Source: Pseudoalteromonas sp. GCY (lineage in GTDB: Bacteria; Pseudomonadota; Gammaproteobacteria; Enterobacterales; Alteromonadaceae). Taken from it: a stretch of DNA of 64,000 bases. Numbering within the stretch: the first letter of the stretch is position 1; each line of letters begins with the position of its first letter. Where the stretch lies: NCBI RefSeq assembly GCF_016695175.1, contig NZ_CP068023.1:794501-858500 (forward strand), given 5' to 3'. Below the pieces are notes generated by a model that searched no databases, was not told the DNA's origin, and worked only from the letters and a program-made list of their open reading frames with translations. Below, one piece after another: positions 1 to 64,000 of the stretch. The position numbers were made by a program, and so were the translations under genes.

Positions 1-110
1 CTTAGCGGGTTATAAAAGTCCGCTTTGACAAGCTGCAACCAGAATCGTAGTAATACGACCATTAAAAATAGATCAAATACGATCCCGACTAAAAATTGCA
101 TGGCATTCAT
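1..110 (-). CDS. yggT: YggT family membrane protein, N-terminal part only
   Basis: The first 36 codons of a minus-strand gene that runs off the left edge. It begins MNAMQFLVGIVFDL and continues with a hydrophobic segment and the family sequence LRFWLQLVKADFYNP. YggT proteins are small multi-pass membrane proteins of the CCB3/YggT family, commonly encoded just downstream of proC, as here. The start ATG at 108-110 lies 9 bases past the proC stop and has AGGTGA as ribosome binding site (RBS). Recognition rests on the conserved N-terminus and the neighbourhood. The second half cannot be judged. Confidence 0.85.
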   Translation of the reverse strand, partial: MNAMQFLVGIVFDLFLMVVLLRFWLQLVKADFYNPL

Positions 111-119
111 TGGTCACCT

Positions 120-941
120 TTAGATTTCTTTTTCCATTGCTTCAGCGCGCGCGATACATGCATCCATCGCGTCCGCTACGGTTTTTGGTAATTGCTGTGC
201 TTTTAAATGCTCAACGGCTGCGTGGGTTGTGCCACCTTTAGAGGTGACGTTAGCGCGTAGCTGAGCAATGCTAATTTCAGGTTGCGATAATGCCATTTCA
301 GCCGCACCTAGCGCAGTTTGCTGCACAAGCTTTCTGGCTTCCTCGTGGCTAAATCCAAGTGCGATGGCTTTTTCTTCAATGGCTTCCATAAATAAGAAGA
401 AATACGCTGGAGACGAACCTGTTACCGCAATAACGTCGTTAATCTTCGATTCTTCGTCAAGCCACAGGGCAATCCCCGTGGATGAAAATACTTGCTCAAC
501 ATAGCTTTTTTCTTCATCGCTGATATCTACGCCATACAAGCCAGACACACCGCGTCCGAGCAGTGATGGCGTGTTAGGCATACAGCGCACCATTTTTACC
601 GGTTGGCCGAGCATTTCTCTCAGTCGTGCAACGGTAATTCCGGCGGCGACAGAGATAAACAGTTTATTGCTAATATCAATATCTGCATCTTGAAAGGTCT
701 GACACAGCTCGGCCATCATCTGTGGTTTTACAGACAAGACAATGACGTCAGCCGCGGCGACTGCTTCTAGATTATCTTGTGTTGTTCTTACCGATAATTG
801 TTCTGCGACTTTGGCAAGTTTCTCTGCATTGCGGTTGGTGGCAATAATAGACTGCGCGTCAAAGCCACTTTTGATCATGCCACCGATAATGGCATAGCTC
901 ATATTTCCCGTTCCAATAAATGCAATTGTCTTGTTTGACAT
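120..941 (-). CDS. proC: Pyrroline-5-carboxylate reductase
   Basis: Last step of proline synthesis: NAD(P)H-dependent reduction of pyrroline-5-carboxylate in the cytoplasm. The 273-residue protein starts MSNKTIAFIGTGNM, with the nucleotide-binding glycine motif GTGNMSYAI at the N-terminus. The C-terminal dimerisation part carries the family sequence VTGSSPAYFF and TSKGGTTHAA. The reading frame is open 24 codons further upstream, but the ATG at 939-941 is preceded by AGGTGA at good spacing and matches the family start. It follows yggS by 13 bases and precedes yggT, the usual yggS-proC-yggT operon. The proline pathway gene proB is 30 kb away in this window. Confidence 0.96.
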   Translation of the reverse strand: MSNKTIAFIGTGNMSYAIIGGMIKSGFDAQSIIATNRNAEKLAKVAEQLSVRTTQDNLEAVAAADVIVLSVKPQMMAELCQTFQDADIDISNKLFISVAAGITVARLREMLGQPVKMVRCMPNTPSLLGRGVSGLYGVDISDEEKSYVEQVFSSTGIALWLDEESKINDVIAVTGSSPAYFFLFMEAIEEKAIALGFSHEEARKLVQQTALGAAEMALSQPEISIAQLRANVTSKGGTTHAAVEHLKAQQLPKTVADAMDACIARAEAMEKEI

Positions 942-954
942 CGTGTTATTCACC

Positions 955-1638
955 TCACTGTCGTTTGCCAAAAATATCAGTACCAATGCGAACCATAGTG
1001 GAGCCTGCTGCAATCGCAGTGTCTAAATCGCCACTCATTCCCATCGATAAGGTATCTAGCTGTTGATATTGGTCCTTTAGTCTATCAAAGCAAGCGCGCA
1101 TTTGCTGGAAATATTGTAATTGCTTTTGTTTATCATCGGTTTGCTCTGTGATAGTCATCAAGCCACGAAGTTCCAATTGACGACAGTCATTAATAAACTG
1201 CGCGAGCGTATCAACCTCATCGGGATGACAACCTGATTTGTTGTCATCACCGCTAATATTGACCTGCAACAGCACCTTGAGTGGCTTTAAGTTTGTTGGT
1301 CTTTGCTCATTTAGCCTGCGTGCGATTTTTTCTCGATCCACGCTTTGTACCCAATGGAAGTTTTCGGCGACTAATCTTGATTTATTGGACTGGATTGGAC
1401 CAATAAAGTGCCATTCAAGCGCTTTGTTTTGTTTAAAATAGGCAACTTTATCAACCGCTTCTTGTACATAAGATTCACCGAATTGGGTTTGGCCTGCCGC
1501 AATAGCAGCCTCAATATCGGCGATAGGTTTAGTTTTAGAAACCGCGAGTAATTGTACTGTTTCGCTGAATTGACAGTTTTGCTTGGCTTTTTCTATCCTG
1601 CCGTAGGCGTTATCTAAGCGTTCTGCTATTGTAACCAT
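955..1638 (-). CDS. yggS: PLP homeostasis protein, YggS family
   Basis: A 227-residue single-domain alanine-racemase-fold protein that binds pyridoxal 5'-phosphate and helps control free PLP and amino-acid balance. It has no known catalytic activity. The PLP lysine lies in LLAVSKTKP (about residue 35), followed by FGESYVQEA and the WHFIGPIQSNK motif. The C-terminus carries LSMGMSGD and the phosphate-binding VRIGTDIFG. The length is normal for the family. It is divergent from pilT with only 30 bases between the two starts, so their promoters must overlap or lie within the genes. Confidence 0.95.
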   Translation of the reverse strand: MVTIAERLDNAYGRIEKAKQNCQFSETVQLLAVSKTKPIADIEAAIAAGQTQFGESYVQEAVDKVAYFKQNKALEWHFIGPIQSNKSRLVAENFHWVQSVDREKIARRLNEQRPTNLKPLKVLLQVNISGDDNKSGCHPDEVDTLAQFINDCRQLELRGLMTITEQTDDKQKQLQYFQQMRACFDRLKDQYQQLDTLSMGMSGDLDTAIAAGSTMVRIGTDIFGKRQ

Positions 1639-1668
1639 ATAGTACTAGTGCTCATTGTGGAGTTATAA

Positions 1669-2715
1669 ATGGATATTACAGAATTATTGGCTTTTAGTGT
1701 TCAACACAAAGCATCTGACTTACACCTTTCTTCAGGTGTTTCCCCTATGATCCGTGTTGACGGGGACGTACGTCGGGTGAATATTCCGCCGTTAGAAGCA
1801 AAAGACGTCAGCAGCCTCATCTACGATATTATGAATGATAATCAACGTCGTGACTATGAGCAAAACCTTGAGGTAGATTTCTCGTTCGAAGTGCCAAATC
1901 TGGCGCGTTTTCGTGTTAACGCCTTTAATTCAAATCGTGGTCCTGCTGCGGTGTTCCGTACCATTCCAAATCAAGTGCTGAGTTTAGATGATTTGGGGGC
2001 ACCAGACATTTTTACCAAAATTTCCGACAACCCACGTGGCTTAGTATTGGTAACCGGCCCGACAGGGTCTGGTAAATCAACCACGCTGGCTGCGATGGTG
2101 GATTATATTAATAACAACAAACATCACCATATTCTAACCATCGAAGACCCGATAGAATTTGTTCACGACAACAAGCAAAGTCTTATCAACCAACGTGAAG
2201 TGCATAGAGACACGCACAGCTTTAACGCGGCGCTGAGAAGCGCACTACGTGAAGACCCAGACGTTATTTTAGTTGGTGAATTACGTGATCTTGAGACTAT
2301 TCGTTTAGCGCTAACTGCCGCGGAAACAGGTCACTTAGTATTTGGTACTTTGCATACTACCTCAGCACCTAAAACCATCGACCGTATTGTGGACGTGTTC
2401 CCAGGTGAAGAAAAAGACATGGTGCGTTCTATGCTGTCAGAGTCGCTACAAGCGGTGATTTCACAAACGTTGGTGAAAAAAGTTGGCGGCGGGCGAATAG
2501 CAGCGCATGAAATCATGCTCGGGATCCCTGCTATTCGTAACCTTATTCGTGAAGACAAGATTGCACAGATGTATTCGGCAATTCAAACCGGTGCAATGCA
2601 CGGTATGCAGACCATGGATCAATGTCTTACAAATTTATTAAACCGTGGTTTGATCACACAGCAAGATGCGCGTGCAAAAGCGCATGACAAAAATCAGTTT
2701 AATAGCGGCTATTAA
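1669..2715 (+). CDS. pilT: Type IV pilus retraction ATPase PilT
   Basis: Cytoplasmic hexameric ATPase that powers retraction of type IV pili in twitching motility. The 348-residue protein has an N-terminal PAS-like domain (residues 1-100) followed by the RecA-like ATPase. Walker A GPTGSGKST is near residue 130, then the Asp box HILTIEDPIEF, the Walker B region VGELRD and the His box FGTLHT. The C-terminus keeps AIRNLIRE, the retraction-associated motif of PilT. RBS is GGAG before ATG. It is followed by pilU after 14 bases, the usual pair. Confidence 0.97.
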   Translation: MDITELLAFSVQHKASDLHLSSGVSPMIRVDGDVRRVNIPPLEAKDVSSLIYDIMNDNQRRDYEQNLEVDFSFEVPNLARFRVNAFNSNRGPAAVFRTIPNQVLSLDDLGAPDIFTKISDNPRGLVLVTGPTGSGKSTTLAAMVDYINNNKHHHILTIEDPIEFVHDNKQSLINQREVHRDTHSFNAALRSALREDPDVILVGELRDLETIRLALTAAETGHLVFGTLHTTSAPKTIDRIVDVFPGEEKDMVRSMLSESLQAVISQTLVKKVGGGRIAAHEIMLGIPAIRNLIREDKIAQMYSAIQTGAMHGMQTMDQCLTNLLNRGLITQQDARAKAHDKNQFNSGY

Positions 2716-2729
2716 GTAGTGGTGTAGCG

Positions 2730-3851
2730 ATGAATATAGAACCGTTTTTGCAAACGATGGCCAATCAGCAAGCATCCGACTTATTCGTCTCGGCAGGGCT
2801 TGCGGTGAGTGCCAAAATTGATGGCGAACTTAGAGCTTTAAGTGAAGAAAGCTTAGATGCCGAGCAGTCACTGAATCTTGTTACGTCGATTATGAGCGAC
2901 AAGCAAAAGCAAGAATTCTTTAACACTAAAGAGTGTAATTTTGCGATTGCCAATGATATCGGGCGTTTTCGTGTTTCAGCATTTTGGCAACGGGATTGTG
3001 CGGGCATGGTTATCCGCCGTATTGTGACCGCGATTCCCGATGTCAATGAGCTAGGTTTGCCGTCGGTACTGACCGATGTGATCATGTCCAAACGCGGTTT
3101 GGTGTTATTTGTGGGTGGTACGGGCACGGGTAAATCAACCTCGCTTGCGGCATTGCTTGGCTATCGTAATCGTAACCAACGTGGCCACATTTTGACGATT
3201 GAAGATCCCATTGAGTTTGTGCATCAACACCAAAAAAGCATCATTACTCAGCGTGAAGTTGGCATTGATACTGACAGTTTCGAATCTGCCTTAAAAAGCT
3301 CATTACGCCAAGCGCCAGATGTTATTTTAATTGGTGAAATTCGCTCGCAAGAAACCATGGAATATGCACTGAGTTTTGCTGAAACGGGGCATTTATGCGT
3401 TGCAACCTTACACGCCAATAATGCCAATCAGGCCATCGACCGTATCATGCACTTAGTCCCTAAAGAAAAGCACGATAAACTGAAGTACGATTTGGCGCTG
3501 AACTTGCGCGCTATTGTGGCGCAACAACTTGTGCCTTCTTCAAAAGGCGAAGGTCGAGAGGCTGCCATTGAAGTACTACTTAACTCCCCACTCGTTGCTG
3601 AACTTATTAAAAAAGGCGATATTGGCTCAATTAAAGAGGCAATGGCAAAATCGAAAGACATGGGTATGCAAACCTTTGATCAAGCGTTGTTTGAACTTTA
3701 TAAACAGCAGCGGATCAACTATGCCGATGCACTGCATCATGCTGACTCGCCAAACGATCTGCGCCTGATGATCAAGCTGCAAAATAATGAACAAAAAGGT
3801 GCGGGCTTCCTACAAGGGGTTACGGTAGATGGGTTGGATTCGAAGAACTAA
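2730..3851 (+). CDS. pilU: PilT-like retraction ATPase PilU
   Basis: Accessory retraction ATPase that works with PilT, mostly under high load. The 373-residue protein has Walker A GGTGTGKST near residue 129, the Asp box HILTIEDPIEF, GEIRSQETM and the His box CVATLHANN. It resembles the preceding PilT but has a longer C-terminus ending LIKLQNNEQKGAGFL, typical of PilU. Its last 23 bases overlap the start of the next gene, so translation of the two may be coupled. Confidence 0.96.
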   Translation: MNIEPFLQTMANQQASDLFVSAGLAVSAKIDGELRALSEESLDAEQSLNLVTSIMSDKQKQEFFNTKECNFAIANDIGRFRVSAFWQRDCAGMVIRRIVTAIPDVNELGLPSVLTDVIMSKRGLVLFVGGTGTGKSTSLAALLGYRNRNQRGHILTIEDPIEFVHQHQKSIITQREVGIDTDSFESALKSSLRQAPDVILIGEIRSQETMEYALSFAETGHLCVATLHANNANQAIDRIMHLVPKEKHDKLKYDLALNLRAIVAQQLVPSSKGEGREAAIEVLLNSPLVAELIKKGDIGSIKEAMAKSKDMGMQTFDQALFELYKQQRINYADALHHADSPNDLRLMIKLQNNEQKGAGFLQGVTVDGLDSKN

Positions 3852-4716
3852 ACGCAGCTATCTATTCTTCGCTTTTGTGCTGAGCTTTGCTGGTGTACTT
3901 AATGCCAGCGAAGCACTTAATGTTTTTATTAGAGATGATGTCCTCGCTGATTATCAACGTTTTGTTGGTGAACGCGACGTCACAAAAATCACCGATTTTA
4001 GTGGCCAGTATTTACGCCGTGATGTTGTCGATATGGTGATAGCACAGCAAGCCTTGCAAAAAGGTGGCTTCGACAAAGCATTTATTTTTACGCCAGGTTT
4101 TGTCAGTTTTCGTGAATCCAATTTGCTCGAAAAAGGGGAACAACTACTTCACTTTGATAGTTATTGGAAAGCAGACCTTGTAAATAAAGGTCGGCTGCTT
4201 TTTATCAGTGAGCCTGTTATTCAAAAAGGTCAGTATTTTGCTGGTATTTATCACGGGATAGATAATCAAAAAGTAAAACAGCTAAAAGAGGAGCAAGGAC
4301 TCACCCAGCTAACTTCGGTATCCAACCCTAAGTGGCAGACTGATTGGCAAACCTTGGAGTCACTTCCGCTTAAACAGCTTCATGCTGAACCCGATTGGAT
4401 GTCACAAGCGCGTATGGTGAGCAAAGGTTGGGTCGACTTTATGTTGATGCCGCTTATGCCGAAGCTAGATAATCGTTTTGTTTTGGAAGATGTTGAGCTC
4501 ATTGCTAATGGGCATCTAGTCGTACTGTTAAACGACAGCAGACATTTTGCGGTGTCTCGGCTTCACCCAGAAGGTGAACGAGCGTTTGCTGCATTACAAA
4601 AAGGCCTCGCAATACTACGTGAGCAAGGCCGGATCACTAGCGCGTATCGGCAAGCAGGGTTAATACCTGATTTGAATAAGTACCAAGTGGTAAACCCTGT
4701 ACAGGAGCTTCGCTAG
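3829..4716 (+). CDS. Periplasmic substrate-binding-like protein
   Basis: A 295-residue protein with an N-terminal signal peptide (hydrophobic LFFAFVLSFAGVLNA after basic MGWIRRTKRS, likely cleaved near residue 27). The rest resembles extracellular solute-binding proteins of the bacterial type 3 class: AEPDWMSQARMVSKGWVDFML is a hinge/second-lobe-like stretch and the end is a typical helix-rich tail. No exact family or ligand is recognised. It overlaps pilU by 23 bases in another frame and appears co-transcribed with pilT-pilU. A link to pili or surface sensing is only inferred from position. Confidence 0.75.
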   Translation: MGWIRRTKRSYLFFAFVLSFAGVLNASEALNVFIRDDVLADYQRFVGERDVTKITDFSGQYLRRDVVDMVIAQQALQKGGFDKAFIFTPGFVSFRESNLLEKGEQLLHFDSYWKADLVNKGRLLFISEPVIQKGQYFAGIYHGIDNQKVKQLKEEQGLTQLTSVSNPKWQTDWQTLESLPLKQLHAEPDWMSQARMVSKGWVDFMLMPLMPKLDNRFVLEDVELIANGHLVVLLNDSRHFAVSRLHPEGERAFAALQKGLAILREQGRITSAYRQAGLIPDLNKYQVVNPVQELR

Positions 4717-4728
4717 TCATTCATACTC

Positions 4729-5769
4729 CTACTCGCGGCGAGAATTACTTTGTACCTTGACCCAATCGACGATAGTTTCGATTGCATTGGGAGCAAAGTG
4801 GTTTTTTTTAATCGAGAAAATCGCATCAAGTGGCAGTTCTGGTTTCATTAAACTGTGTGCAGCATTAGCGATAGTGATTTGTTCTAGCTTGGCGTTTATT
4901 TGACTTGAGCTTGCAAAAGCGCGTGCAAACTCTGATTGGCTATGTTCTATATCGACGTGAAAATCGCTGTCGCCATAAATTGCTAGCATTGGTAAGTTTA
5001 GTTGAGTAAAGCCTTCAAATATATCGGCTTCAATATTTTTTCTGACGAAATTATAGCGTGCTTCATCTTCTATAGGCTTTGGCATAAAAGGGTCTTGATG
5101 CAATGCTGCGGAAATATATTGGTCGTATCCTGCTTTGATAAGTTGCATCTCTCTAATGCTCAGCTGTTCGATGCGTTCTATCGCCGCATCATCATTTGCA
5201 TTGATCTTTTCTTCCTCTATCAATCGTATCCACATACTGTATTGGCTCTGAGCCAGCCAGTTCGCGGCCCCTCCAACCAGTATCATAAACTCGATATTTT
5301 CCTCGTCGTACAAGTTCGAAAATACCCAACTTGCTTGACTAAATCCTAGCACGGCTATTTTATTTTGCCGATAGCCGGTGTTACGCAGATATCGAATTGC
5401 ATCCTTTACTTCGGTAGCTCTATCATCCATAGATTGGGATAACCAGTTACCTTGTGAGTTACCTACTCCTGGTTTGTCCCACGAGAAAGTAGCAATATTT
5501 GCACTTACTAAAGATTGTATTATGGGCAAATAATAGCCTTTTGCCGTAGTGTCCATTGCTCCATCACCATGAACAAAAATAACGATAGTATCTGTTTCTG
5601 AGAGGCTTTTAGGAGTATAGAGTCGTCCTTCAAGCTGGTGCTCGAAGGAGTCGAAGGTATGCGTTGTATATTGAAGTTTGCCTTGTTCTGACTGGTTGTT
5701 ACAGGCGGATAATATACAAGCTAAAAAACAAGAGAATATTGTTACTAAGAATTTGTGCTGCACTACCAT
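4729..5769 (-). CDS. Alpha/beta hydrolase lipoprotein
   Basis: An exported serine hydrolase of unknown substrate, 346 residues. The signal peptide ends in a lipobox ILSAC, so it is probably a lipoprotein anchored by the cysteine. The fold shows an oxyanion-side VIFVHGDG, nucleophile elbow LGFSQASW (Ser), acid in YGDSDFHVD and histidine in NAAHSLMKP. An in-frame ATG exists at 5817, but the ATG at 5767-5769 has a strong AAGGA RBS and directly starts the signal sequence, so it is preferred. It converges with the upstream plus-strand gene, leaving 12 bases between the stops. Confidence 0.8.
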   Translation of the reverse strand: MVVQHKFLVTIFSCFLACILSACNNQSEQGKLQYTTHTFDSFEHQLEGRLYTPKSLSETDTIVIFVHGDGAMDTTAKGYYLPIIQSLVSANIATFSWDKPGVGNSQGNWLSQSMDDRATEVKDAIRYLRNTGYRQNKIAVLGFSQASWVFSNLYDEENIEFMILVGGAANWLAQSQYSMWIRLIEEEKINANDDAAIERIEQLSIREMQLIKAGYDQYISAALHQDPFMPKPIEDEARYNFVRKNIEADIFEGFTQLNLPMLAIYGDSDFHVDIEHSQSEFARAFASSSQINAKLEQITIANAAHSLMKPELPLDAIFSIKKNHFAPNAIETIVDWVKVQSNSRRE

Positions 5770-5929
5770 GAGTTTTTCCTTAACCGGATGAGTCAGCAAA
5801 CTATATAAGCTTTTCATGTTAGAAACTGTGAGTAGTCGTCAAATTATTAGATTGGTATTGTTTGAAGAGGTTAGAGTAAAGGTAGCACTTATAAGTGCTC
5901 GATATGGTGAATTTTTACAGTTAGCTGCG

Positions 5930-5963
5930 CCTTTAATATCAATTATATGATTGATATTAAAGG
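5930..5963. terminator. 14-bp perfect inverted repeat, possible hairpin
   Basis: CCTTTAATATCAAT and its exact complement are separated by a 6-base loop (tatatg). The structure lies 26 bases beyond the ruvX stop, so it could end ruvX transcription or protect its 3' end. It is AT-rich and has no clean T-run on either side, so a terminator role is only likely. Confidence 0.45.
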
Positions 5964-5988
5964 TCAACAGAATGAAGAGTTAGGCTAG

Positions 5989-6438
5989 CTATTCCCACAT
6001 TGCTTCAAAGTAGCTTTCAAGAATGATACAAGCAGACATGCCATCTACCTTACCTTTTGAAAGATTCTTATAGCCACCTTGTTCAAATAAGCGCGCTCTG
6101 GCGTCAGCTGTCGTCAAGCGCTCATCTTGTGTTTCTACCGGCAATCGGAAGTGGTTATGCAGGCGGTTGGCAAACTTCTTTGCCCTGAATGTTAAATCTT
6201 GATTGGTACCATCCATATTCAGTGGTAAGCCAACCACCAATAAATCAGGTTGCCATTCGTTAATAAATATCGCAATGTCATCCCAATTTGGAATGCCATC
6301 ATTTGCCTTAACGGCACCTAAACTTGATGCGGTTGCGGTGATTTCTTGGCCGATAGCCAAGCCGATACTTTTAGTGCCAAAGTCAAACCCGATGACGCTA
6401 CGTTTACCTTTAGGCACTTTTTCTTTTTTGTTTTCCAT
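5989..6438 (-). CDS. ruvX: Holliday junction resolvase-like protein / pre-16S rRNA nuclease
   Basis: YqgF/RuvX family RNase H-fold nuclease, 149 residues, implicated in maturing the 16S rRNA 5' end and historically listed as a putative Holliday junction resolvase. The first catalytic Asp is in [15 protein letters not shown], the Glu/second acidic region is [11 protein letters not shown] and the C-terminal Asp is in [12 protein letters not shown]. Length fits the family. It follows yqgE by 42 bases in the common yqgE-ruvX order. Confidence 0.94.
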
Positions 6439-6480
6439 GAATACTTCGTTTATTAACCTAAGCTCAAAATTACAGGCTAG

Positions 6481-7038
6481 TTACGCATGACCCGCTTGCG
6501 AGCTTAATTGTGCAACGTCGATACCAAGCATTTGCACTGCTTTTTCCCAACGCTTTTCAGGTGGCGTATTAAATATGATTTCGGGGTCTGCCTCGACGAC
6601 TAACCAAGTGTTTTCTTTCAGCTCTTTCTCTAGTTGACCACTTACCCATCCGGCGTAGCCCAAAGTGATGATAAATCCTTCGGGAGAGTGTGATGACGTT
6701 AAAGAGGCTAAAACATCTTTTGATGTGGTGATCATAATTTCGGAGCTAAGCTCTTGGCTTGAGGCGTAACCAAGCTTTGGCGTGTGTAATACAAAGCCTC
6801 TATCGGTGTGAACAGGCCCTCCTGCGTAGATATTTACTTTAGCCGCTTGGCTAGATTTGTCGTTATCGATATCAATTTGATCAAGCAATTCGCCCACGGT
6901 GATGTCTATAGGGTGGTTTACCACCAACCCCATCGCGCCATCTTCGCTGTGTTCACAAAGATAGGTTACCGTATGATTGAAAAAAGGGTCATCCATGCTG
7001 GGCATTGCCACCAAAAAGTGATTAGCGAGTGATTTCAT
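6481..7038 (-). CDS. yqgE: YqgE/AlgH family protein
   Basis: UPF0301 family protein of 185 residues with no firmly assigned molecular function. AlgH was first described as an alginate regulator in Pseudomonas. The N-terminus LANHFLVAMPSMDDPFF and the stretch GAMGLVVNHPI are diagnostic, and VYAGGPV-type sequence (IYAGGPVHTDRGFVLH) follows. It sits between gshB (19 bases upstream) and ruvX in an order shared by many gammaproteobacteria, suggesting one transcript. Confidence 0.95.
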   Translation of the reverse strand: MKSLANHFLVAMPSMDDPFFNHTVTYLCEHSEDGAMGLVVNHPIDITVGELLDQIDIDNDKSSQAAKVNIYAGGPVHTDRGFVLHTPKLGYASSQELSSEIMITTSKDVLASLTSSHSPEGFIITLGYAGWVSGQLEKELKENTWLVVEADPEIIFNTPPEKRWEKAVQMLGIDVAQLSSQAGHA

Positions 7039-7057
7039 AACCAGACCCCCTTAATGG

Positions 7058-8017
7058 TTAGTTTTTAGTATGGTCGAGTTTTCGCTCGATCGCATCATAA
7101 AACTTATCCATAATTGAAATGTCATACGCCGCTTCAATTTCTTTTACGCAAGTTGGTGCGGTGACGTTGATTTCGGTGAGCTTATCGCCAATGATATCTA
7201 GGCCAACGAATATTAGGCCCTTTGCCTTTAACGTTGGAGCAATGGCTTCGGCAATTTTACGGTCCGATTCGCTAATAGGTCTTGCTTCACCACGGCCGCC
7301 TGCCGCGAGATTACCACGAGTTTCACCGCCTTGTGGAATGCGAGCCAAGCAGTACGGCATCACTTCACCGTCTACCACTAACACGCGTTTATCACCGTCT
7401 TTAATGGCTGGAATATAGTTTTGCGCCATAGCATAGCGAGAACCATGCTCGGTAAGTGTTTCGCAGATCACGCCAATATTTGCGTCATCTTGTTTCACTC
7501 TAAAAATAGACGCGCCGCCCATCCCATCTAAAGGCTTGAGAATGATATCGCCATGTTTAGCTAAAAACTCGCGAATTTGTGATTGATTACGCGTAACCAA
7601 AGTATCTGGAGTATGCTCACTAAACCACGCCGTAAAGAGCTTTTCATTGGCGTCGCGCAGACTTTGTGGTTTATTTACCACAAGCGAACCCGCAAGTTCG
7701 GCGCGCTCAAGAATATAAGTGGCGTAAATATATTCAGTGTCAAAAGGCGGATCTTTACGCATTAAAACAACGTCAAGGTCGCCTAAGTCGATTTCTTGTT
7801 TCTCAGCTAGTTCATACCAATGGGAAGTATCGTCAAATACCTGCGCTTTTGCTGCGGTCGCTTTGGCAACGCCTTGGTACAAGAAAAGGTCATTCATTTC
7901 CATGTAATACAATTCATAGCCGCGCTGCTGTGCCGCCAGCATCATGGCAAACCCGGTGTCTTTTTTAATGTTAAAGCCACTGATTGGATCGGAAATGATC
8001 CCTAATTTAATCGTCAT
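7058..8017 (-). CDS. gshB: Glutathione synthetase
   Basis: ATP-grasp enzyme joining gamma-glutamylcysteine and glycine in the second step of glutathione synthesis. The 319-residue protein starts MTIKLGIISDPISGFNIKKD. It contains the glycine-rich ATP loop LKPLDGMGGASIFR and the C-terminal metal/substrate motif NVTAPTCVKEIE. The reading frame has another ATG 12 bases upstream, but that ATG is part of the Shine-Dalgarno sequence GGGAG for the ATG at 8015-8017, which also matches the family start. Glutathione-linked genes elsewhere in the window (gpx, a glutaredoxin-like gene) are not adjacent. Confidence 0.96.
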   Translation of the reverse strand: MTIKLGIISDPISGFNIKKDTGFAMMLAAQQRGYELYYMEMNDLFLYQGVAKATAAKAQVFDDTSHWYELAEKQEIDLGDLDVVLMRKDPPFDTEYIYATYILERAELAGSLVVNKPQSLRDANEKLFTAWFSEHTPDTLVTRNQSQIREFLAKHGDIILKPLDGMGGASIFRVKQDDANIGVICETLTEHGSRYAMAQNYIPAIKDGDKRVLVVDGEVMPYCLARIPQGGETRGNLAAGGRGEARPISESDRKIAEAIAPTLKAKGLIFVGLDIIGDKLTEINVTAPTCVKEIEAAYDISIMDKFYDAIERKLDHTKN

Positions 8018-8074
8018 AGACGCTCCCATTGCGCTTGCTGAGTTTACCCATGATATGGGGGTTGCTCTGTGTAT

Positions 8075-8809
8075 TTAAAGTGCTAAATCGCCAAATTGCA
8101 GCTGTAGTGCGCTTAGTACTGTTAGCGCTGCGGTTTCTGTACGAAGTACACGTGGGCCTAAACGGACATCAACAAACCGCTGTTGAGCGGTAGCGTCGAG
8201 CTCTTCATCGGTAAAGCCGCCTTCAGGCCCCACTAAAAAGCGGATCCCAGACTGGGTATACGGCAGTGTTTTTATTGAATGTTCGGCGCGAGGGTGTAGT
8301 GTGATTTTTAACTCGTCGCTTTGCTGTGCAAGCCATTCAGACAACTCCATCGGCGGGTGAATAACAGTGATGGTATTACGTCCGGATTGCTCGGCCGCGG
8401 CAATTGCTATCTTTTGCCATTGCTGGTGTTTTTTTGCTAGGCGCTCACCACTTAATTTAACGCCGCAGCGTGTGGTAAACAAAGGGGTAATTTCGCTCAC
8501 ACCCAGCTCTACCGACTTTTGAATAGTGAAGTCCATTTTATCACCGCGAGAAATCCCTTGTCCAAGATGTATGGCAAGTGGAGATTCTACATTTTTGTCT
8601 TCAAATGATTCAGGTACAGCAACGACTTTCTTTTTCCCAACTTCACTTAATTGACATAGGTACTCGCCGCCCTGTCCGTTGAACAGGCTGACTTTATCTT
8701 TGGTTGTCATTCTAAGCACTCGGCCTATGTGTCCAGCGGCGTCATCATCCAAAGTAACTGGCACACCAATGGCCAAAGGCGAGTCTTGATAAATATGTGG
8801 AATACGCAT
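8075..8809 (-). CDS. rsmE: 16S rRNA (uracil(1498)-N(3))-methyltransferase
   Basis: SPOUT-class (trefoil knot) SAM-dependent methyltransferase that modifies U1498 of 16S rRNA, 244 residues. The N-terminal PUA-like part carries HIGRVLRM. The C-terminal knot has the SAM-binding motifs FLVGPEGGFTDEE and LGPRVLRTETAAL. It is followed by gshB, yqgE and ruvX on the same strand, the standard gammaproteobacterial order. Confidence 0.96.
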   Translation of the reverse strand: MRIPHIYQDSPLAIGVPVTLDDDAAGHIGRVLRMTTKDKVSLFNGQGGEYLCQLSEVGKKKVVAVPESFEDKNVESPLAIHLGQGISRGDKMDFTIQKSVELGVSEITPLFTTRCGVKLSGERLAKKHQQWQKIAIAAAEQSGRNTITVIHPPMELSEWLAQQSDELKITLHPRAEHSIKTLPYTQSGIRFLVGPEGGFTDEELDATAQQRFVDVRLGPRVLRTETAALTVLSALQLQFGDLAL

Positions 8810-8871
8810 AATTCGATTATTCAGTTGCTGTTTTGTGGCAATGGTAAGCGCTCGTGCACGGTTAGTCTACA

Positions 8872-9369
8872 TCATCCTGCCACTTTAGCTTTACCGCAAA
8901 GTAACCCGGTGAGCTTAGCAAGCATCAAGTCAGAGTCGGGGAGGCCAGCGGTATCCGGATGACAAGATAAGTGATTGATTAATGCTTGTGAGTGCTGTTT
9001 AGTGATCTGAAAACCTTGCGGGGATTGTTCGATTAAAAACCGGTACGGGTGAAGAGAATCAAAAATAAAGCGCTGCTCCTCGGTGGCTAAATGATAGTCC
9101 AGAGAATAGAGCAGCACAGCATGAATGTTATGATGACGGTGCAAATAGCTGGCAAGTTCAGATACGCTGATTTCATTGTCAAAGTCACAATAACAGTAGT
9201 CTTTTATTTGCTCTTTAAACATCATCTTTAGCATTTGTTTGGTGTTGTCACCCGCGATAATAATGTTACTGGCTTGGCTAGAGCGCACGTTTTGCAAATG
9301 CTCGACGAGTTCTTGGCTAAAATCCCAATTGCTATCTACCAGTAAAAATCCATCACTTAAAGCATTCAT
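8872..9369 (-). CDS. Hypothetical protein
   Basis: A 165-residue soluble protein that I do not recognise. It has no signal peptide or membrane segment. The N-terminus looks like an alternating beta/alpha fold (DGFLLVDSNWDF, then SNIIIAGDN and HAVLLYSLD), reminiscent of a receiver or Rossmann-like arrangement, but no catalytic motif is clear. The end contains SCHPDTAGLPDSDLMLAKLTGLLCGKA with two cysteines. It starts 11 bases after the stop of the DUF350 membrane gene upstream, so the two are likely co-transcribed. Confidence 0.65.
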   Translation of the reverse strand: MNALSDGFLLVDSNWDFSQELVEHLQNVRSSQASNIIIAGDNTKQMLKMMFKEQIKDYCYCDFDNEISVSELASYLHRHHNIHAVLLYSLDYHLATEEQRFIFDSLHPYRFLIEQSPQGFQITKQHSQALINHLSCHPDTAGLPDSDLMLAKLTGLLCGKAKVAG

Positions 9370-9380
9370 GCAGTATTGCG

Positions 9381-10274
9381 TTACACCGAAAACAAGTTAA
9401 TAAGTAAATAGCCTATAGAGCAGAAAACCGCAAACTCCAAACATGCGATACCAACGTTATCTTGGTGGTCTACCTCTAAGCCAATATTGACCTTAGGTAA
9501 GGATAAATGCAGTAATATATAGCTACCAATGTAAAGAAAAAGCCACATTACGCCGCAATGCATGACAACCGAAAACAAGTTTTCTACCACTTTTGCACCA
9601 TGGTAGGGAGCGCTGTGCAGTCCCGCATACATGGCTAAAGAGAGGCCGATGGATTTGCCCGCATAACGAATACCAATCGAAGTGTTTCTGAGATTAAAAT
9701 TTTGTTGTAAAGAAGCACCTTGGTTAAACTTGGCAAAGCGACTTTCTCTGATTTTACTATCTAGCGTATAAAGCAGCTGCAATAGCATAAAGCCAAGGGC
9801 TACGACTAATAGATCGCTCCAGCCTTTCGGGTGCACCCAATGATATAAACCAAGCACCAAAATGGTGTTACCGAGTAACATGCCTGAGTCCACCATCGCG
9901 GCGCAGATATTTTGCTTTAAAATCGCTTCTTCTTCGTCAAACTGATACAAAATCCATTTGCGATGGATCCATTGGCCGAAGTATACAAAGGCAATGATCA
10001 ACCCAATATGTAAGGCGACTTGCAGAGGGTGTGCCTGCGCTCTCACCACGCCTAAATCATTGAATAAGTATGCAACACAAATACACAGCATCGTCACTTG
10101 AGTGGCATAGCTGATCCCAAGTGCAAAGTTGTCACGTTGTGCGAGCTCGTCATCTAGTAGATTGTTGGCGCTACGTTGGATCATTAAGCGCAGCAAAATA
10201 GTTAAACCGCAGACAATGACAAAGCAAATCAAAATCGCTAAAAAGTTGATATTGTTTAAAGACAAATAACTCAT
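9381..10274 (-). CDS. DUF350-type multi-pass membrane protein
   Basis: A 297-residue inner-membrane protein with about eight hydrophobic segments spread along its length. Two halves each resemble the DUF350 (YjfL-like) pattern: residues 1-140 with LDDELAQRDNFALGISYA and the second half ending DNVGIACLEFAVFCSIGYLL. Function is unknown. It is divergent from glnE with 79 bases between the starts and is followed closely by the unrecognised 165-residue gene. Confidence 0.7.
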   Translation of the reverse strand: MSYLSLNNINFLAILICFVIVCGLTILLRLMIQRSANNLLDDELAQRDNFALGISYATQVTMLCICVAYLFNDLGVVRAQAHPLQVALHIGLIIAFVYFGQWIHRKWILYQFDEEEAILKQNICAAMVDSGMLLGNTILVLGLYHWVHPKGWSDLLVVALGFMLLQLLYTLDSKIRESRFAKFNQGASLQQNFNLRNTSIGIRYAGKSIGLSLAMYAGLHSAPYHGAKVVENLFSVVMHCGVMWLFLYIGSYILLHLSLPKVNIGLEVDHQDNVGIACLEFAVFCSIGYLLINLFSV

Positions 10275-10353
10275 ACTCGGTGTAAGGTTGTGTTTTAGAT
10301 AGAGTTACTATAACACTGCTCACAAAGAGAGCTAGTCTACCGTGGAGTTTTTT

Positions 10354-13149
10354 ATGTCGGAATTGTTTGTTCAAGCAGCGCTGAATACGCTTGCTCAAGA
10401 GCGTTACCAAATGATTTATGGTGATGCGCCGATGGAGCCCAAACTGGCACGGTTACTGGCCCTGAGTGATTTTGCTGAGCGTACGCTTGCACGATTTCCT
10501 GAGTGGGGAGCTTGGCTGCTCGATGATTCGCAGATGCAATTGCGTGACTGTCCTGATGTGTTTGACTTTTCTGCTCCGTTGGTTGAAGAAAAACAAGCTT
10601 GGCAGCAGCTGCGTCACTATCGATTAAAGTATTGGCTTAAAGTGATGTGGCTGGATTTGGTTGCAGGCAATGAGATTGATGACAGCATCCGCTACGTTTC
10701 GCAGCTGTCCGATACCTTGATTTCAAATGCTTATCAATGGGCGTACTTAAGTGTAGAAGCGCAATCAGGCTCACCAAAAGATGAGGCTGGTAACTCGATA
10801 CCCATGACGGTATTAGGCATGGGGAAACTTGGCGGTAAGGAGCTGAATTTTTCCTCTGATATCGATTTGATCTTTGCCTATCCAAGAAGTGTCGACACAT
10901 CCGGTGGTCGGCGTAGCATTGAGGCGCAAGTTTTTTACACTCGAGTGGCACAAAAACTTATTTCAGCGCTTAATCAAGTTACCATTGATGGCCAAGTATT
11001 CAGAGTTGATATGCGTTTAAGACCATTTGGGGATAGTGGTCCTTTGGTAATGAGCTATGCCGCGATGGAAGATTATTACCAAGATCAAGGTCGAGAATGG
11101 GAGCGCTATGCGATGTTAAAGGCGCGGCCAATTGGTGAACCGTCGCCGTATTGGCAAGAGTTTTACGACTTAATTCGGCCGTTCGTCTATCGCCGTTATA
11201 TCGACTTTTCTGTGATAGATTCACTACGAAAGATGAAAAACATGATTGCCCAAGAGGTGAGACGTAAAGGCTTAACGAATAACATTAAGCTGGGCGCTGG
11301 TGGCATTCGAGAAGTAGAGTTTATTGTGCAGGCTTTGCAACTGATACGCGGCGGTCGCGAAACGCCATTACAAACACCTTCATTGTTACAGGCGTTAGAA
11401 GAGCTTGAAACGCTTGAGATTGTCCCTGTCGAGGTCAAAAACCGTCTGCATGAGAACTATCTGGCGCTGCGTAAAGTTGAGCAATATCTACAAGCATTTG
11501 ACGACAAACAAACGCAAACTTTACCTGATAACAACTTAGACTGCCTGCGTTTGAGTCACTTATTGCAATGTAACGATTACGTTGAAGTCGAGCAAATGCT
11601 AAAGGTTGTGACGCAGCATATCCGAGCTGAGTTTAGCCAAGTCATCGGTGAACCGCCTGAAGAAGAATTAGATGAAGACGATAGCGCGGTTTATGCGTGG
11701 CAAACGGGAGAAATTGCTCAGCTAGGCCAGTGCCGAGCTACGCCGTGTTTTGAGACTTGGCAAACTGACTTGATGGAGTTTAAACAAGGGCTAAGTAAAA
11801 AACAAGCGGGCACTCGTGGTCGCGATATTCTCGATAAGTTAATGCCAGCTTTGCTACGAGAGCTCAGTAAACAAAACATGGAGCCGGCGCTCGCTCGCGT
11901 GCTCAGTGTGATCAATAAAGTGGCGTCTCGTACTGCATATTTGGAGCTACTTTACGAAAATCACGGTGCGTTGACTCAACTTATCAAGCTTTGTTGTCAT
12001 AGCGCGTGGATTGCTGAGCATATTGCGAAGTACCCTATCCTCCTTGATGAACTCATCGACCCGCAAACTCTCTATAAACCTTTGCCATTAACGGCCTATA
12101 AAAACGAGATCCAGCAAGCATTTTTGCGTATAGATGAGCAAGATGTTGAGCTACAGATGGAAGCGCTGCGACAATTTAAACAAACGCATCAGCTAAAAGT
12201 CGCGGCTGCAGACGCCACTGGCGTGTTGGACATTATGAAGGTGAGCGATCACCTAACTGCGCTTGCTGAGGCGATTATTGCAAAGGCCGTCGATATTGCC
12301 TGGGGGCACATGGTGGCGCGTTTTGGTGCGCCTGAAGGTGCAACAATAGAAGAAAAAGGCTTTGCTGTAATAGCGTATGGTAAGGCGGGGGGGTATGAGC
12401 TTGGTTACAACTCAGATCTAGACTTAGTGTTTGTACATAATCGTGACGGCGAAAGTCAAACTCAGGGTGATAAACCTATTTCTTCAAGACAGTTTTATAT
12501 GAAGCTGGCACAGCGTTTAATGCATTTGTTCAATACCAAAACGCTCTCTGGCATGCTTTACGAATTAGACACACGACTTCGCCCTGAAGGAAACTCGGGC
12601 TTACTCGCTATCAATCTAGAAAGCTTTTACCAATACCAGTTAGAGCAAGCTTGGACTTGGGAGCATCAGGCGCTAGTTAGAGCTCGTATGGTGTTAGGAG
12701 AGTCGAAAATGGCCGCTCGATTTAATGAAATACGTCATGCAATACTAATGCAGCAGCGAGACGAGCCTAAATTGGCGGAAGATGTTCGCAATATGCGTGA
12801 AAAAATGCGAGCCCACCTTAACCAAGATAGCGACAGTCACTTTGACTTAAAGCAGGGGATTGGTGGCATGACGGATATTGAGTTTATCAGTCAGTACATT
12901 GTGTTGCGATATAGCAGTCAGTATCCAGCACTTTGTACTTATCCAGATAATATACGTATTTTAGAGCAAGCGGGTGAAGTTGAAGTGGTTGATAGTGATG
13001 AAATGAAGCACTTAATCTCTGCATATTGTTTGTTTAGAGATCAATATCATTTTAATAGCTTAAACCAATTAGGTAGGATTGTTGAGCGTGAAGCGTTTGA
13101 CCAACACGCACAACAAGTCACTCAAGTTTGGCAGCGGGTACTTGCTTAA
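10354..13149 (+). CDS. glnE: Glutamine synthetase adenylyltransferase/deadenylylase
   Basis: Bifunctional enzyme that adenylylates glutamine synthetase (inactivating it) and removes the AMP under control of PII, so it tunes nitrogen assimilation. The 931-residue protein has two nucleotidyltransferase domains. The first has GKLGGKELNFSSDIDLIF (about residues 155-172) and the second YGKAGGYELGYNSDLDLVF (about residues 675-693), each followed by a helical GlnD PII-uridylyltransferase-like region. A GTG 12 bases upstream is in frame but is itself the RBS (GTGGAG) for the ATG at 10354. Its stop codon overlaps the stop of the convergent next gene. Confidence 0.96.
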   Translation: MSELFVQAALNTLAQERYQMIYGDAPMEPKLARLLALSDFAERTLARFPEWGAWLLDDSQMQLRDCPDVFDFSAPLVEEKQAWQQLRHYRLKYWLKVMWLDLVAGNEIDDSIRYVSQLSDTLISNAYQWAYLSVEAQSGSPKDEAGNSIPMTVLGMGKLGGKELNFSSDIDLIFAYPRSVDTSGGRRSIEAQVFYTRVAQKLISALNQVTIDGQVFRVDMRLRPFGDSGPLVMSYAAMEDYYQDQGREWERYAMLKARPIGEPSPYWQEFYDLIRPFVYRRYIDFSVIDSLRKMKNMIAQEVRRKGLTNNIKLGAGGIREVEFIVQALQLIRGGRETPLQTPSLLQALEELETLEIVPVEVKNRLHENYLALRKVEQYLQAFDDKQTQTLPDNNLDCLRLSHLLQCNDYVEVEQMLKVVTQHIRAEFSQVIGEPPEEELDEDDSAVYAWQTGEIAQLGQCRATPCFETWQTDLMEFKQGLSKKQAGTRGRDILDKLMPALLRELSKQNMEPALARVLSVINKVASRTAYLELLYENHGALTQLIKLCCHSAWIAEHIAKYPILLDELIDPQTLYKPLPLTAYKNEIQQAFLRIDEQDVELQMEALRQFKQTHQLKVAAADATGVLDIMKVSDHLTALAEAIIAKAVDIAWGHMVARFGAPEGATIEEKGFAVIAYGKAGGYELGYNSDLDLVFVHNRDGESQTQGDKPISSRQFYMKLAQRLMHLFNTKTLSGMLYELDTRLRPEGNSGLLAINLESFYQYQLEQAWTWEHQALVRARMVLGESKMAARFNEIRHAILMQQRDEPKLAEDVRNMREKMRAHLNQDSDSHFDLKQGIGGMTDIEFISQYIVLRYSSQYPALCTYPDNIRILEQAGEVEVVDSDEMKHLISAYCLFRDQYHFNSLNQLGRIVEREAFDQHAQQVTQVWQRVLA

Positions 13150-13754
13150 CCCGCTAGCTTACGGCAGTTTTCACGTACATAGATTGGTGGGTTTTCGGTG
13201 ATAACTGCAGCACGCTCTCGGGGGCAGAAAAATGTGTAGACTTGAAACTCAAAGTCGTCGTTTATCGCCGTTCCAACCTGATAGAGTGCAGAAACAAAGT
13301 CAGTATCAAGACGAAAGTTATATTTCACCACATAATCACGCTCTAGATACCAAAACAGTTCCACACCTTCTTCTTTGGCTTGCTTTGTAAGCACATCTTT
13401 TAAGGTATCACCTGTGTCAAAGCGTCTTGGTTGTTTTTCACCAGTCCATTTTGGGTTAGATGGTTTAACAGCAAGCGCTCTTTGTGCTAGCGCATCATCA
13501 AGGGGATAGGTGGGCTTTCCGAGCGTGATAACGTACTTTTCACGATCAGTATCACGATTGCTCATGCTATTTCGAAAGCTTTCGTAAAATTGTGACAGGC
13601 CTTGCGCTGCAACATTGGTGGTCTCCCTAAAGTTCATGTCTTTAGAGGCACCAAAAAGAAAATAGTAGGCAGCCCAAATGAGTAACACACCTAGTGATAG
13701 GTGTTTAGTCCAAAACCAGATTGACGATAATTTATTTTTTTTCTTCTTAGCCAT
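13146..13754 (-). CDS. Membrane-anchored TcpQ-like protein
   Basis: A 202-residue protein with a basic N-terminus (MAKKKKNK) and one membrane segment at about residues 15-30, leaving a periplasmic C-terminal domain. The stretch FDTGDTLKDVLTKQAKEEGVELFWYLERDYVV resembles the toxin co-regulated pilus biosynthesis protein Q (TcpQ/PilL-N) domain, also related to secretin-associated modules. The family call is tentative and no function is assigned. Its stop codon TAA (13146-13148) overlaps the glnE stop (13147-13149) tail to tail. Confidence 0.6.
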   Translation of the reverse strand: MAKKKKNKLSSIWFWTKHLSLGVLLIWAAYYFLFGASKDMNFRETTNVAAQGLSQFYESFRNSMSNRDTDREKYVITLGKPTYPLDDALAQRALAVKPSNPKWTGEKQPRRFDTGDTLKDVLTKQAKEEGVELFWYLERDYVVKYNFRLDTDFVSALYQVGTAINDDFEFQVYTFFCPRERAAVITENPPIYVRENCRKLAG

Positions 13755-13780
13755 TTCAAACTACTCCAAGACTTTAGGCC

Positions 13781-14704
13781 CTAATAAAACGAAGGTGCCT
13801 TTTCATCGGGTCGTGTTTTAAAGCGACGATGCACCCACATATATTGATCCGGCGCACAATTGATTGCTTGCTCCATTCTCTCGTTGACGCGAGTCACATC
13901 CGCAAGATCATTGCCACTTGGGAATGATTCTAAAATAGGTTGTATATCTAAATGATACATCCCTTTTGCGTCTCTCGTACAGTGTAAGCTTAAAGTCTCA
14001 GCCTTTTTGCTTGCAGAAAATAATAAAGTACCAGTTGTTGTTGCAGCATCAGGAACCGCAAAGAAAGGTGCGAACTCACAGCGCTTGCGGCCATAATCTT
14101 GATCTGGCAAGTAATAACAAACGCGTTTGCTCGAGAGCGTTTTCAATAACCCTTTGACGTCTCGCTTGGTGACTAAATACTCATTTGAGCGCAGTCGCCC
14201 ACGGGTCATAAAAAACTCCATAAGTGGATTATTGTGTGGGCGATAAAAGCCAACACCTTGCATTTTAGTGCCTAGCACTCGGCTGGCCATCTCGAGGTGC
14301 AACATATGGGGAACCAGCATAAGTACCCCTTTTCCTTGCTTTTGCACGGCTTCAATATGCTCTAGCCCTTTAATCGAGCCCACCACTTGATTGATGCGCC
14401 ACTCTGGCCACCACCATGCCATCCCTGTTTCAAGTGTTGCTATGCCGGTATTTTCCATATTTTTTAGTAGCATAGCTTTGTGTTCTGCTTCACTTAGATG
14501 TGGAAAGCAAAGTTTCAAATTAACATCAGCAATATGACGGCGACGTTTCATATATTTATGAACCAGACGTCCAAGACCTCTACCCAGTGCAAATTGAACA
14601 CCTTGTGGGAGCCATGAGATTAAATACAGGGCGAAAACACCAAGCCAAGTCAGCCAAAATTTAGGTGCTAAGAATGACCATTTGAAAGGTGAGTGAGTAA
14701 CCAA
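13781..14704 (-). CDS. lpxL: Lipid A biosynthesis lauroyl-type acyltransferase
   Basis: Inner-membrane acyltransferase of the LpxL/HtrB family, which adds a secondary acyl chain to Kdo2-lipid IVA. The 307-residue protein has an N-terminal membrane segment (FWLTWLGVFALYLISWLP), the catalytic HX4E motif in PHMLHLEMASRVLG, then GFYRPHNNPL, GRLRSNEYL, PDQDYG and the C-terminal QYMWVHRRFKTRP. All match the E. coli enzyme in order. The start is TTG at 14702-14704 with AGGT upstream; no nearer ATG fits. Symbol is by family. LpxM or LpxP function cannot be excluded. Confidence 0.85.
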   Translation of the reverse strand: MVTHSPFKWSFLAPKFWLTWLGVFALYLISWLPQGVQFALGRGLGRLVHKYMKRRRHIADVNLKLCFPHLSEAEHKAMLLKNMENTGIATLETGMAWWWPEWRINQVVGSIKGLEHIEAVQKQGKGVLMLVPHMLHLEMASRVLGTKMQGVGFYRPHNNPLMEFFMTRGRLRSNEYLVTKRDVKGLLKTLSSKRVCYYLPDQDYGRKRCEFAPFFAVPDAATTTGTLLFSASKKAETLSLHCTRDAKGMYHLDIQPILESFPSGNDLADVTRVNERMEQAINCAPDQYMWVHRRFKTRPDEKAPSFY

Positions 14705-14763
14705 AGTAATATACCTAAGACTTAATTGAAGCGGCTAGTTTATCTATATTGCTGTAAAAATAC

Positions 14764-14788
14764 AAAAAGCCAGCATAGCTGGCCTTTT
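14764..14788 (-). terminator. Rho-independent terminator after tolC
   Basis: Read on the minus strand, GCCAGC, a 3-base loop and GCTGGC are followed by a run of T (aaaaa on the plus strand at 14764-14768). It lies 20 bases beyond the tolC stop. The opposite side also ends in CTTTT, so it may act in both directions. Confidence 0.75.
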
Positions 14789-14809
14789 CAGAGGTGATAA
14801 TCGAAGTAC

Positions 14810-16156
14810 TTAGCCTTCAATCAAACCTTGGTTGATTGCTTCAAGATCGGCACGAGATAGTGTACCTGCAGCTTGCTTTAAACGTAGCGATGATAGTACA
14901 TAGCGATAACGAATATCAGCAAGGTTACGTTTCGCGTTGTAAAGGTTTTGTGTGCTTACTAGTACGTCCACGATGGTACGAGTACCTACATCAAAACCTG
15001 CTTCAGTTGCTTGCAATGCACTTTCTGCCGAAACAACCGCTTGCTCGAGCGCGCGGTAAGTTGCAACGTCTGAAACCACTTGGTTATAAGACGTGATCAC
15101 CGAGCGTGTCATATTACGCATTGCCGCTTCCATATCTTCGCTGCTAGCAACAAAGTTTGCGCGAGCTTGATCGGTTGCCGCAACGGTTTGACCACCAGTA
15201 TAAATAGGTACGTCCAGCGTTAAGCCTACCGAAGTTCTGTCGCTACGTGGAGCATGTTGTCTACCAGCACTGTCAGCTAAAGAATCAGAATAAGTAGCGT
15301 TTAAGTTTAGTGTTGGGTAGTGTCCAGCTTTAGCTAAATCAATTTGATCTTTTGCGATGTCTACCGCGGATTTTGCAACTTGAAGGTCTAAGTTCTTCGC
15401 TTTTGCAATCTCGATAAAATCGTTCGTATTCTGCGTAGGCTTAACTGTTGAGAAGGTTTCAGTATTTAACTTATCTAGTTTAGCGTGATACTTACCCGTA
15501 ATTGTACGTAACGTTTCACGTGCTGTTTCAACAGCATTACCTGCTATAATTTCGTCAGCAACTGCACGGTCAAATTGCGCTCTTGCTTCATGCACGTCTG
15601 TAATTGCAGTCAAACCTACTTCGTAGCGCTGTTTTGTCTGCTCTAGTTGACGTTCAATAGCGCGCTTCTCGGCTTGTACGAACTCTAGACTATCTAATGC
15701 GCTTAGCACATTAAAGTAACCTTCAGCGATACGGACAATCAAAGTTTGCTTTTGTTGCTCATATTGAGTTGATGCTTGCATTGCACGTTTTTCAGCGATC
15801 GATAGACCCTGCCAAGATGCCATATTAAAAATGGTTTGGTTTAGGGAAATTGAACGCTGAAAGGTGTCACTATCAGATTCAAACATAGTGTAGCCAGTGC
15901 CGTCATGCTGTTCGCTCAAAGCACCTTCTGACGTAACGTCGGTATAGCTCATTTGAAAGCCAAGCTGAGGTAGCAATACGCCTAGCGCTTGGTCTTGTGC
16001 ATATTTTTGCGCATCAGCCTGTGCTTTCGCCTTTAATACGGTAGGATCGTTAGCCGTTGCAATGTCGTATACTTGCAGTAGGTCTTCCGCGTGGGACAGG
16101 CTGCTTGAAAGTGCGCACGACAACCCAACAACTAATGATAGTAGAGTTTTTTTCAT
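14810..16156 (-). CDS. tolC: Outer membrane efflux channel TolC
   Basis: Outer-membrane trimeric channel that serves tripartite drug efflux pumps and type I secretion. The 448-residue protein begins MKKTLLSLVVGLSCALSSSLSHA, a Sec signal peptide cleaved after SHA. Two outer-membrane efflux protein repeats follow: the first begins DLLQVYDIATANDPTVLKA and the second LNLNATYSDSL. The helix-strand periodicity and TRTIVDVLVSTQNLYNAKRNL are typical of TolC itself. An in-frame start 63 bases upstream is rejected because it lacks the signal start. It is divergent from nudF, as in many enterobacteria. Confidence 0.95.
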   Translation of the reverse strand: MKKTLLSLVVGLSCALSSSLSHAEDLLQVYDIATANDPTVLKAKAQADAQKYAQDQALGVLLPQLGFQMSYTDVTSEGALSEQHDGTGYTMFESDSDTFQRSISLNQTIFNMASWQGLSIAEKRAMQASTQYEQQKQTLIVRIAEGYFNVLSALDSLEFVQAEKRAIERQLEQTKQRYEVGLTAITDVHEARAQFDRAVADEIIAGNAVETARETLRTITGKYHAKLDKLNTETFSTVKPTQNTNDFIEIAKAKNLDLQVAKSAVDIAKDQIDLAKAGHYPTLNLNATYSDSLADSAGRQHAPRSDRTSVGLTLDVPIYTGGQTVAATDQARANFVASSEDMEAAMRNMTRSVITSYNQVVSDVATYRALEQAVVSAESALQATEAGFDVGTRTIVDVLVSTQNLYNAKRNLADIRYRYVLSSLRLKQAAGTLSRADLEAINQGLIEG

Positions 16157-16403
16157 TTTTCGCTCAGTCCTTAGACAATTTTTATACTGTTTGCATGTTA
16201 CCCTGTTTTTGCGGCCCAATTAAAGACCAAATGCGTAAAACATCGCCAACAAGTGTAACAGAATATATTAATACCACTTGGGTATTGTAAAGTGGAAAAA
16301 GTTAAAGGTAAACGACTTCGTTTACTTATTCAGGTATGACCCTACTATAAGGGCGATTGGTTAGCTTTTAAACCGTTGCTATTAAAAAATACAGGATTAT
16401 TTT

Positions 16404-17006
16404 ATGAAACCTTTGAGTCAGTTCAACAAAGTCGACGTCAATGTTTCTTCAATAGAAACAATCTTCAATGGTTTTTTTACCATTCACAAGTACCAATTTA
16501 CCCACGCCCTATTTAATGGTGGGGTATCAGAGCTGATAACTCGCGAGATATTAGAGCGTGGTCATGCGGTTGCAATATTGCCGTATGATCCTATTACAGA
16601 CAGCGTGTTGCTTATTGAGCAAATTCGAATTGGAGCGTTGGCTTCAAAAAATTCCCCTTGGCTTTTGGAGTGCATTGCAGGAATGGCTGAAGGGAGCGAA
16701 GACTATGAGAATGTTGCGAGAAAAGAAGCAAAAGAAGAAGCAGGACTTGAGCTGGATAAGCTCATTTATATGCGCTCTTATTTATCAAGCCCTGGTGGTA
16801 CAACAGAGCGACTATATTTGTATTTAGCGCTTGCTGATTTATCTGAAGCGGGTGGGGTTTATGGACTGGCTGAAGAAGGTGAAGATATCAAAGTACATGT
16901 GATGCCACTTGATGAAGCCCTTGCACGTCTTGATAATGAGGAAATCGATAACGCTGCCACTGTTATTAGTCTACAATGGTTGGCATTACATAAAGCGCGG
17001 ATATAG
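16404..17006 (+). CDS. nudF: ADP-ribose pyrophosphatase (Nudix hydrolase)
   Basis: Hydrolyses ADP-ribose to AMP and ribose 5-phosphate, limiting toxic ADP-ribose. The 200-residue protein holds a Nudix box starting GMAEGSEDYENVARKEA and ending KEEAGLEL, the G-x5-E-x7-REUxEExGU pattern with Lys in place of the usual Arg. The dimer-type N-terminal beta sheet (GVSELITREI) and LLIEQIRIGA fit NudF. It opens the conserved nudF-yqiB-cpdA-yqiA-parE run. Confidence 0.93.
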   Translation: MKPLSQFNKVDVNVSSIETIFNGFFTIHKYQFTHALFNGGVSELITREILERGHAVAILPYDPITDSVLLIEQIRIGALASKNSPWLLECIAGMAEGSEDYENVARKEAKEEAGLELDKLIYMRSYLSSPGGTTERLYLYLALADLSEAGGVYGLAEEGEDIKVHVMPLDEALARLDNEEIDNAATVISLQWLALHKARI

Positions 17007-17028
17007 AAGCAGTTTAGGAGTCGTATTT

Positions 17029-17484
17029 TTGTCACAAGTGCTGAGCTCAAAGCAGTATATTCAATCTTTGCCCCGTTACATCACATTGTGCGAACGTAAT
17101 TATTTACGGGCGCTAAAGTTGCTACCTGAAGAAGTGGTCGGCGAAAGCCGAGTGATTGACTTAGCCTCTGCACGCTACTGTTTGAGCGTAGCTGGGGTCA
17201 GTAAATACACAACTGACATTCACATCGAGCAGATGGCGACAATAAGCGCCCATTTGCCACATTTTTCGTTGTCTGTGCGCCTCTACCATGATGCTAAAGT
17301 GGCTGAAGTTATTCACCGTGATTATCATCGTCGAATAAAGCCATCCTATGGCTACCCAAACCCTGATATGCATCAAAAAGATGAAAAATATCAAATAAAT
17401 GCGTTTTTAGCTGATTGGCTTATGGTGTGTTTAGAAAAAGGCCGTGTGCATTTAAACTGGGATGTAAACAATGGCTTGGTTTGA
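17029..17484 (+). CDS. yqiB: DUF1249 protein, YqiB-like
   Basis: A 151-residue cytoplasmic protein of unknown function from the DUF1249 family. Recognised by ITLCERNYLRALKLLP, SVRLYHDAKVAEV, YGYPNPDMHQKDEKYQIN and FLADWLMVCL, all in the order seen in E. coli YqiB. The frame is open further upstream inside nudF, but TTG at 17029 has a strong AGGAG RBS and gives the family N-terminus, so it is taken as the start. It overlaps the start of cpdA by 14 bases. Confidence 0.85.
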   Translation: MSQVLSSKQYIQSLPRYITLCERNYLRALKLLPEEVVGESRVIDLASARYCLSVAGVSKYTTDIHIEQMATISAHLPHFSLSVRLYHDAKVAEVIHRDYHRRIKPSYGYPNPDMHQKDEKYQINAFLADWLMVCLEKGRVHLNWDVNNGLV

Positions 17485-18247
17485 TCTCGAGTTACAACTT
17501 GATAAAGCGCAAATTCGTATAGGGCATTTTACGGATTGCCATTTGTTTGCCACGCCCTCTGGGAAATACTTTGCGGTAAATACCGCTGATAACCTCGCTC
17601 GCACTCTGGCCGCAATGGCAAAAGAGCATTTTGATTGTGTGGTGTTTGGCGGTGATTTGACACAAGATCACAGTGCGGCTTCTTATCAAGAGTTTGCCCG
17701 ATTAGTCACAGAAAGTGATTTGCAATGCCCTGTGCTTTGGATACCAGGTAACCACGACGAGTTAGCTTTACTCGAAGAAATGAGTGCCTGGCAAATCGTC
17801 CGTCATAAATGCATCACAGGTCCCTTTGGCCAAGTGCTTCTGTTAAATTCAAAAGGTGAAACGCCCGCGGGGTGGTGCGCTAAGTCACACTTAGTAGCGC
17901 TCAAAGACAAGCTTAACAATAATATCAACAACAATACGATTGTTTTTGCTCACCACCATCCTAGACCGATTGATGGCTATTTAGATAAACACATGCTCGA
18001 AAATGGTCCTGCACTTTTAAACCTGTTGGTGGATTCAGAGCAAGTATTAGGACTATTTCATGGTCATGTGCACAATGAATATCAACAACAATTTCGCACC
18101 TTACCTATCTATGCTACGCCTGCAACATCAATCCAATTTGATAAGCAAACAAAGGACTGGTGTCAGTCTGATTTGGGTCCCGCTTATCGTGTCATCGTAT
18201 TTAGTAAAAGCACTATAAAGACAGAGGTAAAATGGCTCGGAAGGTAG
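17471..18247 (+). CDS. cpdA: 3',5'-cyclic AMP phosphodiesterase
   Basis: Calcineurin-like metallophosphoesterase that lowers cAMP. The metal ligands appear in order: D-x-H in TDCHLF, GGDLTQDH, GNHDEL, FAHHHPRP and GHVHNEY. Length (258 residues) and position between yqiB and yqiA match CpdA. Overlapping starts and stops with both neighbours (14 bases with yqiB, 16 with yqiA) point to translational coupling in one operon. Confidence 0.92.
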   Translation: MAWFDLELQLDKAQIRIGHFTDCHLFATPSGKYFAVNTADNLARTLAAMAKEHFDCVVFGGDLTQDHSAASYQEFARLVTESDLQCPVLWIPGNHDELALLEEMSAWQIVRHKCITGPFGQVLLLNSKGETPAGWCAKSHLVALKDKLNNNINNNTIVFAHHHPRPIDGYLDKHMLENGPALLNLLVDSEQVLGLFHGHVHNEYQQQFRTLPIYATPATSIQFDKQTKDWCQSDLGPAYRVIVFSKSTIKTEVKWLGR

Positions 18248-18795
18248 TTTATATTCACGGCTTTAATAGCTCTGAGCTGTCCTATAAAGCGACGGTATTT
18301 GGTGAATATATGATGGATAAACAAACGCCATATCTTGTCCCAAGACTGCATTATGACCCTAGAGTCGCATTGGCACAGTTGGATAGCGTCATTGATTCTG
18401 ATACTGTGTTATTAGGTAGCTCGTTAGGCGGCTATTACGCCACCTATTTTTCGCAACACCTTGGGTGTAAAGCGGTGGTAATAAACCCTGCGGTAAGGCC
18501 TTTTTCATTATTAAATGACTACCTTGGACCACAATACAATCCTTATCAGGATTGTCATTATGAGCTGCTGCATGAGCATATTGATGCGTTAAAATCCTTG
18601 TATGTCGAGCAGATTAGTAATCCAGAAAACTTGCTATTATTGCAACAAACGGGCGACGAGGTGCTGCCTTTTGAAGAGGCGGTGCGTTATTATAGTCATT
18701 GTCGTCAAATTATTGAGTTTGGTGGGGATCATAGCTTTGTTGAATTTCCACGCTATTTTGACACCATCACCAAATTTTTAACTATCAAAAATTAG
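18232..18795 (+). CDS. yqiA: YqiA family esterase
   Basis: A 187-residue alpha/beta hydrolase of the UPF0227/YqiA family; E. coli YqiA hydrolyses short acyl esters. The N-terminus VVYIHGFNSS holds the oxyanion motif, LLGSSLGGYYA holds the nucleophile Ser, and the triad is completed by the Asp in QQTGDEVLPF and the His in GGDHSF. It overlaps the cpdA end by 16 bases. A 65-base gap then leads to parE. Confidence 0.92.
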   Translation: MARKVVYIHGFNSSELSYKATVFGEYMMDKQTPYLVPRLHYDPRVALAQLDSVIDSDTVLLGSSLGGYYATYFSQHLGCKAVVINPAVRPFSLLNDYLGPQYNPYQDCHYELLHEHIDALKSLYVEQISNPENLLLLQQTGDEVLPFEEAVRYYSHCRQIIEFGGDHSFVEFPRYFDTITKFLTIKN

Positions 18796-18860
18796 AATTT
18801 ATGCACAAAGCAGTACGTTGTGCATATACTAGCGGATAAAAAGATAACTAGAACTAGCCT

Positions 18861-20750
18861 ATGAGTCAGCAAAACTATAATGCCGAAGCTATTGAGGTAC
18901 TCAATGGCTTAGAGCCAGTTAAGCGCCGTCCTGGCATGTATACCGATACCACAAGACCTAATCATTTAGGCCAAGAGGTTATCGATAACAGTGTCGATGA
19001 AGCCTTAGCCGGACATGCCACCAAGATTGATGTGATCTTGCACGAAGACAACTCCTTTGAAGTCATCGATGATGGTCGAGGAATGCCCGTGGACATTCAC
19101 CCAGAGGAGGGCGTGCCAGGGGTTGAATTGATCCTGACCAAGCTTCATGCAGGGGGCAAGTTTTCCAATAAAAACTACCAGTTCTCAGGTGGTCTTCATG
19201 GGGTGGGTATATCGGTTGTTAATGCACTGTCGACTCGGGTCGAAATTACCGTTAAACGAGATGCTCAAATCTATGAAATGGCATTTGAAAACGGCGATAA
19301 AGTCGAAGACTTAAGAGTGACCGGCAGCGTTGGTAAGCGTAATACCGGCACCTCTGTGCACTTTTGGCCCGACGCTAGTTATTTTGACTCAGCTAACTTC
19401 TCAATTACTAAGTTAAACCACTTGCTTAAAGCCAAGGCTGTATTGTGTCCTGGGCTTAGAATTCGTTTTGCAAATAAGCAGACGAAAGAAACGCAAGAAT
19501 GGCACTACGAGGCAGGACTAGAGGATTACCTAAAAGACAGTGCTGAAGGTTATGAAGTGCTGCCGAAATCTCCATTTACAGGCAGTTTCAGTGGCTCAAC
19601 CGAAGGGGTTGATTGGGCGCTTCATTGGTTGCCTGAGGGTGGCGAATCTATCGCTGAAAGCTACGTAAACCTTATTCCGACGGCGCAAGGTGGTACCCAT
19701 GTAAATGGTTTACGCCAAGGCTTACTTGAAGCGATGCGTGAGTTTTGTGAATTCAGAAACCTGATCCCGCGTGGTGTTAAGCTGACCCCTGATGATGTCT
19801 GGGACCGTTGTAGCTATGTCTTGTCGGTTAAAATGCAAGACCCACAATTTGCCGGTCAAACCAAAGAAAAGTTATCATCACGTTCGTGCGCTACCTTTGT
19901 TTCTGGCATTGTCAAAGACGCCTTTAGTTTATGGTTGAACGAACACACTGAAACTGCAGAGTTACTTGCTGAGCTTTGTATCAGCAATGCGCAAAAACGT
20001 TTGCGTGCCGCGAAAAAAGTGGTTCGTAAAAAAGTCACTTCGGGTCCTGCTTTACCGGGTAAATTAACCGATTGTTCTGGGAGTGAAACCGAACGTTCAG
20101 AAATATTTTTGGTGGAAGGGGACTCAGCAGGTGGCTCGGCAAAACAAGCACGAGACCGTGAGTTTCAAGCAATCATGCCACTGCGCGGTAAAATCCTAAA
20201 TACTTGGGAAGTGGAATCTGGACAGATCTTAGCCTCGCAAGAAGTACATGATATTTCTGTTGCTTTAGGTATTGATCCAGACTCTGAAGATTTATCAGGC
20301 CTGCGCTATGGCAAAGTATGTATCCTCGCGGATGCGGATTCTGACGGACTTCACATTGCAACTTTATTATGCGCACTTTTTGTTAAGCACTTCCCAGAGC
20401 TTGTTCGTAAGGGCCATGTTTTTGTTGCCATGCCACCGCTATTTCGTATTGATGTTGGTAAAGAAGTTTACTACGCCCTTGATGAAGATGAGAAAAAGGG
20501 CATATTAGACCGTATTGAGGCCGAAAAGAAACGCGGTAAAGTCAACGTACAACGCTTTAAAGGGTTGGGTGAAATGAACCCGTTGCAATTGCGTGAAACC
20601 ACCATGGATCCAAATACTAGACGTTTAGTTCAGCTGACATTAGATGAGCCTGAACAAACCCTCGAAATGATGGATATGCTGCTAGCTAAAAAGCGCTCTG
20701 GCGACCGTAAAATTTGGCTCGAGCAGCACGGAGATAAGGCAGAGGTTTAA
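18861..20750 (+). CDS. parE: DNA topoisomerase IV subunit B
   Basis: ATPase subunit of topoisomerase IV, which decatenates daughter chromosomes. The 629-residue protein has the GHKL ATP-binding motifs EVIDNSVDEAL, DDGRGMPVD and GGLHGVG, the transducer domain, and the TOPRIM metal site in VEGDSAGGSAKQ and LADADSDGLH. Its C-terminus has the short form of proteobacterial ParE. It is followed after a single base by the beta-propeller gene, then by parC. Confidence 0.97.
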   Translation: MSQQNYNAEAIEVLNGLEPVKRRPGMYTDTTRPNHLGQEVIDNSVDEALAGHATKIDVILHEDNSFEVIDDGRGMPVDIHPEEGVPGVELILTKLHAGGKFSNKNYQFSGGLHGVGISVVNALSTRVEITVKRDAQIYEMAFENGDKVEDLRVTGSVGKRNTGTSVHFWPDASYFDSANFSITKLNHLLKAKAVLCPGLRIRFANKQTKETQEWHYEAGLEDYLKDSAEGYEVLPKSPFTGSFSGSTEGVDWALHWLPEGGESIAESYVNLIPTAQGGTHVNGLRQGLLEAMREFCEFRNLIPRGVKLTPDDVWDRCSYVLSVKMQDPQFAGQTKEKLSSRSCATFVSGIVKDAFSLWLNEHTETAELLAELCISNAQKRLRAAKKVVRKKVTSGPALPGKLTDCSGSETERSEIFLVEGDSAGGSAKQARDREFQAIMPLRGKILNTWEVESGQILASQEVHDISVALGIDPDSEDLSGLRYGKVCILADADSDGLHIATLLCALFVKHFPELVRKGHVFVAMPPLFRIDVGKEVYYALDEDEKKGILDRIEAEKKRGKVNVQRFKGLGEMNPLQLRETTMDPNTRRLVQLTLDEPEQTLEMMDMLLAKKRSGDRKIWLEQHGDKAEV

Positions 20751-20751
20751 C

Positions 20752-21861
20752 ATGAAAATACATAGCAAATTGACCACAGTAGCGACGACGCTGGCAGCAG
20801 CGCTATTAAGCTCACAAGCACTGGCAAACGATATGCTTTCGCGCCTTTCAGTACCCAAAGGGTACGAGCTGAGCTATTTTGCTAAAGATGTTGAAAATGC
20901 AAGACAAATGGCGGTGGGCAAAGATGGCACTGTGTATGTTGGCTCTCGCAAAGCAGGTAAAGTTCACGCACTCATTGACAATAACCGTGATGGCGTAGCT
21001 GACAAGAAAATTTTAGTTGCAGAAGGGCTGAATATGCCCTCTGGTATTGCGCTAAAAGACGGTGACTTATACGTTGCTGAAGTTGAGCGTATTGTGCGTT
21101 TTAAGCAAATCGCAAAAAACCTCAAGGCACCGGTAAAAGAAGTGGTGTTCGATGACTTGCCTGACAAACGCCACCACGGCTGGAAGTACCTGACAGTATC
21201 GCCTGAAGGCGAACTGATCATTCCTGTTGGCGTGCCTTGTAATATTTGTGCCGAAGACCCTAAGTTTGGCCGTATATTTTCACTAAATCTTGAGACGAAA
21301 AAGCTTTCGACGATTGCCAAAGGCGTGCGTAACTCAGTGGGTTTTGATTATCACCCAGTAACCGGAAAGTTATGGTTCAGCGACAACGGTCGTGACATGA
21401 TGGGAGATGACATTCCACCATGTGAAATCAACCGTGTTGACGAAATAGGTCAGCATTTTGGCTTCCCGTATGTTCATGGCGGCAGTGTGCTAGACCCTGA
21501 ATTTGGCGAGGGTAAATCGGTGACTGACTACGCTATGCCAGCACTTGCACTACAAGCGCACGTTGCACCGCTGGGCATTCACTTTTACCGTGGCGAGCAA
21601 TTTCCAAAGGCAATGAAGCATCAGCTTTTTGTTGCTGAACATGGTTCTTGGAACCGCAGCAAAAAAGTGGGCTATCGAGTAATGCGAGCAAACGTGCAAG
21701 ATGGTCAAATTAGAGGCTATGAGCCTTTCCTTACCGGCTTTATGGAAAACGAAACAACCTATGGTCGACCAGCCGCAATTGCAGAGCTCGACGACGGTAG
21801 CTTGCTCGTTTCCGATGATTACGCCAATGCGATATATCGCATCAGCTACAACAACAAGTAA
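20752..21861 (+). CDS. Exported PQQ-type sugar/sorbosone dehydrogenase family protein
   Basis: A 369-residue periplasmic protein with a Sec signal peptide ([23 protein letters not shown]). The mature part is a six-bladed beta-propeller of the sorbosone/glucose dehydrogenase (GSDH) family, shown by repeated blades such as [57 protein letters not shown] and [15 protein letters not shown] use is inferred from the family, and the substrate is unknown. It lies between parE (1 base) and parC (8 bases) and is surely in that operon, although it has no obvious link to topoisomerase function. Confidence 0.85.
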
Positions 21862-21869
21862 GGTGTAAC

Positions 21870-24173
21870 ATGACAGATCCTCAAGCCTTGTCCTTGCAAG
21901 GCATTGAACAACTTCCGATGGGGCGTTTTACTGAAGATGCCTACCTGAACTACTCCATGTATGTGATCATGGATAGGGCGTTGCCGCATATTGGTGACGG
22001 CCTGAAGCCTGTACAACGTCGTATTGTATATGCGATGAGTGAGCTGGGCTTATCAGCTCAAGCAAAATACAAAAAATCTGCCCGTACCGTTGGTGACGTA
22101 TTGGGTAAATATCACCCTCATGGCGACAGTGCTTGTTATGAGGCCATGGTACTAATGGCGCAGCCGTTCTCTTATCGCTATCCGCTGGTGGATGGCCAAG
22201 GTAACTGGGGTGCTGCGGATGATCCTAAATCATTTGCTGCGATGCGTTATACCGAGGCGCGATTATCTAAGTTCTCAGAAGTACTGCTGAAAGAGCTTGG
22301 TCAAGGTACGGTCGATTGGACCGCTAACTTTGATGGCACCTTAGATGAACCACAAGTGTTACCCGCGCGTTTACCACATATCTTGTTAAATGGGGTGACA
22401 GGTATTGCGGTGGGGATGGCAACCGATATTCCGCCACATAACGTACGCGAAGTTGCTGAAGCTTGTTGTTTGTTATTGGATAAGCCTAAAACCGAACTAG
22501 AAGAAATTCTTGAATTGGTCAAAGCGCCAGACTATCCAACCGATGCGGAAATCATTACGCCGCAAGAAGAGATCAAAAAGCTTTACACCACAGGTCGTGG
22601 CTCAATCAAGATGCGTGCTGTTTACACCGAAGAGCAAGGCGAAGTGGTGATCACCGCGTTGCCACACCAATGTTCGGGTGCCAAGGTGCTAGAGCAGATA
22701 GCAGCACAAATGACAGCGAAGAAACTCCCTATGGTAGCGGATTTACGTGACGAATCGGACCATGAAAATCCGACGCGAATCGTCATTGTACCGCGCTCAA
22801 ATCGGGTTAAGGTCGAGCCATTAATGGCGCATCTATTTGCCACGACGGATCTTGAAAAGAACTACCGTGTTAACATCAATATGATTGGTTTAGACGGGCG
22901 TCCACAAGTTAAAGACCTGCGTCAGATTTTATCCGAGTGGTTAATATTCCGTCGTGAAACGGTGCGTAGACGTTTGCAGTATCGTTTGGACAAAGTGCTT
23001 GCTCGTTTGCATATTCTTGAAGGTTTGATGATTGCGTTTTTGAATATCGATGAAGTCATCGAAATCATTCGCAACGAAGATAAGCCAAAAGAAGAGTTAA
23101 TAGCGCGTTTTGGTCTTTCAGATAAGCAGGCAGAAGCAATTCTAGACCTGAAATTACGCCACCTTGCAAAGCTTGAAGAAATGAAGATCCGTGGTGAGCA
23201 GGATGAGCTTGAAAAAGAGCGTGATGGACTGGAAAAAACTTTAGGCTCTGAGCGTCGCATGTCGACATTGATGAAAAAGGAAATTCAAGAAGCTGCTGAA
23301 ATGTATGGCGATGATAGACGTTCACCGGTAGTTGAGCGTGGCGAAGCCAAAGCGCTTAGCGAAAAAGATTTGATCCCATCAGAGTCTGTAACTGTTGTGC
23401 TATCTGAAAAAGGCTGGGCGCGTTTTGCGAAGGGTCACGATATCGATGCCGAAGGGCTAAGCTACCGCTCAGGAGACAGTTATAAAGCCTCTGCGAAAGG
23501 TAAGAGTAATCAGCCTGCGGTGTTCTTAGATACCTCAGGGCGAGCCTTTGCAACCGATGCGCATAGTTTACCTTCAGCCCGAAGTCAGGGCGAGCCGATG
23601 ACGGGTCGCTTTAACTTGGCGTCAGGATGTAACTTTGAACATGTGGTCATGGGCGAAGAGAAATCGACTTATCTGATGGCGACCGATGGTGGTTACGGCT
23701 TTATCAGCGACTTTGCTGATATGGTGAGTAAAAACAAAAATGGTAAAGCGTTCGTCAGCGTGCCAAAAGGTGCGCATTTGATGGCACCTATCCAGGTATT
23801 TGATGTTGCCACCGATATGTGTATGGCGATCTCGAGCGAAGGCAGAATGCTGCTATTCCCATTACGTGATTTACCTAAACTTGGTAAAGGTAAGGGGAAT
23901 AAGATTATCTCTATCCCTAGCGCGAAGGTGCAAAGCCGTGAAGAGTTTGTCAAAGTGTTAGCGGTAGTACCTGAAGGTGCATCTGTTATTTTATATACAG
24001 GAAAGCGCAAACAGAAATTAAAGCCGAGTGATTTAGAACACTATTACGGCGAGCGAGGGCGCAGAGGTAATAAGTTACCGCGCGGATTACAGCGCGTTGA
24101 TAGCTATGATCTAGAGCACAATGGTGTCGAGACACCAGAAGACAATGACGCCAGCGTAGATACCGAAGAATAA
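21870..24173 (+). CDS. parC: DNA topoisomerase IV subunit A
   Basis: DNA-cleaving subunit of topoisomerase IV. The 767-residue protein has the catalytic tyrosine in [10 protein letters not shown] (about residue 126), the quinolone-resistance region [13 protein letters not shown], the arginine/isoleucine-finger region [14 protein letters not shown] and a C-terminal beta-pinwheel. In the resistance region the residue after HPHGD is Ser, the normal sensitive-type residue. Partner gene parE is upstream with one gene between. Confidence 0.97.
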
Positions 24174-24180
24174 CCGATAC

Positions 24181-24208
24181 AGGCCGCCCACCGCGGCCTT
24201 ATTTTTAT
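24181..24208 (+). terminator. Rho-independent terminator after parC
   Basis: AGGCCGC and GCGGCCT form a 7-bp GC-rich stem with a 5-base loop, followed by TATTTTTAT. It starts 7 bases after the parC stop. Confidence 0.85.
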
Positions 24209-24221
24209 CTGTTGAAAACCG

Positions 24222-24611
24222 TCGCGAGGTGAACTCGCTCCCACCAAATTAATAACTCCGAGGAGCTGGTTCATCACTTCTTTGTGTAGGAGCCGGTTTA
24301 TCCGGCGATCTTTGAGCAGTTTAGAACATCGCGAGGTGAACTCGTTCCCACCAAATTAATAACTCCGAGGAGCCGGTTCATCACTTCTTTGTGTAGGAGC
24401 CGGTTTATCCGGCGATCTTTGAGCCGTTTAGAACATCGCGAGGTGAACTCGCTCCCACTAAATTAATAACTCCGAGGAGCCGGTTCATCACTTCTTTGTG
24501 TAGGAGCCGGTTCACCCGGCGATCTTTGAGCCGTTTAGAACATCGCGAGGTGAACTCGCTCCCACCAAATTAATAACTCCGAGGAGCCGGTTCATCACTT
24601 CTTTGTGTAGG
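24222..24611. repeat. 107-bp tandem REP-pair array, left part
   Basis: Four units whose TCGCGAGG landmark falls at 24222, 24329, 24436 and 24543, an exact 107-bp period. Each unit holds palindrome A (GCGAG, 5-base loop, CTCGC, then TCCCAC) and palindrome B (GTAGGAGCCGG, loop, CCGGCGATC). Palindrome A is homologous to the reverse complement of B, so each unit is an inverted REP pair (BIME-like). Between A and B is a third partial copy (GAGGAGCCGGTTCAT). The fourth unit is cut inside palindrome B by the insertion element at 24612. Confidence 0.9.
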
Positions 24612-24683
24612 AGATGTATGGACTCCTCCCCCTTATCGGGAGAGTACGGTATAAAGATATTGCAAAACACTTTTACCAAATAA

Positions 24684-24696
24684 GGAGTCCATACAT
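24684..24696 (+). promoter_or_regulatory. Internal inverted copy of the IS left end over the transposase RBS
   Basis: GGAGTCCATACAT at 24684-24696 is the exact complement of ATGTATGGACTCC at the left end (24614-24626). It contains the Shine-Dalgarno GGAG and the first two bases of the transposase ATG (24695-24697). RNA entering from outside the element could pair the two copies and hide the RBS. Transcripts starting inside the element would not. Confidence 0.6.
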
Positions 24697-25726
24697 GACA
24701 CAGTCTAATTTAATTGCTATCGACTTGGCAAAAAACATTTTCCAGGTGGCACAGCTGAAAGGCAATAAACTCAAGTTTAATAAGCCAATGAAACGCGAAC
24801 CTATGCTTGAGTTGCTAGCAAAAGCCGAGGGTTCAAAGGTCGTGATGGAAGCTTGTGGTAGCGCCCAGCATATTGCTCGCAAAGCACTGTCACTGGGGCA
24901 CGACGTCATGTTGCTTCCCCCTAAGTTCGTAAAAGCGTTTAGGCAAGGCCAAAAAACCGATGCAAACGATGTCCTCGCCATTGCCAGTGCAAGCCAAGCA
25001 TACAACGTGAAGCCCTGTAAAATCATGACGGTTGAAGAGCAAACGTTACAATCATTGAGTCAAGCGAGAGCCTTAATAGATAAACAAAAGACTCAGCTTT
25101 CAAATCAAATACGTGGCTTGCTATTAGAGTTTGGTATTGTCATTAATCAAGGCGATGCTGCGTTAACACAAGTCGTTCCAGATATTTTAGAAGATGCTGA
25201 AAATGCGCTCCCCATCGCATTAAAACAAGCACTCGCGGTGAGTTATGACCTATATAAAACACAATGCGACGCTAAAGCGCAGCTACATAAACAAGTTGAA
25301 GCGATAACCAAGCAAAATGACAGTTGCCAGCGTTTAATGGCATTAGAAGGCGTTGGCCCAATTACCGCGATAGAGCTGCTATCCTTTTTAGGCAATACTT
25401 CACAATTTAGTGATGCCAGAGGAGCGGCCGCATGTGCAGGTGTTACACCGACCCAGCACTCATCAGGCGGAAAAGCCAAGATAGGTCATATCCCCAAAAG
25501 ACGAGGCAATACATTAAGGAAAAACCTGTTTCTCGGTGCAAGAACGGTAGTCAGCAGGCTAAAACATAAAGAAGCGACCACAGAGAAAGAACGCTGGATA
25601 AAAAACCTACTCGCCAAGAAAAGCGTGAAATGTGTTGCCATTGCATTGACCAACAAAACGGTTAGAACAGCCTATGCCTTACTTAAAAACGGTTCAACAT
25701 ACGAGCCAAAAATCTTAGCAGCATAG
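24695..25726 (+). CDS. IS110-family transposase (DEDD recombinase)
   Basis: A 343-residue recombinase. The N-terminal RuvC-like domain carries the DEDD set: D10 (IAIDLAKN), E52 (VVMEACGS), D89 and D92 (KTDANDV). A coiled-coil middle follows (about residues 115-215), then the Tnp_20 domain with the helix-hairpin GVGPITAIELLSFLG and the catalytic serine region TPTQHSSGGK (about residue 257), then GHIPKRRGNTLRKNL. The frame is open from 24614, but the ATG at 24695 with GGAG upstream starts the conserved domain. No break is seen, so the gene looks intact. IS110-family enzymes act with an RNA guide encoded in the element. Confidence 0.94.
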   Translation: MTQSNLIAIDLAKNIFQVAQLKGNKLKFNKPMKREPMLELLAKAEGSKVVMEACGSAQHIARKALSLGHDVMLLPPKFVKAFRQGQKTDANDVLAIASASQAYNVKPCKIMTVEEQTLQSLSQARALIDKQKTQLSNQIRGLLLEFGIVINQGDAALTQVVPDILEDAENALPIALKQALAVSYDLYKTQCDAKAQLHKQVEAITKQNDSCQRLMALEGVGPITAIELLSFLGNTSQFSDARGAAACAGVTPTQHSSGGKAKIGHIPKRRGNTLRKNLFLGARTVVSRLKHKEATTEKERWIKNLLAKKSVKCVAIALTNKTVRTAYALLKNGSTYEPKILAA

Positions 25727-25774
25727 CACTGAGTAACAGAAGAACAAATCAAGATAAACAGAAAAAGAAAGCAA

Positions 25775-25965
25775 AAAGCATACTGAGATTACCCCCAGTA
25801 TTGAACAAGCCAAGATAGAGCATTAAGCGGTGAGACCCACCCTTGAGAGCCTGTTAAAGCGCAGGTGTATACAAATACCGCGTAGGAGATAAGGCACAAG
25901 GGCGCGAATACATCAAAGAGGCCGAGGTAGCACCTCATCAAGAGCCTGGATATAAGCACGCAATC
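25775..25965 (+). ncRNA. Candidate bridge (seek) RNA of the IS element
   Basis: The non-coding 3' part of the element folds by eye into three structures. A hairpin TACTG/CAGTA lies at 25781-25800. A large loop is closed by CCCTTG (25840-25845) and CAAGGG (25897-25902); its 3' side has GTAGGAG (25882-25888), identical to the left target flank plus core. A second loop is closed by GCG/CGC (25904-25906, 25959-25961) and AGGC/GCCT (25919-25922, 25944-25947), topped by hairpin GAGGT/ACCTC. It carries ATACATC (25908-25914), complementary to the left end, and ATATAAG (25950-25956), identical to the right end plus core. This is the layout known for IS110-family bridge RNAs. The ends of the RNA are approximate. 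Confidence 0.65.
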
Positions 25966-26013
25966 ACACCAATAATGCTAAAAGTGGCTTGTACAATTGG
26001 AGGAGTCCATATA

Positions 26014-26548
26014 AGCCGGTTTATCCGGCGATCTTTGAGCCGTTTAGAACATCGCGAGGTGAACTCGCTCCCACCAAATTGATAACTCCGAGGAGCTGGT
26101 TCATCACTTCTTTGTGTAGGGGCCGGTTTATCCGGCGATCTTTGAGCCGTTTAGAACATCGCGAGGTGAACTCGCTCCCACCAAATTAATAACTCCGAGG
26201 AGCCGGTTCATCACTTCTTTGTGTAGAAGCCGGTTTATCCGGCGATCTTTGAGCCGTTTAGAACATCGCGAGGTGAACTCGCTCCCACCAAATTGATAAC
26301 TCCGAGGAGCCGGTTCACCACTTCTTTGTGTAGGGGCCGGTTTATCCGGCGATCTTTGAGCCGTTTAGAACATCGCGAGGTGAACTCGTTCCCACCAAAT
26401 TGATAACTCCGAGGAGCCGGTTCATCACTTCTTTGTGTAGGAGCCGGTTTATCCGGCGATCTTTGAGCCGTTTAGAACATCGCGAGGTGAACTCGCTCCC
26501 ACCAAATTAATAACTCCGAGGAGCCGGTTCACCCAGCGATCTTAACTT
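26014..26548. repeat. 107-bp tandem REP-pair array, right part
   Basis: Continuation of the array after the insertion element: TCGCGAGG landmarks at 26052, 26159, 26266, 26373 and 26480, again exactly 107 bases apart. With the left part this gives nine units. Units differ at a few positions (for example GGGGCCGG or AGAAGCCGG for GGAGCCGG). The last unit is shortened, passing from the middle element directly to CACCCAGCGATC before unique sequence. Confidence 0.9.
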
Positions 26549-26637
26549 TAGGATATGACGCCCCAAATCAAAAAATGAAAATAAAAAGACACTATTATTG
26601 CAGCATTTTATTGCGCTTTACGTTAAAATATTCGGTT

Positions 26638-26686
26638 ATACCAATCACACAAGTGCCTAAGGCTTGCAAACAATTGTAATTGGTAT
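26638..26686. repeat. Imperfect inverted repeat upstream of the phosphoribosyltransferase gene
   Basis: ATACCAAT (26638-26645) and ATTGGTAT (26679-26686) enclose 33 bases, with further partial pairing inside (CACA.. against ..AATTG). It lies about 60 bases before the gene and could be a hairpin, an operator or a dispersed repeat. A similar TATACCAATTCA motif occurs upstream of proB (around 31104). The rest of 26549-26742 shows no gene. Confidence 0.4.
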
Positions 26687-26742
26687 CAATTGGCAGCACT
26701 TGCTGCTTGTCACCATCACACGGGCTTCCTAACGGGGTATTT

Positions 26743-27306
26743 ATGTCAGATAAGTGCTATATCACAGCGCAACAATTGCTAGAAGATTCATTTCGCTTAG
26801 CCGCTAAAGTTTATGAAGACGGGTTTAGACCTGACTTTATTATCGGTATTTGGCGTGGTGGTGCGCCTATTGGTATCGCAGTTCAAGAATACTACGATTA
26901 CAAAGGTATAGATACTGATCATATCGCAGTACGTACTTCTTCTTACTATGGCATTGGTAAGCAATCTAAAGAAATCAAAGTACACGGTCTGCATTACATC
27001 GTTGAAAATGCAAACGCTGACGATTCATTGCTAATCGTTGATGACGTGTTTGATTCTGGCCGCAGTATTTTTGCGTTGAAAGAAAAGCTTGCAGAGCTAA
27101 TGCGCTTGAACCTGCCTCGCGATATTCGTGTTGCTTGTCCATACTACAAACCAGCAAACAAAAAAGTACCAATGACACCAGATTACTTTATCCACGAGTC
27201 TGACGAGTGGTTGGTATTCCCTCACGAGCTGTCAGGTTTAACACCGGAAGAATTAGTGGAAGGGAAGTCAGACTTAGCAAATATTAAACACCTATTTGCA
27301 AAATGA
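26743..27306 (+). CDS. Purine-type phosphoribosyltransferase
   Basis: A 187-residue type I phosphoribosyltransferase. The PRPP-binding motif is LLIVDDVFDSGRS and the N-terminal half has FIIGIWRGGAPIGIAVQEYY. The hood and C-terminal region DYFIHESDEWLVFPHEL resembles xanthine/hypoxanthine-guanine salvage enzymes (Gpt/Hpt-like). The base used cannot be told from sequence alone. The frame is open to 26680, but the ATG at 26743 starts the conserved part (MSDKCYITAQQLLEDS). It stands alone between the REP array and a hairpin. Confidence 0.82.
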   Translation: MSDKCYITAQQLLEDSFRLAAKVYEDGFRPDFIIGIWRGGAPIGIAVQEYYDYKGIDTDHIAVRTSSYYGIGKQSKEIKVHGLHYIVENANADDSLLIVDDVFDSGRSIFALKEKLAELMRLNLPRDIRVACPYYKPANKKVPMTPDYFIHESDEWLVFPHELSGLTPEELVEGKSDLANIKHLFAK

Positions 27307-27320
27307 GTTAATCAGTACTC

Positions 27321-27343
27321 AAGGGCGAGCAAGCACTCGCCCT
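27321..27343. terminator. Hairpin between convergent genes
   Basis: AGGGCGAG (27322-27329) and CTCGCCCT (27336-27343) form a perfect 8-bp GC-rich stem with a 6-base loop. It lies between the phosphoribosyltransferase stop and the end of the convergent regulator gene. There is only a weak T-run, so it may be a bidirectional but imperfect terminator. Confidence 0.55.
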
Positions 27344-27364
27344 AGTTATTCTAACCGCGAAAAA

Positions 27365-28021
27365 TTAAGCTTGCGCGAAGCTATCAACAAAATCCTCAAG
27401 CGCGTCAACATCGACTGGCTTTAAGCCTTCACTACTGCGTACTATCAAGCCCTTTTCTACCAATTCACTGACCACGCGACGATATGCACGCTCAGTGGTC
27501 GCAAATCTTTCGGCTTCAGCACTTACCGTTGAGTAGGCACGAAGTAAAGTTGGATTCGAATTCTCGGCACGCAATAAGCAGTCTTTAGCAATGTTGTAGC
27601 TAAGCGGCAACAGCAGCTTGTCTAAATTTATCTTTTGGTTTTCCGTAAACTTAGCGGCAATGGTTTGCGCGGTATACAGGCTCAGCTCCGGCTGCTCTAG
27701 CAGTAATTTTCGCCAATATTTTAGCTCAATGAGGTGATAGGTCACATCGCTCAAGCAAGTCACGGTATAAATACAGGGCTGATGATTCAGCGCTTCGATT
27801 TCGCCAATTAGCGTGTTGTTACAGTCCAGTTGCCCGAGTAATAAGCGACGACCGTTACCGACATCATAACTAAAAGACACAGTACCACTGGTCACCAATA
27901 TGAGTTTACTCAATGGTTCATCTTGGTGGATCAAGACTTCTTTTTTGCTGTGCTGAAAACTATTACCAGCAAATGCGAGTAACTGTTCGACCAAATTGGT
28001 TGAAAAATGATATTGAAACAT
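27365..28021 (-). CDS. Crp/Fnr family transcription regulator, YeiL-like
   Basis: A 218-residue regulator with an N-terminal cyclic-nucleotide-binding-fold domain (KEVLIHQDEPLSKLILVTSGTVSF, GQLDCNNTLIGEIEAL) and a C-terminal winged helix (YSTVSAEAERFATTERAYRRVVSELVEKGLIVRS). The layout resembles E. coli YeiL. There is no four-cysteine Fnr-type iron-sulfur ligand set, and the ligand is unknown. Its targets cannot be inferred. A 284-base non-coding stretch separates it from the next plus-strand gene. Confidence 0.8.
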   Translation of the reverse strand: MFQYHFSTNLVEQLLAFAGNSFQHSKKEVLIHQDEPLSKLILVTSGTVSFSYDVGNGRRLLLGQLDCNNTLIGEIEALNHQPCIYTVTCLSDVTYHLIELKYWRKLLLEQPELSLYTAQTIAAKFTENQKINLDKLLLPLSYNIAKDCLLRAENSNPTLLRAYSTVSAEAERFATTERAYRRVVSELVEKGLIVRSSEGLKPVDVDALEDFVDSFAQA

Positions 28022-28305
28022 CTAGATGGCTCTTCGGACATATGTCCTATTTATTAAACTATAATGACGTTAGCATGAATTTTTCAGTTTTACGCTAACT
28101 CACACCGTTTAAGTAGTATCGGTTTTATCTCAGCGCTGTGGCGAAGAATTTAATAAACGATATTACCATTAAACCCCCACTTCCCGTGTTAGAGCTAATT
28201 TATTGGTGCTAATTTCTAGGGGCTTGTGGGTTAGCCTTTTTATTCTGCTCGATACGTAAATTCGAGCATAAACTATATGCTAACGCAACTTAGGGGAGAG
28301 GACAA
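28022..28305. other. Intergenic region with a short palindrome
   Basis: No gene is seen. GCTCGA (28247-28252) and TCGAGC (28262-28267) form a perfect 6-bp inverted repeat with a 9-base spacer, about 40 bases before the downstream start. It could be an operator or a small hairpin. Strong promoter boxes are not obvious. Confidence 0.4.
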
Positions 28306-28524
28306 ATGAGTTGGGAATATTTAGGCTATTTAGCCTCTGCTTTTTTGGTCGTTTCTTTGATGATGAGCGATGTTGCTAAGTTGCGTTGGTTCAATTTAAT
28401 GGGCTGTATTTGTTTTACCGCTTATGGCGCACTTATTCAGGCTTGGCCGGTGGCATTAACTAATGGTCTGCTGGCACTAGTTAACACCTACCACTTGGTT
28501 AAATTACAAAAAGATCAGCGCTGA
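28306..28524 (+). CDS. Small inner-membrane protein, YgjV-like
   Basis: A 72-residue protein with three hydrophobic segments: YLGYLASAFLVVSLMM, WFNLMGCICFTAYGAL and LTNGLLALVNTYHLV. The pattern MSDVAKLRWFNLMGC..YG resembles the YgjV-type inner-membrane family of unknown function. A strong GGGGAGAGGA precedes ATG. Its end overlaps the end of the convergent amidohydrolase gene by 10 bases. Confidence 0.75.
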   Translation: MSWEYLGYLASAFLVVSLMMSDVAKLRWFNLMGCICFTAYGALIQAWPVALTNGLLALVNTYHLVKLQKDQR

Positions 28525-30155
28525 TATTTAAGCTCACCTGCAATCCACGTCTGCTCGACTTGAATATCATCAATTTTATCTTCGCTTACGGTAAAGTAAT
28601 CTTGGTCGATTAAGATAAAATCGGCCCATTTACCTTGCTCTAAACTTCCCAGTTTATATTCTTGAAATGCGGCATAAGCAGCATCAATAGTAAATGCTTG
28701 AAGTGCTTGTTCTCTGGTTAACTTTTCTGTTGGGCGCCAGCCATCTTTGGGTAAATCTTGATGGTCTTGTCTGGTGATGGCCGCATGCAAACCATGGAAA
28801 GGGTTTGCAAGCTCCACCGGAAAATCAGAACCCGCCGCCACTTTACTTCCTTGCTTTAAGAATGTTTGCCATGCGTAAGCGCCACTAAGCTGTTTGTTGT
28901 CTAAGCGCTTTTCTGCCATATGCATATCAGATGTGGCATGAACAGGCTGCATTGATGGAATAATATCTAACGTCTTAAAGCGGGGGATATCATCCGGATG
29001 GACAATTTGTGCGTGCTCGACACGATTTCTGAGCAGTCTTCCACCTGCTTTTTTAAAGACGTTTTGATAAGAGTCTAGCACGATGCGATTCGCTCTATCG
29101 CCAATGGCGTGGGTGTGCGCGCTGTAGCCGCTGCGTATGGCTTGGGTGATCAATGCTTCAAGCGTCGCTTGGTTTTCGAGCATTAGTCCTTTGTGGCCTT
29201 TGCGGTCATGATAGTCGCGAATAAGCGCAGCCCCCCGGCTGCCAAGTGCACCATCAGCATAGATTTTTACACTACGAATAGAGAGTTGATCTCGTGTATC
29301 TTTTACCACTCCGGCGTCTAGCATCTCCGCGAGTTTGGGTGAGCTAGCGCTTAACATTGCGTAGACGCGAAGAGGCATCGTGTGTTCCTTGGCGCGTGCT
29401 TGGTAAACCTGCCAAGTGGTGTGGTCAATCCCGGCATCATGTGCTGAGGTAATACCTAAACTAAGCAAGTGTTCTCCTGCTTTATTCAGCGCCTTGTCTA
29501 CCTGTTCATCGGACTGAGCAGGGACATGAGTGCGGATCAGATCTTCAGCCTTGTCGATAAAAATACCGCTCGGCATACGGCTATTCAGTGTAATGATTTC
29601 ACCGCCTTCAGGCGTCTCAGTGGATTTTGAAATGTTGGCAAGCGCCATCGCTTTTGAGTTTACCCAAATAGCGTGACCATCTACTCGAGTGAGCATGACG
29701 GGCTTATCTTTTACGTATTTGTCGAGATCGGCTGCGGTTGGGAATTGTCCGCCGGGCCACAAGGTTTGATCCCAGCCACGACCTATTATCCATTCACCTT
29801 CATGGGCTTTTGCGTAGTGGCTAAGCTGTTCTCCTACTTCTGCAATGGTTTTGCTACCGCGCACGTCGAGGGTGAGTAAATTATTGCCGAGCCCAATGAT
29901 GTGACCGTGCGCATCAATTAAACCGGGCAATAGGGTTTTTCCCTCACCATCAAACTTAGTTGCACTCGGGTATTGGGTACTAAGATCCTTTGAACTCGTT
30001 TTTACGACCTTACCGTCTTTAATTACCAAAGAAGAAAAGCGCTCAACTTGCTGCGACTTAGTGGGCGTATAACCATTTACATTGTGAATTAAGGTTACTT
30101 GAGCTGTTGATGAGAGGCTAAAGCTAGCTAAAAGCGCGAGGAATGTTTTTTTCAT
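28515..30155 (-). CDS. Exported amidohydrolase, YtcJ-like
   Basis: A 546-residue metal-dependent amidohydrolase with signal peptide MKKTFLALLASFSLSSTAQ. Metal ligands are DAHGHIIGLG (H-x-H), HAIGDRAN and EHAQIVH, with GSDFPVELANPFHGL near the C-terminus. The sequence GWDQTLWPGGQFPT is typical of the YtcJ-like (Amidohydro_3) group, whose substrates are mostly unknown. The start at 30155 is chosen over a GTG 15 bases upstream because the AAGGAC RBS overlaps that GTG. Confidence 0.88.
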   Translation of the reverse strand: MKKTFLALLASFSLSSTAQVTLIHNVNGYTPTKSQQVERFSSLVIKDGKVVKTSSKDLSTQYPSATKFDGEGKTLLPGLIDAHGHIIGLGNNLLTLDVRGSKTIAEVGEQLSHYAKAHEGEWIIGRGWDQTLWPGGQFPTAADLDKYVKDKPVMLTRVDGHAIWVNSKAMALANISKSTETPEGGEIITLNSRMPSGIFIDKAEDLIRTHVPAQSDEQVDKALNKAGEHLLSLGITSAHDAGIDHTTWQVYQARAKEHTMPLRVYAMLSASSPKLAEMLDAGVVKDTRDQLSIRSVKIYADGALGSRGAALIRDYHDRKGHKGLMLENQATLEALITQAIRSGYSAHTHAIGDRANRIVLDSYQNVFKKAGGRLLRNRVEHAQIVHPDDIPRFKTLDIIPSMQPVHATSDMHMAEKRLDNKQLSGAYAWQTFLKQGSKVAAGSDFPVELANPFHGLHAAITRQDHQDLPKDGWRPTEKLTREQALQAFTIDAAYAAFQEYKLGSLEQGKWADFILIDQDYFTVSEDKIDDIQVEQTWIAGELKYQR

Positions 30156-30263
30156 TATATTGTCCTTCACTGAGAGTGTTTATTCAGAATAATCATCTAA
30201 CTCAGTAAAGCCAAGTCTTTGAGTTGAGAGTATACTTGAGTTTTAAAGGAGTGGAGTGTCAAA

Positions 30264-30764
30264 GTGAAGTTGTTTGTTGTATACCTAGGCGGCCGTATTC
30301 AAGGTTGCCATATTGAAATGCATGATGTGCGCTTTGTCGCGGCGAATACAATTGAAGAGGCTTATCCCAAATTAAAGCAGCAATGGGTTGGTGATAAAAA
30401 CTCGGTGCATATGGATAGCTACACTATCATTGAACATGCCGATGGCTATGCCATAGAACTTACCGAAGAGCGTGTTGAGCAAGCTGAGCATTTGTACTTT
30501 GTGAACTTGGGAGGATATAAGCCAGATAGTTTAGCTGAGGCGCATGACTTTGGGCTGTTCGTTGCAACGAATGCGGATGAAGCAAAAGAGAAAGCAAAAG
30601 CGTTTTTGCTTAACGGTTTTAGCCATATTCATAAAGATGATTTGCATGATGTGGATGACTGTTTTGCGATTGATTTATTTGATCAAAACTTAAATATCAA
30701 GCTCACCCACAGTGGCCAATCAACACCGCTTACCCCTTTGTGGTTTGGTTATCATCCTCTATAA
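30264..30764 (+). CDS. DUF1543 domain protein
   Basis: A 166-residue protein of unknown function with two DUF1543 units. The first begins MKLFVVYLGGRIQGCHIEMHD and the second HLYFVNLGGYKPDSLAEAHD. Each continues with an FVA(A/T)N stretch and an alpha-helical part. The start is GTG at 30264 with a strong AAAGGAGTGGAG upstream. No operon partners are apparent. Confidence 0.85.
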   Translation: MKLFVVYLGGRIQGCHIEMHDVRFVAANTIEEAYPKLKQQWVGDKNSVHMDSYTIIEHADGYAIELTEERVEQAEHLYFVNLGGYKPDSLAEAHDFGLFVATNADEAKEKAKAFLLNGFSHIHKDDLHDVDDCFAIDLFDQNLNIKLTHSGQSTPLTPLWFGYHPL

Positions 30765-30781
30765 CCAATGTGAGGGATATT

Positions 30782-31009
30782 TTAGCCCTCACCCTCATTG
30801 TTTTCATCGTTATCTGCTTTTATTGCTATTTTGATAGCGACAATCACGACGGCAAACATTAAAAACGGCAGTGCAGCTAAAGAATATTCAACGATGTGGC
30901 TGTCTTTGTAGCTAGGTTGCAAAATAAAATGGCCACCTACACACATTAAGATCACTACAAACAGCAAAGGTAGCATCATAATCTCTTTGTTCTTTTTGTG
31001 TTTTTTCAT
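30782..31009 (-). CDS. Small two-span membrane protein, unknown
   Basis: A 75-residue protein with a lysine-rich N-terminus (MKKHKKNKE), two hydrophobic segments (MMLPLLFVVILMCVGG and SLAALPFLMFAVVIVAIKI) and an acidic tail (DNDENNEGEG). Not recognised. It converges with the DUF1543 gene, 17 bases between stops. Confidence 0.6.
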   Translation of the reverse strand: MKKHKKNKEIMMLPLLFVVILMCVGGHFILQPSYKDSHIVEYSLAALPFLMFAVVIVAIKIAIKADNDENNEGEG

Positions 31010-31209
31010 TCTGAACTCAGCTAATTATTCTTTCATTGAATGGTGAACACTCTCTCACACGCGGTGCAAAAAAGCCTTGATCGAAATCAGTGCGGCGGAT
31101 TATACCAATTCACTCTGAGTTAGAAATAAAATTCATGAGTTTATTACTTGGGAGGGTGGAAGGTCCGTGGTATAACGATGCTCTATCGCTGTAAAAATCA
31201 ACAAATACT

Positions 31210-32349
31210 ATGACCAAAAACAATAAACAAACCATTGTTATCAAGCTCGGCACAAGTGTCTTAACTGCAGGCAGCCAGACCTTAAACAAGCCCAGACTTG
31301 TTGAGCTGGTAAGGCAGTGTGTAACATTACGTCAAGCTGGTCATCAGGTCATTGTTGTATCTAGTGGTGCTGTTGCCGCTGGGCGCGGTGTATTGCAGCA
31401 ACAAATTGGTCATTCGCTAGCTGAAAAACAGATGTTAGCTGCGATTGGGCAAGGTCAATTAATCCATTTATGGCAGTCATTGTTTAGTATTTACGACGTC
31501 ACTGTGGCGCAAATGCTACTGACACGAGCCGATCTTGAGCACCGCGAACGTTATCTAACGGCACGGGATATGCTCACTAAGCTTCTAGAGCATCATGTCG
31601 TGCCGATCATCAACGAAAACGATGCAGTGGCAACGTCTGAAATAAAAGTTGGCGATAACGATAACCTCTCTGCTTACGTCGCAATTTTAGCAAATGCCGA
31701 TAAATTGGTATTACTCACCGATCAGCATGGTCTTTTTACCGCAGATCCCAGAGCCAATCCAGATGCACAGTTGATAGAGCAAGTAACACATATAAACGAC
31801 GAACTTAGAGCACTAGCAGGTGGCAGTGGCACACAACTTGGCACGGGTGGTATGGCGACTAAGTTGCAAGCCGCTGACATCGCACAACGAGCAGGCGTTG
31901 ATGTCGTGATTGCAAAAGGTAGTGAATACGACATTTTACCGCAAGTACTTACGCAAACCGCACCAAGCACGACGTTTTTGAAGTTTGACGCTCCGGTTGG
32001 AGGGCGCAAGCGCTGGTTGCTGTCTGGCCCTAAATCAACCGGTAAAATAATTTGTGATAGTGGCGCAATCAATGCGGTATGTAATCAAGGAGCAAGTTTA
32101 CTAGCAAAAGGCATCGTGTCGATTGAAGGGCAATTTAAACGTGGTGAGCTGGTTCAAGTGTTTTGTCAACAAGGCACGCTACAGGCACAAGGTTTAACTA
32201 GCCTAAGTAATCAAGAGCTTGGTTTGGTAATTGGCCGTCATAGTAGTGAATTTGCGCAGTGTCTCGGCTTTGAAAGTGCTGAGGAGATCATCCACCGCGA
32301 TAATTTGGTGCTCTTGAATCAACATAGCCAACAAGAAGTGTTAAATTAG
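31210..32349 (+). CDS. proB: Glutamate 5-kinase
   Basis: First step of proline synthesis, phosphorylating glutamate; feedback-inhibited by proline in the family. The 379-residue protein has the amino acid kinase domain (IKLGTSVL, IVVSSGAVAAGRG, INENDAVA, LLTDQHGLFTADPR, GTGGMATKLQAA) and a C-terminal PUA domain (about residues 280-360). proA is not next to it, unlike the usual proBA operon, so the pathway genes are dispersed (proC is at the left edge of the window). Confidence 0.95.
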   Translation: MTKNNKQTIVIKLGTSVLTAGSQTLNKPRLVELVRQCVTLRQAGHQVIVVSSGAVAAGRGVLQQQIGHSLAEKQMLAAIGQGQLIHLWQSLFSIYDVTVAQMLLTRADLEHRERYLTARDMLTKLLEHHVVPIINENDAVATSEIKVGDNDNLSAYVAILANADKLVLLTDQHGLFTADPRANPDAQLIEQVTHINDELRALAGGSGTQLGTGGMATKLQAADIAQRAGVDVVIAKGSEYDILPQVLTQTAPSTTFLKFDAPVGGRKRWLLSGPKSTGKIICDSGAINAVCNQGASLLAKGIVSIEGQFKRGELVQVFCQQGTLQAQGLTSLSNQELGLVIGRHSSEFAQCLGFESAEEIIHRDNLVLLNQHSQQEVLN

Positions 32350-32420
32350 CCGATAAATTACTGTAAATTCAGAGAGCTGTTCTACACTTATCAAGAGTCA
32401 ATTTTATTGAGAGGCCTTGA

Positions 32421-33389
32421 ATGTCGATTAGCTATTCACCCTGTGGTCACGAACTTACTTTAGAGCTCTTGGCGCAAAAGAGTGAACTGGTGCTAATGCA
32501 GGCACTTGAGCGGGTTATCTCTGATGTTTTCAAGGAAAGCTATGCATTTTATTTCAGTAAAAGCCTATCGGAAAAAGAAGTCCCAAAGTCCATATTTGTG
32601 AGCCATCGCGACTTTTGTGTTGTGGTGGGGCCGGTAGATGCCGTGGTAGATAAATTACAGCAGCGCCAAGACGACAAACATCTCATTCAATACCACGGCG
32701 ATAGCGTTATCCCACTTTATCATCAAGCTCAGCTCGTTGGTTTTTTATATATAGAAGGCCAAGTAAACCTCACCATTGCTACTTTGATTAAACACTTACT
32801 CACTGTTTTTGCGCATCAAATGGCAACATTGCACTTTGCTCGTATCGATCCGCTCTCCGAGCTACTTAATCGCCAAACGTTTGATGAAAAAGTCATGGAA
32901 ATAACCAATGGGGACGGGTTTACGGTATGCCGTGATGACAGTGAAGACCGCAAGTGGTATTTAGCGATGGCAGATATCGATCACTTTAAACAGGTAAACG
33001 ACAATTTTGGTCATGTGATTGGCGATGAAGTGATCCTGCTGGTAGCGCAAAAGATTAAAGCTAACTTTAGAGCAGAAGACTATGTGTTTCGCTACGGCGG
33101 TGAAGAGTTTGCAGTGCTATTTCAAAGTCACAATGACGATTCTGCTGTAGTGGCACTTGAGCGCTTGAGAAGTACAATAGCCTCTAGCCGATTTCCGCAA
33201 GTAGAGCATGTTTCTGTCAGCTTAGGGTTTACCGAAGTGGTCGATACACTACAAGTTTCTGAGCAAGTTCATAAAGCCGATCTCGCGCTTTATCACTCAA
33301 AAGAAAATGGCAGAAATCAAGTCACAAACTACCTCGCTTTAGGGTTAGCTGAATCACAATACGCATGTGCAGAAATAGAGTTGTTTTAA
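32421..33389 (+). CDS. Diguanylate cyclase (GGDEF)
   Basis: A 322-residue protein with an N-terminal sensor-like region (about residues 1-145, no membrane segment, family not recognised) and a C-terminal GGDEF domain. The active site is GGEEF (FRYGGEEFAVLF), the substrate site DIDHFKQVNDNFGH is intact and an RAED motif five residues before GGEEF fits the inhibitory I-site RxxD. It should make cyclic di-GMP and be product-inhibited. The signal is unknown. Confidence 0.88.
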   Translation: MSISYSPCGHELTLELLAQKSELVLMQALERVISDVFKESYAFYFSKSLSEKEVPKSIFVSHRDFCVVVGPVDAVVDKLQQRQDDKHLIQYHGDSVIPLYHQAQLVGFLYIEGQVNLTIATLIKHLLTVFAHQMATLHFARIDPLSELLNRQTFDEKVMEITNGDGFTVCRDDSEDRKWYLAMADIDHFKQVNDNFGHVIGDEVILLVAQKIKANFRAEDYVFRYGGEEFAVLFQSHNDDSAVVALERLRSTIASSRFPQVEHVSVSLGFTEVVDTLQVSEQVHKADLALYHSKENGRNQVTNYLALGLAESQYACAEIELF

Positions 33390-33474
33390 GCTCCGCTTAT
33401 ATATAGCGCTTAAAGATTATGCTAAACTTCCTACCTCTTTTTTAGCGAATGTAGCAAAAGGTTTGGGAAACGTT

Positions 33475-33840
33475 ATGCAATTTGTAAGATGGTTTTTAGG
33501 ACGTCTGATTTTACTTTTTGATTTTATTTTTACCCCACGCAGTAAAAAACGTGCCGCAGAACAACAGCAAAAGCTAGATGCTATGACGGCAAACTTAAAG
33601 TTATACCAATTTAAGGCCTGTCCATTTTGCGTTAAAGTGCGCCGCGCTGCCAAGCGTGAAGGGCTTAAGCTTGAAACCCGTGATGCCAAAAATGATGACC
33701 AATATCGCCAAGAGCTGCTAGAGCAGGGCGGTAAGGTGAAGGTGCCATGCTTGCGAATCGAGGAGCAAGGGAAGGTCACTTGGTTGTACGAATCCAATGA
33801 TATTGTTGCTTATCTAGAAAAGCTGGAAAAAGCAGCTTAA
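33475..33840 (+). CDS. Membrane-anchored glutaredoxin-like protein
   Basis: A 121-residue protein with an N-terminal hydrophobic segment (FVRWFLGRLILLFDFIF) followed by a thioredoxin-fold domain with the active site ACPFCVKVRR (CxxC), the cis-Pro loop KVKVPCLRIEE and the end YESNDIVAYLEKLE. It resembles glutaredoxin or GST N-terminal domains. The start ATG at 33475 is preceded by GGGAAA; an in-frame TTG 12 bases upstream is less likely. Likely a thiol reductase at the inner membrane facing the cytoplasm. Confidence 0.82.
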   Translation: MQFVRWFLGRLILLFDFIFTPRSKKRAAEQQQKLDAMTANLKLYQFKACPFCVKVRRAAKREGLKLETRDAKNDDQYRQELLEQGGKVKVPCLRIEEQGKVTWLYESNDIVAYLEKLEKAA

Positions 33841-33867
33841 TTCACGCGCCTTACTATGCGCTAATCG

Positions 33868-33889
33868 GGCGCTATGCTAGCATAGCGCC
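33868..33889. repeat. 22-bp perfect palindrome upstream of gltX
   Basis: GGCGCTATGCT is followed directly by its complement AGCATAGCGCC. It lies between the glutaredoxin-like gene and gltX and could be a terminator-type hairpin or an operator. There is no T-run on the plus strand. Confidence 0.55.
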
Positions 33890-33923
33890 ATTAATCGACT
33901 AATCCATTTTTAAGAGAATTTTG

Positions 33924-35411
33924 ATGACTATCCGTACTCGTGTTGCACCCTCTCCAACAGGTGATCCGCATTTAGGAACGGCTTATATTGCCTTATTCAA
34001 CTATTGCTTTGCCAAGCAGCAAGGTGGTGAGTTTGTATTACGAATTGAAGATACCGATCAGGTACGTAGTACTGTTGAATCTGAGCAAGCTATCATGGAC
34101 AGCCTACGTTGGTTAGGTCTTGACTGGGATCATGGTCCGGATGTGGGGGGCGAGTTTGGTCCATACCGTCAATCAGAGCGTTCTGACTTATATAAAAAGT
34201 TTGCACAGCAGCTTGTAGATGATGGTAAAGCGTTTTACTGCTTTGCGACGGCTGAAGAGCTAGATCAAATGCGTGAAGAGCAGATGGCAGAAGGCTTACG
34301 TCCTAAATACGACGGCCGTGGCTTACGTCTATCTGAAGAAGAAGTAAAGGCAAACCTTGAAGCAGGCAAGCCTTACGTTATTCGTATGAAAATCCCAGAA
34401 GAAGGCACGTTTAAGTTTAACGATTACCTACGCGGTGAAATTGAGATCCCATGGGAAAACGTAGACATGCAAGTTTTGTTGAAAGCCGACGGCTTCCCAA
34501 CTTACTTCCTTGCAAACGTAGTAGATGATCATCACATGGAGATTAGCCATATCTTCCGTGGTGAAGAGTGGATCAACTCTGCGCCTAAACTATTAAAGTT
34601 GTACGAAGACTTCGGCTGGGAAGCACCTGTACTTGGTCACTTACCGCTACTTCGTAACCCTGATAAATCTAAGCTGTCAAAGCGTAAAAACCCAACTTCG
34701 ATTAACTACTACAAAGAAATGGGTTTCTTACCAGAAGCGCTACTTAACTATTTAGGTCGTATGGGTTGGTCAATGCCGGATGAGCGTGAAAAGTTCACTT
34801 TGGCTGAGATGATTGAACACTTTGATATGAAGCGCGTATCGCTTGGTGGACCTATCTTTGATATTGACAAGCTTAACTGGTTAAACGGTCTGTGGATCCG
34901 CGAAAACCTAACCGATGCAGAACTTATCCAGCGCTTTGTCGACTGGAAGTTTAACGGTGATATGTTGGCTCGCGTACTTCCTGAAGCCAAGGCGCGTATC
35001 AATACGCTATCTGATTTGGTGGGGCTAGCAGGTCACTTTGTCGCGGGCTTACCTGAATACGATCCAGCGTTATTAACGGCTGGTAAAGCGGACGAAGAAG
35101 TGGTTCGTCAGGCACTGCAATTCTTTATTTGGGAATTGGAAAAGCTGCGTACATGGAACAAATCAGAGATCTTCTCTATTGCAAAGGCTGTGGCGACACA
35201 CCATGAGTTAAAGATCAAAGAGTTCTTAGAGCCTATCTTCGTTGCTATTACAGGCAAAACCTCATCGACTTCAGTAGTAGATGCGATGGAAGTGTTAGGT
35301 TCTGACCTTTCTCGTGCGCGTTTAAGAGTGGCATTAGAGCATATTGGTGTATCTAAAAAGCAAGCTAAAAAGCTTGAAAAAGCATACCGTGAGTATCCGT
35401 CTATTGCATAA
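33924..35411 (+). CDS. gltX: Glutamate-tRNA ligase
   Basis: Class I aminoacyl-tRNA synthetase charging tRNA-Glu, 495 residues. The HIGH-type motif is [15 protein letters not shown] and the KMSKS-type motif is [10 protein letters not shown]. The sequence ([29 protein letters not shown]) is close to the Pseudomonas aeruginosa enzyme rather than the E. coli type. The ATG at 33924 is chosen over the TTG three bases before it. Confidence 0.96.
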
Positions 35412-35429
35412 TTGCGAGATAGTATTGCA

Positions 35430-35456
35430 AAAGCCGCTGATGTAGCGGCTTTTTTA
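35430..35456 (+). terminator. Rho-independent terminator after gltX
   Basis: AGCCGCT (35432-35438), a 5-base loop and AGCGGCT (35444-35450) are followed by TTTTT. The AAAA before the stem may let it act for the convergent regulator gene too. Confidence 0.88.
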
Positions 35457-35476
35457 TTGTCTAAAATGTATTGTGT

Positions 35477-35914
35477 TTACCGCTTTCCTTGTGTCATCAA
35501 CACATCAAGAGACTGCTTTAGCAGTTGAATTTGCTCCATACTTAAGCCCGCTTTTGCCATCATTTGTGTTGGGATACAAGCGCATGATTGCTCCAGCGTT
35601 TTACCTGCTTCAGTTAAGTGAATGAAGGTTTGTCGTTCATCATCAGGATTTTTGCTACGGGTAACGAGGCCACGCTCTGCTAAGCGCTTAAGGAGCGGTG
35701 TTAGGGTGTTGCTATTGAGTTCAGCTCGCTCGCCTATTTCTTTCACCAGCCGTCCGTCTTGTTCCCATAAAATCAATAACACTATGTATTGCGGATACGT
35801 GAGTCCAACCTCTTTGAGTAACGGCTGATAGAGTCGGGTGACATGTCTTGACGCACTATATAGCCGAAAGCAGATCTGGTTATCGAGATTGAGCTGCGGG
35901 TTAGATTGACTCAT
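35477..35914 (-). CDS. MarR family peroxide regulator, OhrR-like
   Basis: A 145-residue winged-helix regulator. It has the conserved reactive cysteine of OhrR near the N-terminus (C15 in NQICFRLYSASR), the helix RLYQPLLKEVGLTYPQY, the recognition helix ELNSNTLTPLLKRL and the wing NPDDERQTFIHLT. OhrR proteins are repressors released by organic hydroperoxides. It overlaps the upstream gpx gene by 14 bases, so it is probably co-regulated with, and controls, that peroxidase. Confidence 0.88.
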   Translation of the reverse strand: MSQSNPQLNLDNQICFRLYSASRHVTRLYQPLLKEVGLTYPQYIVLLILWEQDGRLVKEIGERAELNSNTLTPLLKRLAERGLVTRSKNPDDERQTFIHLTEAGKTLEQSCACIPTQMMAKAGLSMEQIQLLKQSLDVLMTQGKR

Positions 35915-36389
35915 TTAGTAACTTTTCAATATCTTTGGCTATTTGTTCAGGTTTGGTGATTGGGGCATAGCGCTTAACGGGTTCACCCTGCTGGTTAAAT
36001 AAAAACTTAGTGAAGTTCCATTTGATTTTATTACCAAATAGTCCCGGAAGCGCAGACTTTAGGTATTGATACAGTGGGTGTGCTTTGTCGCCATTAACCT
36101 CAATCTTTTCCATCATCTGAAAATCAACACCATAGTTGATTAAGCAGCCTTCTTGAATTTGTTTTGCATCGCCGGGTTCTTGTTTACCAAACTGGTTACA
36201 GGGAAAGCCGATGATCACAAGTCCCTGATCTGCGTATTTTTGGTGTAGCTCTTGTAGCCCTTCATACTGTGGTGTTAACCCACACTCACTGGCCGTATTA
36301 ACAATAAGCACAGCTTTGCCTTGTAAGTCGGTAAAGTGATATGCCTGACCTTGTAATGTGTTTGCTTCAAACTGATAGAGTGTCGTCAT
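35901..36389 (-). CDS. Glutathione/thioredoxin peroxidase
   Basis: A 162-residue glutathione peroxidase family enzyme that reduces hydrogen peroxide and organic hydroperoxides. The peroxidatic residue is a cysteine (C36 in NTASECGLTPQYEGL), not selenocysteine. Gln and Trp/Asn partners are in GFPCNQFGKQEPG and IKWNFTKFL. Bacterial members (BtuE type) usually take electrons from thioredoxin. The next gene on the strand is the OhrR-like regulator, with a 14-base overlap. Confidence 0.92.
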   Translation of the reverse strand: MTTLYQFEANTLQGQAYHFTDLQGKAVLIVNTASECGLTPQYEGLQELHQKYADQGLVIIGFPCNQFGKQEPGDAKQIQEGCLINYGVDFQMMEKIEVNGDKAHPLYQYLKSALPGLFGNKIKWNFTKFLFNQQGEPVKRYAPITKPEQIAKDIEKLLNESI

Positions 36390-36403
36390 CTTTAATCTTT
36401 TAT

Positions 36404-36423
36404 GATTTAATCGTGTGCGATTT
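36404..36423. promoter_or_regulatory. AT-rich dyad upstream of gpx, possible OhrR operator
   Basis: GATTTAATCG and CGATTTAATT on either side of TGTG form an inverted repeat matching at 8 of 10 positions per arm. It is 15 bases upstream of the gpx ATG, where an operator overlapping the promoter would be expected. AT-rich dyads of this type are typical for MarR/OhrR proteins. Direct evidence is lacking. Confidence 0.45.
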
Positions 36424-36464
36424 AATTTAGACTAAGTTTGGCCCTTGTGCAACAGCAGTTGAAA

Positions 36465-37322
36465 TTATTTTGCAGGAGTATGTTGATATTTGGCGCTTAG
36501 CATCGCAAGCCGCCTGGTGATCAATGCGTGATCTTGCTTGGGGAGATATTTTAAGTGTGTGGTTAAGTAGGTACTAGTGGAATACAGCGCACGGATCATC
36601 TGGTTGGCCTTTTCGATAAATGCTTGTGTTTCTTGGGTATGGCTACAAGCAATATGGCCTTCGAGATGAGGGAGGTTATTTGCTATTGGTAAGGAACCCA
36701 CTAAGTGTGCCTTGTCCTTTGGAAAGCTCTGCTGAAAAATAGCGGGGTAGGCTAATATAAAGTCGACTTTACCTGCACTAAACTGCTCCATAATGGTTTG
36801 TGCTGAGGTTTTATACGGTCTAATGGCAACATTTTTGGGTTCAAGTAGCGCTAATGCGGAGTCAATGGTATTGCCGTAAGATTTGCCAACCTCTTTGATG
36901 ATGGTGGCTTGTGGATAGTAAGCCATTAAACTTGCAAGCGACTTCAGTTTACCGGTGGCGTTCACAAGGCTGGCATCCATCGGGGTGTGTTGTTTGAAGT
37001 AATATAATCTATGGCTTGGATATAGGTGGATGGGGATGGTAAACAAAAAGGCTTGCTGGCGACTTGGGGTTTTTAGGCGAGACAACGCGCACACGGGCTC
37101 TTCACTTGCCAGTAATTGATTAAGTTTGGTTGGGGTGACAATGTTAAAATCAAAGTAATCTCGGCCAAACTGGTTTAAAAGCAAGTTGTTGGTATCTGAC
37201 TCTAAACTATGGGCTTGTTTGCTAAAAAGTCTTTGCTCATCGGCCGGTTCATTCGAGATCAGCAATATTTTTGCATTGCAGCACGCACCAAAAAACAGCA
37301 GCATTAACAGTAAATATTTCAT
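36465..37322 (-). CDS. Periplasmic substrate-binding-like protein
   Basis: A 285-residue exported protein with signal peptide MKYLLLMLLFFGACCNA. The body looks like a type 3 solute-binding fold: CALSRLKTPSRQQAFLFTIPI, VNATGKLKSLASLM, KSYGNTIDSAL, and KVDFILAYPAIF in the second lobe. It resembles the exported proteins catalogued as TIGR02285. No transporter genes are adjacent, so a sensory or unknown role is as likely as transport. The ATG at 37322 has GGAG at good spacing and starts the signal peptide; the frame extends 8 codons further. Confidence 0.75.
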   Translation of the reverse strand: MKYLLLMLLFFGACCNAKILLISNEPADEQRLFSKQAHSLESDTNNLLLNQFGRDYFDFNIVTPTKLNQLLASEEPVCALSRLKTPSRQQAFLFTIPIHLYPSHRLYYFKQHTPMDASLVNATGKLKSLASLMAYYPQATIIKEVGKSYGNTIDSALALLEPKNVAIRPYKTSAQTIMEQFSAGKVDFILAYPAIFQQSFPKDKAHLVGSLPIANNLPHLEGHIACSHTQETQAFIEKANQMIRALYSTSTYLTTHLKYLPKQDHALITRRLAMLSAKYQHTPAK

Positions 37323-37495
37323 TATTGCTCCAACCCACCTAAGCAAACACCAGTTTACTATAGAACATTGTGCTTAATTAGCATTCAAAATACGCTGCCA
37401 AATCAAGACTAGTGGTTATTTAACCTTAACTCTTTGTGCTGAGTTTTATAACCTGTCATCATTGCAATGATTTTTACCTATGGGGCAAATAAACG

Positions 37496-38134
37496 ATGAC
37501 CAAAGTGTGGGATGGATTTATCCGCGGGTTTCACTGGCTGCTCGTAGCAGGACTAGTAACCTTATATATTACTGGTGAAGAAGGCATGATGGATCTTCAC
37601 TTTGTTACTGGCTATTTATTGTTAGCACTGATGGCAGCGCGATTAATTTGGGGTGTCATTGGTAGCCAAACCGCTAAATTAAGTGCGTTATTTCATTCAC
37701 CTAAAGCGATTTTATCGGCCATTAAATCAAAACAAAGCCATGTAGGACATAATCCTGCGGGAAGTTTGATGGTGCTGCTATTTTTTGTGCTGATCCTTGT
37801 TCAGCTCGTTTCTGGCTTGATGACAACAGATGATATTTTGGTGGAAGGACCACTTGCACAATATGTATCTTACGACTTAGTTGAATTAGCAGGCGATATA
37901 CATCACACCAATATTGAGTTGTTAATTGCCGCCATTGCACTGCATATATTTGCTATTGTGGTGTATCGCCTAAAAGGTCAAAACCTAGTAAAGACGTTAG
38001 TAACTGGTAAGCAAGAAAATGCAGTCAGCACGCCTGTCATGAAATCGGGTGTTGTTGCATACCTTATCTTTATTGCAATTTCTGCTGTGTTACTCTTTAC
38101 GTGGGGCGCTGAGCCATTACAAGGGTTAATGTAA
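37496..38134 (+). CDS. Cytochrome b561-type membrane protein
   Basis: A 212-residue inner-membrane protein with four or five hydrophobic segments and a short extra segment at the C-terminus (AYLIFIAISAVLLFTWGA). Histidines placed as heme ligands include FHWLL, MDLHFVTGY, DIHHTN and LHIFAI. It matches the cytochrome b/b6 domain proteins that shuttle electrons between quinol and periplasmic partners. The partner is unknown, since no cytochrome c or catalytic gene is adjacent. Confidence 0.82.
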   Translation: MTKVWDGFIRGFHWLLVAGLVTLYITGEEGMMDLHFVTGYLLLALMAARLIWGVIGSQTAKLSALFHSPKAILSAIKSKQSHVGHNPAGSLMVLLFFVLILVQLVSGLMTTDDILVEGPLAQYVSYDLVELAGDIHHTNIELLIAAIALHIFAIVVYRLKGQNLVKTLVTGKQENAVSTPVMKSGVVAYLIFIAISAVLLFTWGAEPLQGLM

Positions 38135-38151
38135 CTCAACTCTGAACGGAA

Positions 38152-38187
38152 GTTAGCGAGGTTATTGTTTTCAATAACCTCGCTAAC
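38152..38187. terminator. 16-bp perfect hairpin after the cytochrome gene
   Basis: GTTAGCGAGGTTATTG (38152-38167), loop TTTT, then CAATAACCTCGCTAAC (38172-38187). It starts 17 bases after the cytochrome stop codon. It lacks a long T-run but is by far the strongest hairpin nearby. Confidence 0.7.
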
Positions 38188-38311
38188 CTTTAGCATCAAG
38201 TCCGGCCAATGTAATATTTGTTAACAGATTATCGTAACAGATATGACCTCTATTTCAGAAAATTCTGGTAACATGGCGCAGTTTTATCTTAGAGGTTAGA
38301 GAAAAGTAGCG

Positions 38312-39010
38312 ATGTTAGAGCCGTATTATCAACAACAAGCAAATGAGATCACCATTACCAGAGAGCAGGGGAGTTTATTTGCAAAAGGAGTCGCGGACGA
38401 CTACAACCCATTGCACGACATCGATGCAAAGAAGTTTTGTGTACCGGGTGATCTACTTTTCTCCTTAGTGTTAAAGCACTACGGCTTAAGCGAGAATATG
38501 GAGTTTAGCTTTGTGGGCATGGTTGATGAAACGACAACGCTCACATTGCCAGAAGGTGCTGCACAATTTGATATTACTGCAAATGATAAAGTGATGCTGT
38601 CTGTGTCGCGCGCTGGCGAAACTAGCACTTGCCCAACGCTCATCAATAGTTTAACGAGAAATTACGTAGAATTTTCAGGCACTACCTTTCCTCATGTGAT
38701 CATCCCATTGATGGGTGAACAAGAAGTAATGATAAACCCTGCAAGGCCAATGGTGATATATGAATCTATGTCTATTCATATGGATGATATATCGGTAACG
38801 GAAGTAGCATTGGAAGCGGCTAAGCCAGAGTTTAGCTATGAAGGCAAACGTGGCAAGATCAACCTGCGTTTTAATTTACTGTCGAACGGCACTAAAGTCG
38901 GTTATGGTGAAAAGCACATGTTAGTTTCTGGGATCCGTGAGTATTGTCAGCAAACCGTTGATGATTTGATTGCCTATTACAACGATAGAAAAGTAGCATT
39001 AAAGCCGTAA
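38312..39010 (+). CDS. DUF3581 family protein
   Basis: A 232-residue cytoplasmic protein of unknown function, found widely in marine gammaproteobacteria. Recognised by the N-terminal ITREQGSLFAKGVADDYNP and LHDIDAKKFCVPGDLLFSL. This part resembles a MaoC/hot-dog dehydratase signature, but no catalytic role is established. The C-terminus contains GKRGKINLRFNLLSNG and ends with a helical segment. It stands alone. Confidence 0.82.
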   Translation: MLEPYYQQQANEITITREQGSLFAKGVADDYNPLHDIDAKKFCVPGDLLFSLVLKHYGLSENMEFSFVGMVDETTTLTLPEGAAQFDITANDKVMLSVSRAGETSTCPTLINSLTRNYVEFSGTTFPHVIIPLMGEQEVMINPARPMVIYESMSIHMDDISVTEVALEAAKPEFSYEGKRGKINLRFNLLSNGTKVGYGEKHMLVSGIREYCQQTVDDLIAYYNDRKVALKP

Positions 39011-39146
39011 GTAACCTCCCAATACACGCTGACGCACCTGTCAGCGTGTTGCCCACACAGTTTTCCTTTGAAACAATAATTCATCCACTCTTCTGCTGTC
39101 CGCTATACTGTTTAGATAAAATGTAATTGAATTAAATGGTATTACT

Positions 39147-40097
39147 GTGCCGTATGCAGACTTGCTCAAACCAGAAGCCTCACAACAAACATTATTAAAG
39201 TGGCAAAAAACAGTCGATTTGATGGCGAAGATTTTTTCGGCGCCTGCTGCGTTTGTGGTGCAAAAGAAAGAAGATGGCTTTGCAGTGATGATTGCAAGCG
39301 ACCAAGAAGAAAACCCGTATCCTGCTGGTGGTTTTATACCGCAAGAAACCAATATCTTTTGTAAGCATGTTGTCGCTAATAATCGCAATCTATATGAGCA
39401 GCACGCCAGTGTAAATTATCAATGGGACGATAACCCTGAGGTTGCCAATGATGGCTTTGAGTCTTATTTGGGGGTACCTATCCATTGGCCCAATGGAAAA
39501 TCGTTTGGCACATTGTGTGTGATGGACTTTAAACCCACGAATTACGGCGCTCCGTTGGTTGAATTTATAGAGCATTTACGCGATATGCTAGAAGATGATT
39601 TGGTGATGATTGAGCGCTATAGCAAAATCAAAGCGATAGCGATGCAAGACCCGTTAACTGAAGTATTAAATCGTCGTGCGACTGAAATACTCGGTGAACA
39701 TAAGCGTGATATTGCCTTAAAACTGGGTGGTGCGCTTTACTGTGTCTTTCTTGATTTAGATGGTTTTAAACCAATAAATGACAGCTATGGTCATGAAGTT
39801 GGTGATCAGGTGTTACAAAGTTTGGCCGAAGCGTTGAAGGCCGCAAGCAGCGAAGATGATATTATCGGGCGCTATGGTGGCGATGAGTTTCTGGCTATTG
39901 TACAGCGACATGATGAGAAAGCCGTCAACGACTTTATTTTTCAAAGTGAGGCTAATTTCTATCAAGCGTTAAAACAGAAAAAGCTCCCCAAGTGTGGATT
40001 TTCAGCGGGATTTGCTAAGTGTGAAAATAAGTTTGAAAGCATGGCTAGTTTATTCTCTCGGGCAGATAAACACATGTATCAGCAAAAACTGAGCTAA
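39147..40097 (+). CDS. GAF-GGDEF diguanylate cyclase
   Basis: A 316-residue cytoplasmic protein. Residues about 20-150 form a GAF-like sensor (IFCKHVVANNRNL, YLGVPIHWPNGKSFGTLCVMD). The C-terminal GGDEF domain has DPLTEVLNRRA, LDLDGFKPINDSYGHEVGD and the active site GRYGGDEFLAIV. The I-site position reads SEDD instead of RxxD, so product inhibition may be absent. The start is GTG at 39147, and no better start is near. It is the second GGDEF gene in the window, the first being at 32421. Confidence 0.86.
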   Translation: MPYADLLKPEASQQTLLKWQKTVDLMAKIFSAPAAFVVQKKEDGFAVMIASDQEENPYPAGGFIPQETNIFCKHVVANNRNLYEQHASVNYQWDDNPEVANDGFESYLGVPIHWPNGKSFGTLCVMDFKPTNYGAPLVEFIEHLRDMLEDDLVMIERYSKIKAIAMQDPLTEVLNRRATEILGEHKRDIALKLGGALYCVFLDLDGFKPINDSYGHEVGDQVLQSLAEALKAASSEDDIIGRYGGDEFLAIVQRHDEKAVNDFIFQSEANFYQALKQKKLPKCGFSAGFAKCENKFESMASLFSRADKHMYQQKLS

Positions 40098-40382
40098 ATG
40101 CTCGATGTGACCTAAAGCATATAGGCGACACAGTTCCTGACAAGATATGCTCTTTAGTGAACAATGGCGATTTTACGTAAAAAGCTGGACTAATAAACTA
40201 GCCATCACAGTCCACCTTCCATCAACTACCGCAATGGCTAAATAACATCTGCTATTTAGCTGCGAAAATTACCGTCATCAAGTTGTTAAAATGGCCAAGA
40301 TCGGAGAGAATATAGCAATCTTTGTTCGAATTTAGCGTGGCCGAGTTTTGGTTCGGTTGCCAATGCCATAAGTAGAATTTCA
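40098..40382. other. Intergenic region upstream of prfC
   Basis: No gene is seen. GCTAAATA (40237-40244) and TATTTAGC (40253-40260) form a perfect 8-bp AT-rich hairpin with an 8-base loop. Nothing else stands out. Confidence 0.4.
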
Positions 40383-41972
40383 ATGTCAAATATGAGTATT
40401 CCGCAGGAAGTGTCGCGCAGACGTACTTTCGCGATCATTTCACACCCGGATGCGGGTAAAACCACCATCACCGAAAAAGTACTTTTATTCGGAAAGGCGT
40501 TACAAAAAGCCGGTACGGTTAAAGGCCGTGGCTCAAACCAACACGCCAAATCTGACTGGATGGAAATGGAAAAAGAACGTGGTATCTCAGTAACAACTTC
40601 TGTGATGCAGTTTCCATACAATGATGCCTTGGTAAACCTACTAGATACTCCGGGACACGAAGACTTCTCTGAAGATACTTATCGTACGCTCACCGCTGTT
40701 GACTCGTGCTTGATGGTAATCGATGCGGCAAAAGGTGTAGAAGACCGTACCCGCAAACTGATGGAAGTAACGCGTTTACGTGACACGCCAATCGTTACCT
40801 TTATGAACAAATTGGACCGTGATATTCGTGACCCAATGGAGCTACTTGATGAAGTAGAAACCGAACTGAACATCATGTGTGCGCCGGTTACTTGGCCAAT
40901 TGGCTGTGGTAAAGAATTTAAAGGTGTTTATCACATTCACCGTGATGAAACGATTTTGTACCAAACAGGTCAAGGTCATACGATCCAAGACAAACGCGTG
41001 ATCAAAGGGCTAGATAACAGCGAGCTTGACGCTGCTGTGGGTGAAAGCTTGGCTGAGCAACTTCGTGAAGAGCTTGAGTTAGTAATGGGTGCCTCGCACG
41101 AGTTTGACCGTGAATTATTTCTAACTGGCGAATTAACCCCTGTATTCTTTGGTACGGCACTTGGTAACTTCGGTGTTGACCACATGCTTGACGGGTTAAC
41201 CGAGTGGGCACCAACGCCACTGCCGCGTCAAACTGATGAGCGTGAAGTAAAAGCCGACGAAGAAAAGTTCTCTGGTTTCGTGTTTAAAATTCAAGCAAAC
41301 ATGGATCCAAAACATCGCGACCGTATCGCCTTTATGCGTATTGTATCTGGTAAATATAGTCAGGGCATGAAGATGAACCACGTGCGTCTTGGTAAACAAG
41401 TCAGTATTGCGGATGCGGTAACCTTTATGGCGGGTGACCGTGAGCGAGCTCAAGAAGCCTTCGCGGGTGATATTATCGGTCTACATAACCACGGTACGAT
41501 TCAAATTGGTGATACCTTCACACAAGGTGAAACGCTTAAATTTAGCGGTATTCCAAACTTTGCGCCTGAGTTATTCCGTCGCATTCGTCTAAGAGATCCA
41601 CTTAAGCAAAAGCAGCTCCTAAAAGGGTTGGTACAGCTTTCTGAAGAAGGTGCGGTACAGGTATTTAGACCACTTATCAATAACGACCTGATTGTAGGTG
41701 CGGTTGGGGTGCTGCAGTTTGATGTGGTTGTGGCACGCTTAAAGTCTGAATACAACGTAGATGCGATTTACGAGAGCGTAACGGTTCAAACCGCGCGCTG
41801 GGTAAGCTGTGATGACGATAAGAAAATGGCTGAGTTCCGCCGCAAGTGTGAGCAAAACTTGGCGTTGGATGGTGGTGATAACCTAACTTACATCGCACCA
41901 AGTCGCGTAAACCTGAATCTATCGATGGAGCGTTACCCTGACGTGAAGTTCCATGAAACTCGTGAACACTAA
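40383..41972 (+). CDS. prfC: Peptide chain release factor 3
   Basis: GTPase that removes RF1/RF2 from the ribosome after termination, 529 residues. GTP-binding motifs are SHPDAGKTT (G1), [10 protein letters not shown] (G3) and FMNKLDR (G4), followed by EF-Tu-like domain II and the RF3 C-terminal domain ([11 protein letters not shown]). Length equals the E. coli protein. It is followed by argS after 24 bases. Confidence 0.97.
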
Positions 41973-41996
41973 TCGCTGCGTATTAAAGGAAAACAG

Positions 41997-43739
41997 ATGA
42001 ACATCAAAAGTATTTTAATTGAAAAAGCCAATGCAGCGATGCAAGCGGCTGGTATCCCTGAAGGTACAAACCCAGCGGTAACACAAAGCACGCGTCCTCA
42101 GTTTGGTGATTACCAAATTAACGGTGCGATGGGGGCTGCTAAAGCACTAAAAACCAATCCAAGAGAGCTGGCGCAGAAGATCATCGACAACCTAGACGTT
42201 GCTGATCTTGCTGAAAAAACAGAAATTGCAGGCCCAGGTTTTATTAATATTCACCTCAAGCCTGAGTTTTTGGCCACAAGCCTAGAGGCGGCAAATACGG
42301 ATGCCAAGCTAGGTGTTGCTGAACATGCTACGCCTGACAAAGTTGTGGTTGATTTTTCTTCGCCAAACCTTGCTAAAGAGATGCACGTAGGTCACCTGCG
42401 CTCAACTATCATTGGTGATGCTGTTGTGCGTGCCCTTGAGTTCCGTGGTGACACTGTTATTCGCCAAAACCACATGGGCGACTGGGGTACCCAGTTTGGT
42501 ATGTTGATAGCACACCTAGAAGATTTGCTAAACCAAGGTGTTGACCTTGAAAACGTCGCACTTGCGGATCTTGAAAGCTTTTATCGCGATGCCAAAAAGC
42601 GCTTTGATGACGAAGCTGGCTTTGCCGATAAAGCCCGTGATTACGTAGTAAAACTACAAGGTGGTGATGCGCATTGTCAGAAGCTATGGCAAATGTTTAT
42701 CGACACCTCTGTTAAACATTCTGAAGAAGTATACGGTAAGCTAAACGTGACGCTTACGCGTGATAATATCATGGCAGAAAGTGCCTACAACGACCGTCTT
42801 GCCGGTGTAATTGAGCTATTAAAAGAGAAAGGCATTGCGGTTGAAGATCAGGGCGCTCAAGTCGTATTCCTTGACGAATTGGCAAATAAAGACGGTGAAC
42901 CTTCCGTATTTATCGTGCAAAAATCAGGTGGTGGTTTCTTATATTCAACGACGGATTTAGCCGCCTGTGATTACCGCTCAAATGAGCTAGATGTTGATCG
43001 TATTCTAATTTTTGTTGATGCGCGTCAGGGCTTACACTTCAACCAAGTTGAGATCACAGCACGTAAAGCGGGTCTTTTAAAAGACAAAACCAGCTACGAG
43101 CCGAGCCTGTTCGGTACAATGATGGGTAACGACGGCAAACCGTTTAAAACTCGTACTGGCGGTACGGTGAAGCTATCAGACTTACTTGACGAAGCGGTGA
43201 GCCGTGCGACAGAAAAACTTGCTGACAGAGCTTCTGACTTATCTGATGAAGCACGCCAAGAAATCGCGCGTAAAGTGGGTATTGGTGCAGTGAAGTACGC
43301 CGATCTGTCAAAGCACAGAACCAGCGATTATATCTTTAACTGGGATACGATGCTGAGCTTTGAAGGGGCGACAGCGCCATATTTGCAGTACGCCTATACC
43401 CGTGTGCGTAGTATTTTCCGCAAAGCAAACATGGATAGCGCTAGCCTAACTGGTCGCATTCAAATTCAAGCACCACAGGAAAAGGCACTTGCGCTTAAAC
43501 TGCTGCAACTTGAAGAAGTACTTGATCTGATGATCAGCGAAGCAACGCCACACGTATTATGTAGTTATTTATATGAGCTTGCGAGCTTGTATATGACATT
43601 CTATGAAGCGTGCCCAATTTTGAAAGATGATGTAGCAGCAGACGTCCGTGAAAGTCGTCTAGTGCTATGTAATCTGGTTGCTAACTCCCTGAAAACCGGC
43701 CTAGATTTGCTTGGTATCGAAGTAATGGAGCAAATGTAA
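41997..43739 (+). CDS. argS: Arginine-tRNA ligase
   Basis: Class I synthetase for tRNA-Arg, 580 residues. The HIGH motif is in [14 protein letters not shown]. The KMSKS motif is replaced by [10 protein letters not shown], as usual for this enzyme. The C-terminal anticodon-binding DALR domain has [17 protein letters not shown] and ends IEVMEQM. RBS AAAGGAAA precedes ATG. Confidence 0.97.
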
Positions 43740-43770
43740 GTTAGTTTTAACTTACATTAAGGTATACTGG

Positions 43771-43795
43771 AAGCCGCTTTATAGCGGCTTTTTTT
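43771..43795 (+). terminator. Rho-independent terminator after argS
   Basis: AAGCCGCT (43771-43778), a 4-base loop, AGCGGCTT (43783-43790) and a following T-run. It lies 31 bases beyond the argS stop and 15 bases before the pdxH start, so the pdxH promoter must lie within or before the stem. Confidence 0.88.
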
Positions 43796-43810
43796 GTTAA
43801 GGAAATTGTG

Positions 43811-44449
43811 ATGAAACTTGAAGACATTCGCAGAGAATATACCAAAGACGGTTTACGTCGTGAGATGCTAAAAGACACACCAGTTGAGCAGTTTGAAACC
43901 TGGCTACAGCAGGCGATTGATGCTAAGTTTACCGACCCAACAGCGATGGTCGTCGCTACGGTTGACGAGCACGGCCAGCCGTCTCAACGCATTGTTTTAC
44001 TCAAGCATGTAGACGAGCACGGTTTTGTCTTCTTTACCAATACCGGTTCACGCAAAGCGCAAGAATTAAAGCAAAACAACAAGATATGCTTACACTTCCC
44101 GTGGCATGAAATTGAGCGTCAGGTTATCGTGTACGGTGAAGCTGTTCCACTACCGACAAGTCGTGTTGCCAAGTATTTCTTATCACGACCAAAAGAAAGT
44201 CAGCTTGCGGCGTGGGCGTCTCAGCAATCGCGCCCCGTGTCATCTCGTCAAGCCTTGATGCAAACCTTTAGTAGCATGAAAGACAAGTTCGCTAAAGGCG
44301 AAATCCCACTACCTGATTTTTGGGGCGGTTATTGTGTGGAGCCCACTAAAGTTGAGTTTTGGCAAGGTGGAGAGCACCGTCTTCATGACCGCTTTATGTA
44401 TGTGAAACAAGCCGATGGCAGTTGGGAAATTGAGCGGCTCAACCCATAA
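43811..44449 (+). CDS. pdxH: Pyridoxamine 5'-phosphate oxidase
   Basis: FMN enzyme making pyridoxal 5'-phosphate in the salvage and synthesis of vitamin B6. The 212-residue protein has the FMN and substrate motifs [19 protein letters not shown] (partial), [23 protein letters not shown] and the C-terminal [16 protein letters not shown] at 43811 is chosen over GTG three bases before. The end overlaps the next gene by 35 bases. PLP-binding yggS is elsewhere in the window. Confidence 0.96.
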
Positions 44450-45218
44450 ATTCGCCTTTATAGATAGTCACTGTCATCTCGACTTTAACGAGTTGGCAGA
44501 TGATTTAGCTACGCATATCAAAGCTGCCCACAGCAATGGTGTTGAACGCTTTGTGGTGCCTGGCGTTACCCTTAAGCAGTCTCAACAGCTTGTTGATTTT
44601 CAAGCACATCATCCACAATGTGAAATCGCTGCGGGGTTACACCCTTATTTTATTAGTAAGCACTGCGACGATGATATGACCGCGCTGATCGAGCATGTAA
44701 TGCACAATCGCACCCAACTATGTGCGATAGGTGAGTGCGGCATTGATACAACCTGCGATGTGCTTGAGCGGCAAATTGCGCTGTTTGAAGCGCATATTGC
44801 GCTGAGTAATGAGGTAAAGCTCCCACTAATCGTCCATCATCGTAAAAGTCATCACCTAATTGCCGCCGCGTTTAAACGTGTTAAACCACAATATGGCGGG
44901 GTGATCCATGCCTTTTCAGGTTCAAAACAGCAGGCTGAATATTATATCGATCAAGGTTTTAAGCTAGGAGTAGGTGGCACAATCACCTATCCAAGAGGCG
45001 AAAAAACAGCGCAGGTAATATCACAGCTGCCGCTTGAAAGCCTAGTATTGGAAACCGATTCGCCGTCGATGCCGTTACATGGTTATCAGGGGAAGCCGAA
45101 CTCTCCTAAGCGAGTCGTCCAAGTATTTGACAGGCTTTGTGAATATCGAAGCGAAACACCAAGCGAGCTTGCCTCAGCGCTCTATCGAAATGCCACACAG
45201 TTGTTCGGCTTGGGCTAA
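44415..45218 (+). CDS. TatD family metal-dependent hydrolase
   Basis: A 267-residue TIM-barrel deoxyribonuclease-type hydrolase. Metal ligands appear as DSHCHLDF (H-x-H), GECGID, HHRKSHH, HAFSGS and ETDSPSMP. It most resembles the TatD/YjjV branch, whose biological role is DNA or tRNA processing or repair. The 35-base overlap with pdxH and lack of a separate RBS suggest translational coupling. A later TTG at 44430 is a possible alternative start. Confidence 0.9.
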
Positions 45219-45268
45219 ATTGATGATGTCGAGATAAATCTCGACCTACGAGTCAATATCACAAATGG

Positions 45269-45334
45269 GATATAAAACCATACCTACCAACAATAGAAAA
45301 ATAGGTGTAGGAGCCGGTTCACCCGGCGATCTTT
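45269..45334. repeat. 66-bp direct repeat with REP palindrome, copy A
   Basis: Begins GATATAAAACCATACC and ends with the REP palindrome GTAGGAGCCGGTTCACCC..GGCGATCTT. It matches 46401-46466 with only two base differences. The REP part (from 45307) is the same family as palindrome B of the 107-bp array (stem GCCGG/CCGGC). Around it, 45219-45468 has no gene. Confidence 0.9.
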
Positions 45335-45468
45335 TGGTATTTATTAAAGCTTCTATACATCTCATAGCTTGGAAGAATGATTTATACGTTAGTTGGTTAT
45401 TCACCTTTTATTAATGTTTAAGAGCTTAATTTAAAACCTTCAATATTTCTCAAGGAATAGAAAAATGA

Positions 45469-45781
45469 ATGATGAACGAAAGTAAAAAATGCCATTAATG
45501 CATTTTATAAAGGTGCAGGTTTAAATTTATCTTTCAAAGGCAGCGTAAACGAAAATGTGGCACAGGTTTTTGGAGAGATGATCCAAGCAACTAAAAGTTG
45601 TACGACGGCTCTAAATTGGGTTCCTGAGCCGACAGGAGGCAAGGCAACTATCAAATGGATAGTAAAGAACTTTGCACAAAGCATTGTAAAGCAACTTAGC
45701 TCAGAACAATCTCTTACCTGTGCAAAAGAAGTTGTCAGAAATTACAGAACGAAGATGGAATTAGCTGCATTAGGGATTTAG
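45469..45781 (+). pseudogene. Unrecognised small gene with apparent frameshift
   Basis: An open frame from GTG at 45557 gives 74 residues ending RTKMELAALGI. Upstream in the same frame the sequence stays open and protein-like (NAINAFYKGAGLNLSFKGS) to about 45476, with no start codon. An ATGATG at 45469, 12 bases after AAGGA, opens the adjacent frame and reads MMNESKK before a stop. Removing one A from the run of six at 45484-45489 joins both into one 103-residue protein. It may be a real mutation, a sequencing error in the A-run or programmed slippage. The product has two cysteines and no known domain; its stop lies 2 bases before the next gene. Confidence 0.55.
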
Positions 45782-45783
45782 TT

Positions 45784-46338
45784 ATGTTTAAAATAATTTT
45801 ACTTGCCGCGTTAATGTTCACCTCAAACTTGGTAATTGCGTCACAAACAGCGAACCCTTTTCCAAGCTTATCTTGTAGTAATAAGGTCCATATCAGAGTT
45901 GTTGATCTTGTTTATTGTGTAGATAGCACGACACTATCAAAAATTAACTTTTTAGGGCTAAGTAACCAAACTGCGGTTGTAACTAGCCAAGATCAAAATG
46001 AGTTGGCAATTGCGTTAAACCCACCGGAAATCTCACTTGGTGATATGCATAAAAAGTTGAATATGAGCGTAAACGAATTTTTTCATGCCCTGTATCATTC
46101 AGATCCTAAAGTAAAAAACATAGCAAAGCTTCGCTCGGCTTTTGACATAGACGAAAACAATCCGATGAGTGTGTACCAAAACGGCGATATTTTTGCTTTT
46201 GTCGTTATGGGAGAAAATCAAGACTACGATAGGGTTTACATTAATAAAAAAGGAAGCGATGTTATCTATCAGATAAGTGGTGAGTTTAACCAACCTCAGT
46301 TAAATCGCATTCTCTCCTCGCTTATTTTGGATGTGTAG
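45784..46338 (+). CDS. Exported protein of unknown function
   Basis: A 184-residue protein with a clear signal peptide (MFKIILLAALMFTSNLVIAS). The mature part has two early cysteines (LSCSNK and VYCVDS) that could form a disulfide. The rest is soluble, with VNEFFHALYH and a likely beta-rich end (VIYQISGEF). I do not recognise a family. It starts 2 bases after the frameshifted small gene and the pair is bounded by REP-bearing direct repeats, so the two probably form one cassette. Confidence 0.65.
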   Translation: MFKIILLAALMFTSNLVIASQTANPFPSLSCSNKVHIRVVDLVYCVDSTTLSKINFLGLSNQTAVVTSQDQNELAIALNPPEISLGDMHKKLNMSVNEFFHALYHSDPKVKNIAKLRSAFDIDENNPMSVYQNGDIFAFVVMGENQDYDRVYINKKGSDVIYQISGEFNQPQLNRILSSLILDV

Positions 46339-46356
46339 CATCGCTGTTCACCTTAT

Positions 46357-46386
46357 AAAGTAGATGCCGGTTCACCCGGCGATCTT
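46357..46386. repeat. Single REP palindrome
   Basis: GTAGATGCCGG, a 5-base loop and CCGGCGATCTT: stem GCCGG/CCGGC, the same family as palindrome B of the 107-bp array. It lies between the exported-protein gene and direct repeat copy B. Confidence 0.8.
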
Positions 46387-46400
46387 GATGCTTTTACTGC

Positions 46401-46466
46401 GATATAAAACCATACCTACCAACAATAGAAAAGCAGGTGTAGGAGCCGGTTCACCCGGCGATCTTT
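46401..46466. repeat. 66-bp direct repeat with REP palindrome, copy B
   Basis: Second copy of the sequence at 45269-45334, same orientation, two base differences (AT against GC at the sixth and seventh bases of the A-rich stretch before AGGTGTAGG). The two copies are 1132 bases apart and enclose the two unrecognised genes. Confidence 0.9.
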
Positions 46467-46495
46467 ATGCTTTTCCGGCATAACACCAATACTAC

Positions 46496-47236
46496 TTAAG
46501 CCAATTGTTGATTAATAATGGAGATCATCTCATCAGCGTATTGGTGAATAAAAAAGTGTCCACCAGAAAATTCGGTAAGTTGATAAGGCTGTGATGTTAG
46601 CTCTTGCCATGCACAGACGTGTTTCTTCTGAACAGAATCCTCGATACCGTTAAAAACGTGTATTGGAATTGGTAGTGTGAGCTGCTTTGCGACATAAGTA
46701 TCTGCAATTTTGAAATCGGCGCGAAGTAAAGGTAGCAACAATTCCATTAACTCTTCATTTTCAAGAACTTCTTTTGGAGTCCCATTCAAATCTTTAAGCT
46801 CAGTGATAAATTCATCATGCGGTAAGTTGTGCAAATGACGCCCGCTTGAAAGGCAATGAGGAGCCCTGCTACCTGAAGCGAATATCTTAGATGGAATAAG
46901 TTGATTTTTCGTATGTAGTTGCGATGCAAATTCGTATGATATCCTGCTCCCCAAACTATGCCCAAAAAAGGCAAAAGGTTTGCTTGTTATGAAGTCGAGG
47001 TGAAGCATCAGCTCATCAATAATCTCAGGCATATTGTCAATTGCAGGTTCAATAAGTCTTGCACCTCTTCCTGGAAGTTGAACAAAAACAAGTTCAATGT
47101 TCTCGTGAGCTTTTTTGATCCAAGGTGTAAAAATGGCCGGTGAGCCACCTGCGTAAGGAAAGCAAAATAGCCGCACCTTAGCGTTTGGGTTCGGTTTTGG
47201 GATTATAAAAAGTTTATTAGTCATGTCCTTTATCAT
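46496..47236 (-). CDS. Type II thioesterase (orphan)
   Basis: A 246-residue alpha/beta hydrolase of the GrsT/TEII type, which frees misloaded carrier proteins in nonribosomal peptide and polyketide assembly lines. It has LFCFPYAGGSPAIF, the family motif QLPGRGARLIEP, nucleophile GHSLGSRISYEF, Asp in NGIEDSV and His in GGHFFI. No NRPS or PKS gene is in the window, so its partner system lies elsewhere. A second ATG at 47224 is possible but AGGA would be too close to it; 47236 is kept. Confidence 0.85.
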   Translation of the reverse strand: MIKDMTNKLFIIPKPNPNAKVRLFCFPYAGGSPAIFTPWIKKAHENIELVFVQLPGRGARLIEPAIDNMPEIIDELMLHLDFITSKPFAFFGHSLGSRISYEFASQLHTKNQLIPSKIFASGSRAPHCLSSGRHLHNLPHDEFITELKDLNGTPKEVLENEELMELLLPLLRADFKIADTYVAKQLTLPIPIHVFNGIEDSVQKKHVCAWQELTSQPYQLTEFSGGHFFIHQYADEMISIINQQLA

Positions 47237-47310
47237 TTATCGTTCTTATATAAACTAACAATTATATTATCAAAATATTTACAATAGTAATAGGGATAAC
47301 TTGGTTTCAT

Positions 47311-47952
47311 CTAATGAGTAATATTTTCAGGCGCAGGAAGCATCTTTACTTTCTTGCGAATTTTGCGTTTTACTTCCCAGCGTTTTAATGCTCGACCTAT
47401 TTGCCATGTGAATACCATCGTAATCACCAGCATCAGTAAAACGACTCGTCCAAGTTCGTGGAAATGAGAGTGGCTTTGCGACATAGCAGCTTCTGTCAAA
47501 TAGACCATATTGACGAACCCAAGAGGTTGTCCCATCGGCGTATATACTGGTTCAGAAATAATGCTTTTGGTTTTGCTGAGCCCTGGTAAGGTTTGAGGTA
47601 GCTGCTGATAATCTGTGGGTGAGGAATTACCGTCGTTACCAACAACAAAGCGTCCTTGATAATCATAAATCGCGACTTGGAGTACAAAGTCATCGCTAGC
47701 GAGGTGATTTGCCAGTGCGCTGAGTCTTGGCGTATCACTGCGAGAGAGGGGCAATGCCACATTTTTTGCGAGCTGCTTGGTGAGGCTCCTTGCGGTAAGG
47801 TCTGCGCCATTATGGAGCAAGCGATGAGATTCAAAACTGGTATTAAACGCAAGCCAAGTCACCATAATTAAGCACGTCGCGGCGATGCACAGGCGAAATA
47901 ACCTACGCCCTCTGGTCGAGTTTAACACTTCTAATACATGTAAATTTTTCAT
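47311..47952 (-). CDS. YtjB/Smp-like membrane protein
   Basis: A 213-residue protein with an N-terminal membrane segment (LCIAATCLIMVTWLAF), a periplasmic sensor-like domain (about residues 45-165, VAIYDYQGRFVVGN) and a second membrane segment (VVLLMLVITMVFTWQIG) followed by a basic cytoplasmic tail. This layout and its divergent position next to serB match E. coli YtjB (Smp), a virulence-associated protein of unknown function (AhpA-like in Vibrio/Pseudomonas naming). Confidence 0.82.
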   Translation of the reverse strand: MKNLHVLEVLNSTRGRRLFRLCIAATCLIMVTWLAFNTSFESHRLLHNGADLTARSLTKQLAKNVALPLSRSDTPRLSALANHLASDDFVLQVAIYDYQGRFVVGNDGNSSPTDYQQLPQTLPGLSKTKSIISEPVYTPMGQPLGFVNMVYLTEAAMSQSHSHFHELGRVVLLMLVITMVFTWQIGRALKRWEVKRKIRKKVKMLPAPENITH

Positions 47953-48047
47953 ATTTATCGCATATTGCCCGCTTTTGCTAAGGTCCAGTGCTGACAGCTT
48001 AGCGCAATCATGTTAAAAATCGGCTTAACGCTATCAAGGAGCAACTT

Positions 48048-49061
48048 ATGTCGTCAATCATTCAATTCGCTAATCGTGAACTAAACACACCAATTCAGGA
48101 ACATATGGCGCTGGATCATTGGTATAGTTGCCAAAGTAACACAAGCCTCACACAAGTAAATCAATTACCTGAGCTGACGACCCAATCAATATGCTTTTTT
48201 GGCCCAAATATACAATTGCAACACCTTCTGGAAGTTGAGAAATTTCTTCGAACATTTGCTATCGAGCAAACTTATTTTACGGCATATCAACCTCATGAAC
48301 AGCTCCCAGTTGCATTGGGTATCCGTTTTAACGCATCGCAATTGCCGAGCAAGGCTGAAGTAAGAGATTTTGCAAAAAGCATTAATGCGCAAGGCGCGAT
48401 GATAACGCAAGCACCTACTTTAGAAGAACCGGGGCTACTTGTGATGGATATGGACTCCACCGCAATTCAAATTGAATGTATTGACGAAATTGCTCGATTG
48501 GCCGATCGATATGAAGAAGTGGCTTCTGTCACCGCACAGGCAATGGCGGGGGCACTCTCTTTTTCTGAAAGTCTACACCGCCGCGTTGCATCACTTTCTG
48601 GTGTACCGTTATCACAAATTCAATCATTAAAAGAAAACTTACCGCTAATGCCCGGTATAGAGCAGTTATGTCAGGCGCTAAAGCAGCATCACTGGCATCT
48701 TGCCATCGCCTCGGGTGGCTTTACATGGTTTGCAGAATCATTGATAGAGCCACTCCAGCTAGACGCTGTATTTGCCAATACCCTAGAGGTGGAAAATGAG
48801 CAGCTCACCGGCAAAGTGCTAGGAGATATCGTAGATGCCGACAAAAAGGCGGAAGTGCTAGGTCAACTTGCAACTCAGTATGCGATCCCAATGACTCAAA
48901 CCGTTGCCATTGGTGATGGCGCAAATGACTTAGTGATGATGGCAAACGCCCAGCTAGGTGTGGCAATCCATGGTAAGCCAAAAGTGGTAGAAAATGCCGA
49001 CGCGGCTATTTGTGAAGGGTCTTTGTTACAACTGTTATATTTGCTAGGTGTGCCGAAATAA
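48048..49061 (+). CDS. serB: Phosphoserine phosphatase
   Basis: HAD-family phosphatase for the final step of serine synthesis, 337 residues. The aspartate nucleophile is in VMDMDSTAIQIECIDEIA, motif II in IASGGFTWFAE and motif III/IV in GDGANDLVMMANAQLG. An N-terminal ~110-residue extension resembles the ACT-like domain of other proteobacterial SerB proteins. RBS AAGGAG precedes ATG. Confidence 0.95.
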   Translation: MSSIIQFANRELNTPIQEHMALDHWYSCQSNTSLTQVNQLPELTTQSICFFGPNIQLQHLLEVEKFLRTFAIEQTYFTAYQPHEQLPVALGIRFNASQLPSKAEVRDFAKSINAQGAMITQAPTLEEPGLLVMDMDSTAIQIECIDEIARLADRYEEVASVTAQAMAGALSFSESLHRRVASLSGVPLSQIQSLKENLPLMPGIEQLCQALKQHHWHLAIASGGFTWFAESLIEPLQLDAVFANTLEVENEQLTGKVLGDIVDADKKAEVLGQLATQYAIPMTQTVAIGDGANDLVMMANAQLGVAIHGKPKVVENADAAICEGSLLQLLYLLGVPK

Positions 49062-49120
49062 TATGTGCTATGAGACGTACCATGGAGGGTGATTTCTCCA
49101 ATCACTCGAGACTATGAATT

Positions 49121-49372
49121 AAGTCAGCTCGTCTTCCTGACGGATTTCGACGCCCATCCATGGGCTACAACTACCTTTTCTTTGATGCCCAAAGAATCGT
49201 TGCGCAAAAGAAAGGGCACTTCCTCTTCACTCGAAAAGCTTAACTTCTCGGCGGGTAAACCGCCTCCCACAAAACTATTTACACTGTGAGCTTGGAGGCT
49301 ACGCTGATAGCTTTTGCAATGCTTTAAAGCAGCTTAATCGCTAAAATCGTAGAAGATCTCACAAGCAACGTA
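49121..49372. repeat. Long dispersed repeat P, copy 1
   Basis: Begins AAGTCAGCTCGTCTTCC and runs through a TTTTCTTTG..CAAAGAA stretch, a REP palindrome (49244-49271) and GGAGGCTACGCTGATAG to GCAACGTATT. The same sequence, with scattered differences, occurs at 56744-57000 and in shorter form at 57274-57430. A further partial copy of its middle (CCCATCCATGGGCTACGAC..) follows at 49381-49450. Confidence 0.8.
49244..49271. repeat. REP palindrome, GGCGG type
   Basis: TCTCGGCGG, loop GTAAA, CCGCCTCCCACA: same architecture as palindrome A of the 107-bp array (TCGC, stem, 5-base loop, stem, TCCCAC) with another stem sequence. Homologues lie at 56871-56896 and 57341-57366. Confidence 0.75.
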
Positions 49373-49471
49373 TTTCGACGCCCATCCATGGGCTACGACT
49401 TACTTTTCTTTGATGCCCAAAGAATCGTTGCGCAAAAGAAAAGGCACTCCCAACATCACACCGACTCCTCA

Positions 49472-49575
49472 AGTAAATTGCCAATATGGACGTCACCGCG
49501 GTGTAAGGGCCATCCCTGGCCCTGTCACCGCTTTTCACGCATCCATGCGCTGAAATGACTCATTGGCAATTTACT
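49472..49575. repeat. Nested inverted repeats, hairpin-rich element
   Basis: Outer arms AGTAAATTGCCAAT (49472-49485) and ATTGGCAATTTACT (49562-49575) are exact complements over 14 bases. Inside is a hairpin GCGGTG (49498-49503) / CACCGC (49526-49531) containing GGGCCA/TGGCCC with loop TCCC, followed by GCATCCATGC. No reading frame of interest is present. It could be a MITE-like element or a structured RNA. Confidence 0.6.
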
Positions 49576-49677
49576 TTCGGGTGTGGTGAGGGAGATACAA
49601 GGCGCTGATAGTTTTGTTTGGTGCTTGCAAGCAACTATGTTTCTGATGGCTTTGTGGACAGCTAACAGACAACTTAT

Positions 49678-49898
49678 TCCCCCTCCATCACACCCGAAAA
49701 TCATAAGTCGATATGCAATGTGCTGACAGGATGTCGGCCAAGCCTTGTCTGGCATAGGGAAGTGCCTTACAAGACGGTTGCACTATATCGGCTTAGGGTT
49801 TGAGGATTAAGTGTGATGTTGGGGCGACGTTTTCTTGGTTCGCTCGATCGCGTCGTGTAAAAAGAATGAACGAGGAGCGCATGGATGCGCTTTGATAT
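49678..49898. repeat. Long dispersed repeat Q, copy 1
   Basis: From CCCCCTCCATCACACCCG through GACAGGATGTCGGCCAAG, ATCGGCTTAGGG and GGGGCGACGTTTTCTTGG to AGCGCATGGATGCGCTTTG. Copies 2 and 3 are at 56471-56692 and 57000-57222, in the same orientation on the far side of the vgrG locus. No coding content is seen. The remaining parts of 49062-50118 show no gene. Confidence 0.82.
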
Positions 49899-50118
49899 CT
49901 GCCAAGGAGGGCAAGCTGACACCTTTTATTTGGCTTGAGATTTAAAAACTATCCGTTACACCAAAAGATAAGCATTCGGATACTGAATAAAAAAATGAGT
50001 TAAAAATGCTTGCCTTTTATGTAACAATAGCGCGCAAATAAAAACCAATCGCAGCACACTAGGAAGTAGTACCGCGTATTGGTGGAACGGCTTTAACCAA
50101 CAACAGTGGACATAAAAA

Positions 50119-53100
50119 ATGCAAACAAGGATTGTGGTGTATGGTACTAACCATCCTGTACATGTCGTCGATTTTGAACTCACGACCTGTATCAATAGCG
50201 GCTTTTTACTCAAAGCGAACCTAGAGTCCCAATTTGACCTTGCTGATGAATTACTCGTTGGCAATATGCTCACGTTTGAAATTGAGTCACCGGACGCAAT
50301 ATCGACGTATTTCACTGGGACTTTGTTTGATATCCAATCTGGTTTTGTGTCTGAGCACACCTGTGGTGCAGAGGTGGTCTTAAAGCCTCGCCTTGAGTTA
50401 CTTAAGCAAACAGAAAAAAGCCAAATCTTTGTACAAGCCAATGTCCAGTCTGTCCTCAATAAGCTGATACAAAAAGCCGGCTATTCACAAGACCGGATAA
50501 AATGGCGAGTCACTAAAGATTTACCCACGCTACCGCAGTGCGTGCAAGCGCTAGAAAACGACTACACCTTTTTCACCCGACTCTTAGCAAAGTACGGCTT
50601 AATTTATTGGTTTGAATGCCATGATTTTATTGAGTCGATAGTGATTGCCGAGGGGAATCTTGCAAGCCCCTATATTGAGCGAGGCTTGCTGTCGGTGACG
50701 GATAAAGATGGTCTAGTTCACGAGCATGAAACCGGCTTTGTTGGGTTTACGCAGTGCCAAAGCCGCCATCGTTTTAGAATGGGTGGCTCCCAAGTGCATG
50801 TGAATGCCCATCCGCCAACTTCGGTCAGCTCGGCGCAGCGCAGTTATTTTGAGCCTGCTGCACAAAATCCTGCTGAGCAATTTGAGCGCACCGGCAATCT
50901 CGAGCTTGCCTATCAACAAGGAAAAAATGAAGTCACGCTAGTAGGAAACGTAGCCGAAGCCAATGCCGGTTATTCGTTTTCGTTAAATGGTAAATTAGGC
51001 ACAGCGAAAGGTGGCGATTATACCTGTATTCGCAGTAAACAGGTGTATAAGCAAGGCAGTGCCAATGACCCTAAGCAAGTTGCGTATCATAGCGAGTCGG
51101 TGTGTGTACCACGAGGTGAGCCAATACGTATTACTCCCCCAGAGCATAGCCCCAAGCCGATGGTGTTTACCGCCACAGTGCGCTCGCTGTCGGGGTCAAA
51201 GGCCAACCCTCACTTAGATACCCAAGGGCAATATGCCACGCAAGTACATTTCGATAGTCAGGTGACCGAGTCGGTAAAGCGCCTCACACAATATGCCTGT
51301 CGCGGTCAAAAGCAACCGACGGGGTTACACTTTCCACTCCTGCCAGACAGTAATGTGCTCATCGGTTGTATGAACAACGACCCAGACCAAAGTTACTTGT
51401 TAGGGTTTGCCCTTAACGACACGCAACCGTCGGTTGTTACTAGCGCCAATAACACCCAAAACGTGTTGTGCTCTCGCGGCCAAAACCTGTTGATGTTTGA
51501 TGACACCCCAAATACCCCGCATATTGTGCTGCAAACCCTAGCGGGCAATCAGCACTTGGTGTTACATGGGGATAAAAAGCAGCCTTATATTCACTGGCTT
51601 GCGCAACTTGGCGCGATGAATATTTTTGCAGCCAAAGACATACAACTTGGCAGTGTTAAAAGTGCAATTCGACTACTTACCAATAAAACCTTTATTGCCA
51701 GCGCCAAACAACAACTGGCACTGGAGAGTAAAAAGTCGGTGATTATTGATGCCGCAACCAACCTAGACGTCACCGCCAATCAAATTGGCGTAAGCGCCAA
51801 ACAAAATATCACCCTTAAGGCCGGTCGCAGCCATCGCAGTGTTATCCAAAGTGATATAAAGCTCAAGGCAGACAACAACCTCACCATCACCGCCCCGGCA
51901 GGAAGTCAAATCATTCAAAGCCAAGGCAATATCACGATTAAAGGCAGTGGCTCTGGCAACCTCACCCTTGCCAATGGCGGCAGTGAAATCAGTATTGACT
52001 CAAGTGGTAACGTCAACATCTTTGCAGACAAATTACTGACCTTAAAAGGCAAAGCCATGACTGTGTTTGACGGCAGCATGGAGCAAGATATTGGCAGCAA
52101 ACAAAGCGCCACTATGCCAAGTGTACCGCAAATTCAAGCCCTCTCTGAGAATGCTCGACTCTCATTGGCTACCGATGGCATTGCCACCATGGCGAGCAGT
52201 ACCATTGAGCTGTCTTATACCTATCAAGATGGCAGCCCAATTATGGGCGCGCCTTATACCATTCGATTTGCAAACGGCACAGAGCTGACCGGTAACTTAG
52301 ATGACAGCGGTAAAGCAAAAATTGAGAATGCACCGCCTGGTCAATACACCGTGCAATATGGTGAGGATAAACGCGATTACCTGCCAGAAGATAATCGCCC
52401 TAAAAACCCACTGTATGGACAAATCACCCCAGCGCAAGCGGCTGAAATGGTACGCAGCGGCAATACCGCACCACTGATAGAAGCCAATGGCATTGCAACC
52501 CAAGCAGGCGATTGGTTATGGGGCACACTGCAAGGCGACTTTAATCAAAACCCCTCCACGTCACAAATCGTGGTGGGTACCTTGATTTCCATGATACCGA
52601 TTATTGACCAAGTCATGGATTTACGAGATATCACCGCCAATGTCATGTTACTAACCGACGATGATGAAGCCAACGACACCGACGCTTGGCTTGCCTTTAC
52701 CCTCACCGGCATTGGTTTAGTGCCAGTTGTGGGCTCTGCTGTCAAAGGCGTGGGCAAGGTTATCTTAAGAAATACCGGAGAATCGCTCTCGGCTGCGCTT
52801 GCCGTTTTACGCAAGCTCGGCAAAGGCGACCCAGTTAAATACCTAAGAGACATCAACTGGCAAGACCTAGGAAAACAATCCGCCACGGAAGTAAAAAACA
52901 TCGTCAAAGGCCTACGCGATTCACTCGATGAAATGTCCACCAGTTGGCACTACGACCTACTACTTCCAGACGCCGCTATCGAAGGCATGCAAGCCACGGT
53001 AAAACGCCTAGACGACGTCACCCCAAAAATCGACCAGCATATGCAACAAGCCGCCCAAGAAATTGGACAGCGAGTTAATAAAGCGCTGGATGAGTATCAG

Positions 53101-53730
53101 GGTCAATCACCAATTCGAGGCGTTACCGATAAGCCCACCAAAGCCAAAGCCGATGAATTGGAGCCACCAAAAGGGAATGAATTGCCGGGGGTAAAAAATA
53201 GTTTTGAAGGCACAACCACTATAGATCCGCAATCCATGGAAAAGCTGAACGACTTAGAACGTAAAGTTAAAGTATCAGATAGTGGAAAAGCAATAATACA
53301 GTTTGGCATAAACGCTGGGAAAGAAAAAACAATTATTCTTTCTAAAAAAGCTGGCCAGATAGAAACCAGGAATGGCATTACTTTAGCGAGAGATAAATAT
53401 GGATTTCCTATCTTTAACAGCAAATTCGATACACATGTACCCAATAACCTTTTAGGTAATAAAGATGCTGCTTCACACTTTCAATATGCAAATGAAAGGC
53501 TGAGGAGTTCACTACAGAAAAACCCAAGTTTAGCTGAAGAGATGGGGCTAACAAATATTCAATTAAAACATTTCTTAAAAGACCCTGCCCCCAAAAAGCC
53601 ACCAGCAGGATTAACTTGGCATCACCATCAAGATACAGGTAGAATGCAGTTAGTCAATCAAATAGAACACGACGCTTTCGTGCCCCATACTGGAGGAATG
53701 TCTATTTGGGGTGGAGGCTATAAAAAGTAA
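50119..53730 (+). CDS. vgrG: VgrG spike protein with C-terminal WHH nuclease toxin
   Basis: Type VI secretion spike fused to an effector, 1203 residues. Residues 1-350 are gp27-like (DNDYTFFTRLLAKYGLIYWFE-type region); about 358-434 the OB-fold (TQGQYATQVHFD..YLLGFALND); about 490-655 repetitive beta-helix sequence; about 695-750 a transthyretin-like domain (GAPYTIRFANGTELTG). About 815-885 is a hydrophobic pre-toxin part, and 900-1024 a helical linker ending PPKGNELPG. Residues 1025-1203 are the toxin, with LTWHHHQDTGRMQL and VPHTGGMSIWGGG, the WHH group of HNH/endonuclease VII. No T6SS core genes are in the window. The immunity gene follows at once. Confidence 0.9.
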   Translation: MQTRIVVYGTNHPVHVVDFELTTCINSGFLLKANLESQFDLADELLVGNMLTFEIESPDAISTYFTGTLFDIQSGFVSEHTCGAEVVLKPRLELLKQTEKSQIFVQANVQSVLNKLIQKAGYSQDRIKWRVTKDLPTLPQCVQALENDYTFFTRLLAKYGLIYWFECHDFIESIVIAEGNLASPYIERGLLSVTDKDGLVHEHETGFVGFTQCQSRHRFRMGGSQVHVNAHPPTSVSSAQRSYFEPAAQNPAEQFERTGNLELAYQQGKNEVTLVGNVAEANAGYSFSLNGKLGTAKGGDYTCIRSKQVYKQGSANDPKQVAYHSESVCVPRGEPIRITPPEHSPKPMVFTATVRSLSGSKANPHLDTQGQYATQVHFDSQVTESVKRLTQYACRGQKQPTGLHFPLLPDSNVLIGCMNNDPDQSYLLGFALNDTQPSVVTSANNTQNVLCSRGQNLLMFDDTPNTPHIVLQTLAGNQHLVLHGDKKQPYIHWLAQLGAMNIFAAKDIQLGSVKSAIRLLTNKTFIASAKQQLALESKKSVIIDAATNLDVTANQIGVSAKQNITLKAGRSHRSVIQSDIKLKADNNLTITAPAGSQIIQSQGNITIKGSGSGNLTLANGGSEISIDSSGNVNIFADKLLTLKGKAMTVFDGSMEQDIGSKQSATMPSVPQIQALSENARLSLATDGIATMASSTIELSYTYQDGSPIMGAPYTIRFANGTELTGNLDDSGKAKIENAPPGQYTVQYGEDKRDYLPEDNRPKNPLYGQITPAQAAEMVRSGNTAPLIEANGIATQAGDWLWGTLQGDFNQNPSTSQIVVGTLISMIPIIDQVMDLRDITANVMLLTDDDEANDTDAWLAFTLTGIGLVPVVGSAVKGVGKVILRNTGESLSAALAVLRKLGKGDPVKYLRDINWQDLGKQSATEVKNIVKGLRDSLDEMSTSWHYDLLLPDAAIEGMQATVKRLDDVTPKIDQHMQQAAQEIGQRVNKALDEYQGQSPIRGVTDKPTKAKADELEPPKGNELPGVKNSFEGTTTIDPQSMEKLNDLERKVKVSDSGKAIIQFGINAGKEKTIILSKKAGQIETRNGITLARDKYGFPIFNSKFDTHVPNNLLGNKDAASHFQYANERLRSSLQKNPSLAEEMGLTNIQLKHFLKDPAPKKPPAGLTWHHHQDTGRMQLVNQIEHDAFVPHTGGMSIWGGGYKK
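52819..53191 (+). repeat. Toxin-linker homology segment, copy 1 (inside vgrG)
   Basis: This 373-bp part of vgrG (from GGCAAAGGCGACCC to CCGGGGG) is repeated at 54534-54906 with ten base differences and no gap. Nine changes are synonymous; one changes Ser to Pro (QSP against QPP). Weaker homology extends about 55 bases upstream. Confidence 0.95.
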
Positions 53731-53743
53731 CAAGGAGCAAAAA

Positions 53744-54205
53744 GTGAATATAATTTGGGAAGAGTATGTAGATCCTCCTTTGCAAGATATCTCGAGCAAT
53801 GAGATTTCAACCATAGAGGCCATTATAGGTTTTATACTACCTGCTGATTACAAATCTTTTATAGTTGACAAGCAGGGGTTAGTACCATCTAAAGAGGTAA
53901 TTGAATCAGGTGACTTAGCACCCGTACCGTTTGGACCGTTATTTCACGTTTTAGAAAATTGTTCCTCTGAACACATGCTATATAGTGCTCTGGAAAAATT
54001 TAATAAATGGAAAGATTTATATCCGAATATCTTTCCTATTGCTGATGCCGGAGGTACTGGCAACTTTTTTGCCTATAATTTTAATATTGATCATTCAAAT
54101 CCACCTATAATCTTCGTGAATGTGGAAGAAGATCCTGATTCACCAGAAGCTTTTATATATGTTTCAAGAGATATAAATGAACTTCTCAATAATTTGAGAG
54201 CTTAG
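53744..54205 (+). CDS. SUKH (SMI1/KNR4) immunity protein for the WHH toxin
   Basis: A 153-residue protein of the SMI1/KNR4 (SUKH) superfamily, the usual immunity partner of WHH nucleases. Hallmarks: ISTIEAIIGFILPADYKSFIV near the N-terminus, LAPVPFGPLFHVLE, PIADAGGTGNFFAYNF and FVSRDI-like end YVSRDINELL. GTG at 53744 is chosen as start because AAGGAG lies just upstream and the frame upstream is inside vgrG. The gap to the toxin stop is 13 bases. Confidence 0.88.
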   Translation: MNIIWEEYVDPPLQDISSNEISTIEAIIGFILPADYKSFIVDKQGLVPSKEVIESGDLAPVPFGPLFHVLENCSSEHMLYSALEKFNKWKDLYPNIFPIADAGGTGNFFAYNFNIDHSNPPIIFVNVEEDPDSPEAFIYVSRDINELLNNLRA

Positions 54206-54503
54206 TAACCTAATCTGAATCTGGATATATCCTCCATACGTGCTTCTAGGCTTACCCAAGGGTGTTGACTTGTTTTACACCCTTAGCTGTTTTGTGGACA
54301 GAGGCTAGGTGGCATAGTGCCGAACGGTACGATGTGTGCATCGCATGGCAAAACTGCCTGAAAATTCTAGCCAAACTGTGGGTAAACTGAGTTGCTCAAC
54401 CAGTCTGAGCACCAAAATGTCAATATTCAGAATCGGCTAAATAGAGGTCAATAGACAAAGTCATCTTAAAAAATACCGAGAATCCCTCTCTGCTGCGCTT
54501 GCC
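54206..54503. other. Junction region between toxin cassettes
   Basis: No gene is seen. CGATG..CATCG forms a short hairpin around 54330-54343. From about 54461 the sequence becomes a degraded copy of vgrG (ATCTTAAAAAATACCG, against ATCTTAAGAAATACCGG in vgrG at 52768), with a one-base loss that breaks the frame. I see no clear promoter. Confidence 0.6.
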
Positions 54504-55316
54504 GTGCTGCGGCTTTTTACCCAAAGAAAAGTCGGCAAAGGCGACCCAGTTAAATACCTAAGAGACATCAACTGGCAAGACCTAGGTAAACAATCCGCCA
54601 CGGAAGTTAAAAACATCGTCAAAGGCCTGCGCGATTCACTCGATGAAATGTCCACCAGTTGGCACTACGACCTACTACTTCCAGACGCCGCTATCGAAGG
54701 CATGCAAGCCACGGTAAAACGCCTAGACGACGTCACCCCAAAAATCGACCAGCATATGCAACAAGCCGCCCAAGAAATTGGACAGCGAGTTAATAAAGCG
54801 CTGGATGAATATCAAGGCCAACCACCAATTCGAGGCGTTACCGACAAGCCCACCAAAGCCAAAGCTGATGAGTTGGAGCCACCAAAAGGGAATGAATTGC
54901 CGGGGGCTGGAGCTGCAGTGAATGAGAAAATTTCCAGCTCAAACTACAAAAAATATACACCTAACATGGTCAATAATCGCAAAATGTATAAAAGCGATCT
55001 TGATTTTACGTCAGAAATACCAGCACATATTGATTCAAGTGTTCATAAGAGTATTAGAGCTAAAATTGAAAATGGTTGGTCAAATCTTGATTTAATGAAA
55101 AATGGGAATGCTCCGATAGGGAAGGATGGTAAGCAAATAAATTTGCATCACATTTTGGGACAAGAACCGAGCCCAATGGTTGAGCTTCTATCTTCAACCC
55201 ATAAAAAACACCACAAAGCTTTACACGGTCTAATCGAAGATGGTAAAAGTTTTAGGAATAACCAATCACTCCAATATCAGTATGATAAATTTAAAAAAAG
55301 AGTACTGGAAACTTAG
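54504..55316 (+). CDS. Orphan VgrG C-terminal cassette with LHH nuclease toxin
   Basis: A 270-residue frame that begins inside a broken copy of vgrG. Residues 11-134 repeat the VgrG linker up to PPKGNELPG, then a different toxin follows: a helical region and the LHH-type HNH/endonuclease VII motif INLHHILGQEPSPMVEL, HKKHHKALHGL. The first codon (GTG at 54504) has no visible RBS and the upstream part is frameshifted relative to vgrG, so the cassette is probably silent by itself. Recombination through the shared linker would place this toxin on the complete VgrG. The immunity gene follows after 28 bases. Confidence 0.85.
   Translation: MLRLFTQRKVGKGDPVKYLRDINWQDLGKQSATEVKNIVKGLRDSLDEMSTSWHYDLLLPDAAIEGMQATVKRLDDVTPKIDQHMQQAAQEIGQRVNKALDEYQGQPPIRGVTDKPTKAKADELEPPKGNELPGAGAAVNEKISSSNYKKYTPNMVNNRKMYKSDLDFTSEIPAHIDSSVHKSIRAKIENGWSNLDLMKNGNAPIGKDGKQINLHHILGQEPSPMVELLSSTHKKHHKALHGLIEDGKSFRNNQSLQYQYDKFKKRVLET
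54534..54906 (+). repeat. Toxin-linker homology segment, copy 2 (orphan cassette)
   Basis: Second copy of the 373-bp vgrG linker at 52819-53191, same orientation, 1715 bases downstream. Homology ends exactly where the two toxin sequences diverge, after the GNELPG codons. Confidence 0.95.
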
Positions 55317-55344
55317 AGCAAAAGATTTTGAGTAGGAAAGTCAT

Positions 55345-55797
55345 ATGAATAAATATAGTGAGTTAATTAAACAACTTGATTTGAGCGAACACGAAACCTT
55401 TTGGCAAGGTGCGGCTGACCTGAAAGAAATAGCTCTACTTGAAAAGTTAATTTCGATTAAACTTCCACCTTCACTAGTTAGTTTTTTAAGAGAGTGTGGC
55501 GGCGGGGGAGTGATAGACTCAGAGATCTCTGGCATTGAAGATAATAATGCCAATTTAACGCACGGTGGGACGATATTAGGTGACACTCTCGATTGCAGGG
55601 GAGAATTTCAATTACCTGAGCATTTAGTTGTCATTTTTTATAAAGAAAATGAAATCTGTTGGTGCTTAGACTCTAACACCCAAGAGGAAGAATACAAACT
55701 GGTTAATTATAACTTATTTAAAAAACAAGTTGACGAGGTAATCTCGGACTCCTTCTTCTCATTCTTTTGTGAATATGTTGAGATTAGAACCTCGTAA
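55345..55797 (+). CDS. SUKH (SMI1/KNR4) immunity protein for the LHH toxin
   Basis: A 150-residue SUKH-superfamily protein: IALLEKLISIKLPPSLVSFLRECGGGGV is the characteristic N-terminal helix and Gly-rich turn, followed by GDTLDCRGEFQLPEHLVVIFY and a Trp/Tyr-rich end. It differs clearly from the first SUKH gene. AGGA precedes its ATG, so unlike the toxin fragment it seems able to be translated independently. Confidence 0.85.
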   Translation: MNKYSELIKQLDLSEHETFWQGAADLKEIALLEKLISIKLPPSLVSFLRECGGGGVIDSEISGIEDNNANLTHGGTILGDTLDCRGEFQLPEHLVVIFYKENEICWCLDSNTQEEEYKLVNYNLFKKQVDEVISDSFFSFFCEYVEIRTS

Positions 55798-55959
55798 TTT
55801 TAATTATAATTAAGTCAAAAATACTGAGAGCAGCGCTTAGTAGTCACGGTGGGATCGCACTTTGTAAAAAGGCTTTAACACCCAGCTCTTTTCTGAGCTA
55901 ATAACGCCCACATTATCACTATCTACTTGTTAATTATGTCGTTATTTAGCTAACTTTAA

Positions 55960-56286
55960 CTTGTTGAAGATAAGCGCTCTTCCATCAACCAACATCATGC
56001 TCTTACTGATGTCTTGTTTCTTATCATTTCGGCGGTTTTATCCGATTGTGAAGGCTGGAAAGATACCGAAATATTTGGGCGCAGTAAACGACCATGGCTC
56101 AGGCAGTTTGAAAATGGAGAAATCTATGGCTTTGTGCCCGCTCTTGCCCTTGGTGGCGAACCTAAGCTTGAGAATCTCCAAAAGGTAAAAGCCACGGAAC
56201 ATTTAGCTTTCCTAGCTGACCTTGGAGAGAAGCGTGTTATGGCCGATATCGTTGCGCTATCTAACCAATTACCCCATAACCAATAG
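55960..56286 (+). pseudogene. Remnant: ISAs1/H-repeat transposase start fused to a DUF1851-like end
   Basis: One open frame with no good start. Its first part reads EDKRSSINQHHALTDVLFL and SAVLSDCEGWKDTEIFG..WLRQFENG, the N-terminal pattern of ISAs1-family (H-repeat) transposases, often found beside rhs/vgrG loci. Straight after FENG the sequence changes to EIYGFVPALALGGEPKLENLQKVKATEHLAFL, which resembles the C-terminal half of DUF1851-type proteins associated with T6SS immunity (tentative). A deletion seems to have joined the ends of two genes. Confidence 0.6.
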
Positions 56287-57470
56287 CACCTTTTTAAGTC
56301 CTTTAAATACGCTGGTGTCGCCAGGCAATGAGCAACTCTCCTTGCCTTAAAACTCACTTCTATTTTCGTACTGCTCTAAAAATTTAAGCATGGATACTGC
56401 GCTGATAGTTTTTGCAATACTTGCATGCAGCTTAATCGCTAAAATCGTAGACGATCTCACAAGCAACGTATTCCCCCTCCATCACACCCGAAAATCATAA
56501 GTCGATATGCAATGTGCCGACAGGATGTCGGCCAAGTCTTGTCAGGCACAGGGAGGTGCCTTACAAGACGGTTGCACTATATCGGCTTAGGATTTTAGGA
56601 TTAAGTGTGATGCTGGGGCGACGTTTTCTTGGTTCGCTCGATCGCGTCGTTTAAAAAGAATGAACGAGGAGTGCATGGATGCGCTTTGATATTAAACATG
56701 GAGGTTTATTTTGCTAACGGCTGATAGCTCGAAATTTATCGTAAAGTCAGCCCGTCCTCCTGACAAGTTTTGGCATCCATCTATGGGCTACGACAACCTT
56801 TTCTTTGCTTGCCCTAAAGAAAAGGTAGCAAAAGAAAAGGCACTTCTTCACCGCACCCGAAAAGCATAACTTCTCGGCGGGTGAACCGCCTCCCACAACA
56901 CTATTTAGATTGTGAGCTTGGAGGCTACGCTGATAGTTTTTACAATGCTTTAAAGCAGCTTAATCGTAAAAATCGTAGAAGATCTTACAAGCAACGTATT
57001 CCCCCCCTCCATCACACCCGAAAAGCATAAGCCGATATGCAATGTGCCGACAGGATGTCGGCTAAGTCTTGTCTGGCACAGGGACGTGCCTTACAAGACG
57101 GTTGCACTATATCGGCTTAGGGGTTGAGGATTAAGTGTGATGTTGGGGCGACGTTTTCTTGGTTCGTTCTTTTTTGTCGTTTTAAAAGAATGAACGAGGA
57201 GCGCATGGATGCGCTTTGATATTAAACATGGAGGTTTATTTTGCTAACGGCTGATAGCTCGAAATTTATCGTAAAGTCAGCCCGTCCTCCTGACAGTTTT
57301 CGACGCCCATCCGTGGGCTTCGACTACCCGAAAAGCACACTTCTCGGCGGGTGAGCTGCTCCCCACAAAGCTATCTGCACTGCTAATTAGGAGGCTATGC
57401 TGATAGTTTTTTGTAGTTGTTACAATCAGCTAATTATTAAAATAATCCGTGCTTACCCTCACAGGAAGAG
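56287..57470. repeat. Tandem pair of Q-P repeats on the right of the toxin island
   Basis: About 1.2 kb without a gene. After a short start it holds Q copy 2 (56471-56692), P copy 2 (56744-57000), Q copy 3 (57000-57222) and a shortened P copy 3 (57274-57430). The two Q-P units repeat with a 529-base step. REP palindromes of the GGCGG type sit at 56871-56896 and 57341-57366. Single copies of Q and P, in the other order, lie left of vgrG. Confidence 0.82.
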
Positions 57471-58589
57471 TTATTGCCATGCGCCACGTTGAATTTGGCG
57501 AGGTGTGTTACGCCATCCCTCAAATTGTGATTCGACATTTTCATTAAAATTACGAAAGAGCTGCTCGATGTTTTGTGCAGGTACAATATTGCACGGATTG
57601 CTGCTTTCTTGTCGTAAATACTCGAAAAAAGCGTTGCTGTTGTGCTCGACCATAAATCCGGTAAATAGGTAACTATTGGCATATAAGGTGGTACTTTGCA
57701 TGGTTTGCCACTGATTTTCGCTATTGAATAGGGTGTTAATATCAAGCTTGGTAAAGCGCGATTTCAAAATCCCTTCTTTCGTCAACCAATCTTCGTCAGA
57801 GAGGTAAACTGAAAATTGACCTGTTTCGGTAATTCTTAGGTGCTCAAAATACTCGGCTAAGCCTTCCGTTACCCATCGAGGGGTTACGCCGAAATAGTAA
57901 AAAACTAGGGCGTGCACGGACTCGTGAATGAGCGTTCTTAGCGTTTCTTCTTCAGTGCGACTGCCATTGATAACGCCTTGGTTTTGAAATAAAAAGTACA
58001 TACCCAAGGTGCCAGCAGGCTCTGCATCGCGAGAGAGGATTAGCTCATTGTAGTCAGCGTCATTGGCGGCAATATGCATGTTCAACTGGATGGGAGATAA
58101 GGCTTTTTTATGCGCTAACTGGTTAAAAAAGTGCTTAAACATCATATACACCACGCTGAGGGCTTGCTGCGCCTGATACTCAACATAAGTGCTCACGGGT
58201 TCACCCGTTAGATTAAGTTTAAAATTTTCAATGTTGTTGAATTGCGTTTGCAAGGAAAATACTTCGCGCTTTAGTGCTCCGCAGGTAGGTGTTGAGATAC
58301 CGCTGAACATATTAACAAGGTCACTGTGCCCGTTTAGGTTGTAAAAGGTTTTTTCTGGTATTTCAGGTAGCTGTTGTTTCGTTACTTTTGGGGGGGCAAC
58401 CGTTAGGTGAGGAGTGGTGTCTGGCTGACTTAAACGTTTTTCGGTATGGGTGTCTAGCTGTATGCCAAATTCAGTCAATAAAGGTTTGATAGACCTTATC
58501 GAGTTTGCTGCTGCACTTGGATAGATAAAATAAAGCGTAAACAATATCAGCGTGATGATAAGTAGTAGGACAAAGACCCGCCAAACCAA
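57471..58589 (-). CDS. Membrane-anchored HExxH peptidase-like protein
   Basis: A 372-residue protein with one N-terminal membrane anchor (VFVLLLIITLILFTLYFIYP) and a large exported domain. A gluzincin-type zinc site is visible: LIHESVHALVFYYFGVTPRW followed by VTEGLAEYFEH (third ligand Glu). Family is peptidase MA-like/DUF1570-like; substrate unknown. The start is TTG at 58589 with AAGGA eight bases before. It borders the right end of the repeats around the toxin island, and no immunity or secretion link is evident. Confidence 0.75.
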   Translation of the reverse strand: MVWRVFVLLLIITLILFTLYFIYPSAAANSIRSIKPLLTEFGIQLDTHTEKRLSQPDTTPHLTVAPPKVTKQQLPEIPEKTFYNLNGHSDLVNMFSGISTPTCGALKREVFSLQTQFNNIENFKLNLTGEPVSTYVEYQAQQALSVVYMMFKHFFNQLAHKKALSPIQLNMHIAANDADYNELILSRDAEPAGTLGMYFLFQNQGVINGSRTEEETLRTLIHESVHALVFYYFGVTPRWVTEGLAEYFEHLRITETGQFSVYLSDEDWLTKEGILKSRFTKLDINTLFNSENQWQTMQSTTLYANSYLFTGFMVEHNSNAFFEYLRQESSNPCNIVPAQNIEQLFRNFNENVESQFEGWRNTPRQIQRGAWQ

Positions 58590-58816
58590 AGTGATATCCT
58601 TGTATAATACATGCCCAGAGACTCTGGTTATACTCGATTATCGGTAAACTTGGCAATGGGTAATGATTATCGGCTTACTCCCATGGCATTAAATTACAGC
58701 TACTTTAGTGTGTCATAGCGTATCGTTTGCATTATTTGCCATTCTTTTTTCTACAACAATGTACCCATAATCTAATTCGTTGCCTATACTTTTTGAAAAA
58801 ATAACAGAGCATACAG

Positions 58817-59569
58817 ATGAAAGTAGTTTGGCCGTTGATTTTACTGTGTTGTGTGGGCGGGAGTGCGAGCGCGCTTGATACTCAGGTGAATATTACGACG
58901 GGGCAATGGCCGCCGTACTTAGATCAAGCGAAACAAGATCAAGGATGTGTGGCTGCTGTGATCCGAGATGTCTTTGCGCTCTCTGATATAAAAGTCCGGT
59001 TTTTATTTATGCCTTGGGAACGCGCCTATCAAGAGGGAATGAAGGCGGCTTACATTGGTAGTGCTTATTGGTATTACAGTGAGCAAAGGAGCAAAGACTA
59101 TATTTACACTCAACACCCACTCACTGAAGAAACGGCACGCTTTTATCACCATCGAGATTTAGCGTTTACCTATACGAGTTACGCAGATCTTAAGCCATTT
59201 AGATTGTTGCTCAATCAAGGGTTAACTTATCCGCCTTCTCTGTTAGAGGCGATAGAGACGCTTGAAATCAAAACTTCATATGCCACGTATACCAGTAAAA
59301 ATGTGGCACTGATCCTACGAAATCGTGCGGATATTATGATTATGGACGAAAAGTCGGCGAAGTCTTATCAGCAGGAACTGCCAGCAGAAGAAGCGGAGTT
59401 ATTAGTGGCGCAAGCGATCCCTGCTTTTATCCAAAAAGGCTATTTGCTTATCAATAAGCATCATAGTGAATATGTCGAGCTGTATAACGAAGGGCTTAAA
59501 AAACTATGGGCGGATGAAGACTATGTTGCTCAGTATCGTGCTCGCTGCTCTCGTGTGTTTACCGATTGA
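58817..59569 (+). CDS. Periplasmic amino-acid-binding-like protein
   Basis: A 250-residue exported protein with signal peptide MKVVWPLILLCCVGGSASA. It has the opening of type 3 solute-binding proteins (VNITTGQWPPYLDQ), then VRFLFMPWERAYQEG, the hinge ADLKPFRLLLNQG and RADIMIMDEKSAKSY. The YLLINKHHSEYVELYNEGLKKLW end is typical of the second lobe's closing helix. No permease genes are adjacent, so ligand and role are unknown. Confidence 0.8.
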   Translation: MKVVWPLILLCCVGGSASALDTQVNITTGQWPPYLDQAKQDQGCVAAVIRDVFALSDIKVRFLFMPWERAYQEGMKAAYIGSAYWYYSEQRSKDYIYTQHPLTEETARFYHHRDLAFTYTSYADLKPFRLLLNQGLTYPPSLLEAIETLEIKTSYATYTSKNVALILRNRADIMIMDEKSAKSYQQELPAEEAELLVAQAIPAFIQKGYLLINKHHSEYVELYNEGLKKLWADEDYVAQYRARCSRVFTD

Positions 59570-59680
59570 CAGCTTGAACTAGGCTTTCCCAAAATCGAAA
59601 ATCGTCCCTAATTTTATTGCAAAATCGAGAAGTTATTCATAAAGGAAAATCCGAGGTTGTTTTTAACTGTATGTTTTTAA

Positions 59681-59914
59681 TGGTTTGATATTGGTTCAAT
59701 CACCAAGCAATTTGTGGCCACTACAATTGTATAGTTGGCGGAGAGTGGGAAGTTATCTTTAGATGACAAACTTGGTGTCTATTTTGACAATGTACCGAGC
59801 TTTCATTATTACCCAGAAAAAGACGCGTTTATCTTCTTTGCCACGAACAATCGTGATGACTATCCTGAACAGCTGATGGCTGCATTAGACGATATTGTGA
59901 TAGGTGTTAACTAA
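59681..59914 (+). pseudogene. Decayed beta-lactamase-family serine hydrolase
   Basis: In one frame the DNA reads WFDIGSITKQFVATTIV, stop TAG (59732-59734), then LAESGKLSLDDKLGVYF, then DNVPSFHYYPEKDAFIFFATNN and an end DDIVIGVN with TAA at 59912. The SITK tetrad (SxxK) and the following SGKLSLDDKL are the signature N-terminal part of serine beta-lactamase/CubicO hydrolases. The final 45 codons match their C-terminus. The central domain, including the second catalytic motif, is missing, so it is an internally deleted pseudogene. Confidence 0.8.
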
Positions 59915-60081
59915 GCCTTACCTAAGCTGCCTTTCTAGCAGCTTGATTTTGTGTTAAATGGTATATGCCTATCTGGTCTGACCATTTAAATCTCCTTTTA
60001 AATTTGCCCGATTCTTGGTTAAAGTTTATGCACGCCAACTGTTGTTTTTACACTCAGCTAATTATTGAATTGGGCTGAATT

Positions 60082-60137
60082 TTGACAGTTGTCATGGATT
60101 TTGATAACGTATTGTGCAAATTTGGTATGACCAATTT
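60082..60137 (+). promoter_or_regulatory. pdhR promoter with PdhR operator
   Basis: TTGACA at 60082-60087 and TAACGT at 60105-60110 with a 17-base spacer look like a sigma-70 promoter. Just after it, ATTTGGTATGACCAATTT (60120-60137) closely matches the PdhR box ATTGGTNNNACCAAT of E. coli. The operator covers the expected transcription start, so PdhR would repress its own operon in the absence of pyruvate. The other parts of 59570-60222 hold the pseudogene and nothing else recognised. Confidence 0.75.
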
Positions 60138-60222
60138 ACCTATGAAGTTAATTCTTACCAAATTGATTAAAATAAGTCAGCGGTCTGGCTAGGTCACATC
60201 ATAAAAAATTGGCGTTATTTCA

Positions 60223-60972
60223 ATGTCTTTAAAGATTAAAGCAGCAAAATTATCCGACGTAATACTAGAACAGCTTGAGAATATGATCCTCGAGGGCTCG
60301 TTATTACCCGGTGCAAAATTGCCGCCTGAGCGTGAACTAGCCAAACAATTTGAAGTGTCTCGTCCATCACTTCGTGAAGCTATCCAGAAATTGGAAGCCA
60401 AGGGGCTTGTTACCCGTCGTCAAGGTGGTGGCACGTATGTTAAAAATCAGCTAGAAGAAGGGCTGACTGATCCGTTATTCGACTTGATCAGTAAGCATCC
60501 AGAATCTCAGTTTGATTTACTTGAGTTTCGTCATGCATTAGAAGGCATCGCCGCCTACTACGCGGCACTCAGGGGCACAGAGAATGACTTTGCAAAGGTA
60601 CAACAAAGCTTTGACAATATTGCAGAGATAGGTGATGACCTGATGCAAAAGGCAAGGGCAATTAATGCTTTTCACTTTGCCGTTGCAGAAGCGTCACATA
60701 ATGTCGTTTTGCTTCATCTTGTAAAAGGGATGCAGTCACTGCTTGAGCAAAACGTGTTGCAAAACTTAACGGTCTTGGTGCAAAAATCAGACGTAAGTGA
60801 GCAGCTCGGTGAGCACAGAAAGTTGTTATTAGATGCGGTGATCAATGGTAACCCTGAACAAGCAAGACTTGCTAGTAACGCCCACTTAGCCTTTATCGAA
60901 GAAGCGTTATTAGAAGCCGGTAAAGAGCGTTCGCGAATAGAACGTTCACTGCGTAGAACAAAACAGCAGTAA
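60223..60972 (+). CDS. pdhR: Pyruvate dehydrogenase complex repressor
   Basis: GntR-family (FadR subfamily) regulator of 249 residues that senses pyruvate. The N-terminal winged helix has LPPERELAKQFEVSRPSLREAI and GGGTYVKN. The C-terminal FCD-type helical domain (about residues 90-240) has HFAVAEASHNVVL with the metal/effector histidines. It precedes aceE, and the upstream operator matches its expected binding site. Confidence 0.95.
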   Translation: MSLKIKAAKLSDVILEQLENMILEGSLLPGAKLPPERELAKQFEVSRPSLREAIQKLEAKGLVTRRQGGGTYVKNQLEEGLTDPLFDLISKHPESQFDLLEFRHALEGIAAYYAALRGTENDFAKVQQSFDNIAEIGDDLMQKARAINAFHFAVAEASHNVVLLHLVKGMQSLLEQNVLQNLTVLVQKSDVSEQLGEHRKLLLDAVINGNPEQARLASNAHLAFIEEALLEAGKERSRIERSLRRTKQQ

Positions 60973-61042
60973 TCGGGCTTGATTCAGTAAGAATTGGCAC
61001 AAATAGAATAAATTCGTATTTTAAACATAAGGAACACTCCAT

Positions 61043-63709
<2,667 letters not shown>

Positions 63710-63720
63710 GAGGACGAGTG

Positions 63721-64000
63721 ATGGCAATCGAAATTCATGTTCCAGATATTGGTGCCGATGAGGTTGAAGTAACCGAGATCCTAGTAAGCGTAGGTGACAC
63801 GGTTGCAGAAGAGCAATCGCTTATCACTGTTGAAGGCGACAAAGCATCAATGGAAGTACCAGCCTCAGTGGCGGGTACAGTTAAAGAAATCAAAATAGCG
63901 GAAGGCGATAAAGTATCGACTGGCTCTTTGATCATGATCTTTGAAGCGGCAGGTGAAGAAGCACCGGCAGAGCAACCTGCAGAAGAAGCTAAGCCAGAAG
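63721..64000 (+). CDS. aceF: Pyruvate dehydrogenase E2 (dihydrolipoamide acetyltransferase), start only
   Basis: First 93 codons of the E2 core gene, cut by the window end. The protein starts [19 protein letters not shown] and contains one lipoyl domain with the modified lysine in [11 protein letters not shown] (about residue 41). An Ala/Pro/Glu-rich linker has begun ([16 protein letters not shown]). Further lipoyl and catalytic domains would follow outside the window. Confidence 0.95.

Follow-up and report, generated by a model that had tools for sequence, protein, structure and literature searches.

A non-coding RNA locus downstream of an IS1111-group transposase gene in Pseudoalteromonas, very probably a seekRNA whose guides change together with their targets

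The insertion sequence described here lies in a window of 64,000 nucleotides from the genome of Pseudoalteromonas sp. GCY (here denoted G000; contig NZ_CP068023.1, positions 794,501 to 858,500), where it interrupts a tandem array of 107-bp units carrying a REP-like palindrome (Table 1). The listed open reading frame of the transposase begins at 24614; we infer that translation starts at ATG 24695, because AAGGAG stands upstream of it. A profile search placed both IS110-family Pfam domains above cut-off and matched the protein to NF033542, the NCBIfam model of the IS110 family RNA-guided transposase, with 259 bits (cut-off 140). Its relatives of solved structure are the ISCro4 and IS621 transposases, the relationship to IS621 being distant, and close relatives of the element were found in Pseudoalteromonas records. 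Downstream of the gene is a non-coding stretch of 272 bases (25727-25998), and about 65 bases separate the left repeat from the start codon. The 13-bp subterminal repeats, within the range of about 11-13 bp for the group, together with the downstream non-coding region place the element in the IS1111 group.

An AG core stands at 24612-24613 and again at 26014-26015 and may be counted with one side of the element or the other; this core is all that the left flank and the right end have in common. When joined, the flanks read TTCTTTGTGTAGGAG followed by CCGGTTTATCCGGCGATC, which matches neighbouring array units. Since the flanks rejoin to an array unit on both sides, the insertion was precise and added no target bases. 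Counting the core as part of the left end, and 12 bp as the repeat, gives terminal extensions of 6 and 3, the 13th base matching as well; for IS1111 elements the available text of PMC11187229 gives 7 and 3 bp and, on occasion, 6 and 3.

Table 1. Features of the element and its target in the window (positions 1 to 64,000)
Feature	Position	Strand	Basis or remark
IS1111-group insertion sequence, 1402 bp	24614..26015	+	flanks rejoin to neighbouring repeat-unit sequence
Left subterminal inverted repeat TATGGACTCCTCC	24617..24629	+	read from sequence
Right subterminal inverted repeat GGAGGAGTCCATA, 13 bp, perfect	25999..26011	+	read from sequence
Target: 107-bp tandem array with REP-like palindrome, left part	24222..24613	.	
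Target: 107-bp tandem array, right part	26014..26531	.	
Transposase gene, DEDD_Tnp_IS110 and Transposase_20	24695..25726	+	likely start ATG 24695
5' hairpin: left end 24614-24626 pairs with 24684-24696	24614..24696	+	predicted fold; same arm in relatives
Probable seekRNA / bridge RNA core	25830..25966	+	covariance model match 139.8 bits (window RNA inside model); compensatory changes
Right-target guide TAAAGCG	25855..25861	+	complementary to right flank CGGTTTA (26017-26023), 6/7 here
Left-target guide GTAGGAG, core AG included	25882..25888	+	identical to left flank and core 24607-24613
Left-end (donor) guide ATACATC	25908..25914	+	reverse complement of GATGTAT 24613-24619
Right-end (donor) guide ATATAAG, core AG included	25950..25956	+	identical to 26009-26015
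Putative circle-junction promoter, right-end part: -35 TTGTAC 25989-25994, 17-bp spacer, four -10 bases	25989..26015	+	promoter use inferred

A reading made earlier from the sequence alone had proposed that the downstream non-coding region holds the bridge (seek) RNA of this element, with four guides in two hairpin loops. Direct reading finds all four guides where that reading placed them and with the matches it gave, including the right-target guide that fits at six of seven positions. The guide matching the target top strand (25855-25861) stands 5' of the one matching the bottom strand (25882-25888). The AG core is contained in the left-target and right-end guides, and the pairing of the left-end guide takes in a single core base. 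That both left guides end at the core, as the sequence-only reading had it, agrees; what has to be added is that the right-target guide falls short of the core in the window clade. In none of the 14 elements of clades A and A' does this guide pair with a core base: it reads CAG at the place where a CU able to pair with the core stands in all 11 elements of clades B, C and D. Among the sites of A and A' elements, bases one and two of the right flank vary.

The 287-nt RNA region folds at z = -5.1 with both proposed loops present; in a shorter cut (25785-25975) the donor loop is gone from the best fold. In the consensus, two hairpins hold the guides inside their internal loops. Across 13 sequences from eight clades, 12 of the 21 pairs of the two-loop fold changed on both sides, an under-count for some inner helices, where the alignment is off by one base in clades D to G. 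Pairing was kept in 91.1% of cells as against 75.0% in shuffles (0/500 reached the observed value) and 32-42% in slid controls; further pair types of the two-loop fold were no more numerous than in shuffles (194/500). In predicted folds of the 13 free RNAs the mean unpaired probability was 0.64-0.97 for donor guides and 0.11-0.73 for target guides. The left and right target guides of clade D and E RNAs partly pair together in these predictions, so that this pairing would need to be opened for a target to bind. Rfam 15 at gathering scores gave no match to the guide RNA locus; elsewhere in the window three TwoAYGGAY matches exceeded the gathering score (49451-49595 on the minus strand, 56464-56628 and 57039-57105 on the plus strand).

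Short words may match by accident in a non-coding region of 270 bases, and the window element taken by itself goes only modestly beyond such chance: an ordered search for four 9-mers scored 27/36, equal to the best of 400 dinucleotide shuffles (mean 23.2, maximum 27). Because this rejects chance only weakly, relatives were needed. With one representative per clade against 400 shuffles each (A' absent), B, C, D, F and G scored above all shuffles, A equalled the maximum, and E, at 24, remained within its shuffles (maximum 26). In 41 elements from eight clades the four guide places recur at near-constant spacing (24-27, 26-27 and 38-46 nt); this set has loci with the same flanks merged and leaves out L074, L075, L090 and also L052, whose left end departs from the exact motif and which is retained in the flank and REP-head counts. 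Among the 40320 permutations of the eight clades, own pairing was met or beaten by 1 (itself) for the right-target guide and by 2 for the left-target guide, in a test that is not blind for clades D to G, the registers of which came from the best ordered match of the shuffle search. For each donor guide the figure was 720/40320, because six clades have the same ends, and for all four guides jointly it was 1/40320. The constant register, the permutations, the compensatory changes of the fold and the foreign loci described below make chance matching a vanishingly improbable explanation, and the co-variation of guides with sites refutes it.

This co-variation, which the sequence-only reading had put forward as a check, is seen directly in the relatives: guides change with both sites and element ends. 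In clade A' (P. flavipulchra, G045 and G075) guide and flank both read GTGGGAG in 6/7 elements; the exception is L022, whose GTGGGAG guide goes with a flank reading GTAGGAG, a combination in which a G-T wobble would preserve pairing. All three clade B elements (L014, L015, L026) carry GTAGCAG in guide and flank. Sites spelled GTGGGAG or GTAGCAG thus hold elements with matching guides, L022 apart, and GTAGGAG is not kept there, so the relatives do not show the retained GTAGGAG segment that, by the sequence-only reading, would have spoken against it. In clade C the guide is GTAGGAG in three elements and the flank matches in two of them. The left guide of clade D, TCAACAG, is exact in 5/6 flanks, and one base of its right guide is U, C or G opposite a flank base A, G or C in 6/6 elements from four genomes, although L066/L067 and L069/L090 are two pairs that share one genome and one RNA each. 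In clade G both ends are altered and the donor guides are altered likewise (4/4). The right-end guide of clade F, ATATACG, equals the end in 5/9 elements and is one base off (ATATACA) in 4/9. The fit is worst in clade E, where the left guide matches 5, 5 and 8 of 9 positions; L029 and L065 are further exceptions.

These data bear on the possibility that recognition of the REP palindrome lies in the transposase protein, the 3' RNA being regulatory and its resemblance to the flanks incidental. Other insertion-sequence families reach REPs through protein recognition, according to the part of PMC1525189 available, and the transposases of clades A and A' do differ at a few residues. Nevertheless, near-identical elements have the same base changes in guide and flank, and the targets in clades D to G, like those in other genera, are not the REP of the window and yet match their own RNAs. 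We regard protein recognition as highly improbable on this evidence, and conclude that the 3' non-coding region is very probably the seekRNA, or bridge RNA, of its transposase, a reading of the sequences that is supported by the agreement of protein family, RNA position, guide order, fold and co-variation.

The target in the window clade, about GTAGGAG followed by NNGSTTTA, corresponds to the head plus the loop of a dispersed REP-like palindrome. G000 has seven full and two broken copies of the element. GTAGGAG directly precedes all nine, and a REP-like right half follows the eight that have a right end. The left-target guide equals the left flank in all eight copies carrying the RNA (the broken copy L010/L011 is without RNA and outside the guide counts). 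The right guide is TAAAGCG in four of these copies and TAAACCG in four, and it is complementary to the flank at 7/7 positions in L002 and L008. We rejected the idea that this G/C base follows the flank within G000, since the two agree in 5/8 copies, which indicates that the base is tolerated rather than read. The single mismatch of the window copy, correctly seen in the sequence-only reading, therefore reflects tolerated REP allele variation.

REP heads, which compete as sites within a genome, were counted in four genomes with one pattern for each allele, giving GTAGGAG/GTGGGAG ratios of 103/43 in G000, 72/21 in G045, 79/30 in G075 and 52/27 in G034; GTAGCAG heads were counted with a looser pattern and left out of the odds. 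Copies of clades A and A' lie at the REP head spelled by their own guide in 14/15 cases where 7.5 are expected (P 1.2e-4), with P 0.06 for G000 alone (8/8) and P 0.002 for A' alone (6/7), all approximate because REPs are clustered. Cluster weighting of the G000 REPs gives P 7e-5, with a weighted fraction of 0.659 worked by hand from REP lists, one of which holds 100 of 103 entries.

The mismatch of the window copy with its own flank, and the internal gaps of two G000 copies, would also suit a situation in which the RNA is an ancestral guide and the window copy is immobile, its guides being relics. This is unlikely, as the seven full copies are 98-100% identical in DNA and have open transposase frames, with internal stops in 0/6 when compared with the window copy, suggesting recent movement. 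Two broken copies, L008/L009 (G000:C2:3634428-3635664) and L010/L011 (G000:C1:549658-550301), have the same internal transposase gap at about residues 160-214 and lie at two separate GTAGGAG sites; L008/L009 retains a 316-aa open frame, the ends and the RNA. This deletion form of the element may have moved.

Across the order, the covariance model of the RNA scaffold matched 52/295 genomes and 22/99 genera, the genome of the window included. From the 51 foreign genomes, 16 loci in 16 genomes were examined; they hold 17 RNA matches, with ends placed for 16. The register of the left guide was fixed by the RNA, making its test blind to the flanks, and anchor motifs were widened after the RNAs had been seen. 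The left guide fits its own flank at at least 7/9 positions in nine loci, at 6 in one and at 3 or fewer in six, with a mean of 5.25 for own flanks versus 2.83 for other flanks (0/100000 permutations). Among the poor fits, L128 and L130 seem off by one base, the L129 RNA has a deletion, and L122, L123 and L120b have doubtful ends. For the right guide the best of four registers was taken for the own flank alone; its permutation is therefore biased and is not relied on.

By analogy with ISEc11 and IS621, as far as these are described in the available parts of PMC11187229 and PMC11208160, and in line with the anatomy and co-variation seen here, the first loop should hold the target and the second the circle junction, with exchange at AG. 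Once expressed and bound by the transposase, the RNA would use the internal loop of its first stem-loop for the target, the 5' side pairing with the top strand to the right of the core and the 3' side with the core AG plus the bottom strand to its left. The second stem-loop would pair with the joined ends of a circular form of the element, its 5' side with the left end and its 3' side with the right end and core. With the circle junction and the target united by the transposase, exchange would take place at the AG core and leave no duplicated target bases.

The arrangement resembles that of the IS1111-family elements ISEc11, ISPa11 and ISKpn4, for which the available text of PMC11187229 describes a seekRNA in the downstream non-coding region with the top-strand guide 5' of the bottom-strand guide, subterminal repeats, a junction promoter and natural redirection by changed guides; ISPa11 likewise targets a REP. 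Compared with that account, the donor guides too are read out here by co-variation, the right-target guide of the window clade stops short of the core, and the series contains single-base guide changes between species. The IS621 bridge RNA, in the part of PMC11208160 available, similarly has a target loop and a donor loop that each pair with both strands. It differs in lying at the opposite element end, upstream of the recombinase gene, in the order of the guides, which is reversed, in that the window element has longer subterminal repeats, and in having the core in all four pairings, unlike the window element. Filing the window RNA as IS621-type (IS110 group) was rejected because the RNA is downstream of the transposase gene; the same source predicts a bridge RNA for 93.0% of IS1111 elements. 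For the REP-targeting ISPa11, ISPpu9 and ISPpu10, the accessible text of PMC1525189 lists copies in REPs in 6/6, 7/7 and 7/7 cases, against 9/9 following GTAGGAG here, in another genus, with other REP alleles and with a guide that follows the REP head allele.

The element ends themselves suggest when the RNA would be made. A circle would join the four -10 bases of the right end to AT 24614-24615 and complete the box as TAAGAT (TA-AG-AT), which is complete at joined ends only. TTG at -35 and the -10 box stand in the same register in 37/41 elements (36 with TANNAT, and L007 with TTAGAT), and in clade G the promoter is one base over, an offset read by eye. These promoter and ribosome-site assignments follow consensus sequences. 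As the joined ends complete the promoter, the circle is probably the main source of transposase and RNA. The predicted 5' hairpin spans the ribosome site and start codon of the transposase; its arm is present in 37/41 elements with up to 2 mismatches, and none was found in clade G when the 41 elements were searched. If transcription begins some seven bases past the junction -10 box, near 24622, the predicted fold of the transcript is without this hairpin. Translation would then be expected of mRNA made from the circle but not of read-through mRNA, in which the hairpin is predicted to stay over the start codon. A study of ISPpu9 reportedly deals with 5'-UTR structure.

Taken together, the guide and target series allow a reading that falls just short of being probable: lineages of the element may track REPs across species by one-base guide changes, the left guide reading the REP head allele (GTAGGAG, GTGGGAG or GTAGCAG) at single-base resolution. 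Wobble would be one-way, in that a GUGGGAG guide may use GTAGGAG and the reverse would not hold, a part that rests on one exception, L022. The right guide of the window clade would have given up core pairing and would read mostly the invariant REP loop, widening the range of usable REPs. If this reading is right, a marine bacterial genus would be a natural retargeting series for RNA-guided transposition. RNA-guided elements of the IS1111 kind are already known; new and useful here are the natural series of retargeted elements and the way in which REP alleles are tracked. The series runs from one-base guide changes in near-identical IS1111-type elements up to unrelated targets in other genera, with guide, target, element ends and junction promoter readable together. 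Its ready-made matched and mismatched guide-target pairs could serve to measure how specific RNA-guided recombinases are in their less studied IS1111 branch, and the series ties RNA-guided insertion sequences to the evolution of REP repeats.

L076 (G032:C7:264700-269900) holds three clade F elements in tandem, their left ends 1709 bases apart, and at L054 and L055 (G045) a full A' copy precedes another, partial one that has a right end of its own. A model search of G000 for stand-alone guide RNAs returned the eight element copies and two further matches, neither of which we read as an orphan system. One, at C1:816101, is what remains of a clade-G-like element whose transposase gene is broken; in this decayed element (L117 2302-2442, G000:C1:816101-816241) the guide RNA still scores 104 bits. 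The other, at C2:2371430, adjoins a 135-aa frame that we take, by eye, to resemble a Y1-type transposase. In the same genome, two Y1_Tnp matches (L092 and L091, G000:C2:681322-681648 and 682623-682949) lie within a cluster of GTAGCAG-headed REP-like repeats, the arrangement expected for a REP-associated transposase.
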